Shown piece after piece: positions 1-64,000 of a stretch of 64,000 bases of DNA; within the stretch, counting starts at the first letter, position 1, and each line of letters opens with the position of its first letter. A model generated the notes under the pieces. It was not told where the DNA came from, did not search any database, and saw only the letters and a list, made by a program, of their open reading frames with translations. Source of the stretch: Jaminaea rosea (Eukaryota > Basidiomycota > Exobasidiomycetes > Microstromatales); assembly GCF_003144245.1 (NCBI RefSeq), contig NW_020289993.1, positions 186,001 to 250,000 on the forward strand, written 5' to 3'. The translations under genes were made by a program, and so were the position numbers.

Positions 1-1325
1 GCCCTCAACTTGCTTCATGTACTCTGCCACCTTGGATGAGTCCTTGCCGTGCTTCTCGGCGACGGCCTCGTTAAAGGTCATGAGCTTGCAGCCGTCCATC
101 CATTCCTTCTCCACCTTGTCGACCTCACCGCCCACCTTGCCCTCCGCCTCTGCCTTGGCCAGCGCCTCAGCCAGAGAGGGGGTCCCCTCTGGCAGGTCGT
201 ACGCACCACGGATGAATTCGTGGTCACGCACGTCGATGTTCGACGAGATGAGCTTGCCTGACTCAGAGTCCGTGCGGGCGATGACGAGGTTCGAGGAGCC
301 GAGGATGTCCCATGCGAGGCGGGTAGCGTTGAGGCGGTTGACGTGCTCAGATGTGGGCACAAGGACCTTGCCTGCTTGGTGACCGCACTGCGGGCGAGCA
401 GTAGAGTACTGAAAGAGTCAGCTCTGCCTGTATGCCGAACAAATTGATCTGCTCCACGCCGCACTGCACTACGCACCTTTTTGCCTCCGTGCAACTGGTC
501 CTCCAAATGAATGCCCGCAGCTCCATTCTCAGCAAAGAGCTTTGCCAGCTTCATGACGGTAGTCAGACCTCCGTGCCCCGTGTCCGCATCAGCGATGATT
601 GGCCTCAGATAGTCGACCCAAGGGGTGCTCTCCTTCTGGCTCTTGCTCATCTTTGCCCTGTTGTCCCAATGCTTCCTGTCGTGGTGGAGCTGAGCCTTGA
701 AAAGGCGCTGAACCTGGTTGGGAACAGTGTTGTAGGGGTAGTCGGCAAGATCGGGGCCTGTCTCATTGTTGCAAGTGGTGAGGACAGACGAGCAAGCCCA
801 ACCGGATACGTAGGTGACTTCCTGGTTGTAGGCCATCTGGGACTGTTGTACCGGGTCGATTGCGCCCATTGTGTGGACTGGCTCGCCCTTGCTGAAGCGA
901 TGACGCAGGAGGGACCAAAGCTTGTCTGCCATGAGAGAGGACTGCGGTGGGGTAGCGGGCATGGATCCGCGCTTGGCTACCACCGAGGCGGCAGTGTAAG
1001 GGCGCTTGATGCCTGCGAAACGCGGCGAGTCGAAGAACTTCTGGACCTCATCGACTGCGCGTTGGATGTCTGCCGCCTCTTCCTCTGCATTGGGTGGTTG
1101 CAGACGGAGAGGAGTAGGGGATGGGAAAGAGGAGGTTGAAGCGACGTTCTTGACGCTGGAAAGCGACGAGGGCTCGTAGCGGGATGACGAGGTAGACATG
1201 CTGCGTGATGCTGCTGCTGCTGAGATGGCGAGAGTGGAGCGTGCGCTGGTGGACCTACGAGCTGCTGATGAGGCGACGCTCGACGATGAGCGTGACGCTG
1301 TAGTCAAGAGATGACGGAGGGCCAT
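1..1325 (-). CDS. mclA: Mitochondrial 2-methylisocitrate lyase, 5' part (runs off left edge)
   Basis: Exons 477-1325 and <1-387, intron 388-476. Isocitrate-lyase superfamily enzyme that splits 2-methylisocitrate into pyruvate and succinate, the last step of the mitochondrial methylcitrate cycle for propionyl-CoA. The first ~45 residues are Ser/Arg/Ala-rich and almost free of acidic residues, like a matrix presequence. Then come EPVHTMGAIDPVQ, SGWACSSVLT, YNTVPNQVQRL and ADADTGHGG. The catalytic loop is split by the intron: GGKK, then CGHQAGKVLVPT. These variants fit fungal methylisocitrate lyases better than the glyoxysomal isocitrate lyase, which lacks a presequence; that choice is made from memory of the families, without alignment. 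The ATG at 1325 is preferred; a GC-poor non-ATG codon lies 9 nt upstream. The C-terminal part is outside the window. Confidence 0.85.
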
Positions 1326-2451
1326 GTCTAACAATGTCAGCTTGGCCTGAGATATCCTCTGATGGGTCGAAAGACAAGACGACGAGGCAGTAACGAGAGC
1401 TTCTTGATCTTTGATGGGCGGCTCTCATTGCAGCAGCACCACATTCATGCAACAACCGCCCTCTCCGCACCGGCTCTCCGCTTCACGCGCCTCTCTACGC
1501 CGACGGACTGCCGGCAGAGCGCCAGACTCGATTCGTCCGCTCAAGGCCGCTCCTTGACTCGCCACGAGGTGCGGCCAAGGCGGGCGCAACCTTCAAGCCA
1601 CACTTCGAAGCGCGCCTCGCAATCACAATCACAACACCTGGCTGGCTGTATTCTCGTTGTATTTGACATGTTGAGTCGAGTCGATCGTGCGAGAAGGAGA
1701 GAAGAACAGTGGGCTGTGTATAGCGACAAGAATGGCAACAGAGCGCCAGACCGAGACCGCGTGCGTTGAGTGAGCGTAGGTGTGCGACGTGGATGTGCGT
1801 GCCCATCACCTTCGCTACCCGCTGACGTCTTGCGAAGGCTGGTTGCACTGCAGGTCAGCGAGACGATGGACGAGGGTGAAGGGGGAATGGAGACAAGGAG
1901 ATGGAGGGAGAGCATAAAGAGTGGCTAGGGTGGGCGGGTACCGAAGGCTATTGGCGATTGATGGGAGGCAATGTTCTGTTGTGCGGCGGCGAGAGGGTCG
2001 CAGGTGGAGCCAGCTGTTCGAAGACGAGGGCGAAATTGATGCGCAATGGACACAGACTTGGCTGAAGTTAGCCGTGAGCACCGACAGGCTAGCCGCAGCG
2101 GTTGATCAGCAAACCAAATTGAGGGGTGTCGCTCCTCGCCCTCCCGCCCTTCTGTCTGGATCGATGCGCGAGCTTGCCGTAGCACTGCCCTGCTGCAAGC
2201 GCCTTCAATTGGAGAAAGTGGATGTTTGAGGATCATAGAGGTCGTGCGGGTGGGTGTAGGACAAGCAGCTGCCAGCAGGCCACCGGTCTCCGAGTGGCTG
2301 CGAGACTGCCAGCGAGCCCATGTATCATAACGTGAAAGTCGAGAGTCCATGCTTTGAAGATAGTCGAATAGAGGAGAGATCATTTGAGTCGGCCAGCCGG
2401 TGACGCTTTTACCTGAAAGAACACGCAGCATCGTGTCCAATCGGGTCGTGC
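1326..2451. other. Intergenic, 5' region of methylisocitrate lyase
   Basis: About 1.1 kb between the start of the lyase gene and the end of ROT1, both on the minus strand. The open frames here have biased, low-complexity translations without family resemblance. It should hold the lyase promoter and 5' UTR and the ROT1 3' UTR. No RNA gene or TATA box stood out. Confidence 0.6.
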
Positions 2452-3388
2452 TCAATCGTACGCTCCCACCGAGTTGAGCACCTCCTCATGCAGCTGTACG
2501 GTAGGCAGCATAGTCGGCGGCCTGTTGATCAAATACATGATCGCTTTTGGCGTCCCTGCAGTGCCCGTACCATCGTCCTCAAACATCTTCATCGCATACG
2601 CTGATCCGGCGATGTTGGCGTAGCCCGTCGACGACTCGAGGTAATTGAACCACTGCGGGATGAGCTCAAATCTGCGAGGAAGGGACGGAGGGATATGTAG
2701 TGGGTCAGCGAGCGAGCTACGACGGGGAGGAACAAAGGTGCGGCTAGGCATCGGCACCGCAAACTGTACGCACTGGTTGTACGAGTAAATCTGGGTACTC
2801 TGCGCAGCGCAAGGGTCCATGACTTGCACGTAGCCGTCGGGAGCGTAAGGGGTGAGGGAGAGAGACCCGTTGGCGTTGTTGGTGAAGGTGCCGTGTTGCC
2901 ATGTCAGAGCGGCCGTGAAGCAGCGATTTGACGAGGCTAATGGCAAGGGAGCAAGGTAAGTAAAGGTAAGACAGAACAGAGAGAGGTGTGAGTGAATTGC
3001 TGAGTGGAAGGACGACCGACGTTCGTTGCTCACGATTAGATGTGAAGCGGAATTGACTCGTCTCGAAATGACCACCAGTAGGCAGATCCTCGATGAAGGA
3101 GTAAGAAATACCGCCTGATGTGGGAATGGTGAAATTCTTCTCAATTGGGTTGAAGAAGTCCTGACGGCGGCAACGAGAGAACAACGAGCACGTCAGCTGT
3201 ATGATCATGGTACAACGCAGGGAGAGGTGGCCCGCAGCACTCACCAGCCCAGTCAAGACCTTGCCGCTCCCACTCGCCCACGTCCCCGTCAGACCAGTAA
3301 CATTCTGCGCCTGCGCTGCGCCGGTCGAGGCCAGCGTCGCGACGGCGAGTACCGCGCATGCTGCGAGAGAGGTGACGCTGCTCATCAT
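2452..3388 (-). CDS. ROT1: ROT1-like ER chaperone
   Basis: Four exons: 3245-3388, 3034-3160, 2774-2936, 2452-2671; 217 aa. Rot1 is an ER protein that helps fold secretory proteins and is needed for beta-1,6-glucan and normal cell walls. Family hallmarks are present in order: signal peptide (residues 1-28, ending GAAQAQ), LTGTWASGSGKVLTG, FFNPIEKNFTIP, GGISYSFIEDG-like segment, TAALTWQHGTF, a run ending YNQ, FELIPQWFN and RPPTMLPT. Splicing restores the expected SNPSSNRCFTAAL and YNQFELIP junctions. The ATG at 3388 begins right at the signal peptide; the frame is open upstream to 3532 but that part is low-complexity. Yeast Rot1 ends in a membrane anchor; here the frame stops at VLNSVGAYD without one, so either the anchor is absent or a 3' exon was missed. 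Confidence 0.88.
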
Positions 3389-5406
3389 CGTCCGTCTGGC
3401 CGGGCGACGGCGATGTGATGATGGACGGGTCGTTGAGGAATGCTGGAGTTGCTGCGCTGCTTTTGAGGTCGTGGCTCTTGACGATGACGACGAAGAGGAA
3501 GAGGGGGAAGAGAAGAGAGAGGAGGCGAGCATGATTTGCTCTGCGCTATGATTCGAGGATAGGGGAACCGGTTGCGATGAAGTCTAGCAGGTGATGGGGT
3601 ATCGATGATGATGTGCGGGTGCGACTTGGACAGCGAAAGTCGAGGGGTGGCGAGCCTTTTGCTGGCTCAAGACGCTTCAAATAGCAGTGTTGGTGAAGAT
3701 AAAGGGGAAGCTCGAACACGAGCAGTTCGTGATGCCAGCTGTCTCGTTGGTTTTGGTGGTGATGGTTGCGTTGGTTGGGTAGTGGTGGTAATGATCGTGC
3801 TCGTTGTTCGATCGACGATTGATTCGGGTTTGGCAAAAGGAGGCAAGGGCGCCCGCTCACCTCCCTCGCTCCCTCGCCGCCTGCTGCCTTGCCTCGCTCG
3901 CAACTTGCAGCTCTCAGAGGGGGCGCGGCGGTGTAGGGCTCTTGCCCGGCATCAAAGCAGTCACGCTCTTGACAGGGCCCAGCTCACGCTCGCCGCCTGC
4001 ATCCGCACGCCAGCCAGTCCGGGCTCGACGACTCTTCCTCGCCCTCGCTTTGCCGTGTTTGGCTGACCGCTGCCGCCCATCGCCGCCAAAAGATCAAGAA
4101 CGCCGGGCGTCCACCGACCCACCCCCTACTGCCTGGCCCGCATACGAGAAGCCACCCACGGACGTCAGCATATTCCATTTACAGAGTGGCATCACATCGC
4201 GTCGCATATCGAGGGCTGTCGAGGTGAGGCGAGCGATAAACGGTCCAGCGTGGCGATGAGGAAAATGAAGCCGCGGAATAGAGGAAGAGAGGAGCGGGGA
4301 CTGAAGGCATCGACTCGTATCGTGTCGAATTAGACGAAGAGAGTGGGTGAAAGCGTTGTCACTTGCTGCTACCCGCCATTGCTGGGCAAGTCGAGTACAG
4401 CTAACCGCTGCTCTCCACCGGATGACCATGATATTCGCGATGTGAGCTCGCCATGAGAGCACAAGAGTGGGTCACAGACATCGTGATCTTAAGTACTTGA
4501 GCTAAAGTGTGAGCCACGACTCTCTTCAACGATGAAGATTCGGATCACGACAGGCTCTCTCGCTCGGTAGATCGGCGACTTGTCAAATGTGCGCGAGAAC
4601 AAAGGAAGGACGAGTCGACGAGCTTGACGAGACGACAGCTGGTGTAGCAGCTCCGGACGAGGGAGAAGGCTGGGTGTGATGGCATGGTCACACCTCGCGC
4701 CGTGTCGCGAATGTCGATCTGTCACTCTCGCCCCTTGGTCACCAAACAAGCACCAAGTTAAGCTTTCTCGTAGCACCCTCCCCCCCTAGCCAGGCTAGCT
4801 CAATGTGGTGCAAGCGCCACGCGTTGGAGAGCTTGAGGCGGCTCGATTGAGCCTTGACCCTCTTGGGCGCTGACTGCTCGCTGTTCGATGAGAGGCTTGT
4901 GGAAGCCCTCGCTTGCTCAACGGGGTGCGTCTTGCGTCTGCTTGCTTGCCTTGACTCCTCGCTCGCCCGCCCTCTGCCCCCCCGTCTCTCTCCGCCCTGA
5001 AGTCAAGTCAATGAATTGAGTTGCACTGCGTCGCGCTGCCCCGCCCGCCTGACGCCCTGCCTGCTTGCTGCTTGCTGCTACCTGCTACGGAGCTACTACC
5101 TTTCCATTTTAGCCCCCATCTCTCTCCTCGACCCACGCTACTCAATACCCCTACATAACCATCTCCCTCCTAACATCAGCTTTTGCTGAACCCCTCCCTC
5201 CCTCTTTACCCCCTCGTTCTATACCTACCCCTGTTTAGCCTTGCAAGCGCCTAGTTGCGCTATCCCACGCTCTTTATCCAAATTGCTCCTCACCGCAACG
5301 CGTTGGGCGCTACCGATCCGACGAACGCTCCCATCGACTTCACCTTCGGCCTCCCTTCTTTCTCTTCCTCAAGCTATCCCGCCTCGTCACAGCTTTTCTC
5401 GCATCG
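3389..5406. other. Intergenic, divergent promoter region
   Basis: About 2 kb between ROT1 (minus) and the membrane protein at 5407 (plus). The open frames are Ser/Arg/Pro-rich and unconvincing. The last ~300 nt before 5407 are strongly pyrimidine-rich, typical of a fungal leader. A 13-nt palindrome (CTAGCC-A-GGCTAG) lies at 4786-4798. Nothing else recognised. Confidence 0.55.
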
Positions 5407-7623
5407 ATGAGCGGCCTGACACGCCACGGTGGTCGCCGCCTTCACAGCGCCGGTATGGCAGCCGCCGCGGCCGCCGCCGGTGGCTCCCTCGAGTCACGCG
5501 CCGCCCCTTCTCCTCTCGCCGTGACCCTTTCTGATGACATCAAATCATGCTCCCCCATGACCGTCACGTGGGATGCGTCCAAAGGACAGGCGCCCTGGAC
5601 GATCACCGTGGCCCCCGTCAACCAACTCCCCGTATCCGTAACGATCCCCACAGCCTCATCTTCCTCCTCGCAATGGCAGTGGAATGTCCCCAACTACCCC
5701 GACTCACTCAACGTCATCGTCGCCGTATCCGACGCCACAGGAGCGGTCGCAGGCACGTCCTCCTTCTCCAGAATTGCAACGTCCAGCTCCTCATGCTCAG
5801 CCCCTGCTTCGGATCTGGACTTCGTCTGGTTCCCCCGATCAGAGAAGGCGATTCCTCAGGAGTGTGGATCGTGGGAAATTCAGTGGCAGGTCGACTCCTC
5901 AAACAGCGGCATCACTCCACCAGTGCAATTCGTCGTCCTCGCTGAGCGAATGGTTCCACTGCAGTATGCGGCGGGAATTCGCGATACCAGCTGGAACTTC
6001 CCCGTCGTGCTGCCCAGCGGGACCGACTTTGTCATTGTTGCGTTGGATGATGGCAAGTCCGGCACAGGAGGCGTGGGAGAACAGTACACAGTTGGGTCCA
6101 GGCCGACGAAGTGCACCGCGAACGCAAACGTCACAGCTAGCCCAGGATTGGTGGCCGCAAAGTCGATTGGTAGCGCCGTCGCCGCTTCCTCGTCAGCTAC
6201 GGCGTCGTCTTCCTCCGCGTCATCGTCGCGCACTGGATCCCACCACAACTCCACCAAATCTGGCGCCGTTGCCGCAACGCCTACATCCAGCAATAGCAGC
6301 TCTTCCTCCAAAAATGCCGCCGACGACTCATCATCTTCCTCTTCCTCCTCAAATGGTGGCGCAATCGCGGGCGCAGTAGTCGGCTGCCTCCTCGCGGCGG
6401 CAATCGTTGCGGGCCTCTTCATCTTCTGGCGACGCCGCAAAACAGCCAATGGCGGTGGATCGAACGGTCGCTCTGGCTGGCCTGCTGCGGAGGTTATGCC
6501 CTGGAAGTGGGAGGTAGTAGACGATGAGAAACGCAATGGCAATGGTGGTGAGGGGCCCTCCGACGATGGGCACCATGGAGGCGGCGCTGCGGCTGGTGCT
6601 GCTGCGGCTGGCGCCGGTAGCTCTTTCGCAGTCCATCACGTCCGCAAAGCCTCGGGCGCAAACATGGACCCAACCTACGCCTACGCCGCCTCGGGCACCG
6701 ATGCTGGCTCGCAAGGACACCACGTCTCGAAGCCTTCCTTGTCATCTCGCAACATCTACTCGGTGGTTCCGGACGAGGCTCTCTTCCCTCCTCCTGGGCC
6801 CGCATCGTCGCATCACCATCAGAGTTGGGATGAGCCTTCACAGCAGCGCGGTCGGCAACGCGAAGTCTCTTCTGGGTCAAGCAGTGTCGAAGGACGCCCG
6901 CCGCGACCGCCCGTGGCTAAGGTGGTGCCTGACTCTATGCTCTTTCCTCCACCACCGCCCGCATCCGGAGCGGGCACGCCGGTGGGTGGTATTGGGGCTG
7001 GCGTGGGGACATACGCCGCGATGAACAACAGGTCGTACGACTCGGCGCATGGCTCTCCCTCTCTCGCCCCTGGGCAAGTGCTCGGCCGCAACCTCGTTCC
7101 CCGCCAGCCAGCACCCTTCCGTGAGCGAGAACGAGCAGAGGACCCCTTTACCTCGCCAGAACGTCAGCCTTCCACCTCCCAATCACCGCCCCGTCAACCC
7201 GCCTCAACGGCTCCACCCTCCTCATACCCGATCTCAACCTCCATCCACGACCCCTACTCGCACATGTCTCGCATCTACAACGACCCCATAATGGCCGCAA
7301 GGATGGCAGAGCTCGAGCGCGAAGAGCAGGACCGCCGTGCTCAGCTGGACTCTCAAGCAGCTCCGCCTGGTGCGGCTATGATGATGAGCCCTCAGCAGGC
7401 GAGGGAGAGGTCGGGAAGTGGGTCTCAGGCGCCGAGGCTTCCGCCTTTGTTGTATCCGGGTGCGAGGGGAAAGGCTAGTGCGGGTGAGGAGCAGCAGACA
7501 AGCAGCCCTGCGGCCCCCACGGCTCCCACGGCAGGAGGACTGGGCGTGCAGCAGCTCACGCGCAAGCCGTCTAACCGTAGTAGCATGGGGAGCGAGATGG
7601 AGGCGGCGTTGCCTTACCTCTGA
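5407..7623 (+). CDS. Single-pass membrane protein with two extracellular beta-sandwich-like repeats
   Basis: One uninterrupted frame of 738 aa. Residues ~40-130 and ~150-235 look like two copies of a domain starting near a Cys and containing W-x-W/W-x-F, a VAVSDATG or VALDDGKSG type strand and a closing Ser/Thr segment; this pattern is common in basidiomycete cell-surface proteins. A Ser-rich stalk with possible N-glycosylation sites (NVTA, NSTK) follows, then a clear transmembrane helix at about 317-340 followed by WRRRK as stop-transfer signal. The ~400-residue cytoplasmic tail is Pro/Ser/Gly-rich, with two repeats of the type VVPDxxLFPPP (near 6760 and 6925) that may be short docking motifs. 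No signal peptide is visible after the ATG at 5407, so an upstream exon may be missing. A surface sensor or adhesion role is inference; the protein is not a named family to me. Confidence 0.75.
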   Translation: MSGLTRHGGRRLHSAGMAAAAAAAGGSLESRAAPSPLAVTLSDDIKSCSPMTVTWDASKGQAPWTITVAPVNQLPVSVTIPTASSSSSQWQWNVPNYPDSLNVIVAVSDATGAVAGTSSFSRIATSSSSCSAPASDLDFVWFPRSEKAIPQECGSWEIQWQVDSSNSGITPPVQFVVLAERMVPLQYAAGIRDTSWNFPVVLPSGTDFVIVALDDGKSGTGGVGEQYTVGSRPTKCTANANVTASPGLVAAKSIGSAVAASSSATASSSSASSSRTGSHHNSTKSGAVAATPTSSNSSSSSKNAADDSSSSSSSSNGGAIAGAVVGCLLAAAIVAGLFIFWRRRKTANGGGSNGRSGWPAAEVMPWKWEVVDDEKRNGNGGEGPSDDGHHGGGAAAGAAAAGAGSSFAVHHVRKASGANMDPTYAYAASGTDAGSQGHHVSKPSLSSRNIYSVVPDEALFPPPGPASSHHHQSWDEPSQQRGRQREVSSGSSSVEGRPPRPPVAKVVPDSMLFPPPPPASGAGTPVGGIGAGVGTYAAMNNRSYDSAHGSPSLAPGQVLGRNLVPRQPAPFRERERAEDPFTSPERQPSTSQSPPRQPASTAPPSSYPISTSIHDPYSHMSRIYNDPIMAARMAELEREEQDRRAQLDSQAAPPGAAMMMSPQQARERSGSGSQAPRLPPLLYPGARGKASAGEEQQTSSPAAPTAPTAGGLGVQQLTRKPSNRSSMGSEMEAALPYL

Positions 7624-8648
7624 TACCACACGTGAACGGGGGAAATGTATGGTGCGACGGCTGGTTTCGTCGCTAGCCTCCTCTTCCCCGCAGCCGGCGT
7701 AGCTTCCCACAGGGACAACGACCAAAAAGCTCTCTTTCGCGTCATTGTACTTCTTCTCTCGTCTCTCTTCGAGCTCACTCCGAGCTTCTCGTCTTCTTCT
7801 GTGTCATTGCGTCATTGCAACATAACCCTCTTTTCGTTTGATGTCATCTCCTCATTTGCTGATGCTCGGATCAATCGTACGCAATCTCGACGGCGGATCT
7901 GTACCGTAGAGCATTCACGGCAAAGCGGTGGACCCTGCTTGAGCCGGGCTCCGGGTCAGATAGAGCGCCTCGCAGCTCGCGGGCAGGCAGTTGCGTCGTC
8001 CTCCTCTGTGTCTGCCAGGCCGGACCGAATCCTGGAGCATTTGGCTCCCGGAGTACCGAATCGTCACTAAATGCAGACTGCCCGTCCAGACGACCCTTGT
8101 CCGTCTACTCGCACTGATCGTCTTTGCTATCCCCCTTTTCCATCGGCACCACCATCGCTAAAATCTCCCAACCTCTCACCTCACCTGCTCGCCGGCCAGA
8201 TTGAGCCAAATCGAGGACGCACCGTCGACGGCTGCTTCCGCCTTCTCTCCGCTCTGAGGTCGGCCCCACACTTTCAGGCGGCCTGTGGAGCTCGAAGCTC
8301 AACGTTCATCCCAACACTCAACTCACGGGCCATCACTACCTTTTCACCCTTTCGAATCGGCCAGACGCCATCGTCAAGACGACTCCGACAGCACTCGCAG
8401 CGCGATCTTCGTCGCAGCTGCTGCTCAGCACTAGCGCGAGGACTTTGTCGTCGCCGCCAGTCGTGCATACAAGGTGGTTCGCGTCCTCGTCCGCATCCTT
8501 TAGCGGTTGGAGCATCCACGGCTTCGCCCGACGCTCACTGCGACGAGACGTAGCTTCATCGCTGTTACCGGTCTTCCGGCCCTTCTCCACCTCCTCACAC
8601 TCCCCGAGTAGTCTCTCCCGCGTGACCGGCTACAAAGCCTGGAAGCCA
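7624..8648. other. Intergenic / 5' region of GPD1
   Basis: Holds the 3' UTR of the membrane protein and the promoter of the glycerol-3-phosphate dehydrogenase. From about 8220 to 8648 the frame leading into the dehydrogenase is open without an in-frame ATG, and its last ~90 codons look like a mitochondrial presequence (see findings). Confidence 0.55.
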
Positions 8649-10027
8649 ATGGCAGGCGACAAGAAGCATCGCTTGGCGATCATTGGGAGCGGCAACTGGG
8701 GCAGCGCCATCGCCAGGATTGCAGGTGAGACAGCGAGAGAGGAGACGAGACGAGGGATAGGCAATGGTGGTGGGAAGCATCGCTGACGTCTGACTCTCGG
8801 CGGCTCGCAGGCGGCAATGTCTCCAAGTTCGGGAACCTCTTCGAGACGGAGGTCAAGATGTACGTCCATGAGGAGGAGGTGAGTTTGCACGCCGTGGCCG
8901 CATGGGGAGGTGCTGTTGCTACCTCGATCTCACTTTGCCCGATCTCTGCGCTGCTCAATCGCAGATCAAAGGCCGCAAGCTGTCCGAGATCATCAATGAG
9001 GAGCACGAGAATGTCAAGTACTTGCCCGGCGTCAAGCTGCCAGAGAACGTCGTAGCTACACCTTCAGCGGTAGAGGCAGCAGAGGGAGCCGATCTGCTCA
9101 TCTTTGTCCTTCCTCATCAGGTGAGCGGGGCGCACGACAGCCTTCAACAATGCTTGCTACACCTCGCTGATACTGCGTCCTCGCCCGCCCCTCGTCGCAG
9201 TTCATCGAGGCAACCTGCAAAGAGCTTCGCGGCCACATCGCAAAGGATGCGCGAGCCATCTCGATGATCAAGGGCGTAGAGGTCAAAAATGGCAATATTC
9301 GCATCTTCGCAGACGTCATCGAGGAGATTCTGGGATGTAGATGCGCTGCGCTCAGTGGAGCCAACATTGCCAACGAGGTGCGTACGAGCAGCGAGAACGG
9401 CGAGGTCCACGATGCTAGTCGTAGACTGACCTCTCAGTCTCGAACGCTCACGCGCAGGTCGCAGAAGACAAGTTCAGCGAGACAACCATCGGCTACAGGC
9501 CAAACGACCTAGCGACCGCCGAGCTCTTCCATAAAGTCTTTGACACACCCCAATTCAAGGTTGGCATGGTCGAAGACGTAGCGGGCGTGTCCCTCTGTGG
9601 CGCCCTGAAGAACGTCGTCGCCATTGCGGCAGGCTTCACAGATGGCTTGGGCTGGGGCTCCAACGCTAAAGCGGCCGTCATGCGCATCGGTTTGATGGAG
9701 ATGAAGCGCTTCTCTGAGGAGTTCTTTCAAGGCGTCAAGCCGGAGACGTTCACCGAGACTTCGGCTGGTATCGCAGACCTTATCACCACTTGCTTCGGTG
9801 GGCGCAACAGGAAATGTGCAGAGGCCTTTGTCAAGACGGGGAAGAGCTTCGAGGTTCTAGAGAAGGAGTTGTTGAATGGGCAGAAGCTGCAGGGTACCGA
9901 GACGGCTAGAGAGGTGCACGAGTTCTTGAAGGCGAGGGGCAAGGTGGAGGAGTATCCGCTGTTCAGGAGCGTGTTTAGCATTGCGTACGAGGGAGAGGGA
10001 GTCAAGGGATTGACGAGTAAGCTCTAG
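8649..10027 (+). CDS. GPD1: NAD-dependent glycerol-3-phosphate dehydrogenase
   Basis: Exons 8649-8724, 8811-8878, 8965-9120, 9201-9377, 9458-10027; 348 aa from the ATG at 8649. It reduces dihydroxyacetone phosphate to glycerol-3-phosphate with NADH, feeding glycerol (osmolyte) and glycerolipid synthesis. Visible: Rossmann motif [56 protein letters not shown], the catalytic-Lys segment [38 protein letters not shown] and [21 protein letters not shown]. Each splice junction joins conserved residues in frame. The frame is also open upstream for more than 350 nt and reads as Arg/Ser-rich, so a longer mitochondrial form may exist. The usual yeast-type N-terminal PTS2 is not apparent. Confidence 0.95.
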
Positions 10028-11274
10028 CGGCGCGAAGACTGCGGGACGATGGGGAGGGTTGAGCAGGAGGGACGAGAGTGAGGGCGATGAGGATTTCGAA
10101 CGGGAACAAACAGTCATCTGGTATCAATGTAGTTCATTATGCGTATGGCCGACGCGCAGATAAGGTGGACGCAGGTGGTGCCAGTCAGACCGAGATCGCG
10201 GCCGAGCTATGCCTACGGTCCGCCCCCTTTCCACTGCGCCCACGTTTCTGCAAATGGCAGCGAAGACACCTTGACAACACTCCACTGGATGCTTCGAAAG
10301 CCTCGGTGCTGACCAAATGTCAGTCAGGGACCTCGAGATCTCAGCCGGGATCCTGGCATGGCTGGGACCTCGAGACACGGCAAGGGCGCCATCATCCGGT
10401 TCTCGGGACCACCTTGCACGGTGCACCGCCTTTTGCGTGTACCCAGCGTGAAGGAACCTCTGCCACACTTTGCTCAAAGATTTGCGAGCGTAATGCGACC
10501 GGCGTCTCCGGTATCTGGTGCTTCTCTCCTTCTGTTCCGTTGTCATAGCCACATCACCCCGGAACGGTGAATGGGTCGAATGGGTCGTCCATTATCAAGC
10601 AGCTGTAGGATGCAGGGAGGATCTGAAGCTTAAAGAGCGGCGAGACGAGGTGGGTGACTATTCACGGGATCATCGGGAAGCAGATGTAGCGTGAGAGGAG
10701 AGCGAGTGCCAGGCAAGAAGTGCGGTACGTTTCATCTAGGAATAGTGGGTCGCTCGATTGATCAGTCAGACGCCGCCGGCGACCATCGTTGTTGGTTCGT
10801 CGGTAGTTCGGCTGCTCCGCTTCTCACAGCCCTCCTCGCGTCCGCTGTGAGATCCAACTTGGTTGCAGACCGAGCTCTCAGCCGTCTCCGCCGAAGGAGG
10901 ACGCAGCACGGCGCGGTTCTCTCGAAGCCTTGCTCTTCTTCGTCCGACCTCGGTGGAGCTCGCGTACCACACATTCTGCAAGGGGAACAGGATGGTGGGA
11001 GCAGAAACTGGTTCGGGAGCGTGCGTGGGATCTCGATAAAATCTTGCGGCGGGCAGGACGGGCAACCAGGCTGATAAAGCTCACATGTCTGGCGATTCAG
11101 ACGGAGAGTGGGAGCGAGAGGCAGGCAAGTCGGCTGGCTGAATTTGGTATGCGCGACTGCGCGTAGGGTAGGTAGCTTGCAAGGGACGCTGGTACTGCCG
11201 TGCGCCGGAGTCACGGTGAATGGTGAGCGACAGGTGAGAAGAGAGCATCCTCATCAAGAAGGAGTGATGAGAAG

Positions 11275-11300
11275 GCTGCTGCTGCTGCTGCTGCTGCTGC
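11275..11300. repeat. (GCT)n microsatellite
   Basis: Uninterrupted run of about 8.7 GCT/CTG units in an intergenic stretch. It reads as poly-Leu or poly-Gln in short open frames that have no other support, so it is taken as non-coding. Confidence 0.9.
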
Positions 11301-11673
11301 CCACGCGTGAATTGCTTGGTCGACGCGCCATTCACGGCCACTCCGATTTTGGCTCTCGACTGGCCTGTCTTCATTGGGTCTTGGATGTGATCGGGTGCAA
11401 CGCGCAGGCCCGCTGCACCCCGTGCTTTTGTTTCGACTGGCGAGCCAGTTCGCACGCTCCACTCTCTCACCGCGACCATTCGACGACTCGCAAGCAGCAG
11501 GCAAGCAAAGCAGAGAGCAATACATGGTTCCAGCTTCGAGCGTGGGTGAATGGGTGAATGAGTGAATGGCTTCGTCAGATGCCGGTGCTCGTTGGCTTCC
11601 CCTCGCCTATGCTAGCGGCGTCTGCTTGGACACGCCTAAGCCGCCACAGCGACATGAGACGAACGACTGGGTG

Positions 11674-11679
11674 TATAAA
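11674..11679 (+). promoter_or_regulatory. TATA box of the seven-helix membrane protein gene
   Basis: TATAAA in the context GTGTATAAAGC, 137 nt before the ATG at 11816, followed by a pyrimidine-rich leader and a CACCACCACC ATGG start context. Position suits a fungal core promoter; function is inferred. Confidence 0.55.
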
Positions 11680-11815
11680 GCAGACGAGGCTGCTCAGAGC
11701 TCCTGTTTCGCGGTCGATGCCTCAATCTTCTTGACCCCCTTCTCCTCACTACCACCACCCGGCGTCCCCTCTTTTCCCTCCCCCTCCTCTCCCTCTCTCA
11801 GGCAACACCACCACC

Positions 11816-13593
11816 ATGGTCAATTGGCAAGACCCTAAGCTGGTGGCCCGCCTCGGGGCTGCCCAGATGCCCGTCCTCTTCTTTTGCATCGGCATCATCT
11901 TCTATGATCAGATCTATCTGCTCAAGTTTGACTACAACCTCCTCAAGGCCTCCCGCCGACGTCGTCTGCCCCTCCTCGTGAGCACTGCACCCCTGCCAAG
12001 ATGCGTGCCATTCACTGTCAGAACACTGAACCTGTCTCTCTTCCTACCCATCGCAGGCCTACTTTGGCGCCAAGATCTCGTGGTGGGTCTACGCCGTCCT
12101 CTGCATCCTCGGCGCCATGGGCGTCGGCCCCTACAACTGCAACGCCATGGTCCGCGCGCTCGAGTTCTTCATGAGCCTCATCGCCCTCTGCTCCTCATCT
12201 CTCCTCGCCGTGCGCACCGTCTGCGTCTGGCAGGACGAGAAGGCTAAGCGCATCGTTGGCTGGACGGTCGGCTTCTTCACTTTTGCCCTTTCTGCCGTAT
12301 GGTTTGCGGGGGTGGCGGACATCCACCTTATGTGGGTGCCCAATGGTGGGGGTGCTTGGCAGAACGTGAGTCGCGAGCAAGGATGAGGGAGCAGACATCA
12401 CGAAGCTGACTTCGATCCTACTCGCATCCCGCTCCCAGGGCGCCTGCGCACCCATCAAGGTCGAGATGCGCTACTTTGTCAAGTACATCATGACCATCGT
12501 CTATGACGCCCTTGTCCTTGTCCTCACCGTAGCGGGCGTCTTCCGCATGTCAACCAATGGCCGCACTCGCATTGGCGCCTTGCTCGTACAGCAGGGTCTC
12601 CTCTACTTCCTTGCAACCTTGGCTGCCAACCTCGTTCCCGCCGTCATCACCATCCTGCAGCTCAGTCCCTTCATGTCGCTGTACTTTGCCGTCCCTTCGA
12701 GCTTCGTCGCCGTACTGGCCAGCACGAGGCTGTACGTGCAACTGGCGCAAGAGGCTACCTCCCGCGTGGACAGCCAGGGCCGCCAGCAGCGCCACGGAGA
12801 GAACAACAATGTCCAGTGGGGATCAGGCGGTACCGGCTCAAACGGCAGCACCTCCTTCACAGAGAAGCTGTCCAACTTTATGCACCGCAATGCCGGCAAC
12901 AACAACTCCCGAGCTTCTCGCATCGCCAGCCCCACGGCACCTGGTGCACCAGGAGCAGCACGCGGTATCGTCCCCAAGGCTTCGTGCGCTACCACCGTGG
13001 GCGGCCCCAGCAGCCCGCATCGCAAAAAGGCCCCAGCCTTCTACAACTCTGCGCATCACGACGACTCGCTAGACATTCGCTCGTTCCAGGACTCGGCGGC
13101 CAGCAGCGGTGACTTGGAGAAGCAGCCCAGCCCTAACAACAATGTTGGCGTTGACTCCAGTCTCGCGCACGGCGTGTCCACAACGCTGTCACACGATCAC
13201 GAGCATGACGGGCCCGTTGACTTCGATGGCAATGCGCCCGTGCTACCAGCACCATTCGTCGCTGCTATTGACTTGCAGCCTGGAGAGGAGGGTCGCATAT
13301 CGGCAGGGTCGCGCCCTTCCTTCCAGCAACAGCAGCCTGCCCCCACACTCAGCTACTGCGGCAGTGAAAACGACGCTGTCCTCCCTTCGCCCGTCAGCGC
13401 TCAGACGCAGCAGCAGGGACGTCATCACCCCTTCAGCGCTGCAGGTCAGGCAATGAGCAACGTCCGTCTCCCCCGCATGCCCGTTGTCCCGCCTACGGCT
13501 CAGTCGGGACGTCGTCAACAGGGTACCGCGCAGGATCGAAGTGGACTTAGAGGCATCATCGTTGAGCAGACGAGGGAGGAACTGTCCGAGTAG
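11816..13593 (+). CDS. Seven-helix membrane protein with long cytoplasmic tail, unknown function
   Basis: Exons 11816-11977, 12057-12365, 12439-13593; 541 aa. Seven hydrophobic segments can be read: PVLFFCIGIIFYDQIYLL; SWWVYAVLCILGAMGVG; FFMSLIALCSSSLLAV; RIVGWTVGFFTFALSAVWF; VKYIMTIVYDALVLVLTVAG; a segment from GALLVQQGLLYFLATL to ITIL; and LYFAVPSSFVAVLASTRLYV. The ~290-residue C-terminal tail is rich in Ser, Gln, Asn and Pro and predicted disordered. The topology recalls a receptor-like protein family frequent in basidiomycetes, but I see no G-protein-receptor signature and cannot name it. Splice junctions are phase 0 with consensus sites, and the start has a strong CACCACCATGG context. 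Confidence 0.82.
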
Positions 13594-14106
13594 ACGTGCC
13601 TGGCAAGTGTAGCCCTCAAGCTTCACCCGCACCATCGCTTTCCGTCTGGCCCTCGCCTCCTTGTCATCACTCATACCAAGTCTAGCACCCCTGCTTCGCA
13701 TCTCTTCTGTGCAGCATCGCACCACATGCCGTGTCTCTCCCACTTTCTCTCCTTTTCGGTGTTACTTCTTCCTTGGCCTCTTCCTTTCCCTCTCTTTTGG
13801 ATGCCGTCCACCCCATGTAGCAACTTCTTCTCCTGTCCTTCATAGCATCACCGCATCATCCTCGTCGATGAGGGCCTCGCAGGTCTTCGTCTCAATACAC
13901 GTTCGTTCTCTCGATCCCTGCCTGCGGCTGCGCTTCAAGCGCTGCTACCGTACAAGCGATCAGCCGATGGACGATGGCGGTGATGTGCTCAGAGGCAGGT
14001 CAGCAGGATGATGCTTTCAGCGCTGCGTCGTATTACTGGGAATCCGAATCGTGCAGTCGTATCTTCCTCTCCCATCTGATCTCCCGTCGCTGTCGCCCAC
14101 GCAGCT
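13594..14106. other. Convergent 3' region
   Basis: 513 nt between the stop codons of the seven-helix gene (plus) and LIN1 (minus); pyrimidine-rich after 13594. It should contain both 3' UTRs. No gene seen. Confidence 0.6.
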
Positions 14107-15777
14107 CTACGCGGAAAAGCACTCCCTCCAGCTCCTCCAGCTCTCTTCCCCGCCACCGTCTCGTTTTCTTCTCAGCAATATCCTCTCCGTACCCCCTGCT
14201 TCAGCACCGAAGTACCCCGCTCCTCTCCACGCGTCGAGGTCTTGCGCCTTGAAGGGGCCGAAAGTCTGAGCTGGTGCCGAGCTCGTGTCTTCTGCTGTGG
14301 CCCATTTGTACTCCCACTGCTCCTCATCTCCAATGTCAGGAGCGCCATTGCCTTGTTGCTCCGTTGCCTTGGTCGCTGCTGCGGCCGGATCCCAATCCTG
14401 GGGGACTACGCCCGCTCGTCGCACCTGACGGAGCAGGGAGCGATACTCCTCGTCGTAGATGTCCGTCAGCCCTGCGGTCAGGCCCGAAAGCCGTGATGCG
14501 AGAGCGGTGAAGCGCTCGATGCGGGTGATGGAAGGGTGCTTGGCTGAGGCGGATTCCTTGCCTTTGCCTGTAGATGAGGAGCAAGCCGCCTCTCCATTCC
14601 CGTTCTCAACTAGCTTCCCTGCTTTTCGCTTCTCCTTTGCTGCCAGCTTGGCTGCTTTAGCCGCCTCCGCTCTTGGCCCCATTGCCTCTTTTCCAAGCCT
14701 TTGCAGCGTTTCCAAGACCGTCTCCTCCTCTTTCATCATCTCCACCATCTCCCGGACCATGCCCCATCGCCCATCCTCCTCTTGCACTTCTCGCTTCTCT
14801 TCCCTCTCCTGAATCCTCGCCTCTTGCTCGCGCTTCTCTTTGGCCTCACGAGCGGCTTTGATCGACTTGCGCGAATAGTTGCCGGCTAGCCAAGCATCGT
14901 GCTCTGCGTGCGGGTCTCGGGCGTTCGCTTGATAGTTGCCCTCTGAGTCGAATCGACCCGACTGCATTTCGCTTTTCATATTGAAAGAGGAGAGTTTGTG
15001 TCCCTAAGCGGCGAGGCGAAGAGGAGTGACGCGAGATGTCAGTAGACGGGTGGGAGCAGCATGTAAGCGGTTGGATCAGCTCACCATGTCGTCGAAAGGG
15101 TCGGCGCTCTTTCCCTTTTTGCCTGCTTTCGCTTTGCCTTTGCCCTTGGCGTCGCCACCTTCTCCGTCGTCTTCATCGTCGTCCTCGTCCTCGCCCTCTA
15201 GCTCCAGCTCAGGGTCACGTTCCTCATCTCTATCGCTCTCATCGCTTAGCACGTCTCCCGTCTGATCGCGCTGGGCATCAAATTCTTGCCCTTCAATATC
15301 GCCCAGCTCAAGATATCCCTCTTTCCCGCCCTTCTTCTTCTTGTCTTGCTCCTTGCCTTTCGCTCTTGCTTTTGCGACGTCTACGTCCCCGGCGTTTCCA
15401 TCACCAAACATGTCTTCCTCCTCTTCGTCTGCTCCATCTGGTTCAAGGCCACCATCTCCATCCTCTTGATCCTTGTCCTGCTCCTCTTCCTCATCTTCGC
15501 TCTCCCCCTCGCTGTCATAGCCATCCGTTACAATTCTACCTTTGCGCCCTTGCTGATTGCGTTTTGCATCTTGTTCAAGAAGATCGATATCCACGCCGGG
15601 GAGGGAGCCCTGAGCATGCGCTTCGTCGCTTTCCTGGTCGGCGAAGCGGGTGCGCTTCCCTGCTGATGAGGAGGAAGGTCCAGCTGCTGACTCTGGAGCG
15701 AAGGATGGAGCGACGCCTGAGTAGGAGGGGTGCTTTCGCTTTGGCGCTGCGGATGTGGGGTTCAATAGTGGTTGCAT
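14107..15777 (-). CDS. LIN1: GYF-domain U5 snRNP protein, LIN1/CD2BP2 family
   Basis: Exons 15085-15777 and 14107-15003; 529 aa. CD2BP2 (U5-52K) and yeast Lin1 are U5 snRNP factors that bind proline-rich ligands through a C-terminal GYF domain. The first half is acidic and low-complexity (DSEGESEDEEEEQD, GEDEDDDEDDGE) with a basic KGKGKAKAGKKGK patch, as in the family. After the intron the conserved linker SSFNMKSEMQSGRFDSEGNY follows, then a Lys/Arg/Glu-rich helix. The GYF domain occupies about 454-529: WEYKWA, FGPFKAQDLDAW and GAGYF are the ligand-binding signature residues. The intron (81 nt) joins DPFDDM to GHKLSSFN in frame. Confidence 0.9.
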
Positions 15778-16420
15778 CGCAGCTTGCTGGGGGATTCGGT
15801 GTGAGAAGGCGGACGAGAAGTTGCAACAAGCAGACTTGCGCTCAGTCCGCCTTCAAAGGCGCGCATGTTCCTGTGGAGGGCGGCCCTCGACGGCGGCTAC
15901 GGTCGCGGTAGACTGAAGGTGGCCATCAAGCTCCGCCAACGCTCTTTGCGACCGCTTGAGCACTCGGGCAGGTGTGGAGTAGGAAGTCTCATTTGAGATT
16001 GCCACCAGAAGGGGTCAGGCTTGCTACTGATTGGGGTCATGAGGGTAGCCCTCGAAGCAAGGCGCGATGGGACTCGGCGCCGCGCTGAGCGTGGACTGGG
16101 ACGTCGTCGAGTGCGCCAACGTCGTCCGAGCGCCATTCAGCATGCGAAGGTACAAATGGATCGAGTCAGCTGCTGGACTCATCACCGCTGGGGCAACTTC
16201 ATCTGCATCTCATCCCCCGGCCTCTCTTCGGACGGGACCAGTCAGCCGGCCAGCCGGTGGCAATGGATTGATAGCACGCTTCTGTATTTCACGGATCAGA
16301 GAGACTAGTAGTAATGAGAGTCAAAGAGAGGAAGAGCAACCATGCGAAACTCAATCGATGCCGGCCGACCTCGCAAACGACGACGGTCTATTGCTTGCAC
16401 CGCTCTACGCTGCGCCACGT
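15778..16420. other. Intergenic region
   Basis: 643 nt between the LIN1 start and the transketolase stop codon, both minus strand. It should contain the LIN1 promoter and the transketolase 3' UTR. No distinct element recognised. Confidence 0.55.
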
Positions 16421-18839
16421 TTACTCGAAAGCAGCGGTGAGCTCAATGGGCGAAACAAGGGGGATCTTCTCCTTCTTGTAGTAGGCAATGACCTTCTCGG
16501 CCTTCTCAGCGAAGGGCTTGGGAGCGATCTGGAGCTTCTCGTAGACCTGAGGAGCAGGGGCAGAAGCACCGAATCGGTTGATGCCGTGCTGGACGTGCGA
16601 GTACTTGTGCCAGCCGAGGGTGGTGTAAGCCTCGAGTGAGATGATGGGCTGGCCGCTGGGCAGCACGGAGCGGCGGTACTCCATGGGCTGGATGTCGAAG
16701 ACGCGGAAGCAGGGCATTGATACGAGGCGGGCCTTGATGCCCTTCTTCTCGAGCTCAGCGGCGGCGTCGCGGGCGATGGCGACCTCGGAACCAGTGGCGA
16801 CGAGGGTGACGTCGGCATTCTCAACCTCCTTGAGGACGTAACCACCCTTCTCTGCCTTCTCGATGGTAGAGCCTTCGAGCTGGGGCAGGTTCTGGCGCGA
16901 GAGGGCAATGACCGAGGGGGTCTTGGCCGACTCGATGGCGACCTTGTACATGGCCGAAACCTCGTTACCGTCAGCAGGGCGCATGAAGTTGAGGTTGGGG
17001 ATGGCACGGAGGGCCATGGCCGTCTCGATGGGCTGATGAGTGGGTCCGTCCTCACCGAGACCAATCGAGTCGTGGGTAGCGACCCAGATGGCGCGGAAGT
17101 TGGAGAGGGCAGAGAGACGGACGGCTCCGACGGCGTAAGAGACGAAGTTGAGGAAAGTGCCCGAGGTGGGGATGTGCAAGCCGTAGGCGTGGAGACCGTT
17201 CATGATGGCGCCCATAGCGTGCTCACGGACACCGTAGCGGATGTAGCGACCGCTGTAGTTGCCCAATTGCGACGAGGGGTGCTGGAAGTCGGTGGCGTCA
17301 GACCAGCGGGTAAGGTTAGAGCCGGTCAAGTCGGCAGAGCCACCGAGGAGCTCAGGCACGGCAGCAGAGACCTTGGACAGGAGCGTCTCGGAGAGCTTGC
17401 GGGTAGCGACGGCCGAGTCGGAGGGCGAGTACGTAGGGAGAGCCTTCTCCCATCCGTTGGGAAGCTTGCCCGCCATTCGGCGCGAAAGCTCAGCGTGCTC
17501 GGCGGGGTACTTAGACTTGTACTGCTCGAACATCTGGTCCCACTCCTTCTGGTAGCCGGCGCCACGCTCCTGGATCTGGTGCCAGAAGTCGTAGACCTCC
17601 TGGGGAATGTGGAACTTCTTGGAGGGGTCGAAGCCGAACTTCTCCTTGAGCTGCTCGATGTCGTCGGCCTTGAGGGGAGCGCCGTGGGTGCCGGCACCGC
17701 CCTGGATCTTGGAGCCGTAGCCGATGGTGGTCTTGAGACGGATGATGGTGGGCTTGTCGGTGACCTTCTTGGCCTCCTCAAGAGCCTTGGCCATGCCGGC
17801 AAGGTCACGGTCACCGTCGTTGACGTGGAGCACGTGCCAGTCGTATGCGAGGTAGCGCTGCTCGACGTCCTCGGTGAAGGAGCAAGCAGTGTCGCCGTCA
17901 ATGGAGATGTGGTTGTCGTCGTACACGCAGATAAGGTTGCCAAGCTAAAGGAGGCAAGAGAGGGTTGAAGGTCAGCCGTTGAACGAGGCATAAGGCGGCT
18001 GCGGAGCATCTCACCTTCAAGTGACCGGCGAGCGAGCATGCCTCGCTCGAGATGCCCTCCATCAAGCAGCCATCGCCGAGGAAGCAGTAAGTGAAGTTGT
18101 TGAAGAGCTCAAGACCCTCCTTGTTGAACGTAGCTGCAGCGTTGGCCTGAGCAATGGCAAGACCTACGGCGTTGCTGATGCCCTGTCCAAGGGGGCCAGT
18201 TGTGCACTCGACCATGGGGGTGTCATGTCCGGCTTCGGGGTGACCAGGGGTCTTGGAGTCGAGCTGACGGAATTCCTTGAGGTCTTCCATGGACAGCTCG
18301 TAGCCCAGGAGGTGGGCAATCTGCGGCGGAAGGGGGGCGAGAGTCAGTCACTGACGCGACTGCGGCAACTGGTAGCGAGCACCTCCTTCTCCTCCACAGC
18401 ATCCTCAAAATCTGCAACTCACGATGTACTGCAGGGCACAGCCGTGGCCATTGCTCAACACGAAGCGGTCCCTGTTGATCCAAGGGGTCTTGCCAGCTCC
18501 GGAGGTACGGAAGAGCCTTGAGGAGCGATCGGGGAAGGAGGTGTTGGGTCAGACTCGCGCTGGTGACGCGGGGCGGGTCAGTGCGGACTCACTTGGAGAA
18601 GAGGACCTGCGAGATGGGTGCCATGCCTGTTGATAGAGCTCGAGTCAGCTCCTGTTTCTCTACTCTGAGGTCTTGAAAGTCTTGTGCAGCCGCAGAGGAC
18701 CGTAGAAGGGGGACTCGGGATACTCACCCATGGGCATGCCGGGGTGGCCCGAGTTGGCCTTGGCGACAACGTCAGCCGCGAGGCATCGGATGGTCGCGAC
18801 GGAGAGCTCGTCAATGTTGGTGGGCTTGAGAGACGACAT
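16421..18839 (-). CDS. TKL1: Transketolase
   Basis: Exons 18728-18839, 18593-18626, 18423-18516, 18015-18320, 16421-17944; 689 aa. This thiamine-diphosphate enzyme moves two-carbon ketol units between sugar phosphates in the non-oxidative pentose phosphate pathway (cytosol). Visible: [41 protein letters not shown], the ThDP/Mg motif GDGCLMEG continuing to [74 protein letters not shown] and [11 protein letters not shown]. The very short 34-nt second exon encodes [12 protein letters not shown]. Its size matches the family. Heavy codon bias (few T/A-ending codons, leaving long antisense open frames) suggests high expression. A 5' UTR intron is likely just upstream. Confidence 0.97.
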
Positions 18840-19013
18840 CTGTGCAGCATAGGCGGTGGGCGGCGATCGCAGCATGGTAGGAAGGCGAGGAGGGGACGTG
18901 GAGGCGCGCAGAAGGAGGGTGAGGGAGCGTCTCGGTCAGCGCCTGCTGTTCCCTGGTCTACCACCAGTTCGTCATAATCATCATCATGGGATGTTCTGCC
19001 ACTCGTGCTCACC
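18840..19013 (-). promoter_or_regulatory. Probable 5' UTR intron of transketolase
   Basis: Read on the minus strand, CTAAG|GTGAGC at 19013 and TGCACAG|ATG at 18840 form a consensus donor and acceptor of a 174-nt intron ending directly before the ATG. The upstream frame is open in phase but has no ATG, so it is taken as leader. Inferred from consensus only. Confidence 0.45.
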
Positions 19014-20406
19014 TTAGCAAAAGTGAAGAGGTCGTGAAAGATACGGAGGAAAGGTGTTGGTGAAGAAGAGGGAGCGAGGCTGAATGCTGCGACGAAGTTC
19101 TGCCCGCTCGCCGCGCTGCTGGCTTTGCTTTGTGGCTGGCCCGCCCTCACAGGCACAGCGCCCGCGCCATCAAGGCTTCCGGGCCACGCACGCGGCCAAC
19201 GATTGAGGGTCCACTTTCTCTCGATCTCCGCCCAGCAGCCATAGGCAGAAGTCTCGGAGAAGACGCCAGAGCAGCGTTTTGCAAGTCGACGGAGCGCGAC
19301 GGCCAGCTCAAGCGGCGAATTTGGAAGAACTGACGCACGCAGCTTGATGATGTCACCTCGCCCAGACGAACGAAGCGGCGCATTTCATCTCAGAGCCCAA
19401 CCAGCGGCGGTTGCACTGTCGGCCGCTGCCATAGCAAGGCACGATGATGAATGATGATCATACCAAAGAGCAACTTCGGAAGATGCCAGCCAACTGTCGC
19501 GGCCCGCTCGAGATGGCCATCCGAGGGTGCGAGATCTGACTGGGCGATGGACGCTTGTCAAGCGTGACCATGCTCGCCGACCGTGACCATGCTCGCCGAC
19601 CGTGACCACGCTCGCTCGGAAGCGTGGTCTTCAACGGTGCCCCATCTGCCACAAGGTAATCAATCACCTACAGACTCCTCGTCAAGCGTCAAGATTGTCG
19701 CAGTGCAGCCGTCACAACCGTCGCTGCCATCTCTGCTCGAGGGCGGAGGGCGGAGTCGCACAGCGAAGGGTACGCAGATCGCTGACTGCCTGCCTCAGTA
19801 TCAAGAGCTCGGCGCGCGCTGACCGACAACAGCCAGCCTGGGATGGAGCTAAACAACATACAGGCCCGTGCTTTCTGCCGTCAAGAGTGAAGGCATCGAA
19901 GTCGACACTCACCCGATCAGAGGCAGCTCGGAAGGTTTGTGGTGTCCGGCGATGAGAGACGCTTCGCAGTGCGAGTGGCGGCTCGTCAAGATCGCCGCCT
20001 GCAGTGGGAGCTGCTGCGGAAGTCAAGCGGCCGGTACGGTCTGGATCTGAGAGTATGAGGGTTCATGGCTGAAGGTCACGCATCGGTCAGGCTAGAGACC
20101 GTCTTCAGGGACGGCGGTTGTGTCTTGCCCAGGCACGCTGTTGCCCTCACGCCGGTCCTCGATGTCCCGGTTGGAGATCGAGTCGTAGACGCTGAGGCAA
20201 CGACGAGGACGAAGCGGCTTCGCGCGAGGCGGGATTGGCTTGCAAGCTGGCATCGCCCCGCGAGATCGCATTCGAGCTCTCACCGCCCGCTCCTCTTTCT
20301 CTCCTCACCACTTTCACTCCATCACCTCCAACTGACGACCTCGATCGGGACTCTCCCTCTTCAAACTCTTCTTACGTTCCTCACCACCTCTTTAAGTTTT
20401 ACAATC
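19014..20406. other. Intergenic region upstream of transketolase
   Basis: About 1.4 kb with no supported gene. It includes a 19-bp tandem repeat (separate entry). From about 20280 the plus strand becomes pyrimidine-rich and ends in a plausible leader and ATG at 20407, as though a plus-strand gene once began there. Confidence 0.5.
19563..19615. repeat. 19-bp direct tandem repeat, about 2.8 copies
   Basis: Units CGTGACCATGCTCGCCGAC at 19563-19581 and 19582-19600 are identical; a third, diverged partial copy covers 19601-19615. Read directly. No function apparent; slippage or short duplication is the likely origin. Confidence 0.85.
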
Positions 20407-21275
20407 ATGCCAGCATCGCAAGGGCCTCAAATTCTGGTGGCTACCCCGATCCTGGGCTTCGCCGCCGATCAGTGACGAGCTCAAGGCTCCTCATCTTTGT
20501 CGACGTGGCCGAGAACATAGCCGACATCCAATGTGATCGTCTTCAAAGGCCGAAGTGGTAGTAGGAGGTGATAGGTCAGCAACTCGCCTGCTGGCACCAA
20601 CCCAGCCGTGGCTATTCGTCCTCAGCCTTCGCAAACGCTTGCCTTGGATGTCGGTTATGTTCTCGGCCATGTCTTCGCAGGGGGGGTGTTGGATTCCCAG
20701 CTTCAAGAACAAAGGCAGGTTGCTTCCTCGCACGCTTCGCCGTAGTCTGAGGCAGTGCTCAGCAGCTCCAGCGTCCTCGACGGTAACTCAAGCACCGACA
20801 TCATCGAGAACCGCATACTCTGAGAGACAACGTCCTACTGGATGCTGGACCGATGCCGTCAGCTCGAGTCGGTCGAGGCATCCAGCCCACTCCATCAAGC
20901 CCGCACAGCCATCGTCGAGCTTTACCGGATGCTTGCAAGCTACAGACGTACTACAGTCGGCGAAGTAGCCAAGCAGACAAAGAACGAGTTTCAAGCCTAC
21001 ATCGCGACAAAGCTGCTCGTCCAGAGAGTCAATCAAAGCAACTGCGACCCACAAGGACCTCGATCTCAAGCGTGATAGGGATGGACCAACAAGCAGTGAG
21101 TCACGGGCAATCGCGCACGCGTTGGTCCTTCTCCATGCTGACTACTGCTCTTCTGCCGCCTCCTCTTGGCAGTCGCACCTCAACAATTGACTCCCCGCCG
21201 TTCCCATCACGGTGGATTGTGTTCTCCCCACACATTTCAGCCATAGCCTCCAACTCGCGGAAGTGTGACTGGTAG
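20407..21275 (+). other. Disordered coding-like stretch upstream of the zinc-finger gene
   Basis: A pyrimidine-rich leader precedes an ATG at 20407 (22 codons, MPASQGPQILVATP...). Farther on, plus-strand frames read convincingly like protein for short stretches, for example VLDGNSSTDIIENRIL before a TGA at 20821, then YRMLASYRRTTVGEVAKQTK up to a TGA at 21073. A good consensus intron (donor GTGAGT near 21095, CTGAC branch, TTGGCAG acceptor near 21172) lies between frames. I could not assemble one continuous gene: stops and frame changes intervene. It may be a decayed gene, the 5' part of the zinc-finger gene below, or chance. Confidence 0.35.
20502..20673. repeat. Imperfect 56-bp inverted repeat
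   Basis: Left arm about 20502-20557, right arm about 20618-20673, spacer about 60 nt. The core is 26 nt long with one mismatch (20506-20531 against the reverse complement of 20644-20669). Outside the core roughly a dozen further mismatches occur but no gaps are needed. Both arms give similar peptides on opposite strands (AENIADIQ and AENITDIQ), which points to an inverted duplication of one sequence. It could be a decayed terminal-repeat element or a foldback; no transposase is visible. Confidence 0.7.
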
Positions 21276-22721
21276 CAACCAAGTAGTAGCGGAATATCCT
21301 TGCACCGCCAATACGCGCGTTGCCCTCGCGAAGGCTCACACCAGTATTGCTCAACTGGTTCGGGCACTTCTGTGTTCAGCGCCAACGGACTCGAGACCGA
21401 AGCCCACGTCAAGGCCCATCGACGTAAGCTGGCCGGTGCAGTGGCGTGCCCATTCAATCTTCATAGTGGCCAGCCCTGCGCTTACGAGCTCGACGCGGGT
21501 GCAGCAGCACAAGTACGAGGCAGCTCTCGCATCAGCGAGGAGCTGATCTGGCACGCTGAGGTTGGGCATGGCCACTTCGTCTTCAACAAGGACACGCCGG
21601 CGTTTTGTCGCACGCATCAGAAGTGGAACCTTGGCTTCAGCATGATTGCGAGTCACAACGCCGAGCATCTCTCTCGCCTGCTCGATGCCTCGTCGGAGTC
21701 GCCTGCTTGGGAGGACAAAGCCTGTCCTTTCTGACTTCACGATGTGGGCCTCCCACTGCATGTCCGCGGCGAGCTGTTCGACGGCCCACTCATGAGCCAC
21801 GCTCAGCACATCGCTGAGCGACACCTGTACGGTAGGCGAGACGAGTGGGTGTCGTGCCCGATCTGCGCCGACGAGCTGCACATCGCAGACCTCCTTCAAC
21901 ACCTTCTCTCATCACACGGCCTCCACTACGGGCAACAGCGAAGCCCGGCCATCGAGCATGACTGGCCGAAATTGCCGACTCCGTCTGGACAAGCTCAGAG
22001 GCAGCGACGCGATGAATGGATCGACTGGGTGCAGTCGCTTCTGAATCCCGCATCTTCTGCTCCCCCTGCCGCCGCCGCCACGATGGAAGAGGACGGTCGC
22101 GCTCCCTCCAAAGAGATGACGAGAAGGCGCAATGGGCGCAGTTCGACGACACGAAAAAGCAAGGAGGTCTATGGGCAGAACGCATGCCCATATTGCCTCC
22201 TAGAGGGCAATACCAAGACGTACGCAGCTCAGCAGGGCTCGGCACACCTAGCATCTCATCTGTTTGAGATCAGGGAGAAGAAGCCAGCTTGTCCGGTGTG
22301 CAGCGAGACGGTGTCCATCGTGGGCCTCTTTGCGCATCTCGAGGGACATGGTTTCGCCCTGTCCGGCAGTGCCACGGACAAAACAAACGGCAAGACCAAG
22401 AAGGTATACTCTGGTTCCTCGGGCGACACGCGCGCAAAGAAGGAATCCATGGCTTGGGTCAGCAATGGTTGCCCCGAGGACACCCTCTCCCCCCCTCAGG
22501 CGAAGAAGAGAAAGGTGGCCGCAGGCCCCTCTCACTCGGTCGCCTCCTCCGCTCGCCCCGCCGCCGCAGGCCCCTCTGGATGCGCCGCCTCCCTCGCTCG
22601 TTCTGCCACCGCAGGCCCGACTGCTCATACGAATACTGCTTTGCGACCGCTTTCTGCTTGTCGCGGAGGCCGTCCGCAGCCGAACTACCGACTGTCATCG
22701 GCGAGCGACGACTCGGAGTGA
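21276..22721 (+). pseudogene. Multi-zinc-finger protein gene interrupted by an in-frame TGA
   Basis: One frame runs from after a TAG at 21273 to the stop at 22721, broken only by TGA at 21732-21734. It reads as a series of Cys/His modules: SCPICADELHIADLLQHL..HGLH, NACPYCLLEG...HLASH and ACPVCSETVSIVGLFAHLEGH, plus upstream EAHVKAH and HAEVGHGHF. The TGA falls exactly where the second Cys of another module is expected (ACPF-stop-LHD, compared with ACPYC, SCPIC, ACPVC), one base from TGC. The first real ATG after it is at 21792, which would give a 309-aa protein with two or three modules and a basic, low-complexity tail containing AKKRKVAAG, a likely nuclear-localisation signal. So this is either a nonsense-mutated gene, a shorter gene starting at 21792, or a sequence error. 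Nucleic-acid binding is inferred. Confidence 0.55.
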
Positions 22722-23248
22722 GCGGTATTCAACCCTGCCTCTCTTTTGGCCATATTCAATCAACATCCCTCTCAGCCCTCTCCTTCTCGCCCGTGAGATG
22801 GCTCTTTCTTTCTTTCCCTTCTCAGTCAAAAAGCATTCACCGAAGATGTTGTGATCAGTACCACAAGTGGTAGCCGTGAGGTGGTAGAACGAGGTCAATG
22901 AGCTACGGCTTCGGTGGTTGCGGACGCGGCTGAGGCTGCAGTGACGCTGAAGTGAAGGGAGTCAGAATGACGGATGCGCTTGCTGATATCGATGTGCCAA
23001 TTTGAGGCAAAGGTCGACTTTACTCTCTAGTGCTACCTCTGACATGCTCAACCGTTTGCTGCAAATCGACGGGCGAGCTGGCTTCGAGACGGGAGTGGGA
23101 GCGCGAGCGGGAGCCCAACGTCACCGGGCAACGGACGGGAGCAAGTCAGGGTCGAGCTCAAAAAATCGCCGTGGAGGCCGAGGTCCAGCAGCGGCTGCTT
23201 GTTCCCTTTTCACCTCCTCAGTCAAGTCGAAGATCAATAGCAGCCAGT
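22722..23248. other. Intergenic, promoter of the ribokinase-type gene
   Basis: 527 nt between the zinc-finger stop and the sugar kinase ATG. No distinct element recognised apart from a pyrimidine-rich tract near 23205-23225. Confidence 0.5.
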
Positions 23249-24424
23249 ATGTCCTCCTCATCAGCGCCTCTAGTCCTGGTGCCAAGCAGCATCAACATCG
23301 ACGAGACCTTCGCTGTCCCGCACATCGTCCGACCTGGTGAGGTGAGTGCAGCGAGCATCTTCCCTTGCCGTCCCTTTGGTCACCTCGCTCACTCTGCTTC
23401 CCTCATTCTCGCGCAGACAATCTCCTCCCTCGACCTCACCTCCCGCCCTGGTGGTAAGGGAGCAAACGTGTCAGCAGCTCTCGGATTGTCAGGCGTGGAG
23501 ACGTGGTTCGCCGGTAACGTTGGGAGTGACGCAACTTGGCCCTTGGATGAGCTCAAGAAGCGCGGCGTCAAGACGGATCTGGCCGGTGTACTCGAGGGCG
23601 AAAAGACGGGCAGGGCTTTTATTCAGATCGGCGAGGGAGATGGGGAGAATTCCATGTGAGTGAGCGTGCCGTTAGCTACGGATGAGAGTATGGCGCATGA
23701 GCTCACGCCGTCGATTCGCATGCTCAGCGTTCTCCTCAAGGGTGCCAACTTCCCTTCCTCCTCAGATGTAACGCCCGATTCCGTCTCATCACAGCTGCCA
23801 CGCCCACCTACCCACCTCGTACTGCAGAATGAGGTCCCCCTCAGCACCACGGCCTCCTTTCAGAGCCACGCCCGCAAGGAGTGGCAGGGCTGCGTGACTG
23901 TCTGGAACCCCTCGCCGCTTCCAACCCGCGACGAGCTCCGCAGCTGGAAGTGGGACGAGCTGGATGTGCTCATCGTCAACCAAGGAGAAGCTGCTGACCT
24001 CATTGCTGCACTCAGCGAGGGCGAGGCGGGAGGCGACAAGGAGGAGCCAGAGGAGACGATGCGTCGCCTCTCGAGCATCGAGTCCATGCGCCAGCTCCCC
24101 TGGATCGTCATGACTCTGGGCGCTCGTGGTGTCCTTGCCTCCATCAATTCAGGTGGAGATCGCATCCTCATCAGCCAACCACCGCACAAGCCCAAGCAGG
24201 TACGCGACACGACGGGTGCCGGGGACACATTTGCTGGCTACCTGGTCTCAAGCGTCGCCATGCTGGGCGGCAAGGGTCTGCCCGCTGAGAGGGAAGTGGT
24301 GGAGAAGTGTTTGAGGAGAGCAGGAGTTGCAGCCGCCATGGCTGTTGAGATCAAGGGGGCCATGGAGAGTATCCCTGGCGAGGAGAGGGTAGAGCAGAGA
24401 ATGAAGGAGGCTGGCGCAGCGTAG
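23249..24424 (+). CDS. RBK1: Ribokinase (PfkB family sugar kinase)
   Basis: Exons 23249-23341, 23417-23655, 23728-24424; 342 aa. Ribokinase phosphorylates D-ribose to ribose-5-phosphate, supplying the pentose phosphate pathway and nucleotides. The first motif is PGGKGANVSAALGLSG after an N-terminal SSINIDETF strand; then VGSDATW, TGRAFIQI and GENSIVLLKGANFPSS (restored by splicing at 23655/23728). VLIVNQGEA is present, then MTLGARGVLASI, and the PfkB signature RDTTGAGDTFAGYL, whose Asp is the catalytic base, at about residues 270-283. Length matches fungal ribokinases. Its 3' end faces IRC21, 138 nt away. Confidence 0.9.
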
Positions 24425-24562
24425 AGTGGTAATGTGATAGAGAATCTTTGCAAGTCTATTATGAAGGCGTGACGCGCCTGGTATACAATGTCGTGGACAA
24501 TGGCAGCTACAGTGTTTTCTTCCGTCGTCAGAATCGGCCCCATTTCTGTCCCATGCTCTCCC

Positions 24563-25348
24563 TCAATCATCTTTGACGGCGATCCCGATACAACACGCAT
24601 CAACAATGGCGTCAACGTTGACCCAACTATGCGTGAGCATAAACAGCCTCGTCCCATCTCTCCCTGCGACACGCATGAGCTCATCCTCCCCACCAGGGTG
24701 GAAAGCCAAGTAGGGCGCCATATCATAGACCTTGCCATTGAGCACGGTCCAGACCCCACCGGGAGAATTGCGATCCTTGTGCTGCTTGACTTCGGAGAGG
24801 GGGATCTTGCGAAAGGGGAAGGGGGGTTGAATGCTGGACTTGAGGCGTGCCCAGTCGAGCGGAGAATGGCCGGGGGTCAGAGTGACCTTTTTGCGCTTCG
24901 AGGTGGCGGCAGGAGCAGGCATCAAGCTGCTCGAAGAGGATGAAGAAGCACTGGCAATGGCAGTCGGTGCCCCTCCCACGCCAGGAGGAGCTGTTTGGCG
25001 GGAGGTGGATGGTGGGGGCATCAAGCTGGACGAGGCTGGAGATGGAGCAGCGGGGGTGGCACTTGTCGGTGCGGCTAGGGATGCTCCGCTGCTACCATTG
25101 CCGGTACCCAAGACATCCCGCAATGCCTGCACTTTGCCGGAGCTCGAGCTGGAGCTGGAGCCTGACGATGGGGATGCCGCGTTGCCAGGCCGAGTGGCGT
25201 TTGTTGGGCCAGAGACAGTAAAAGCTGGCGGTTTTGCCTGTGATCCTGAGCTCAATCCTGCCGTCTCTCGCGAGCTCGAAGCCCTCTGCGCTGAATGAGC
25301 GAGAGGAAATGAGGGAGGCAGGTCAATATCTGGTATTGACGTAGCCAT
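24563..25348 (-). CDS. IRC21: Cytochrome b5-like heme protein, IRC21 / NCB5OR-N type
   Basis: Single exon, 261 aa from the ATG at 25348. The first ~160 residues are Ser/Pro/Ala-rich and probably disordered. A TPGHSPLDWARLKSS segment precedes the heme domain, as in yeast Irc21 and the N-terminus of NCB5OR. The cytochrome b5 fold spans about 185-258: IPLSEVKQHKDR, GGVWTVLNGKVYDMAPYL, FHPGG with the first heme-ligand His, and FMLTHSWVN with the second. There is no C-terminal membrane anchor, consistent with a soluble electron-transfer protein. No flavin reductase domain follows. Substrate is unknown. Confidence 0.85.
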   Translation of the reverse strand: MATSIPDIDLPPSFPLAHSAQRASSSRETAGLSSGSQAKPPAFTVSGPTNATRPGNAASPSSGSSSSSSSGKVQALRDVLGTGNGSSGASLAAPTSATPAAPSPASSSLMPPPSTSRQTAPPGVGGAPTAIASASSSSSSSLMPAPAATSKRKKVTLTPGHSPLDWARLKSSIQPPFPFRKIPLSEVKQHKDRNSPGGVWTVLNGKVYDMAPYLAFHPGGEDELMRVAGRDGTRLFMLTHSWVNVDAIVDACCIGIAVKDD

Positions 25349-25628
25349 GGTTGGTGGTGGTGAAAACAAGATTGTGATGATGCCGTCGTGCGAGTCGAGG
25401 GGCAGCGGAAGGCGGCGACGAGTCGATCAGCTGCATCTCGCCCTGCTCGCGTGGCCTCGGCTTGTTGGTCGGCGGCGGGACGGTTGGACGGCGGACTGAG
25501 AGGCAAAGAAATGAGGCGGCGCCAAAGAGGGTGCGAGCCAAGGCAACCCACGATTGACTCGCGAGAAGATCTGGGCTTCAACATCTTATCGCCCCGAGTC
25601 ATCCCATCGATCTTGCCCCGCACCCAGC

Positions 25629-26781
25629 ATGGCTAGCTCCACACCCGCTCGCCGCCACTTCACTGTGCGCGTTCCCTGCACATCCTCCAACATCGGCCCT
25701 GGGTTCGATGTCGTAGGTCTCTCCCTCTCCCTCTACCTGACCCTCGACGTCACAATCGACCCTTCATCCTCCTCGACGGCTCCCACCCTCTCCTACACCG
25801 GCGAGGGAGCAGCAGAAGCCCCGCTCGACCCGTATAAGAACCTCACAACACGTTGCGCCCTCTATGTGCTGCGCTGTGCTGGTATTCACCAATTCCCCAC
25901 TGGTGTGGTCATCAAGGTTCACAACGAGGTGCCTTTTGGCCGCGGGCTGGGTTCGTCCGGTGCAGCAGTCATCGCCGGTATCCTCCTCGGAGATGCTCTG
26001 GGCCAGCTCAAGCTCAGTAAGGAGCGCCTGTTGGACCATGCATTGATGATCGAGAGACACCCGGATAACGTGACTGCAGCTTTGATCGGCGGCTTTGTTG
26101 GCTCGTACCTCCTCGACCTTAGCGACGAAGACTCACAACGCAAAGCTGTTCCCCTGAGTGAGGTTCTACCAGAATATCCGGCTGATGCGGGTGAGCAGTG
26201 GGGACGGGACCCACCAGCTCCGCCAAAGGGCATCGGCCATTACATTCGCTTTGGGTGGGCAAAGGAGATCCGCGTCATCACCATCATTCCCCAATTCGAG
26301 GTACCCACTGCAAAGGCAAGGAGCGCATTGCCGGACAAGTACTCCAAGGAGGACCTCGTGAGTAGCGGGAGGCACGATAGGCTGAGAAGAGTGGCCATGT
26401 ATTGACTGACGCCCTCTGCACGCGCTCCAGGTCTTCAACCTCCAACGTCTCGCAGTTCTCACCACGGCCCTCTCTCGCTCGCCCCCCGACTCGCACCTTA
26501 TCTACCAAGCAATGCAGGACCGCGTCCACCAACCTTACCGCGCCCACCTCATCCCTGCCCTTCCCAAGCTCCTCGACTCTGTCACCCCAACTTCCCACCC
26601 TGGCCTGCTGGGCATTTGCCTTTCAGGAGCAGGGCCGACAATTCTGGCCTTGGCGACGGAGAATGAGGAGGAGATTGCCAAGAGCATCGTGGGCGAGTTT
26701 GAGAAGGAGGGGATTCAGTGCCGAAAGGAGTTCCTGGTCGTCACCGAGGAAGGAGCGACTGTCACCGAGCACGAAGTATGA
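25629..26781 (+). CDS. THR1: Homoserine kinase
   Basis: Exons 25629-26357 and 26431-26781; 359 aa. It phosphorylates L-homoserine at the branch to threonine. GHMP-kinase features: VPCTSSNIGPGFDVVGLSL near residue 15, the ATP-binding glycine-rich loop VPFGRGLGSSGAAVIAGIL near 105, ERHPDNVTAALIGGFVG, VPTAKARSALP and the C-terminal GICLSGAGPTILAL. The 73-nt intron joins YSKEDL to VFNLQRL in phase 0. The gene ends tail-to-tail with COG5, with only 60 nt between stop codons. Confidence 0.95.
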
Positions 26782-26798
26782 CCATGAGATGAGGGTGT

Positions 26799-26804
26799 AA
26801 TAAA
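26799..26804 (+). terminator. AATAAA polyadenylation signal of THR1
   Basis: AATAAA in GTGTAATAAAAAATTC, 18 nt after the THR1 stop codon and inside the short gap before the convergent COG5 gene. An A-rich signal is notable in this GC-rich window; function is inferred from position. Confidence 0.5.
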
Positions 26805-26841
26805 AAATTCTATTAGAGAGCATGCCGTCCAATGTACGCGC

Positions 26842-28242
26842 CTACCTCCCAACGTCCTCCCCTACCAGACCGCCGAGGCTGCGCAGCAAGAGCGTCCTCT
26901 CTGGCCCGCCAGTCTCTTGCAGACCTGTCCACACGCTCGTTCGCTCGAAGAAAGTGTCGACAAAGCCGCGGATCTCTCTGATGCTGGCCGGTGTTGAGCG
27001 AGCTGTACCTCTACCCGTGTGCGAGGCAAGGCTGGAAGCCAAGGTCCGCCAGAAGAGAAGAGTGGGCGCATCCCCGAGGAGGAGCAGCGATTCGTCCAAT
27101 AGGGTGCGCGGTTGCGCAGGCGTGGCTGCTGGCTCTTTTGCTACCTGCCCGTCACCGTCCCCCTCGCTTTCACCCACCCGCATCAGCCCCAAAACTCTCT
27201 GCAGCAGATAAATCTTGCTACACACAGCAGCCATCTCCACGGTGAGCAGATGCTCCAATCTACCCGGCAGACCCGGAGCACCGCCTCCTCCGCCACCACC
27301 CGCACCATCGAAGACGGCGCCCACCCTCTTGCGCACCACATCGCAGAGGTCTCCCATGAGGTCTCCAATGAGTTCTTTCCTTACTCCCAGCCGATCAGCG
27401 GCAAGCAGGCTGGAGGCGAGCAATCGCCCGTCCAGGTCGCGAAGAGCCGTGACGACGGATGACTCCATTCTATCTTGTAGCTGCGAGCGGGTCGTGTTGA
27501 GGATCGAGGGCAAGTAGGAGTGGATGAAGTTGACCCGTTTGAGGTGGGGTGACGCGGTGAGGAGAGTGCTAATGTTGGAGAGGTGAAGAGAGGCCCGGCC
27601 CAGAGCCTCTTGCTGCGTAGGGTGGGAGAGCGATTTGGATGAAGCTGTTGCTACGTTATCTTGCCCCCCTTCGTCTTCTCCAAAGAGAGTCCGCAAGCAT
27701 GCCTCCAATCTCCTTCCCTCTCCTACGAATTTGCCCGCCTCCCTGCCCAGCTCGATGACTTCGTTCAAGCGTTCTAATCTCCTCCTATCTCGGCGCAATT
27801 TCTTCGCTGCGCCCACCACAGGCTGCCTACATCTGGCCTCATACCCGCTCTCCACCTCATTGACCCCGCGTCTCGCGTCACGGAGGGAGCGCTGCAGCTC
27901 CTCGACCCGTGAGGCTTGGGCGAGGAGCAAGGACGAATGGGTGCTAGTCTGCTGTTGGATCAAGCGGGAGAGGTCGGTGAGGAGAAGAGAGAGGCGTGAT
28001 AGAAGGATACTGAGCGAGCTGGATGACGAGGAGGAAGCTGACGACGTAGCTGCATCGCTTGTGGAGGTGAGGGCGAGGTCTGATACGCTGATCTCCGTTG
28101 CGAGACCGAGGGATTTGAGCGAGGCGAGGAGGGAGGAGGGATCGGATGGGGGACGAGGTGGGAGTGACGAGGAGGACGTGAATCGTGGTGGTGAGGGTAT
28201 TACCGCTCCTGATGCTGCTGCTGCTGTCGATGTCGACGCCAT
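26842..28242 (-). CDS. COG5: Conserved oligomeric Golgi complex subunit 5 (probable)
   Basis: Single exon, 466 aa. COG5 belongs to lobe B of the COG tether, which captures intra-Golgi retrograde vesicles. The first ~80 residues are Ser/Ala-rich. A long helical region follows, with LSRLIQQQTSTHSSLLLAQA, VEELQRSLRDARRGVNEVE and LERLNEVIELGREAGKFVG, resembling the N-terminal coiled coil of Cog5. HLKRVNFIHSYLPSILNT and RLEHLLTVEMAAVCSKIYLL match the later conserved stretches. It is shorter than animal Cog5 (about 830 aa), as some fungal versions are. The ATG at 28242 is chosen because the upstream open frame is leader-like. Assignment is from pattern memory. Confidence 0.65.
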   Translation of the reverse strand: MASTSTAAAASGAVIPSPPRFTSSSSLPPRPPSDPSSLLASLKSLGLATEISVSDLALTSTSDAATSSASSSSSSSLSILLSRLSLLLTDLSRLIQQQTSTHSSLLLAQASRVEELQRSLRDARRGVNEVESGYEARCRQPVVGAAKKLRRDRRRLERLNEVIELGREAGKFVGEGRRLEACLRTLFGEDEGGQDNVATASSKSLSHPTQQEALGRASLHLSNISTLLTASPHLKRVNFIHSYLPSILNTTRSQLQDRMESSVVTALRDLDGRLLASSLLAADRLGVRKELIGDLMGDLCDVVRKRVGAVFDGAGGGGGGGAPGLPGRLEHLLTVEMAAVCSKIYLLQRVLGLMRVGESEGDGDGQVAKEPAATPAQPRTLLDESLLLLGDAPTLLFWRTLASSLASHTGRGTARSTPASIREIRGFVDTFFERTSVWTGLQETGGPERTLLLRSLGGLVGEDVGR

Positions 28243-28708
28243 AGTGGCGTTGCCTGTTCTTTCTGCTTCGCAACTTACAACAAGTTGCAACTCAAGGACA
28301 AGGAAGCTCGTCGAGAGCGTGCACAGGCCAACGTCCCAGCCCGGGTCGCGCACCGGGTCGGAGCGAGACACGGGTTGAGACGAGTGAGTGAGGGACGACA
28401 CGCCTCGAGGCTGCTCCCGCCCTCGACGAGACGACACCGGGACGCAAGGCAGCACCTGGCCTCCGCACGCATCCTCATCTCCTTCCTACCACCGCATATA
28501 GGCTGGCTACGACCTCCGTCCTCTCCCTTCTTTCCCAGCGCGACGACCTCGACGCCGCAAACATCTCTGACACAGCTCTCTGCGTCGCCACGACGGCCGC
28601 CGTCCTGCATAGACGCGCGCTTGTTGAGCCAAGCTGCGAAGCACGTCTCCACCCTCGTCGTCCCTGGTTTCCCTTTTCCTGCTGACCCCGCTGAGGTGGT
28701 AGCCCAAG
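28243..28708. promoter_or_regulatory. Divergent promoter between COG5 and SIN3
   Basis: 466 nt separating the two start codons, which point away from each other. No clear TATA box. The SIN3 side is pyrimidine-rich from about 28480 to 28700. Confidence 0.5.
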
Positions 28709-31700
28709 ATGGTGAGTAGTCGACGTCTACGCGTGCACGTCAATATCGACCACTGACATTTCTCCACGCCTTCGCGTACGCTAGGCCACCCTCAACGTCA
28801 AGGATGCACTCTCGTATCTGGACCAGGTCAAGGTCCAGTTCGCAGACCATCCAGATGTCTACAATCGCTTTCTCGACATCATGAAGGACGTGAGTCGGCG
28901 AGACAGAGGTCTTGTACGATTCCGACGAAGCTGACACACTGCCTCTCTGCCCTCCGCTAGTTCAAATCACAATCCATCGACACGCCCGGTGTTATCGAGC
29001 GCGTCTCGACCCTCTTCCGGGGCCATCCATCCCTCATCCAGGGTTTCAATACTTTCCTGCCACCCGGCTATCGCATAGAATGCTCTATGGACCCCTCTGA
29101 AGCGAATCTGATCACTGTCACCACCCCCAGCGGGACCACGACGCAAAAGGACGGCGCAAAGGGGATCGCGGGCGCGGTCAGGCAGGGAGCAGCAGCAGCA
29201 GCGGCAGCAGGTCGTGAAGGTGGGCAATCTGGTCCCACAGCTAGCGGAAGCAGCGGCAGTCCTCCGAGCGTACCAGCGCACCCTGCTGCACCTCCCAGTG
29301 CAGCCAACGCAGCGACCGCAGCCGCCGTAGCCGTCCCAGCTCAAGCTCCTAAGCTGCCGCAAGGCTCCCTGGCCTCACTCCAGCACGGCCGCGCCCTCTC
29401 ACCACCAGGCGCAGCGATCACGCCCGGGGCAGCAGCAGGGGCAGGTGTCCTCTCTCAGCATCCCCAGCCGCCTCCCCCTCAGCAGATGCAGCATCAACCA
29501 CCCCACCCAGCTGCCGGCTCATCATCCCACGGCCCGCCCCTCGCGGCAGCAGCAGCCGAGGCTGGACCTGGGCCTGCCGGCGCCGCCCCCGGTGGTGGAC
29601 CTCCCCCGTCAGCGGATGGCTCACGTCCGCCACTCGAGTTCAATCATGCCATCAACTACGTTAACAAGATCAAGCAGCGCTTCAGCAATGATCCAGAGAC
29701 GTACAAGCAATTCTTGGAGATCCTGCAGACGTATCAGAAGGAGGGGAGAGCAATACAGGACGTCTACGCGCAGGTCACTGTTCTGTTCGAGGGGGCAAAG
29801 GACCTGCTCGACGAGTTCAAGCAGTTCTTACCTGACACGTCCGCGCAGGCGCAACCTCAGCAGCAGCAACAGCAACAGCAGCAGTCACAGCAACCACGCC
29901 GCGACGTCTCTGGGGGCAAGGCCGGCCCCTCATCTGGAGCCCAAACGCAACGAGGCAAGAAGCGAGCAGCCCCTGCCGCCGGCGATGCAGCAGCTGGTAA
30001 GGCCACGCAAGGCGCAGCCGCCACAGGCCGTAGCAAGAAGGCCAAGCATGGCCACAAGGGCCAGCAGCAGCAGGAACGCATGCCATCTCCCGCACCAGGT
30101 ATGCCACCAATGATTCCACCCGAGCAGGCACAGTATGGCTTGCCACCCACCGCCGCTCAGCAGCTTGGCGCAGCTTATGCTGGTCCTGATGGTCTTGTGC
30201 CCGCCGACGCAGCAGCAGCGGCAGCGGCTGCCGCTGCGGGCCTCGTCCCCTCAAACGTTGTATCTGCCGGCATCCCCCTGGGTCCAGCTTACGCGCCGCT
30301 CGCCACCCTTGACGAGGTCGCCTTCTTCGACCGCGTCAAGAAGCACATCGACGACCGCGGCGCTTACTTGGAATTCCTCAAGCTCCTCAATCTCTACACG
30401 CAAGACGTCATCGATGTGCGCACTCTCGTGGACAAGGCTGCGGCTTTCATCGGCGGGCATCGCGACCTGTTTGCCACTTTCAAAAGCCTGTGCGGCTACG
30501 AGATGGGCAGGCACGGCTGGCTCGAGGAGGAAGAGGCCGTCATTGAGAACACGCCTGCGCTTGAACGCCCGCGTATCGACCTTAACACGTGCGAGCAGTA
30601 CGGCGCTTCGTATCGCCGCCTGCCGAAGGAAGAAGTCAATCTCGCCTGCTCAGGGCGCGACGCCATGTGCTGGGAAGTGCTCAACGACGAGTGGGTCTCA
30701 CACCCTACCTGGGCGTCCGAGGGTGAAGGATTCAACCCGCACAAGAAGAACATCTACGAGGATGCGCTCTACCGCTCTGAAGAGGAGAGACACGAGTACG
30801 ACTACCACATCGAGGCCAATCTTCGAACGATTGCCCTGCTCGAACCCATCGCCGCACGCATCGCAGCAATGGACGAGCAAGAGCGCGCAACCTTCCGTCT
30901 TAAGCCGGGCCTCGGAGGACAGTCCCGCTCGATCTACCAGCGTGTGCTGCGCAAAGTCTACGGGCGTGACGCGGGTGCGGAGATTGTCGCTGCATTGCAC
31001 GACTCCCCTTCCACGTCCATCCCAGTCGTTCTTGCGCGTCTGCGCCAGAAGGATGAGGAGTGGAAGCGCGCGCAACGCGAGTGGAACAAGGTGTGGCGTG
31101 TGGTCGACGAGCGCAACTGGTGGAAGAGTCTTGATCATCGCGGCGTGTCCTGGAAGGCGTCGGATAAGAAGGCAATCACGACTCGCGGATTGTTGGGCGA
31201 GATCGAGCTGCGAAGGAGCGAGGATGTCGGTCGCAGATGGATGAAGGAGCTTGGCGCTCCGCGCACGCTTCTGGGCACGGAGAGTGGTCGTAATGTTGGC
31301 CCGAACGGAGCCGCAAAGACCTCCTCCACTGGCCCAGCCATCGAGGGCAACCTCGCCGCGTCCCAACAGGAGCCCTGGCACCTTTCCTTTGACATGTCCG
31401 ACCGCTCCCTCATCTACGACGTCATCAAGCTTGCCCTCTCTCATCTCGATCGCGGGCCATCGTATTCGCGAAGCGACATCGATCGCATTGAGATGTTCAT
31501 TCGGTCCTTCTTGCCGCTCTTGATGGGAGAGGACGCGAAGGCTTGGGAAGACGAGATGGGGTTAGAACCTGTCAGCGCAGGCGACGATGAGGAGCAGAAC
31601 CATCAGGCGACTTCATCCGCAGGCAATGCGGAGCGCAGGCGCAAGGACGATGATTTGAGGATGCGCGTGCTCAGGGGCCAGGCGGCGAACGCGCCTGCTT

Positions 31701-33835
31701 CAACCAGTGCCGCGGATGGTGACAGCGAGATGAAGGACGGCAACGCCTCGAGCGAGACAGCGGTTCCTACCATGGAGCAAACTTGGATTCGAGCCGACAC
31801 TCGTGCTCCCTTCGACTCCCAAGCCAATGCTCAGCAGCAAGCCCAGTCCTCCACATCCAGCGCTGCCAACGGTTCGACCTCGTCAGCTTCAGCACACACC
31901 CTCAACTTCTTCTGCTCCAGCGCTCACTATACCTTCCTCCGCCTCTTCCACCTAGCGTACGTGCGCCTGGCAAAGATGAAGCGCCTCTCCACCGAGCTGG
32001 GCAAGGAGTTGGACGAGAAGAATGCGCGACGCAAAGAAAGGGGACAGAAGAGCGGGGTCATTCGCGGAAACCCACTGGCGTTGCAGCTCGGCTTGCAGGA
32101 CAGGTTTGGTGGGATCGGTAGTGTAGTTGGTAGTAGCGCTGCGAGCGCAGGGGCGGTCGACGGGATTGAGCACGCCAATGGAGAGGCAGCGGTGAGCCAG
32201 TTGCCTTCCGCCCCAGTGAGCGGATGGGAGCTCCACCCCTCGAAGTACTACATGGTTCTACTCGACCTGATCGAGAAGTTGTTCGATGGAGATTCGATTG
32301 ACCAGTGAGTAAGCCCCCTCCCGTCGGTCCCAGATCCCCTTTGGCGCACTAGAGCTGACCACCGAACTACCTTCTGCGCACGCAGGAACATGTACGAAGA
32401 GTCTATCCGATTCATGTTCGGCATCGAAGGCTTCGTAGTCTTCACAATCGACAAGGTGCTCGGTGGTCTAGTCAAGGCGACCCAATCCATCATCAACGAC
32501 AGCAAGTGCGCGGAATTGCAGGCATTGCTGGACAGAGATCGACGCAGTCACCCCGGCCCCTCTGGAGCAGCTGGCTCTGGCGCCCCTGCAGCGCGCGACG
32601 CTCAAGCCGCAGCGTATCGCCACCAAATTGCGACACGAATGAGCGCAGAGTGCCTCGTAGGCAAAGAGGAGCACCTCTTCCGCGTCGGATGGACTCCCTC
32701 TACCTCCAGGCTTGGAATCCAGATGCTCTCCCGCGACGACCCTTCTGCAGACTTGCCGCCTTACCTGAGCCTGCGCGGCGTAGGTGCTACGGAGGCGGAT
32801 GGTGAAGATGCGGAGAAGCTGCGCGAGGAACGCTGGCTGTACTACGTTGCCTCGTACGCCCTCTGGGCTCCTACGGAGGGCTTAGTAGGGGAGGTGAGGG
32901 GGCCCTTCCTCAGGAGGAGCCTGGGCGGAAAGGTCGGAGCTGGCGAAGATGCTACCGCCGCTTCTACGGAGGGTGTACAACCTGCTTCTGCCGCCGCATC
33001 GCCATCAGCCGGAGCTGTGACAACGACAGTTGCGACAGAAGGCTCTTCATCGACGTCGCCCTCGGAGCGACATATCGTCTCGCCTGGCTTGGAGATTAAG
33101 GTCTGCTTGTCAACGTACCGACTCTTCTTCGTAGCCGACACCGAGGACACTTTTGCTCGTCAGCACGTCGCTGCTTCTTCCTCCGCTACGGATGGCGCGG
33201 CCGCGCGCGAGTCAAGGGTCAAGGCTATTAGAGCACAGGCTAGCCAGGGGAAGAAGCGCTTCGATCAGTGGGTCGAGGAGAGGAGACGGGCGATTGATGA
33301 GGAAGGTGTGGAGAAGGAGGAAGAGGAGCAAGCGCAAGAGGCCGAGAAGGATGAGGCAGCACCTGCACCGACATTGCAGGAGGGAGGCGGAGAGGAGAAG
33401 TCACAGGAGACGGCTACGGCGCAGGAGGTCAAGGAACAGGAGCAGCCTGCTGAGATCGCGGCAGAGAAGCAGGAAGAGCAGCAACAACAGGCTCAGCAAG
33501 AAGTCGCACCCGCTGCGATCGCCAGCGGCGATACGGAGATGACTAGCATTGAGGCCGCTCCGGCGACCATCTCTGCTACTCAGCCTGCCGCGGCTGCTGA
33601 GGAGGAGGTCAAGAAGAGCGCCGAGCCCGTCACTACGGTCGACCAGGCATCAGCTCCCGCAACCGCTCCCGCCACCGAAGCGGTCGGCAAGGAGCAGGCA
33701 GCTTCCGCCGCCTCTGCTGCGCCTGCGGCTCCCGCTAGTACGGCTGAGACTGTTCCTGCGGAGGCTGCGACAGCTGGCGCAACTGTCGCTCCTGTTAGTG
33801 GCGAGGACAAGAAGCCCGAGGAGGGGCAGCTCTAA
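28709..33835 (+). CDS. SIN3: SIN3 transcriptional corepressor scaffold
   Basis: Exons 28709-28711, 28785-28889, 28961-32304, 32386-33835; 1633 aa. Sin3 is the scaffold of Rpd3/HDAC complexes. The start codon is the last three bases of exon 1; a TAG lies three codons upstream in frame, so the protein begins right at PAH1. PAH1: [42 protein letters not shown] (residues 5-72). PAH2: about 260-330 ([30 protein letters not shown]). PAH3: about 486-552 ([20 protein letters not shown]). The HDAC-interacting domain follows at about 574-775 ([71 protein letters not shown]). The C-terminal Sin3a_C-like part includes [12 protein letters not shown]. Linkers are Gln/Ala/Pro-rich; the tail (after ~33290) is Glu/Ala/Gln-rich. 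Confidence 0.95.
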
Positions 33836-34194
33836 GCCTCTGTCGAGGTCGCTGGTATCTTGGCTCTCGCTTCAATGTTCCCCACTGCATGCCTCTTACT
33901 TTCTCTTCTTGCCATGTTGTTTCAAAGTATTACATTCCGTCGTGCGAAGTCAAAGCATCAATGAATCGAGCATCCCTACATTTCTCCCTCTCTCTCAGCC
34001 TGAGCGCCTTGCTTCTCGGTCTCGGTGCTCCACGATTGAGGAGCAGGACCGGCTCTCGGAACGGGAGCGCCTCATCGACGGAGGCGAGACGACTGCCGCC
34101 CACGCACAGATCAGGGCCCACCGCACAAGGCTCGCACCGCTATTCCTCTCCTTCACTTTCCCCTCGAATCCATTTGACCGACTTGGATACGACC
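33836..34194. other. Intergenic, promoter of lumazine synthase
   Basis: 359 nt between SIN3 and RIB4, both plus strand, pyrimidine-rich in the second half. One upstream ATG at 33961 opens a frame that runs into RIB4 in phase; it would add a Ser/Arg-rich extension and is less likely than the ATG at 34195. Confidence 0.5.
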
Positions 34195-34929
<735 letters not shown>

Positions 34930-35584
34930 AAGGGACTGATGAAAAAAGAGGGAGCGGGATGAGGATGGTATTGCGGAGATGAAGGGACAGAAGAGAAATC
35001 AAAGACGAATCAAGATGCTTGATGTGAGAGTTTGAGCAGAGAGAGGAGTCGTAGGGCGATTCTTGCGCTGCTGCCTGCCGTCGACGAGATGACGTTGGAC
35101 ATTGGCTGCGAGTGAAGCGAGTGAGGCGCAGGATTCATCAGCTATTAGCTCTATTCTTCCTCTGCGTCGAGGCAATTCCCTCCTCCGCGCGCGCGCTCCT
35201 ATCCTCAGATTGCAAACTAAAGAAAATGATCGAAAGGCCCATGGTGCTCCTTTTGCTCATTCGAGGCAGAAGAGGCTCACTGATGGCGATATCTGTACTG
35301 TTGTCTGTCGTCCTTGGGGGCGCACACACTTGCCTATCGCAATGCTCGACCTGCGTCGCATACTCACCGTGCGTGTATGCGGCTGTGAAACGGCGATGGT
35401 GTGGTGGTGAAGCTGGTTTTGCTGGTATGGATGGCGTGGTCATAGTGCCGGTGGGGTCGGGTAGAAATCTTGTTGAAGAGCCTGACGAGGAGGCGGCGAG
35501 GCTATGAGAAATGAGGGACAATGCGACGTAGAGGCTGTGGTGGCTGCTGATCTACAGTATCCAGCTGCATCCTCGTCGAGCCGA
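34930..35584. other. Intergenic region
   Basis: 655 nt between RIB4 (plus) and the small unknown gene on the minus strand. A Ser/Pro-rich minus-strand frame and a hydrophobic plus-strand frame are open here, but neither has a good start or family likeness. Confidence 0.45.
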
Positions 35585-36097
35585 CTAGGTAGCTGCTGCT
35601 GGCTGTCCGCCTCCACGAGTCTCCTTGACCCCCTCGACGATGTCGAGCGTGTGGACAGTCCTCTCCCAAAGCTGATTGAGGCTGCGCGTTGCATCGCCGA
35701 TCTTGACGGCCAAGCTCTTGACGTCTTCCTTGTCCCCACAGCGGTTTCTCAGTCGAATGAGGACGGTCCAGGAGGCGATTTCGGACATTAGGGCGGTGAT
35801 GCGGTCGGCATCACGAAGCAAGACGGCGCGCCAGTCGTAACGTAGCTGGGAAGTTCGAGGGCAAGGCTGAGCTGCTGCCTGGCGCATGGGCGCGACCATG
35901 TCTCTTCGGCGAAGTCAACCTGTAGCGGAGAGGTGCGGTCGGCGTGATGAAGTGTCAGGCGCAGGAAAACCTATCCAGTTCAGACATCGATACGTGCTCA
36001 CCGCATCCTCTGCCTCCTGAAGAAGGGGTGCAAGGTCATTGACGGCCGCGTCGACTACCTCCTTGGTGGGCTTGTGGGCGTGGAAAAAGGGAACCAT
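35585..36097 (-). pseudogene. Small helical protein gene, copy A, apparently frameshifted
   Basis: Proposed exons 36002-36097 (MVPFFHAHKPTKEVVDAAVN...) and 35585-35919, intron 35920-36001 with GTGAGC donor and CTACAG acceptor. Exon 2 in the frame that matches copy B (DWRAVLLRDADRITAL compared with DWRGLLVAHAYRIAVL at 36510-37052) is one nucleotide out of phase with exon 1: the in-phase reading starts VDFAEETWSR and then must shift to MVAPMRQAAA. So the copy is either broken by an indel, uses a different start (ATG at 35899, 104 aa) or has an assembly error. The encoded protein is helical and hydrophilic with no named domain. Confidence 0.5.
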
Positions 36098-36509
36098 ACT
36101 GTCCGCTGAGCTGAGCCCTGCCTTTACGTTAAGCTCCCCGCGTGTTTCAAGGGGTGCTTCGGACGACCTTTGTATAGGAACAACGTAGGTTGAGCTGGAG
36201 AGACTGGGCGGATCGAGATGTTGTGTATGGTCGGAAGTGAAGGGGCTACTGGAGCAGCGAGCGCGAGATGAAGCCGTCGAGTGGCGGATGTCCGCGCGTA
36301 GCCACTTTAAACGGCCCGGGGTGGGGACGGAACGGCTACGGTCAAGCGCGGCACGCCACCATCCTCCTTGATGACTGCTGTGCGCTCACTCGAGACATGC
36401 GCCTACCTTGCGCGTTGTGATGGCACTGATCATTTGTTGGGGTACGCTAGAGCTTGGATGTGGCGCATGAGGATGAATGGTGAAGAGAAGTGAAGCTTCC
36501 TCGCCTTTC
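36098..36509. other. Intergenic, between the two small paralogs
   Basis: 412 nt between copy B's stop and copy A's ATG, both on the minus strand. It should hold the copy A promoter. No gene or repeat recognised. Confidence 0.45.
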
Positions 36510-37052
36510 TCACACTGACCCTCCGCACCTGTTGACGCAAGGCCTCGTCCAGGTCGCTCTGCACTCGCCCCGCTCCTCTGCCTGCCTCTTCGCCTCGCTC
36601 AGCTTGCTCAGCATCTCTCGTCCGCTATCAACGACCCTGCCCAGCAGCTCCGTGGCACTGAGGATCAGGTTGAAAAAGTGTTCTAGATCATCCATGTCCT
36701 TGGGCTCGTCCTCACCTGGCTCTGGCATGACCCACTCCATGCAACCTGCCCAAGCTTTGATGTCATGGTCGAGTACGGCAATCCGATAGGCGTGGGCAAC
36801 GAGGAGGCCTCGCCAGTCGTCGTCTAGCGCGGGTACTTCTGGCCAAGGCTGCTCAGAGGCTGCCCTCATGATGCTCGCCATGAGTAGAGAAGAGCGACAC
36901 TGGTGAGATGGGAGCAGGAGTGTGGGTAAGACAGCGTCAGACAAGGCCGTTGCTAATAATAGCCTTATCCACCACGCTCTCACCGTACGGAACGCGTGGT
37001 TGACCATGTCGATGATCTCCTCGCGGCCAACGATTGCAGTCTGTTCGGACAT
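36510..37052 (-). CDS. Small helical protein of unknown function, copy B
   Basis: Exons 36984-37052 and 36510-36899, intron 84 nt; 152 aa. The N-terminal exon (MSEQTAIVGREEIIDMVNHA) aligns with that of copy A (PTKEVVDAAVNDLAPLL). The second exon carries SLLMASIMRAASEQPWPEV, then DWRGLLVAHAYRIAVLDHDI and a long helix to SGREMLSKLSEAKRQAEERG. No signal peptide, membrane span or known motif. Shared exon-intron layout with copy A indicates a tandem duplication. Expression is supported only by clean splice sites and an uninterrupted frame; function unknown. Confidence 0.6.
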   Translation of the reverse strand: MSEQTAIVGREEIIDMVNHAFRTVRAWWIRLLLATALSDAVLPTLLLPSHQCRSSLLMASIMRAASEQPWPEVPALDDDWRGLLVAHAYRIAVLDHDIKAWAGCMEWVMPEPGEDEPKDMDDLEHFFNLILSATELLGRVVDSGREMLSKLSEAKRQAEERGECRATWTRPCVNRCGGSV

Positions 37053-37441
37053 GTAGAGCTAGGATGTCCTCCGAGAAGTGGATGAAGAGTTTCGATATTG
37101 CCGTCTGTCGTGGTCGCTGGCTTCGCTGATCGTCAGCGCTTTTGCAGATTGCAGATCGTGTGGGCTGTGTTGCACCAAATAAGGCTGACTTGAGAGTGTC
37201 GGTAGAAAGATGAAGGTGGGTGGGAGTCGTTCAGCTCCTGCGTAGATGTAGATCTTACAGCTCTGGCGGATTGATATTGCCGTTACCAGGAACGGCGACG
37301 GCCACGTAGTGTTGCTTGGCTACGACGTGAATGGACGACGACACGGGCGGCACCAGTAACAGCCCTCTGTATGCTGCAGAGCACCTTCCTGGTCAGGTCA
37401 GTGACTGAGAGAAGCTTGATACTGACCTTCTGTCGTCTCCA
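37053..37441. other. Intergenic region
   Basis: 389 nt between the ATG of copy B and the stop of the WW-domain gene (both minus). Presumed promoter and 3' UTR; nothing distinct recognised. Confidence 0.45.
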
Positions 37442-38486
37442 TCACTCCTTCAGCCATCCCAGCTTTGCCCTCTTTCTCTCCTTCTTTTGCTCCTTGAAGC
37501 GTTGGAGCTCCGCTTTTGTCGGTCCCCTCTTCCTAGACCCTCCCCCTTGCTGCGCCTCCATCTGTCTCTTCTCATGCTCCTGGGCCTTCTGTTGCTCCCA
37601 CTCATCGACGTCAAAGTAAGCAGACATTTGGCGCCGGGCTTTTGCGGTGGTGGAATGGCGCGTGGCGGGGTCATCGCCGGCGAATGAGGAGGCTGCGGCT
37701 GCGGCAGCTGAACTAGAGAGGTCGCCGCCCCCGCCGCCTGCGAATCGGCCAGTACGACGATCGAATGTGCCTCGAGCCACGTAGGGCCCAGTCGAGGCTG
37801 CGGTGCGCGTGTACAGGCCCGGGTCGAGGAAGGCTAGCTCCGGGTCGAGCTCGGGATCGCCATTTTCGTTCTCTGCTTGGTAGTCCTCTCCGCTCTCAGA
37901 GAGTGTTGGATATGCTGAGTTGCTAGGTCCTGGGCCTGATGAAGTAGAGGCTGATGCTTGTGCAGGAGCAGGGTTGGCGGCATGGTCAGCGAGCGGATTC
38001 GTCCAAGTCGTTGTGTTCGTTTGAGCATTCCAAAAGTAGTAGGCATTGTGAGGTGGTGACCAGACTGGTGCAATGTAGATGGGGTGTCAGCATGCTACCT
38101 ACGAATGCATTCCAACTTGTGGTCGCATCACCAGACTCACTTGCTTGCCATCCCTTGGTGTCTGTCGCAGCAGAGGAGGAGGACGCCTCGGCCATTGCTG
38201 TTGCTGTGCCTTGTGAGAAGGACGCGGCTGGCTGCGAGCCTCCTGATCCTTCCGCTGCGCTGGAGCTGGAGCCTTGCCTCGCTGTGTGTGTAGCTTCGCT
38301 TCCTGGCTCCTCGATAGCTTCTCCATCGTCATCGTCCTCTTCTTCCTCATTGCCCGCAGCCTGCACAGACTGCTCCTCGGCGAGCGCTGGGCGGGGCGAG
38401 GCGGACTGCTTGCTCGACTCTCTCTGCGGAGATGCTGAGCCGTTGCTGGCAGCGCGAGAAGGCGATGCTTCCTCATTGCCGGCCAT
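37442..38486 (-). CDS. WW-domain protein with basic C-terminus
   Basis: Exons 38141-38486 and 37442-38064; 322 aa. The intron cuts the WW domain at its first Trp: GWQA then IWSPPHNAYYFWNAQTNTTT and WTNPL, giving the two Trp, aromatic pair and final Pro of a typical ligand-binding WW fold (about residues 113-143). Upstream is an acidic, Ser-rich disordered region (EEEEDDDDGEAIEEPG). Downstream, ARGTFDRRTGRF, STTAKARRQMSAYFDVDEW and a Lys/Arg-rich tail (KKERKRAKLG) suggest a nuclear, RNA-processing-linked protein. That role is inference; I cannot name an ortholog. Confidence 0.78.
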
Positions 38487-38979
38487 GATGAATCTGGGGA
38501 GGGAGGATGAGGTAGCAGAGAGGTGCAAGGAAGCGGCCACAGGTGGAGAACTCCGCCGACTTTCGAGGCCGAGGCTGCGAGTCCGCGTCCCGCTTGCTTC
38601 GTTCGCACTGACAACTTCGGGCACAAGTCGATACGGAAGACGATCCATCCAGAGGCCATCTGGATTCAACCAATTTTGCCTCTGCATCTCGCTCGCACTC
38701 ACTCGATCACGATCAGTTGGATGTGCATGTGACAAGGTGGTTGACATTGGGTAGCGTAGCTGAGCGACAACGTAGGCCTGCTCTCGCAATAGATAGGATG
38801 ATGTGACAACAGACAATAGACGAGCGAAATCGTAATCGTAGAGGTGTGGTAGAGTAAGGAGGGGGTGTGAGGATCGGCGGGAGGTGGGATGGGGAGCACA
38901 GCAAGGGTACTGAGGGTTCGACTAGGGTGTGAAAGATGCGATGCTCAACCGATGCGCACGGTGGAGAGGCTGTCCGCGT
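38487..38979. other. Intergenic region
   Basis: 493 nt between the WW-domain start and the hexose-transporter stop (both minus). Expected to hold the WW gene promoter and the transporter 3' UTR. Confidence 0.5.
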
Positions 38980-40739
38980 TTAGTGGCTGCTCTTCTCCTC
39001 GAGGGACGAAGCGTCCTTGGTGTCGGCGGTGACCGAGTGCTTGGCACGGTCGGCGATGACGGCCTCGTCGTCGAGGACCTTGCCGTGGGTGGCAGCGATC
39101 TCGATGTCGGTACGGGCGTCCTTGAGCTGCTGGTTGACAGCGTTGGAGCGCAGAGGGCTGGTCTGGAGGTAGAGCTGGTCGACCTCCTCGAGGGAGAGAC
39201 CCTTGGTCTCGTAGACGGTGAAGAAGGCAAAGACACCAGCGAGGAAGCAGGTACCAGTCCAAACCCAGAAGACCTTGGAGGCGAGACCAGCCTTGCCCGG
39301 GCCAGAGTCGACGAGGTAAGGGGTGGCGTAGCCGATACCGAAGTTCCAGAGCCAGTTGGAGGCAGTGCAGAGGGACATGGCCTTGGCGCGGATACCAGTG
39401 GGGAAGATCTCACCGCAGACGACCCAAGCGGCAGGGCCCCAAGTGCAGGCGAAGCCAGCGACGTAGAGGCAGACGAAGCCGACGAGAGCCTTCTGAGCCG
39501 CGGGGTTCGAGGTGCCGTAGTGGGTACCGAGGGCAGCGACGATGAGCTCACAGACGGCCATGTAGAAGGCACCGCCGACGAGGAGCCACCTACGACCAGC
39601 GCGCTCCATGAGGAAGAACGAGGGGATGGTCATGACGACGTTGACAACGTTGGAGGCAATGGTGAAGAGGTACGGGTCGCCAGCGCCAGTCGACTTGAAG
39701 AAGGTGGTGCCGTAGTAGAAGATGAAGTTGATACCGGTGAGTTGCTGCCAGCCCTGGAGAAGGGTACCAGTCATGGTCCTGAACCACATCTTGCGCTCAC
39801 CACCAGCGAAGCAGGCCATGTAGGTCGTCTTGGAGTTGGCAAGCTCGAAGTCGTAGGCAGTCTGGATGTCGGCGAGCTCAGAGCGGACCAGGGCGTCGTC
39901 AACGTCAGTCGAGTTGAGGCGGGCGAGAGCCTTGGCAGCCTGCTCGGTCTTGCCCTTCTTGACGAGCCATCGAGGCGACTCGGGAAGGACGAGGAGACCG
40001 ACGGCGAGGATGATGGCCCAGGCGAACTGGACACCGATGGGGATGCGGTAAGACCCAGAGTCGGTGCGGGTCTGAGTCGAGTTGTTGACAATGGCGGCGA
40101 GGAGGAGACCGATGGTAATGCACCACTGGTAACCAGAGACGACGGCTCCACGGATCCAGCGAGGGGCAGTCTCGGACTGGAACATGGGGACAATGGTGGA
40201 GACGACACCGACACCGAGACCAGCGATGACACGGCCTACGATGAAGAGGGGGAGAGCAGTTGAGACCATCTGGAGAATGACACCGACGTCGAAGATGACG
40301 AGAGCAGCCTGGAGACCCCAGCGACGACCGAGAATGTCGGCGAGGGGAGCACCGAGGAGGGCACCAACAAAAGTACCAGCCGAGAGAATCGAGACGACGA
40401 GGGAGGTGTCGCCCGTAGAGAGGTAGTTGCCAGCGGTCATGTCGCCAGCGATGGAAGGGTCTCCGGGCATAGGAGATCCGTATTGGTTACGGAACGCCTG
40501 CATGGTGAGAATACCGGAAATTGTTCCGGTGTCGTATCCTGTCGAGTGGATGGGCGATTGATGTGAGCAACGCTGCGTGAGAAAATTCGTGGTAGCAAAG
40601 GGCACAGGGACTCACCGAAGAGGATACCACCAAAGGCGGCGAATGCAGCGACACCGATGGCAGGCAGAGCCTGGCGCACACCGGCGGGCTTGGTGATGGG
40701 GCCGGTACCCTTGTCGAAGGTGACTGGTCCTCCGGGCAT
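38980..40739 (-). CDS. MFS hexose transporter
   Basis: Exons 40616-40739 and 38980-40538; 560 aa. A twelve-helix sugar porter of the plasma membrane. Sugar-transporter signatures: YDTGTISGIL after TM1, ADILGRRWGL, GRVIAGLGVGVVSTIVPMF, PESPRWLVKKGK, LLQGWQQLTGINFIFYYG, MERAGRRWLLVGG, WVVCGEIFPTGIRAKAMSL and YETKGLSLEEVDQLY. The intron lies after FGGILFG, within TM1. The cytoplasmic C-terminus is charged (SSLEEKSSH). Extreme codon bias (C/G-ending, no T-C-A or T-T-A in long stretches) leaves a 444-codon antisense frame and implies high expression. Glucose/fructose specificity cannot be read off. Confidence 0.95.
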
Positions 40740-40900
40740 GGTTGCGTGCGTGCGAAGGGGGTGGAGGAGGAGCGAGGAGCGAGGAGGGCTAGGTGTTGGT
40801 GAGGGAGGGAGGAGAAGGCAAGAGGGGAAGGAGGGACGAGGAAGTGTTGCTTGATGAGAAGAGGGGGGCAAGCGTCAAGACGGCAAACACGTAGGGCGGT

Positions 40901-40908
40901 CTTATATC
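40901..40908 (-). promoter_or_regulatory. TATA-like box of the hexose transporter
   Basis: GATATAAG on the minus strand, about 160 nt upstream of the ATG at 40739, with a TC-rich stretch between. A TATA promoter suits a strongly expressed, regulated transporter; inferred from position. Confidence 0.4.
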
Positions 40909-43085
40909 ACTTTACTTCAGTGGTCGTCCCCGGATACGCGGGGACAAAGAGCGCGGGGGAGCGGGCAAGAGGAAAAAACCATGTTGGCTCTACGCGTACG
41001 CTGAGACTGCTGAGACGCCTAGCACAGCGCCTCCACGATTGGCCAGGCCCAACACAAGGCTGCCCTGCCGCTCACCCTCACCGCCGCGGCTGGCCCTTGA
41101 TTCATTACCGGACCTGCAGGGGCTCCATAGTCGAGAGCGGTGGGCCAGGCTCTCTACCACCCGCAAACGAAAACGGCACCACGGCTTCGTCTTGGTTGGT
41201 CAGTCTCCTCGACACAGTGGGGAGATGCGGGGTCCCCGAGGCTGCTCCTCAAGGTCAAAGAGAATCTTGGTGAGCGTGTGGCGTTCTTCCTCTCAGTCTA
41301 CGGTGCAGCATAGAGAGCGTCGCAAGTCAGGGGGCGCGAGCGACAAATGGAGACGAGGGGAGCTAGCCGCTCGTAGACCTCTAGCCGCGCCCCACTTCGG
41401 ACTGTTCTGGACTTTCGTTCTCAGCGCCACACCTGACCAACTCTGTTTCGTTTCAAGTGCCGTCGTGCCCTCGATCTCGCTCCTCGTCCGACCATCACAC
41501 GCCTCGTCGCTCTTGCCGCCGCACGGAAAGCTCCCCTCTTTTGGCCGCCGCGCCAAGTCGGCGGGTTTCCTCTGGCAGTGGTCTGATGCCTCTTCAGAGC
41601 AGATGGGCAGAGCATCAATCGAGGTCCACAACGCTCACACACGTAGCTTACCCGCACGCTCGACCCGCGACTGCCGTCAGGGCTAATGCTCCCCAAGCTC
41701 CCCTTCAACTAGACTAGCGAGTGGATCCTCCCGCCGATAGAGCCGACAAGCTACAACCTCGACACTAGCTCGATCCGCAAGAACAGATTGCTCTTGCCAC
41801 TGTGACAAGGTTATCGGCTCGCAGCTGCTTTGAGCGCAACAAGTGAGGAGAGCTTGATGATGCGTTGTAGTCGCCGTTGCCACAACGAAGAGCTCGTTCC
41901 GCTTTGCATTGGTGGCGGTGCCAGCCGAGCAGCATGCTGCAATGCTTTGCTACGTTTTGCTGCTGCGAGGCGCGCCACACCACGCATGGAAATAGCTGTC
42001 GCGCTGATGGACAACAGCCCAACAAAGTCAGTCGTTCGCCATCGTCGTCGTACGAATCTGTTCAAGCCGCGGGTTGTGTATTGGGGCGATCGCGGAGGCA
42101 CAAATGCATCCCTCCGGACGCTGCACCTACGCCGTGAAGCGATGCGGCGCTGACAGACGGCGGAGCTCACGGCCACGACGGAGATGGAATCTAGGCTCGT
42201 AGTCCATCGCCAGCTCGGCAGTCAAGCTAGATCGCAATGGGCCTGTACGGATGAGAAAAACAGGTCGTACGACTTCCTCACCCACGGCCCCGTCCCCATT
42301 GCTCTGGTTCAGACGAGGACGGCGAAAACGGCGGGGAGACGTCGAAAGGCGCGATGCCACAGTGTGAAGTAGTGACTTGATTTGATCACATGGAAAGCTT
42401 TTGCCATGCTTTGCGCTGGTGCCGCCTCCCCTCGTACGCCCGCGGGTCAGTCAGTGGCCGGCCGGCGTCTGCCTCGAAGCAAAGGGAAGATCGAGCAGGC
42501 GAGCACACAACACACACTCCGCGTCTCCGCTCCAGATTCGCCCATCGGGCGGCAAAGGCTTAATGATCAGACGTCGCGATCGATGTCGTGTTGAGCAACG
42601 AGAAGGAAGACAAATTTGGCCTGGCAATGATCGCATTCGACAGGCATTGTGGTGCGGCGTACCACAGCGTCGCGAGCGCGTTCAGCGTTTTTGCTCGCTT
42701 TACGAACAACTGGCCGACGGCCCGCGCACGGGACCGGACGAACTGGCTATTTGTCGATGCGTATTGCCCCATCGAGGAGACGTTGCTCGGCGAGGGCCTG
42801 CTGCTGCCAAGTCGAGCATACGGTAGCATAGCCTTCTTGGCTTATCGTCGGGCTGCTTGGCTAATGATGTCGCGCGAGGGTGACGAGGCTGTACGAGGCT
42901 GCGCGAAACAGTGCTGGACATGGACGCCACACGTCATGAGTATCGTTGCCTGCAGGCCCTGAAAATCGAGAGCAATGGATGGCGATCGCGATACCACGGC
43001 TGCCGCTAAAATCAACGCCTGCAAGGCCCGCAAACTTTTTCAACCGCTGTCAGAGCTCTGATTGGTATTGGAAAGCTTGGCCCAC

Positions 43086-43121
43086 GGCAGCGGCAGCGGC
43101 AGCGGCAACGGCAATGGCAAA
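43086..43121. repeat. Hexanucleotide repeat GGCA(G/A)(C/T), six units
   Basis: Three GGCAGC units followed by GGCAAC, GGCAAT and GGCAAA. Read directly. Non-coding by position. Confidence 0.8.
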
Positions 43122-43122
43122 T

Positions 43123-43142
43123 ACCAAGCCTCTTGGCTTGGT
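43123..43142. repeat. Perfect 8-bp hairpin with 4-nt loop
   Basis: ACCAAGCC-TCTT-GGCTTGGT directly after the hexanucleotide repeat. There is no T-run or gene end that would make it a terminator; role unknown. Confidence 0.6.
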
Positions 43143-43611
43143 TTCTTGGTGTACAGCACGGCGATCAAAGGCGCTGACGTCGACACCTCTGTGTGAGCGA
43201 GTGATCGTGGCGGCGACCAGTCGTCATGACGCCGTCGCCGAGGTCCAGACCAACGTGTAAGATCCTCGCTGACTTGAAGCGGAGCCTGCTGGGCGGTGGC
43301 TTGCTATCGCATGCATGGAAATGGAAACCTCGGTGAATGCCGGTGAAGGTGGTGGTGATCCAAATTTGTCACATCTCTCGTGATGTGGCTTGTTGCGGCG
43401 TTGTGAGACCGCGGCCGAGGATGGGAGAGAGTCGAAGCGCGGCAGGGCGGGCGGATGGACGACACGACCGGATTGTCCGTGGCTACGGTCCGGAGTGGGT
43501 TGCTCCGCCGGCCTGTCCGTGCGCATAGCATCGAAGCTTTCTTCCTCGATCGCCCCCGCAATACCCCATCCGCGAGACCAGCCCTCGGCTCAGCTCGATA
43601 CGTCGCCTATC

Positions 43612-44424
43612 ATGCTAGCATCGCTGCCCCCGCAACGAGTCGGTAATGGCGGCAGCCTTGCATCATCTGCGCCACAATCAGCAGCGGAGGCAGCCCAGCC
43701 GGCTGTCAGGGTCCAAGCCATCCCCTCGACTTCGGCGTCACAGGTTGTCACCCCTACATTTCAGGTGGCGAGGAGCGTAGAGGGGCACGACACCAACGTC
43801 GTCATCCAGCAGTACCTTGACCGTACTTTCGTCCTTGTCACCCAGACGGGCAAGATTGCATCCATTGTGAGTTGATCAAAGCATACACGCAGACTGTCAT
43901 GTCCCTAGCCCGCTTACCAAGTCATTTCGTGTCAGACCCAAGCCTCGCTGCCTGTCACATCGTCGCCCTATGTCTCCCTCGCATCTCCCCTTGGCTCAGC
44001 TACCGACACCTCATCACAGCCAGATGCCTTCCTAGACGGCGGCGATGACAACGTCGACGCGAGGGGCAAGAAGTGCGACCCCTCCTCCTCGCCTGCCTCG
44101 GGAAGCGCAGCCTCAACGCCTCTCGCTCCACCCAATCTGACGCAATCACCGCTGCTGGGCACCCCAACCCCCGGATTTGCAACCATGCAATCGCTGTACG
44201 TTTCAACAATCTACTCGCTGCTGCGTCCAGCACAAGATGATGGCACAGGCCAAGGGCAGCAGCGTGACCCGAGGCCGGTCATCGTAGCACTTGGGCTGCG
44301 TCTCCTCGCGACGACCGGCAAAGACGAAAGCGACGAGGTGGAGCAAATGGCTACACATGAGGGGCCGAGATTCAGGGCTATCATGGAGCTCGTCAAGGAG
44401 TGCCAGGCGCAAAAGCACCCCTGA
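43612..44424 (+). CDS. Proteasome assembly chaperone 3-like protein (PAC3/PSMG3)
   Basis: Exons 43612-43866 and 43936-44424; 247 aa. PAC3 family proteins (yeast Irc25/Dmp1) help build the 20S alpha ring. The strand GHDTNVVIQQYLDRTFVLVT followed by QTGKIASI matches the first sheet of PAC3; the end PVIVALGLRLLATTG and FRAIMELVKECQAQ matches the last strand and helix. Between them lies a poorly conserved Ser/Pro/Asp-rich insert of about 80 residues. The protein is longer than human PSMG3 (122 aa) because of that insert and a disordered N-terminus. A farther in-frame upstream start is possible. Family assignment is from motif resemblance only. Confidence 0.6.
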
Positions 44425-44582
44425 TCGTCATCGCTACCTTTGGGACACACCCGCCATCACGGCAACAAGGAGTTGAATGGACTGTGATTCAATCGATTGT
44501 GCAACTTCTCTGATCCTCTCGACTTCCCTCCTCTACCCGTTCATCCTCCTAGCAAGCCAATATGCCGTCAACTGCTCTCCGA

Positions 44583-46108
44583 TTAGGCGGCAGCCACAGT
44601 AGGCAACTGAGGCTTGAGCCCATCGAGGATACCGCCCTTCTGGGAGACCTGCTTCTGGTACTCAGCAATAGCCTGCTGCTTGGCCATGCCGTCCTCGGGC
44701 TGAGCATCGAGCTTCCAGCTCAGGAACGAGTTGGTGAAGTTGGGCTCGAAGTCGTTGGAGACAATGCCAAGGCGCTTGCAGTAGTTGGTCACCTTGTTCC
44801 AGTCACGGGGGACTACGATAGAGGGGGGCGACGAGGTCAGCACTGGGTCTCAGCAACACCACTTCATTCGCTTTAGCGCACTCACCGTTGGCGCAGTCGG
44901 GGCTCATGTAGACGAAGCTCCTCCTGCGGGTGCAAAGGCAAGACAAGGGGCGTATCATGGTCAGCAAACCGCAAGTCCGTCTCCTTGGCCCCGCGCACAC
45001 TCACTCGAAGATCTTCTCGTTGACAGGCGTGTCCATGACCTTCTTGTACACCTTGTACTCCTTCCATGCCTCCTCGGGCTTCTCGAACAAGTAATCGGTG
45101 GCCTTCTTGATAGCAGCCATGAACTTCCTGACCTTCTCCGGGTTGGCCTCAATGAAGCCAGCGTTGGCAATGTAGAGGATCGAGCAGAAGCAGCAGCAGC
45201 CCAGCTCAGCGAGCTCGTCAATACGGAGCATCTTGACGTCAGTCGTGGGGCGGTTCGTCGCCTTGCACCACTCCTCGAGCTCGACCATTTGGACGTTCTC
45301 GAGGCCAATGCCAGCATCGATGTCTCCGCGCTTGATCGACTCGGAGACATTCATGCCTACACGGACCGCCTTGTAGTCCGAAGGCTGCATGCCGAAGTGG
45401 GCGGTCAGCTCGTCAAGCTGCGTCGGCGGGCAATGGAAAGCGGGTGATTGTGTAGACCAAGTCAGCCAAGGAGATACACGGGGCGCTCGTCGCCTTGCAC
45501 ACGCACCTGGATCTTGCCAAACTCGCCGACGTAGCCAATCGTCTTCCCCTTGATGGAGCGGAAGTCGGTCGTGATGCCCGACCCCTCCATGTAGACGAGG
45601 CCAGTAAAGGGCTCGTCCATGAGGGTGCCAACCGACTCGATAGGGAAGCCACGGGCCTTGCCGGCGAGGGTGTGAATCTGAGCGTGCGAAGAACATAGAG
45701 GTCACACTGTCAGCTGCTGGACGAACGGTGCACTGCCGTGATGGTGCCTTCGCTCCACTCACCATGGCCTTGCAACCCATGTCGACCTTGCCTGAGCCGA
45801 TGATCTCAGTGACGTCCGAGGGGTCATTGGGCTCGAGAATGGCAACCTTGATGCCCTGCTCTGCGTAGAAGCCCTGCGAGCGTGGGAATGAGAGCGTGGT
45901 GAGCGAAACGGGTCTACGAGGTGTTAGGCTTGTCAACGGGCGCTACAAACCTTGGACTGAGCAAGGTAGATAGGAGCATGGTAAGGGGTGGCACCCCAGT
46001 TGAGGACTGTCAACAAGGAGCAGGCGAAGGCAGACCCTGGTCAGTGCGAGGTCCTCTTGCCTACTCACGCACATACTACTCACGGAAAGTGATCTTGTCG
46101 GTGGACAT
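44583..46108 (-). CDS. THI5: 4-amino-5-hydroxymethyl-2-methylpyrimidine phosphate synthase (THI5/NMT1 family)
   Basis: Seven exons: 46084-46108, 45951-46006, 45763-45873, 45507-45677, 45005-45417, 44886-44923, 44583-44812; 347 aa. It makes the thiamine pyrimidine precursor HMP-P from PLP and one of its own histidines, a single-turnover reaction. Family marks: [87 protein letters not shown], and the iron-binding CCCFC motif in [18 protein letters not shown]. The final part ends [10 protein letters not shown]. All exon phases match. Exons of 25, 38 and 56 nt are unusually small. A palindromic TATA box lies upstream, in keeping with the thiamine-repressible nmt1-type promoters known in fungi. 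Confidence 0.95.
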
Positions 46109-46170
46109 GGTGATGATTGGTTGTTGTTCGTGGTAGGGAAACAAGTGTGACTCACTACGAGGGTCCTACG

Positions 46171-46178
46171 CTATATAG
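46171..46178 (-). promoter_or_regulatory. TATA box of THI5
   Basis: CTATATAG, a perfect palindrome, 63-70 nt upstream of the THI5 ATG. No other TATA sits this close to a start codon in the window. Regulation by thiamine is inferred from the gene family. Confidence 0.6.
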
Positions 46179-46810
46179 CGGCCAACTTCCCATGTACAGC
46201 CGCAGAGCCGCACGAGCCAGCGAGGTCGCCTTGGAGCTTGGGCGTGCGTATGGGCGTGGGCGTGGGCGTGGATGTCGCGCGCAACAGCAATCCAGCTGGG
46301 ATAGTCCTCCCACTCTCACGCCGCTGCTTTGCCATCACACTTCTACATCCCCTACGCTACGCTGCAAGGACGATCGGCTAGATTCAATCATTGCCCTTGG
46401 CCGTCCTCCCGCCGACCAGCCCAGCCCGTGCGAAGTCTCTGGGGCTAATCAGTGCAGCGTCCGTCGCCGCCGTCGATGCTCCGCTACGACCTCGGCCGTC
46501 GTTAGCTCACATCCCCTCCTCCCATCTGCCTGAACCCTTGGCGAGGGGGAGTGCGAGCTAAGCACAAGATCCACTGGTGCCGCTAATCGCGGTAATCTGC
46601 CGGTGTGCGTGCGCTGATGAGAGTGACAGGGCAGAGGTAGCGGACTCAGGAAGATGAGGAGTCGAGTCATGGTCTGTGCGCTCCTCCCTCGTGCAGCATC
46701 GCGGCAGACCAGTCGCATGAATGCCGCGTTCGTGCGTGCAGATCTTCTCGCCGCGCGTTGAGAGCAAGCCGTGAGAGACAGAGCGATAATGATTCCAAGA
46801 CCGCGGTCTT

Positions 46811-46838
46811 CGAGGTAGCAATAGCGAGGTAGCAATAG
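46811..46838. repeat. 14-bp perfect tandem duplication
   Basis: CGAGGTAGCAATAG repeated twice head to tail. Read directly; no function apparent. Confidence 0.85.
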
Positions 46839-47305
46839 GATGGGCTAAGCAGTCATCGTCATTGTACCATCGAGCAGGATGATCAATAAAAGGCGATGTT
46901 GCGAGCCATCATTATCCTCATCATCCTCATCGTATTTCCATCGCAACGCACGCACTCGCCCGGTCACGCAGTTGCGCCACCTCTGCGACGCTCCCAGAGC
47001 TCGCATAAGCTCGTGGTGGCTGCACGTTCACACATGGGCGGATCTGAAGAGCAGACAGAGTTAGAAAGGATCAGTCCGTCGGCACATCGGCGTGGGCGCG
47101 ACCCTTGCCCCAACGGTGTGATCAAGAGCAGGGAACAGCTCACGGCTCATTCACTCGCACAGGCCATGATGCAAGCTACGTAGCGACGCAGCGAGTTGTC
47201 ACGGCGGAGGTGACGCTCCCGGTGATCAGTGACGCTGTGGGCATGAAAAGCTGGTCCCTATTTGCAATAGGCTCTTCCTCGCTCGGCCCACTGATCGCCC
47301 GATCC

Positions 47306-48761
47306 TCACTCCGCAACGAACAGACTTGACACCCCGTAGCCCGTTCCGCAGCATAAGGCGGCTACTCCTACCTTCTGGCCCGTCCTCCTGAGCTCGCTCA
47401 ACAATGATGTGACCAGTCTTCCACCAGATGCCCCTAATGGATGACCTAGGCTGATCGCGCCGCCTTTGACGTTGACCTTGGACTCGTCGAGACCGAGGGA
47501 ATCGATTGTCATCAGGATTTGTGAGGCGAAGGCTGTGGGCGCGTGGGCGGGAGAGAGGGATCAGCGCCAGTTGGGCCTCCTTGTCACGTACGGCGCTCAC
47601 CCTCGTTGATCTCCCAAAGATCCACCTCCCCTACGCCCAAGCCATATCGTTCCAACAACTTGGGCGTGCTCTTGGCAGGTCCAATACCCATTTCGTCTGG
47701 CCTGACCCCGGCAACGCTTGTACCGACCCACTTGCCTAGCACCTCCATTCCTGAGCTTTCGGCGAGGTCGCGACGGCAGAGGGTGAGGGCGACTGCCCCG
47801 TCTGACACTTGGGAGGAGTTGCCTGCGGTGGAGCAGCCGTCGGCTTTGAATACGGGTTTGAGGGTCGACTGCCGGTGTGCGAGCAGAAGTGTGAGCAAGT
47901 AGTCGATGCTTGATTTCCTGTCGCACGCTGACCCACCAATTTCTCGACCGTAGTGCCATGTCTGATGCCCTCATCATGCTCGACCACTCTCTTTGTCTCG
48001 CTTCCATCCTCTTCGACCCATCTGACCTCAATAGGTACGATCTCGCCTCCCAACCTCCCATCCTTCTGCGCTTTGCCAGCTCTCTGATGACTTTGCGCCG
48101 CAAAAGCGTCCTGCCTGTCCCTTCCCACCCCGTAGCGCTCCGCAACATTCTCACTCGTCAGACCCATGCTCATCAAACAATCGCGAGCCTCCTGCACTGG
48201 GCTGTCCTTCATCGCCGGCGAGAGTTTGACGGGAATGGCCTTTGTCTCCCAATCGCGACTCATCGAGTCGAATCCGGCGGCTACTCCGCACTTGATGCTG
48301 CCCGTCTGGATTGCTGCGCCTATATCACTGATACTCTGCAAGCCTGAAGCGCATTGCCTGTTCGTCGTACGGTAGGCGGCACTGATGGGTAGACCGGAGT
48401 GTAGGGCGGCCAAGCGACCGGATTTGGCACCTCCAAGCTCAGCGAGAACCGTTCCTGCGCAAACATCTTCGATGAGTTCGAGGTCGATGCCGCGTGACTC
48501 CAGGCGCTTGCGTGTGTGGGTGTAGACGTGGGAGAGGAGCTCTTCGGGGTACATATGCTTGAAGCCCTGTGTGGATGAGAGATGCGAGATGAGTGGGAGT
48601 CACTATGAGAGTGACACGAGGCGCATGGTACATGGCGTACCTACCTTGCCCATTCGAGCGATGGGTGTACGCAGCGCAGTGGTGATGACGACGTCGGTTG
48701 GTCGCTTCGTCAGGAGGCTGTCTAGGGCGCTGCGCCTTGGGAGGGAGGCTCGCAAGGCCAT
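47306..48761 (-). CDS. 3-ketoacyl-CoA thiolase (acetyl-CoA acyltransferase)
   Basis: Exons 48645-48761, 47937-48566, 47601-47868, 47306-47532; 413 aa. It cleaves 3-ketoacyl-CoA in beta-oxidation. Active-site blocks: [20 protein letters not shown] (nucleophilic Cys), [38 protein letters not shown] (recreated by splicing), [18 protein letters not shown] (His) and [11 protein letters not shown] (second Cys). Similarity is to the ACAA1/Pot1 branch. The N-terminus [20 protein letters not shown] lacks a recognisable PTS2 nonapeptide and the C-terminus SLFVAE is not PTS1; the Arg/Ser-rich start could instead be mitochondrial. Splice phases all fit. Confidence 0.92.
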
Positions 48762-49338
48762 ACTGGTGGTGGCAGTGGTGGTGGCGGAGGGGGTTCAAGG
48801 ATCGTAGTTGAAGCTGAGAGTTACGCTCGGATCTGAGGTTGGCGATCAAGGCGACTTTTTGTGAGTGGTAGTAAGAGCGAAGTCAAGATGGGCAAACTCA
48901 ACAGCGCCAGGAACAGAAGCCAACTAACCTTTCTAAAGCTCTCCAGGTCGTCCGACTTTTCCGGCTCCATGTCCATGACGGGTCCAGCCCGGCCGGCGGA
49001 CGGATGTCGCGGCAGCGGGGCAGCGACTGCTTCCCTTCGCCTTCAATCTCGAGCAGGGGCCCCGCAGCATAGTGGCTTTTGCATCGACGAGGCTCATTCT
49101 TCAGGCAGCATACCTACGAGCTCAGCGACTCCTGCTGCTCATTGTCGTCGCCGCCTATTGCAGCGAGAGCAAAGATCAATACAATCTTGCTGCAGAGATG
49201 AACAGATCGACGCTCTTAGATAGCGTCACGGTGATGATCGAACGTCACTCCGACTTGCAAGCTCTGCCCCTCGATGCCTCGGCCAATACAACACTTTCGA
49301 ATTGCGACGGCACTTCAGATGGCCATCTTTCTCTTTCT
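48762..49338. other. Intergenic region
   Basis: 577 nt between the thiolase ATG and the GST stop, both minus. It should contain the thiolase promoter. An open frame reading MAFASTRLILQ... runs across it but lacks support. Confidence 0.5.
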
Positions 49339-50160
49339 CTACTTTTCCACCCCCTTGTAATCAGGATGATCTCCCTGCTTCTCAGCAGCGCCTGCAATCA
49401 CAGCCGGGTGAGCCTGTATGTTACGCCAGATGCGCTCAATGGTTGGATAGGCAGAGAGATTGATCTTGCACCTGTGCAATAGAGAAGTACGCATGGATTC
49501 AGCTTGCCAGGCCCACCGCGGCTGCCCCTTCTGTACTCACGCCAAAGCCATGTCTAACTGCGCTGCCAGGATAACGTCCGCCATTGTAAAGTCATCGCCT
49601 ACCGCGTACTTGCCCGCCTTCTGGACTTCATTGGAGCTGATCGTCCTCTCTACTGCCATCAAAGCCCTCTCAGTCGCATGCACACGCCACTCAATGGCCT
49701 TCTGCGTGACAGCTTCATGGTCAGCCCCTTCCTCGAGCGTCTTGCCTACCGCCCATTCGGCTGCTCGTCGGGCGACGGAGGAGTTGCAGACGGGCTGGGT
49801 GTCCGCCTGAATGATGCCGACAAGGTCCAGGACAAGGGCTCGGCGGGGCCAATCGGTCTCAGGAGGCAGAAGACGTGGAGACTCCAGAAAGGCTGAGTCG
49901 AGGTAGAGGAGAGCAGTTAAGCTGTTCCTTAGCCAGAGGCTTTGCCCACCTTCCTGGACCACCTCAAGTGCGGGTACGCGAGCGTTTGGATTGATCCGGC
50001 TGAGATAGTCGGGCTTATTTTGTTCCTTTGCAGACAGGTTCACATACACTGCCTCGTAGGGGAGCTGCTTGTAGGCGAGGGCAATCCACGGCCGGTGTGA
50101 GGCAGAGGAGGTGTGGGTGGTGTAGAGGCGGAGCGAGGGGGTTATAGAGGAGTCGGACAT
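49339..50160 (-). CDS. Glutathione S-transferase, zeta-like (maleylacetoacetate isomerase candidate)
   Basis: Exons 49541-50160 and 49339-49471; 250 aa. N-terminal thioredoxin fold: LRLYTTHTSSASHRPWIALA carries the Ser/Ser/Cys-type motif of zeta GSTs in modified form (SSASHRPW instead of SSCSxRVR); NPNARVPALEV contains the cis-Pro; LRNSLTALLYLDSAF is the glutathione-contact strand. The C-terminal helical domain has GDDFTMADVILAAQLDMALA and, after the intron, INLSAYPTIERIWRNIQAHP. Zeta enzymes isomerise maleylacetoacetate in tyrosine breakdown. The catalytic Cys is replaced by Ala at the motif, so a different activity is possible. Confidence 0.78.
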
Positions 50161-50388
50161 GGTCAAGGGGGGAGTGAGATGCCAAGACACAGCGAGGAAA
50201 AGAGAGATTTAGAGGAAGGAAGGACAGTTGCTTAGCTTCTCACTGCCTCGCACCCTTCTCAGGTTCGATAGGTGATGCGTACGGCCACGGCGGAAACGGA
50301 TTTGAGTGTGCACGGACGTCGCCTTGACTCATGCGATACGGATCATGACCTCACGCCAACGAGCCATGACTGACGAACGTCTTGTTGA

Positions 50389-51542
50389 TTACAGTGATGC
50401 CATCTCGCCCCCGCCCACCTGTTCTCCCTGCAAGAATCTGATCAGCACATCTGTAAATTCCCTCGGCCTCTCTGCTTGAACCCAATGCCCCGCATCGAGA
50501 GTGACGTGTTGCGCGTTTGGGAAGTAGGTCTGGTTCATGCCCACGAGGAGAAGCAGGTCAGTCTTTGTCCTCGCCTTCTTGATCTATTGATACATTCGTT
50601 AACTCACGTTGGCAATGGGTATGTTCTTACGATTGAGGTACTTGCTCTTTGACCCCTTGACAAAGAGGGTCCTTCCCTCCCACTTCCTTCCTCCGTCGAC
50701 ATCGTAAGGGAAGTCGCCAATCTGCGGCAGGTGCTCCTTGATCGTTTCGACCGGCACTCGGAAAGACCATGGCTTGTCGGGCGAGTTGGAGGGGCGATGC
50801 AGGTTGGTAAGGAGGAAGGAGCGGATCGAGGGGTCCTGATGCGAGAAGTAGGGTTCAGCTTGAGGTCCCAATGTCGTGGTGGGACGCGCCTACTCACGCT
50901 CTCCGTCTCTTTCAACATCTCATCGGCGTGCTTTCGATCGTTGCAGCCCTTCTTGTTGATATCAATCATCGCCTCCATGTACTTCTCAAACTGCTCACTC
51001 AGTGCCCCCCTCGCAGGGCTCATATCCACGCTGACCATGCTCTCCAGCTCCCCCTCCTTGAGCGACTCATCGAGAGCAGTAGCCATGACAGCTTTCCCAC
51101 CCATGGAATGGCCGACGAGTGCCACCTTTGAGAGGTTCTGAGATCGAATGAAACGCAGCAGATCGGCAGCCATATCCTTGTAGCTCATACCGGAGTCTAT
51201 ATGCGGGCTCGTGCCGTGATTACGGAGGTCGACTGCGTAGACTGGGAGATTAAGCTTGGAGGCGAGGGAGCGGGAGAGGGAGCGCCAATTCTGTTTCGAG
51301 CCAAAGAGACCGTGTGCTATTACCAAGGATTTGCATGATGTGCTTGCGGTGGAGGAGGAAGAAGGGGGAGGAGCATGGTGCTCGAATGCAAGGTCGACGG
51401 TTTGTCCTGTTGGCGGTGCGGGCGGGATGGAGAATGGGTCGCTGCTTGCTTTGCTGCTGTTGAAGAGGGAGTGCGTTGTGTGAAGCCTTCGACAAGGTGT
51501 CAAACTGCGCAGTGGAGCAGCTGCTCTCAAGGCGAGTGACAT
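50389..51542 (-). CDS. IMO32: Mitochondrial alpha/beta hydrolase, IMO32/ABHD11 family
   Basis: Exons 50898-51542, 50608-50835, 50389-50529; 337 aa. The N-terminus MSLALRAAAPLRSLTPCRRL is an Arg-rich mitochondrial presequence. The hydrolase core has VIAHGLFGSKQNWRSLSRSL (oxyanion region), YAVDLRNHGTSPH, the nucleophile elbow VGHSMGGKAVM, VSVDMSPARG, and near the end DAGHWVQAERP with the catalytic His. ABHD11 in animals protects the 2-oxoglutarate dehydrogenase complex; yeast Imo32 is a mitochondrial protein matured by Oct1. The ATG at 51542 is preferred; the codon at 51551 is not ATG. It shares a 163-nt divergent promoter with the SHQ1-TTI2 gene. Confidence 0.88.
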
Positions 51543-51705
51543 TGTAGTCACGAATGAATGCTGCGTCGAGAAGCAAGCAAAGGAAGCCTCGCAGCGCGTC
51601 CAAAGGCGGACTGACGGACTGGCGGAGTGAGAGAGAGCTCAAGGATGATGAGCTTTTCCTCCGTTTCCTTCGTCCTACTCTCTGACTTGCCCTCTCATCC
51701 TCAGA

Positions 51706-54700
51706 ATGGCCTCGGATGAGCCATCTCTCGGTCTCACTCCGCCATATCGCATAGGACAAAGCTCGACACACGTCTATGTAGAAGCTCACTGCGCCGATAC
51801 GCCCGCCAACATCCAGCCCGAAGCCGCGTGCGATGATACCATCTTTGCGCTACGATGTCCGCCCTACTACTTGCCGTGAGCCGCACCGACTACAAAGAAG
51901 CCTCGTCTTGAGTCGACGACTGACTTGCATCGGCTTCTCTCTCTCTGCGTCCTCCTCGAGCAGACTTCACTTTCCAGCCGCTCTCAAGCCCACTCTACAT
52001 GTCCATAGGCAGGGATCCGTTGTGCGCGTCGATCTAGAGAAGCAGACAGCAGACCTCGAATTCCTCGGTCTCGACGATCTGCAGCCGACGCTCTTCGTCG
52101 ACAATACCGGGACCAGTAGCGAGGAGGCTTCCACCTCGCAGCAGCGTGGCGACGACGGAGGCGAGGCCAAGGAGCTCCTGTCGAATGTCCTAGATCGCGA
52201 AAAGCTGACTGCCGTTGATGAAGGCAAGGAGGAGCGTAATAGCAAGAGCAAGGGAAAGAAGATGAAGGCCGCTTTGTCTCCGCTGGATCTCGACGAGATC
52301 ACACGCCAAGCCAATGCACAACGAGCAGAGCATGCCGAAGATGAGGCCTTTGACGAGCAGGGCTACTTGGACGCATACGTGGACGAGGACGGGTATATCG
52401 CCGAGTTGGTGAGGACGAGGTGGAGTACCGAGGGCGGCGCACCAGCAACGACACTACCGCAGGCCTTGGACAATCAAGCACCAGCGCCCTCGCAGCTGGT
52501 AATTGCCATCCTACTCGACCTCCTCCTCGCGCACCACCTGACGCTCACCCACATCGGCGGGCCCCCTCTCAGCTCCGCCAGCTCAGCGTACTTGCTCTGC
52601 TCCTTGTCACGCACCCTTTCATCACCTAGCCCGTCTCCGCCCTCCAACCCACAAGAAGCCCTCCGCTGCGCCTATCGCCGCGGCTTGGCATTCGCGCCTC
52701 ACGCAAGCTGGGCGTTGTGCAAACGGGCACACCAGGGCGGCGTTGCAACGCTGCGCTCCCCGGATCCGCGCCAGGCACTGGCAAAGGTACTCCGCGATGT
52801 GGACGAGTGCCTTGCAGCTGCGGTCAGTGATGAGCCAGAGGGACCTATGGAGGCAGAGAGATGTAGAGGTCTGAGGGAGAGCTTGACTCGAGAGCGCTTG
52901 GGTGTTGAACTGGGACGACTTGATGAAGACTTGTTGAAGGGGCTGGCAGATGAGTTGCAAGGGATAGAGATGAGCAAGACGGGTGTGGGAGCGAACTGGG
53001 ACCTGGAATTGCTTGAGCAGATGGCGGACGAGGTCATTGAGGAGGAAAAGGGGCAGACACAGGGAGAGACACGGTAGGTGTGTTGCCGCGATGCCCCTCA
53101 TTCAAGACCGCATTTCGCCATGAGTGCTGACCTCGTTTCTCGTCATCCCTCTCCGCAGAGAACAAGCTCTTAAAGAGGAGCAACGCATTTCCGATCTGTG
53201 CGACCTCCTTGAGCCGCCACACACCCTCGCCGTTCGTTTGGACGATCCGGATGGACTCAAATCCGCAGCACCGTCGACGAGTGAGGAGCAAGAGCAAGGG
53301 CAAAGATGGCGCAATGAAGAGGTCCCGCAGCTGCTGAGAAGGCTGGGCCGAGAGTTGGGATTGATGGGTGTGAGACTGGGACGTAGGAGGCAGCAGAAAG
53401 CCACTGCCAGCACCTCACGTGGGCCATCATCCTTCACTCCAACGGCAACGACCTCGCCAGCTACCCAAACGCTCGGTCGCGTCCTCATCACCATCTCCCG
53501 CTTTAATGACCCCTTCACACCGTGGTCCACCCTCTCAAGCAGCACCGTCTCGCGCCGCACCCTTACACGTCTCCTCCCTACTTCGCCTGCATCACTCTCG
53601 CACTCCATTGACATCCTCCATTCCGTACTCTCAAGCTACATTCGTCCGCTCTTTCTCTCTGTGGGCGGCGGTGGACCCGTCGATGAGAACACAGGCAGAC
53701 TTCGAGGGCAGAGGGTCGGGATGGAGATGAAGGCGGGTGCAGGACGCAGGACTACTGGGATCGAGGAGGATGTGGCTTGGAAAGGAGGTCAAAAGGGAAG
53801 CCAGGGCTCGAACGGGAACGACGTTCTGGCGAGAAGCAAGGGCGTCGCTGTGCACCTGACACTTCAAGCCTGCCTGGAAGGGCTGCAGAGGTTGCAAATT
53901 GCTTGGGAAGAGCGGAGGGATCAACGAGCCCCAGCGACTGTGATACACGCCTCCTCATCATCACATGGTCCTGCGCCCTGGCCATCACTCTACCCTCTAC
54001 TCCTCCCGCCCCTCCTCACACTGGCAGAAGACCCCTCCCCACCCTGGCGATTGCGCGGCGCAACACTGATCGTCAAGTACCTGCTCTCTTCGTCTCACGC
54101 CCGTCGACTCCTCCAGGCAGCCAATCTGGTGCCGCACATACGGGACGTGCTAGGAAGTGATTTGACTTACCTTTCCTCCGCTGGCGGAGTAGGAGTGGAG
54201 CTTCTGGATATGGCGCTGCAGGGCTTGCGGATCCTCGCAGTCGTCGGAGAGGAAGGGGAGGCAAGACAGGAGGTAAAGGAAGAGCTGATGCGTCTCATTC
54301 AGGAGGGAGTGCTCCGCGTGTGGAGTATGGCCCCTGCCAGCCTTACGGCGCTGGACGTGGACGTAGATTCGCCCGGCAGCACCTCCTCCGACACCCCTCT
54401 GGACCTGCTCAGCTCAACGTTCCATCATCTCACCCTGCTGCTGGAAGACCTCGGCCATCCTTATGTGGCGCGCTACGTGGATGTGGTGCTGCAGGTGCTG
54501 CTCGGTAGTGTCAATGGGCTAGAGCTGCCTGAGGGAGAAGGGGCTGCGCCTACGATGGCAAGTAGGGAGAGGGCAAGGCAGAGGATGGTGAGAAGGAGGG
54601 AGAGGGCAAGGCACGCGTTGCGAGCTTCGGGAGTGTTGGTGCTGGGATGCTTGAAAGATCTCGCGAGCAGCGAGGAGGTCCATGATGGCCCTCTTCTCAC

Positions 54701-55049
54701 CATCACCTCATCATCGCTTCCCCTGACCCCACCAGGCCTATCGCGCTGGCTTCCTCGCGCACTCGGGGCTCATGTGCGCGCTTGGCTAGCGCTGCACGAA
54801 GACGGCTTCGATGAGGACGAGGATGACTATGAGGCGACGATGGCCCTGCACGCCGAGCTCAGGCAGAGCTGGAGCATTTGGCAACGCGTACCGCCCCCTT
54901 CTCTTGAGTCGCCGGAGGGGACAGATAGCGAGAGGCTGAGCGTGGAGGAGATGGAGCAAAGGGTACTTGATGGTTTGGTCGAAGATGATGGCGATGAGCG
55001 CGGGAGAAAGGAGGCAGAGGAGATGCGTCGTCAATTGTTTGGACGCTGA
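51706..55049 (+). CDS. SHQ1-TTI2: SHQ1-TTI2 fusion protein (H/ACA RNP assembly factor joined to TTT-complex subunit)
   Basis: Exons 51706-51875, 51964-53073, 53159-55049; 1056 aa, all phases consistent. Residues 1-105 form the CS-like domain of Shq1 (LRCPPYYLPLHFPAAL across the first intron matches yeast YYLRLRFP). FDEQGYLDAYVDEDGYIAEL corresponds to FDPEYYVSEY. About 235-427 is the Shq1 helical domain: ILLDLLLAHHLTLTHIGGPP, AYLLCSLSRTL, CAYRRGLAFAPHASWALCKR, ALAKVLRDVDECL, and the end NWDLELLEQMADEVIEEE. After the second intron the chain reads as Tti2: FNDPFTPWSTLSSS, SLYPLLLPPLLTLAEDPSPP and WRLRGATLIVKYLL, EGVLRVWSMA, HHLTLLLEDLGHPYVARYVD. Shq1 chaperones Cbf5/dyskerin; Tti2 with Tel2-Tti1 matures PIKKs. 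The TTI2 part has no ATG of its own before 53364, already inside its helical region. Confidence 0.72.
53074..53158 (+). promoter_or_regulatory. Intron that joins SHQ1 to TTI2; its donor contains the SHQ1 stop codon
   Basis: 85-nt intron: donor ACG|GTAGGT, branch TGCTGAC about 30 nt before the acceptor CTCCGCAG. If retained, translation ends at TAG 53075-53077, directly after GQTQGETR, giving a complete 456-aa SHQ1. If spliced, the frame continues REQALKEEQRISDLCDLL into TTI2. Consensus read directly; use in vivo is inferred. Confidence 0.65.
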
Positions 55050-55212
55050 GCATCCTCATTTGGTCTCACTCGCATACAATACCACCCAATCAGCATCTTT
55101 ACGGCCTCGTGTGATCGCATGAATGTCATTTGATGCGTCTTCAAGCGTCTCGTGTGCTCTACACATCCGGCCCTTCTCCATATTCTCTCGTGTCCCTCCT
55201 TCTGTCTGCCTC

Positions 55213-56870
55213 TTATCCCGCAACTCTGAAGCAAAGGCCTGCTCCCAGCACGAACTGTAGAACAGCGATGACGAACAACAATTGCACCCTCCTGGCCCTC
55301 TGCGCATGCCCCAACGTCGCCACACCTGATCCTGCTGCCCCCGCGTTCGCCAGGCCAGGGGGGAGTGAGGCCGCATCTGGCAGGATGATGTGACGGAGTG
55401 ATCGAAGGAGGAAGAATGCGAGAGCCGCATGGGTGTAGAGGAAGGTGAGCCACCAAATGAGGCTCGAGAGGCCGCTTCCGCCTGATGTACTGCCTGCATT
55501 CGTAGCTGAGCCGCTGCCGCCAGTGAGTGGGGCCAAGACCGTAGTTCCCAGCGTGACGCAAGCAGGGACGAACTTATAGCCCGAGTAAGCCGCCAGATCT
55601 AGGATGCCGTAGTGGTCCGAAGGAACATTGAGGAGGTAGAGACCTAGGCGGACTACCATGAGCTCCAACACTACGACGACAAGAGCCCGGGAGGCTGTCA
55701 AGCCTAGGATCTCGGGCCTGAATTTGTGGCTGAGTCCAAGTGTGACGGCTATGAGGAGGACGTAAGTCACAAAGGACATGACTGCGGGCGAGAGGAGAAG
55801 ACAGGCAGGGTATCAGCATACGGGAGGGTATCAAAGGGGGGAAAGGGGAAGGGCCGGTCGGAGGGGCGTCCTGCTGGCACTCACCTGGCAAATAATGATC
55901 CACAGCCATAACGTCGTCCCTCGGCGCCGCATAGCCTCTTAACGATGCTCCTGCCCTCTTTCCACCACTACTCTGCGTACTGCCTACCCCACTTTGACCG
56001 GGCCAATCTCCTGCGCCATTACTGTCCCCTCCATTAGCTCCAGCCATGAAAGCGCGATGATGCGCCCTACTCCACGGTCTATGTCTCCAAGGGAAGAGAA
56101 TGACCCTGATCTTGCTAACCACATAGCTTCCCGAGACGTCGTAGTAGGGTTTGAGATTGGACATGGTGGGAAGGTAGCCTCCGAGCTGTGAGGGCAGCGA
56201 GAGATGGGGGCATATAGTCAGTTACCCTCGTCGCGGCGTTGCGACGGCGGCACTGGCTTGATCAACTCACATTCTTCTGTACATACTCGCCTCCCACAGA
56301 CGCCATGTGCATGCCCATTTGCGCCGTCATGTTCACATTGGGATCATTGGACAAGAAGTTGCCAAAGGGCCCCGGGATGCCTTGCCCTCCACCAGGTCCT
56401 CCGGGTCCTCTGCCTCCTCCCGGTGCTCCAGGCCCACTGTAAAAGCCATTCGACGATGGACCAGCTCCTTGCCCATAGCTTGAACTGTAGTGGCCACCAT
56501 CCATTGCTGAGCCGAAGCTAGCTGCTGGGTAACCTTGATCGTACTGCTGTTGGTGAAGGGGCTGCTGCTGCTGTTGCTGAATCGGCGGGCTCGAGTAACG
56601 AACGTAGGGGGCTGACTGCTGCTGCTGTTGCTGAACAGGTACAGCACCTAGCCTACCACTACCTCCAGCGCCGCCTCCGCTACCAGCAGCCCTGGATCTG
56701 GCAGCAGACCCGGCAGAATGATGCTGCTCAGCCGAAGACGTTGCCTGAGCTGCACCGTAACCAGGCTGAGGTGTAACAGGTGGGTCAGGGATATGCCTTG
56801 GTGGGTGATGAGGTACAGGATGGACGAGAGGAGGTGGAGAACGCGACGTCTGTTTCGGTGGCGAGTACAT
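55213..56870 (-). CDS. YIF1: YIF1, Yip1-interacting ER-Golgi membrane protein
   Basis: Exons 56271-56870, 55885-56185, 55213-55781; 489 aa. Yif1 works with Yip1 and Rab GTPases in COPII vesicle traffic. The N-terminal ~170 residues are Pro/Gln/Gly-rich and disordered (two Gln-repeat tracts). NDPNVNMTAQMGMHMASVGG and EYVQKN lead over the first intron to LKPYYDVSGSYVVSKIRVIL and FPWRHRPWSR, the hallmark cytosolic motif. After the second intron come five membrane spans: VMSFVTYVLLIAVTL, ALVVVVLELMVVRLGLYLL, LDLAAYSGYKFVPACVTL, IWWLTFLYTHAALAFFLL and LLFVIAVLQFVLGAGLCF. The loop between TM3 and TM4 has a Gly/Ser insertion. Splicing places the family motifs in order and phase. Confidence 0.92.
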
Positions 56871-57167
56871 GGCTAGCGTGATGATGGGGAGGAGGAAAGG
56901 AAGGAGCAAGGAAAGCAAGTGGAAGCCAGAGCCCTGAGCCAGGGCGGGAAGCTCAATTGGCGCACAGACGCCCAACTCGTCGATGAGCTGGACTGCCGCG
57001 TGGAGAACGAGCAGAGACCGCCGTTCCGACAGTGGGAAACAACGAGAGCAACAGCAGCTACTTCACGCAGAGGGTAGCATACAAAAGCAAGGATGCGGGG
57101 TGCGGGAGGACGACGGCATTATCATGGCATTGCAGAAATGATGTCGGCAGCGTCATCGCCGTCGACA

Positions 57168-58061
57168 TCATGAGAACTTCTTCTCCGAGAAGAAGCCCTG
57201 CGACAGCGTCCAAGGAGAGAGGAGGGACGGACATTGGAGCGTCAGCGATCAACGATTGTATCATCCTCCCTGTCGCTGCACTCACCCTCAGCGTCCTCAG
57301 TTGCCAAACGCAAGCCGCAACTAGTACAACACCCTGCACCGCGCTATACACAATCGCCCTCGCATTGGTCCTCTCGCTCTCATCCCTAAAGGCAGCCTCT
57401 CTCTCGCGTTGGTACTGCTGCTCCTTCCTGATGTCCTTGAGACGGTCATTCAGCCCATTGACCCTTGACGCCAAGTCTGTGATGTGTGAGCGATCAACAT
57501 GACTCGTATCCGGCTTGCTCTCGCCAATGACCACATCCAGATGGACGCGAATCTGCGCCTGCCTTCCCTCAGCATGACTGGCATGACCCGGAGCAGGAAT
57601 CGGGGTAAGACAGATCTCGTGGTCCCCTGCTGTGTGGCTAGTAAAGGCAAATTTGCCCTCAGAGGGAGCCATTGTGGATACGATGGACTGACCAGAGGAC
57701 TTCTCGAGGACGACGACGCGCAGGTGAACATCGTCCTCGATGAGGAACTTGGATTGTTGAGGATGCCACGTTTCCGCCATGTAGTGGCCTACGACGACTG
57801 TGTCCGTTGGCAGCTCTTCAATGAAGCATTTGACATCGCCAGCAGACGCATAGTAGTAGAGCTGTTGTCGCAGCGCCAGGAGTGGGCGAAGGGAAGCAGA
57901 GTCAGCTCTGAGCAGGAACAGAAGAGAGGGCAGGAGTCAAGCGAGCTCACCGCTTGGGTAGATTGAGTCAAGAATAGAAGGGCCGAGATGAGGCAGAGAC
58001 CCCACCATTTCAAAGATGATACTGTCCCTCTTCTTGATCTTGACGTTGGTGGGCTCAACAT
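57168..58061 (-). CDS. p24 family cargo receptor (emp24/gp25L/TMED)
   Basis: Exons 57951-58061, 57286-57861, 57168-57197; 238 aa. p24 proteins cycle between ER and Golgi in COPII/COPI vesicles and select GPI-anchored cargo. Signal peptide: SSLKWWGLCLISALLFLTQ, cleaved near STQA. GOLD domain: DVKCFIEELPTDTVVVGHY, then EDDVHLRVVVLEKSSG and FTSHTAGDHEICL. Coiled coil: ITDLASRVNGLNDRLKDIRK and EQQYQREREAAFRDESE. The membrane span AIVYSAVQGVVLVAACVW ends QLRTLR, and a 10-codon last exon adds GFFSEKKFS, which supplies both the FF motif and a C-terminal KKxx COPI retrieval signal. Closest to the TMED4/9-Erp1 (alpha) type by length and tail, but the subfamily is uncertain. Confidence 0.92.
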
Positions 58062-58499
58062 CTTGATCGTGCGTCGCAGCGATGTCTGAAGATGATACGG
58101 ACAAGTCAAAGAGGCAACCAACGACGTCGGTCCGCCCGCACCCTCGAGACGTGGCCTGAGCGCCGCGGGCCGATCTGTGCCTCGCGTGGCGCGGGGCAAC
58201 ACCTCACCACCGTCTCCTGCTCGATCTCACGAAATGGTAACACCACACGTCTATCGCTTCTATTGGTACAAGGTAGTGGACGAAAAAAGTCGATATGAAC
58301 AAGAGCTGAGAAGGCTGCAAAATGCCTGACGGGTCATAGGGTCCTTCTCTTCTGGCTTCTCTCAGCTGTACACTTGACGATGACAGCGAGGACGCAAAGT
58401 TCTCAAGGATGGACGAGGAACGCGTATGTGAAGCAACGGTCGACTAGAGAAGTGTCGTAGCCGGAGAGCTGTGATTAAGCAACCTCAAGGGCAACAGGA
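58062..58499. other. Intergenic region
   Basis: 438 nt between the p24 ATG and the YTH stop codon, both minus. Expected promoter of the p24 gene and 3' UTR of the YTH gene; nothing distinct recognised. Confidence 0.5.
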
Positions 58500-61402
58500 T
58501 CAGCCCATCATCGGGCTCCTCGATCCAGCAAGCCGACCACCGTGGCCCTGCTGCTGATGTGAAGGAGTCGGCTTACCTGTGGGCGTGTGCTGTCCACCGA
58601 AGCCCAGGTGGATCGGTGGCAACATGGGCGACCCACCGCCGAGAGGCGGAGTTGCGAGCCTCTGCTGATGAGGCTGCAAATACGGGGGTGCCAGGTGAGG
58701 GGAAGGGGCATTCGGAAAGCCGAGGTGGAGAGGCAAGGAGGGTGGTGGCGGTACGGGGGGAAGCGACCTACCCTCGGATCCGTCGGTGCGCTCTGAGGGG
58801 AATTGGTACGCAGGAGTAGCAGAGGCTGCGTGCCCCGGAGGAGGCGGAGGAGGAGGAAGAGGGCCAATAGTCGTTGCGGACGCACCGTGGGGAGCAAGGC
58901 CGAGCCCTTGCTGCCCTTGCCGATGGGCCCCGGCCCCCGCGACGCCCATGGCCCCCAAAAGACTTGTTCTCGCCGGGAACCCGTGAACGATCCTCAGCAG
59001 CTCCACACCTCCCTCTCGATCCAACTCCTGCGTGTCTCGACTCTGCGTCACATTCTTCCTCTCCGGACTGTTGGGCAACTTGATATGTCTCAACTCCCTG
59101 TTAGGCACATCCTTGACAAAGATGTGCTCCACCTTGAACGTCCCTTTCCATTTGCCCTCTTGGGCCCACACATCCGAGTGAGCATCAAAGTCTACGGCGC
59201 TGGTCATACGAGCTAGCCCGCAAAAGTGACCAGAACCATTGATGGAGAAGAACAGATAGACTGTCGCCGGCTCGCCGCGCTGGTCCGCGTCCCGTTGACA
59301 GTCGGAATAGACGCGATTCAAACGTTGATTGCCCTTGTCCGTAGATGCCCAGATGCCGTGTCGGATGGAGCGGTGCACGTCTTCTTCTGTGAAGGATTTG
59401 ATGACTAGGAAGCGCGCGGTACTGGGAGGAGAGAGCTCAAAGTGCATCGGGTTCAAAGGGTGGGCGATGCCTGCAAGGTGTTCGAGCGAGGGTGGTGCCG
59501 GCGGTGCTTGTTGCGAAGAGGGGGGAGCAGCGGTAGCTGGAGGGGCAGGGCTGCCGGATTGCCATTGCGGGTTTACTTGCTGCTGCTGAGTCGGCGGAGG
59601 TGGGAGCGGCGTATTTGAGTAGGACTGGGTGTAGGGAGATTGGGTCTGCTGTTGCTGAGGAGGAGGAGGGCTGGTCATGATGCCTCCACGCGCACGCAAG
59701 GCAGCCTCGAGCACTGCCGTCCTCTGTTGCTGCTCAGCCAGAGCCTGACTCAAGGCCATTGTCACTTGGTCTCTCTCCGTCACGGGCGATAGGCCCATGC
59801 CCCACTGCGAGGGCACAGTCTCGCTGCGCTGATGCTGACCGCCACTTCCCCACTGAGCTTGCTGCTGAGCTTGGTTATGTTGTTGTTGCTGCTGCTGCTG
59901 GTAATACTGTTGCTGTTGCTGAAGACGTTGCTGTTCAGCTGGCGTTGACCCTCCACGTACACCCGCCAGCCGCTCTTTTGCTGCCCAGTGAGAGAGGGGC
60001 GCAGCGGTGTGGGGTCCAAAGATGCCTGCAAGGCTGGGAGGCGGCGGGCTGACGAGACCGATATGGCCGCCATCTGGCCCCTGGAATCCGGGCCTGTTGC
60101 TGTAGAGGACGCCATCTGTGCTCTGGACTCGAGAGTGACCGAGAGCTCGCCCACCTGACAACGCCGACTGCCTCGAGCGGCTTTGCCCGAGGATTGGTGC
60201 AGCGCTGATGGGGCCGCCTTCAATGCTGTCGCTGCGGTGGTGTGGCGAGGTGGAGGATGCGGCTAAGACGTCAGGGTTGGTGATGAGCGAGGGCAGCTTC
60301 TTGTTGAAGGAAGGAGAGACTGTCGACGTAGAAGTCGCATCCTCACTGATCGGCCCTCCAAGGTCAAGCTTCTGCAGGGCAGCATGGACGTCCATGAGAT
60401 TGCCTTGCATTTGGTCGTTCGGAGAAGCGCCGCGAGCGACAGGCGGACTCGACGAACCAGCAAAGGCGTTGTTGAGACTGTTATTTGAGGCAAAGTGGCG
60501 GGCGAAGCGTGAGGGGGATGCTGCAGGGTCGCGCTCATCGCTCCACGGTCCATTGGAGAAGCTCTTAGTAGGACTGTGCCTGGCCGAGTTAGAAGGGCTG
60601 TTGGTATCAAAAGCACTCTGCAGCTGTGAGGTGATTGATGGAGCAGGAGAGGAAGGGCCAATGGTGTGAACCTCTTTGGCTCTCCCAGAGAGGCGACTGG
60701 CCATGGACCTGCCGATGTGGTGGTTGAGGGATTGATGTCGACGGATCGACGACGTGGATGATGATTCTGGGAGATTGGCCAGGAGCTCAACGGCAGAGTG
60801 GTGATGCTGAGCGAGAGCAGAAGGGAAGGAGGAGGTGGTGGTGGTCAGTCTGTCCTTGGTGGTGTTAGACAGTTGGGGGTGCTCACCTCATCCTGAATGT
60901 CCTTCTCCCACTCGTCGTGTTCATCCTCCAGCCCTGCAATCTCTCTCAAGCTGTTACGACTTGGGCTGGCCGGGTTGTGACGTCGAAAGGCAGACATGGG
61001 AGCGCTATTAGCCTGCGAAGGTCCGTCGAGTACTTGGCCGGGGGAGACTGGCTGCTCAAAGTGCTGAGGTAGCTTCTTGGCTTTTGCCCTTGTGGTACCA
61101 GATGAGATAGTGTGGTTGCGGCGTGGCAAAGGCCCACCAAGGCCAGCTCCGAGAGGCACGTCGTCGTCGTCATCATCACCGCCATTGTCGATGGGCCCGC
61201 GTCCAAAGCGAAAGGCAGACGCTGAGCTGAGGGCCGCCGTCGAGCCGCCATCAGCTTGAGAGTGCGGCGATTGATAGGAAGCGCCATGCCTGCCTAACGA
61301 ATGGTACAGAGATGACGACGACGAGGCGGAGGAGGAAGATGCTGCTGCTGAGGTCTTTGATGGTGGAGGAGGAGCAGGTGGATCATCCGAAGGGCTTGAC
61401 AT
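58500..61402 (-). CDS. YTH-domain m6A RNA-binding protein
   Basis: Exons 60887-61402 and 58500-60806; 940 aa. The 80-nt intron joins DEWEKDIQDE to HHHSAVELLANLP in phase 0 and continues into SMASRLSGRAKEV, so the in-frame ATG at 60704 is internal. The first ~630 residues are low-complexity (Ser/Pro, two poly-Gln stretches near 59870-59940), a layout like the phase-separating YTHDF proteins. The YTH domain is at about 637-780: RFLVIKSFTEEDVHRSIRHG, IWASTDKGNQRLN, LFFSINGSGHFCGLARM, DVWAQEGKWKGTFKVEHIFV, LRHIKLPN and NVTQSRDTQEL. The three aromatic-cage Trp residues (GIW, DVW, GKW) are all present, so m6A reading is expected. The ~160-residue Pro/Gly-rich tail is disordered. Confidence 0.92.
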
Positions 61403-62607
61403 GTCGGCGGCGGCGAGTGGCCAATGACTACGAGTCGGCCGTTGGTGGGCGGGTGGGGAACGAAGCTGCGAGCAGCAGCAGGGCCGAGACCTTGACTGGC
61501 TTCTCAAGGTAGTAGCAGGAGGAGCAGCAGGAGGAGCAGCAGATGAAAGGAGCTCGTCAAGAACCAACGGAGAGATGCTTTGGCTCTAATCGATTGGATT
61601 GCTCTCGGGCGGCTCATTGTCCAACGCGACAATGCTCGACCTCTGGCTGCTCGCTCCGCTCAATCTCGCTCTCGTCGCCGCCTCTCCGTCACCTCCAGCT
61701 TGCCGCCTTGCCGCCTTGCCCGACTCGCCCGCCTTGCCGCCCCGCCGACGCAGCCACAAGGGCATGACGCCCAGACCAGCCAACATTCGCATCGAGCATC
61801 GCAATGACAACCCACAAGCTGAAGCAGCGGGCTCTTTACCAAGAGCATTACAATGCTGGTCGCGACGCTGCTCATTTTACTCCTTGATATGTCTCGCCTT
61901 CAGCAGGACAAGGTGAGAAGGTGCCTGCTGACCTTGCGGTCCTCCTCCACTGTGTGCTGTGCTAGGCGTGCGTGGGCGCCGTCGCGTCGCTCGTGCTCCC
62001 TTTCCGTGTCGACCTGGTCGCCCTTCGAAGCATTTGATTTGAGCTGCCGATCTGAGCGTCCCAGTTAGGTCCAGTCGAGGGGCGACGAAAGACGACGAAG
62101 ACAATGACGGAGCAATCAATGGCGGAGAGGGCCCAATCTCCTGACAAGACTCAGCAGTCAACCTCCTGCCTCGCCTCCTGTCATCTTCACCCACGTTCAT
62201 TACCATCGGCAAAAATTTAACATCGCAACTGGATTCGCTTGCCCAACACCTGGCCGCCTTCTCGGACCGGCGCGCCGTGCATCTTAGCTTCCTTTCCAAC
62301 ACTTCATCTCAAGGCCTGCCTCAGTACTGCTCAAAGCATCTGCGCTTGTTCAAGACTAGTCAGCGAAATTAGCATCAGCAAGTCTCACAAGACGCTAACG
62401 ACGGCAGCAGCGTGGCGCGGCGGGGCACACGCATGCATAAAGTCGCCCTTATCGAGCTCGCTACCACCAGCCAACCCGAGCTCGCTACCACCAATCCAAT
62501 CACACGACAGCCAGGCCTTGTGCTCGTCAACACCATTTTTTTCGCGCTGCCTCATGAACCCGCATCACTTTTAGACCTCGGCAGTAGTGGTTCCGAGGCC
62601 GATAGAC
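61403..62607. other. Divergent intergenic region
   Basis: 1.2 kb between the YTH gene (minus) and the partial gene at 62608 (plus). Open frames are Arg/Ser-rich and unsupported. It includes a 16-bp direct repeat at 62454-62493. Otherwise nothing recognised. Confidence 0.5.
62454..62493. repeat. 16-bp direct repeat, 24-bp period
   Basis: GAGCTCGCTACCACCA occurs at 62454-62469 and 62478-62493, about 115 nt upstream of the next ATG. Read directly; could be paired binding sites or a small duplication. Confidence 0.75.
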
Positions 62608-64000
62608 ATGCCAACCGCTACCTCGACGCCAGGAGACACCGCTGCCATGCTACCCCCTCTGACGCCAGTCCCAAAGTTTGACTCGCCGGTCAATCCTCTG
62701 GAACATCAAGGCAACAGCGGCAGCTCATCAGCTTCGACATTCCGACACGCCATTGCAGACCGATCGGCGACTGCAGGACAGGCCAACGTCATCGCATCCA
62801 CAAGCATATCCTCTGTGATGGGCGCCCGCGCCGGCCCAGCGAATGGTCACGGCGACGATGAAGAGAGTGAAGACGAGGACGTCATGTTCGTCTCGATGGA
62901 ATGGCATGCCCCTGCGAAACTCAACGACGAGTTGCCGCCACAGGCCGTGGTCAAGAAGGAGTCATCGTCGGCGCCGCAGCAGCAGCCACATTCGCCTCTG
63001 CAGGAACCCCATGACCATGGCAGCAATGATGCAATGTACATTGACATGACGAGGACATCGCAAGAAGACGACGACGCCTCGCTGCCCACGGCAAGAGAGA
63101 TGAACAGTGCGGCCGCTGCCTCAAGCTCAGCCTCGGCGCTCACATCCGCCCCTCCAGCAACTTACATTACCAGCATCGTCACAGGCCGGCCACACCCGAT
63201 CAACCTCAACACCTGGCGATGGGCAGCCGCAGCCAACATTCCTCTCCCCAAGCGCGACATCGGAGGATGGAAGGTCCTCACCCCCTGGCCGCGAGCGAGG
63301 CCCTCGCGCGGCGATGCCGACATCCCTGAGAGCGGCGCCATGTCTTACTCTACACTCTCGACCGCCGCGTTGGAGCAACGACGAAACCAAATTCTAGATG
63401 TCGACGGCTTCCTCCGTCGGGCGGCAAAGCTGCGCTCAACCGGCACGAGTCCATGGAGCGATGCAGCGAAGGCTGAATGCGAGAAGTCGAAGCAACGTGG
63501 CAAGAGACGAGGACGCTCCACTTCTCGCTCTCCTCCTCCCAATCGATGCCACTATCCGCTACCCAAGATCTATGCGGATCTGTTAGGGGAAATCCGCGAC
63601 GAGGAGCGGGCATCGAGTCGTTGGGCAAGCAGAATGATCAGCGAAGCGTGTGATGTCGCTTGGGACTCCGATGACGACGCAGACCACGACGATCCTTGGC
63701 AGATGCACCACGCCCCGAGCGAGGCAGGCAGCTCGAGATTTGCTGGACCCTCGGACAGGGGAATCAGGCTGGGAAGCACCGTCAGCTCCTTGGGTGCGAT
63801 GACCAGTGCTGGTGGGGCGGTGGGTAGCGATTCAAGGGAGAGGAGACCGAGGAGGACCCAAGGTGTCGCGCCTACTACGACGACGATCGCTGCAGCTGTC
63901 ACTCGCAGTGCGGTATCTCAGCGTACACAACGCAGGTACTCGGCCATGTCGCAGAGGGATGTTGAAGACCTATGGTCTGAGTCCGGCCCCTCCATGGAGA
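62608..64000 (+). CDS. Unrecognised nuclear-type protein, 5' part (runs off right edge)
   Basis: A frame opens at ATG 62608 and stays open to the window end (464 codons), with no stop and no need for introns. The translation starts MPTATSTPGDTAAMLPPLTP and contains an acidic patch (GDDEESEDEDVMFVSMEW), a possible SUMO site (VVKKES), SGAMSYSTLSTAALEQRRNQ, LDVDGFLRRAAKLRSTG, a basic stretch (KSKQRGKRRGRSTSRSPPP), IYADLLGEIRDEERASSRWA and a second acidic patch (DSDDDADHDDPW). Mostly Ser/Ala/Arg-rich and disordered. A chromatin or RNA-linked role is a guess; no domain recognised. Confidence 0.7.
   Translation, partial: MPTATSTPGDTAAMLPPLTPVPKFDSPVNPLEHQGNSGSSSASTFRHAIADRSATAGQANVIASTSISSVMGARAGPANGHGDDEESEDEDVMFVSMEWHAPAKLNDELPPQAVVKKESSSAPQQQPHSPLQEPHDHGSNDAMYIDMTRTSQEDDDASLPTAREMNSAAAASSSASALTSAPPATYITSIVTGRPHPINLNTWRWAAAANIPLPKRDIGGWKVLTPWPRARPSRGDADIPESGAMSYSTLSTAALEQRRNQILDVDGFLRRAAKLRSTGTSPWSDAAKAECEKSKQRGKRRGRSTSRSPPPNRCHYPLPKIYADLLGEIRDEERASSRWASRMISEACDVAWDSDDDADHDDPWQMHHAPSEAGSSRFAGPSDRGIRLGSTVSSLGAMTSAGGAVGSDSRERRPRRTQGVAPTTTTIAAAVTRSAVSQRTQRRYSAMSQRDVEDLWSESGPSME

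Follow-up and report, generated by a model that had tools for sequence, protein, structure and literature searches.

A probable SHQ1-TTI2 fusion gene predicted in the fungus Jaminaea rosea

The locus and its predicted gene structure

The locus lies in a 64,000-nucleotide stretch of contig NW_020289993.1 of the basidiomycete Jaminaea rosea (hereafter the window, whose numbering is used throughout), which has a G+C content of 59%. Pfam identified genes in the window for isocitrate lyase, a Rot1-like chaperone (of a family that Pfam describes as belonging to fungi), transketolase, COG5, Sin3, a sugar transporter, NMT1/THI5, thiolase, YIF1, a p24 protein and a YTH protein. This gene content most likely indicates a fungus, and the style of the introns suggests a basidiomycete. 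The scan covered 19 open reading frames (ORFs) besides the predicted fusion, some of which had no match, and a 794-aa ORF on the plus strand (5239-7620) gave weak, below-cut-off matches to single-pass membrane segments only. No rRNA or tRNA was found in the window, with ARAGORN used under the bacterial code. The ATG of a minus-strand alpha/beta hydrolase gene lies 163 bases from the divergent ATG of the gene described here (51543-51705), and a 170-aa minus-strand ORF (53102-53614) lies opposite the junction and the start of TTI2.

The gene itself is predicted to consist of three exons (Table 1), which bring SHQ1, an assembly factor of H/ACA RNPs, and TTI2, a subunit of the TELO2-TTI1-TTI2 (TTT) complex, into a single reading frame. 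An earlier note on this DNA had claimed such a 1056-aa frame with exons summing to a multiple of three, and conceptual splicing bore out both points: the exons, of which the third spans 53159-55049 (1891 nt), add up to 170 + 1110 + 1891 = 3171 nt, and encode 1056 aa plus a stop codon with zero internal stops. Without splicing, the SHQ1 frame runs into a TAG at 53075-53077. Reading in the TTI2 frame is free of stops from 53124, and the first ATG thereafter lies at 53364; as the same note had held, the frame has no usable ATG before that position, since the ATG at 53091, which shares the frame, is closed by a TGA (53121-53123).

Table 1. Features of the predicted SHQ1-TTI2 gene, in window coordinates
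Feature	Position and length	Strand	Description
Candidate 5'-leader intron	51627-51704	+	GTGAGA...CTCTGAC...CTCAG; ends 1 base before the SHQ1 ATG
Exon 1	51706-51875, 170 nt	+	SHQ1 start codon (A at -3) and first part of the CS domain
Intron 1	51876-51963, 88 nt	+	Site score 20.8, within the trusted range of 15.9-25.1
Exon 2	51964-53073, 1110 nt	+	Remaining CS domain and SHQ1-specific domain, up to residue 427
Intron 2	53074-53158, 85 nt, phase 2	+	GTAGGT...TGCTGAC...CGCAG; predicted to connect SHQ1 with TTI2
Exon 3, first part (linker)	53159-53363	+	68 codons 5' of the first TTI2-frame ATG
Exon 3, remainder	53364-55049	+	TTI2 helical-repeat protein and stop codon; PF10521 match

The first intron has a GTGAGC donor and its junction is bridged by the SHQ1-like_CS match on the spliced protein; the list of introns ranked by coding flanks gave a longer candidate (51828-51963) with an identical acceptor. 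The codon score of the exon 1 frame is the best of six, yet negative (-6.0), and in both parts of exon 2 that were scored, a positive score is found in the SHQ1 frame alone among the plus-strand frames. The flanks of the candidate leader intron code poorly (-3.1), as expected for a leader.

Families of the two halves

On the 1056-aa product, Pfam recognized SHQ1-like_CS, SHQ1 and Tti2 in this order. The CS domain (PF21413, residues 11-94) has an E-value of 1.1e-5 but a score of 25.8 bits, just below the cut-off of 27, so that it is assigned by E-value only. The SHQ1 domain (PF04925, residues 235-340) reaches 5.2e-4 and 20.0 bits on the joined protein, below the cut-off of 22, and 9.1e-5 and 22.5 bits, narrowly over it, on the exon-2 ORF alone, with a match that covers only positions 36-136 of the 186 in the profile. 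Yeast Shq1, for comparison, scores 234.7 and 97.4 bits. These weak scores are backed by the domain order, by the appearance of the CS match in the spliced protein and its absence from the exon-2 ORF alone, and by the element PPYYLPLHFP of the CS domain, which a pairwise alignment (given here with no shuffle statistic) places on SPYYLRLRFP of yeast. The assignment of residues 1-427 to SHQ1 holds, with two matches that are both weak and near their cut-offs. As in known SHQ1 proteins, a CS domain is followed by an SHQ1 domain, here within about 427 aa (507 aa in yeast, of which 37 residues lie beyond the Pfam domain); in contrast to them, the matches are divergent, the SHQ1-domain profile is unmatched beyond position 136, and the chain continues into TTI2 rather than ending.

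SHQ1 had also been described as complete to a conserved acidic end. Its length does fit the domain size, but the conserved end was not confirmed: when the last 70 residues were aligned with the last 70 of yeast Shq1, 1285 of 2000 shuffles scored as high, and the yeast tail aligned about equally with the SHQ1 tail (25) and with the linker (22). In NCBIfam, the SHQ1 ORF had a single match, to RSP_7527, far below the cut-off (13.5 vs 26 bits). A single-sequence AlphaFold2 model of the exon-2 SHQ1 ORF was too poor for a fold search (mean pLDDT 39.3).

The Tti2 assignment of residues 428-1056, which had likewise been proposed, holds as well. PF10521 matches the separate ORF in two stretches at 3.4e-18 (66.6 bits vs a cut-off of 25.2) and the joined protein at 1.5e-17 in its best stretch (residues 704-865, 64.5 bits, cut-off 25.2), and human TTI2 itself scores 53.2 bits. 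About 97 residues separate profile positions 68 and 118, which suggests an insert that distinguishes this protein from known TTI2, as do the SHQ1 and coding-like sequence that precede it in place of a good start codon. A PW.T motif aligned with position 162 of human TTI2, and the section around it, picked because the motif was expected there, was matched by only 2 of 1000 shuffles. In pairwise comparison, neither the whole of exon 3 against human TTI2 (85/1000 shuffles as good) nor the linker against human TTI2 1-160 (183/1000) was significant. NCBIfam gave no match for TTI2. The single-sequence AlphaFold2 model of exon 3 was nearly all helical with a mean pLDDT of 41.3, too poor for a fold search.

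A PDB sequence search with the SHQ1 and TTI2 proteins of the window gave no relative: one had a chance antibody match (E 0.17), the other none. No relatives of TTI2 or SHQ1 were found in viral contigs, nor of TTI2 in prokaryote genomes, a result to be expected of a eukaryotic gene.

The junction and its rival readings

One open frame with both families, an in-phase intron of normal appearance and a coding-like linker together make it probable, in our judgement, that the three-exon gene encodes one 1056-aa SHQ1-TTI2 fusion protein, counting a full-length product of any share; its transcript would then be made and spliced over both halves. The main rival, which is less likely and which we regard as improbable, consists of two tandem genes, with SHQ1 ending at the TAG (427 aa), TTI2 starting at ATG 53364 (561 aa) from its own promoter in the gap between them, and the intron as a chance look-alike. 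Gene models that falsely join tandem neighbours are a common error, and several observations suit two genes. SHQ1 is about full length at the TAG, where a tail like that of yeast fits, and the Tti2 profile starts past the ATG (profile position 1 is exon-3 residue 108, the ATG residue 69). From the preceding stop to the first ATG the TTI2 frame runs for 240 nt, an ordinary distance (243 in COG5); this length was tested as evidence and dropped for that reason. In addition, the single neighbouring gap that was measured, between SHQ1 and the hydrolase, has just 163 bases, so that the 286 bases from the SHQ1 stop to the TTI2 ATG could hold a gene boundary. The weak SHQ1 matches, the SHQ1 tail with its non-significant alignment to yeast and the linker with its non-significant likeness to human TTI2 also count against the fusion. 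The stop itself is uninformative: the TAG overlaps the donor of intron 2, and a phase-2 intron with a GTAG, GTAA or GTGA donor always yields a stop (here G-TAG-GT), which therefore gives no evidence of a gene end.

What argues against tandem genes is first the intron, which had been put forward as in phase and consensus-like. Splice sites were scored with a model built from 15 other introns of the window, for which leave-one-out scoring gave the trusted range; these were picked by eye (short, canonical, good flanks) among 40 listed candidates and thus lean to the consensus. Among them, the Sin3 intron (32305-32385) alone has outside support: the sequences on its two sides match adjoining stretches of the Sin3a_C profile (1-84 and 86-281), and it can serve as a yardstick for other introns in the genome. 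Intron 2 scored 19.5, inside the trusted range, which sustains the proposal and counts for the fusion; of the 38889 GT-AG pairs with a length of 50-130 nt on the two strands, 82 reach this score, real introns among them. Among the 40 candidates listed, which were required to have GT..AG and a branch-point motif and were ranked by coding flanks with the help of a codon table derived from other genes, it stands 10th. A cruder, longer model gave it 14.7, low among the trusted introns (12.8-32.2, scored with themselves in training), which counts against the fusion; because the trusted set was scored with itself, this score was replaced by the shorter leave-one-out score. Under the cruder model, any open in-phase GT-AG pair occurred in 710 of 2000 dinucleotide-shuffled junctions (53033-53363), but an in-phase open intron of equal or higher score in just 38, which makes a chance look-alike less credible. 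Intron 2 carries no period-3 signal (780/2000 shuffles as high), though this is a short stretch.

The second argument against tandem genes is the linker, which resembles coding sequence in the TTI2 frame ahead of its first ATG. Its 204 bases (53160-53363) carry a period-3 signal equalled by 15 of 2000 mononucleotide shuffles, similar to that of the first 204 bases past ATG 53364 (19/2000), while no such signal is seen in the 204 bases on either side of the gene (1842/2000 upstream, 998/2000 downstream). The codon score is 7.8 bits in the TTI2 frame, and -9.4 and -24.9 in the other plus-strand frames. When first-order Markov sequences of linker composition were generated, 3237 of 20000 were open and 160 of these as coding-like; 160 in 20000 speaks against tandem genes, while 160 in 3237 open sequences counts against the fusion. 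However, a minus-strand frame of the same stretch scores 13.0 bits, above the TTI2 frame, which counts against the fusion and may merely reflect the codons on the plus strand. As the frame is open from 53124 with no ATG until 53364, a coding linker would have to be entered by splicing (or from a near-cognate start). Among 45 routes that lead from an ATG into the open TTI2 frame through one GT-AG intron of at most about 250 nt, only the one from SHQ1 reaches the trusted range, and the second best (12.7) likewise comes from the SHQ1 frame. The PW motif is preceded by 52 residues from ATG 53364, by 120 from the start of exon 3 and by 161 in human TTI2. Note that the T at -3 of ATG 53364, weak evidence for the fusion, means little, since 3 of the 13 other Pfam-supported ORFs listed (Sin3, YTH and p24) also have a T at -3 of the first ATG, which may not be their true start.

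The fusion reading includes a variant in which one locus gives both forms, with retention of intron 2 yielding free 427-aa SHQ1 and its splicing the fusion; we give this variant a small share of the probability assigned to the fusion. Retention places the TAG as the first full codon past the junction codon and leaves SHQ1 at about its natural length, but any phase-2 donor of the three types named above does so, and there is nothing special in this arrangement. A retained-intron mRNA would, moreover, have a long untranslated 3' part, which may trigger its decay. Least probable of all, and in our view very unlikely, is that TTI2 has a transcript of its own, which begins within the 3' end of SHQ1, takes the SHQ1-frame ATG at 52970 or 53021 as its start and shares intron 2, with SHQ1 mRNA ending unspliced: both ATGs are in phase (with G and C at -3, respectively) and this accounts equally well for the intron and the coding linker, but it requires a promoter within a coding exon and either a coincidental in-frame reading of the SHQ1 tail or descent from a fusion.

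Proposed working and meaning of the fusion

SHQ1 and TTT are each known to use the Hsp90-R2TP machine, separately from one another, and natural gene fusions of partners in one pathway are known as 'Rosetta stone' proteins. The predicted SHQ1-TTI2 fusion resembles these in that proteins that are separate elsewhere but serve the same machine would form one chain here, and differs from them in that its halves serve different clients (H/ACA RNPs and PIKKs). No description of an SHQ1-TTI2 fusion was found in the titles and abstract openings listed from the open-licence PMC literature.

Several published results on the separate proteins bear on such a chain. SHQ1 uses a CS domain and a C-terminal domain to clamp NAP57/dyskerin; RUVBL1/2 are reported to bind the first of these and to remove SHQ1 (PMC9406135). 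TTI1-TTI2 contact the RUVBL ring at two of its DII domains; one of these packs in the cleft between the TTI1 C terminus and the TTI2 N terminus, and TTT inhibits the RUVBL ATPase and brings TOR (PMC8278493). In the same study, residues 1-193 of human TTI2 form the half that binds TTI1, and GST on the TTI2 N terminus did not prevent this binding; the geometry of the fusion thus looks tolerable. The partners recovered by affinity purification of R2TP include SHQ1 and all three TTT subunits (PMC5460035). In yeast, TTI2 is essential, and viability was lost with two truncations of its C terminus (PMC4889661); in the predicted fusion, the TTI2 C terminus is free.

Going by these precedents, the SHQ1 part would hold Cbf5/dyskerin, to which SHQ1 binds as an RNA mimic, by means of the CS domain and the SHQ1-specific domain, the TTI2 part would join TTI1-TEL2 and help to deliver PIKK kinases, and both parts would touch the RUVBL1/2 ring. 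SHQ1 would hang off the N-terminal end of TTI2, beside the TTI1-TTI2 cleft where a DII domain of RUVBL2 packs in the human complex. The fusion would then fix the two adaptors at 1:1 and make the chaperone ring locally more concentrated for both clients. The tether could be functional and link two R2TP branches; as an alternative, the joining may be near-neutral and tolerated by both halves. That a fungal lineage has welded SHQ1 to TTI2, so that snoRNP/telomerase-RNP and PIKK assembly dock on the same RUVBL1/2 ring, with retention of intron 2 possibly a valve that frees SHQ1, is a speculative proposal to which we give a slim chance.

In that case, H/ACA RNPs and TOR/ATM-type kinases would be supplied in a fixed, coupled proportion. 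A natural fusion would in any case mean that SHQ1 tolerates a large C-terminal partner, and TTI2 a large N-terminal one, in vivo. The gene would also offer a ready construct for testing the coupling of the two assembly lines. If the fusion is natural, it would be evidence that SHQ1 and TTT can act side by side on one RUVBL ring.
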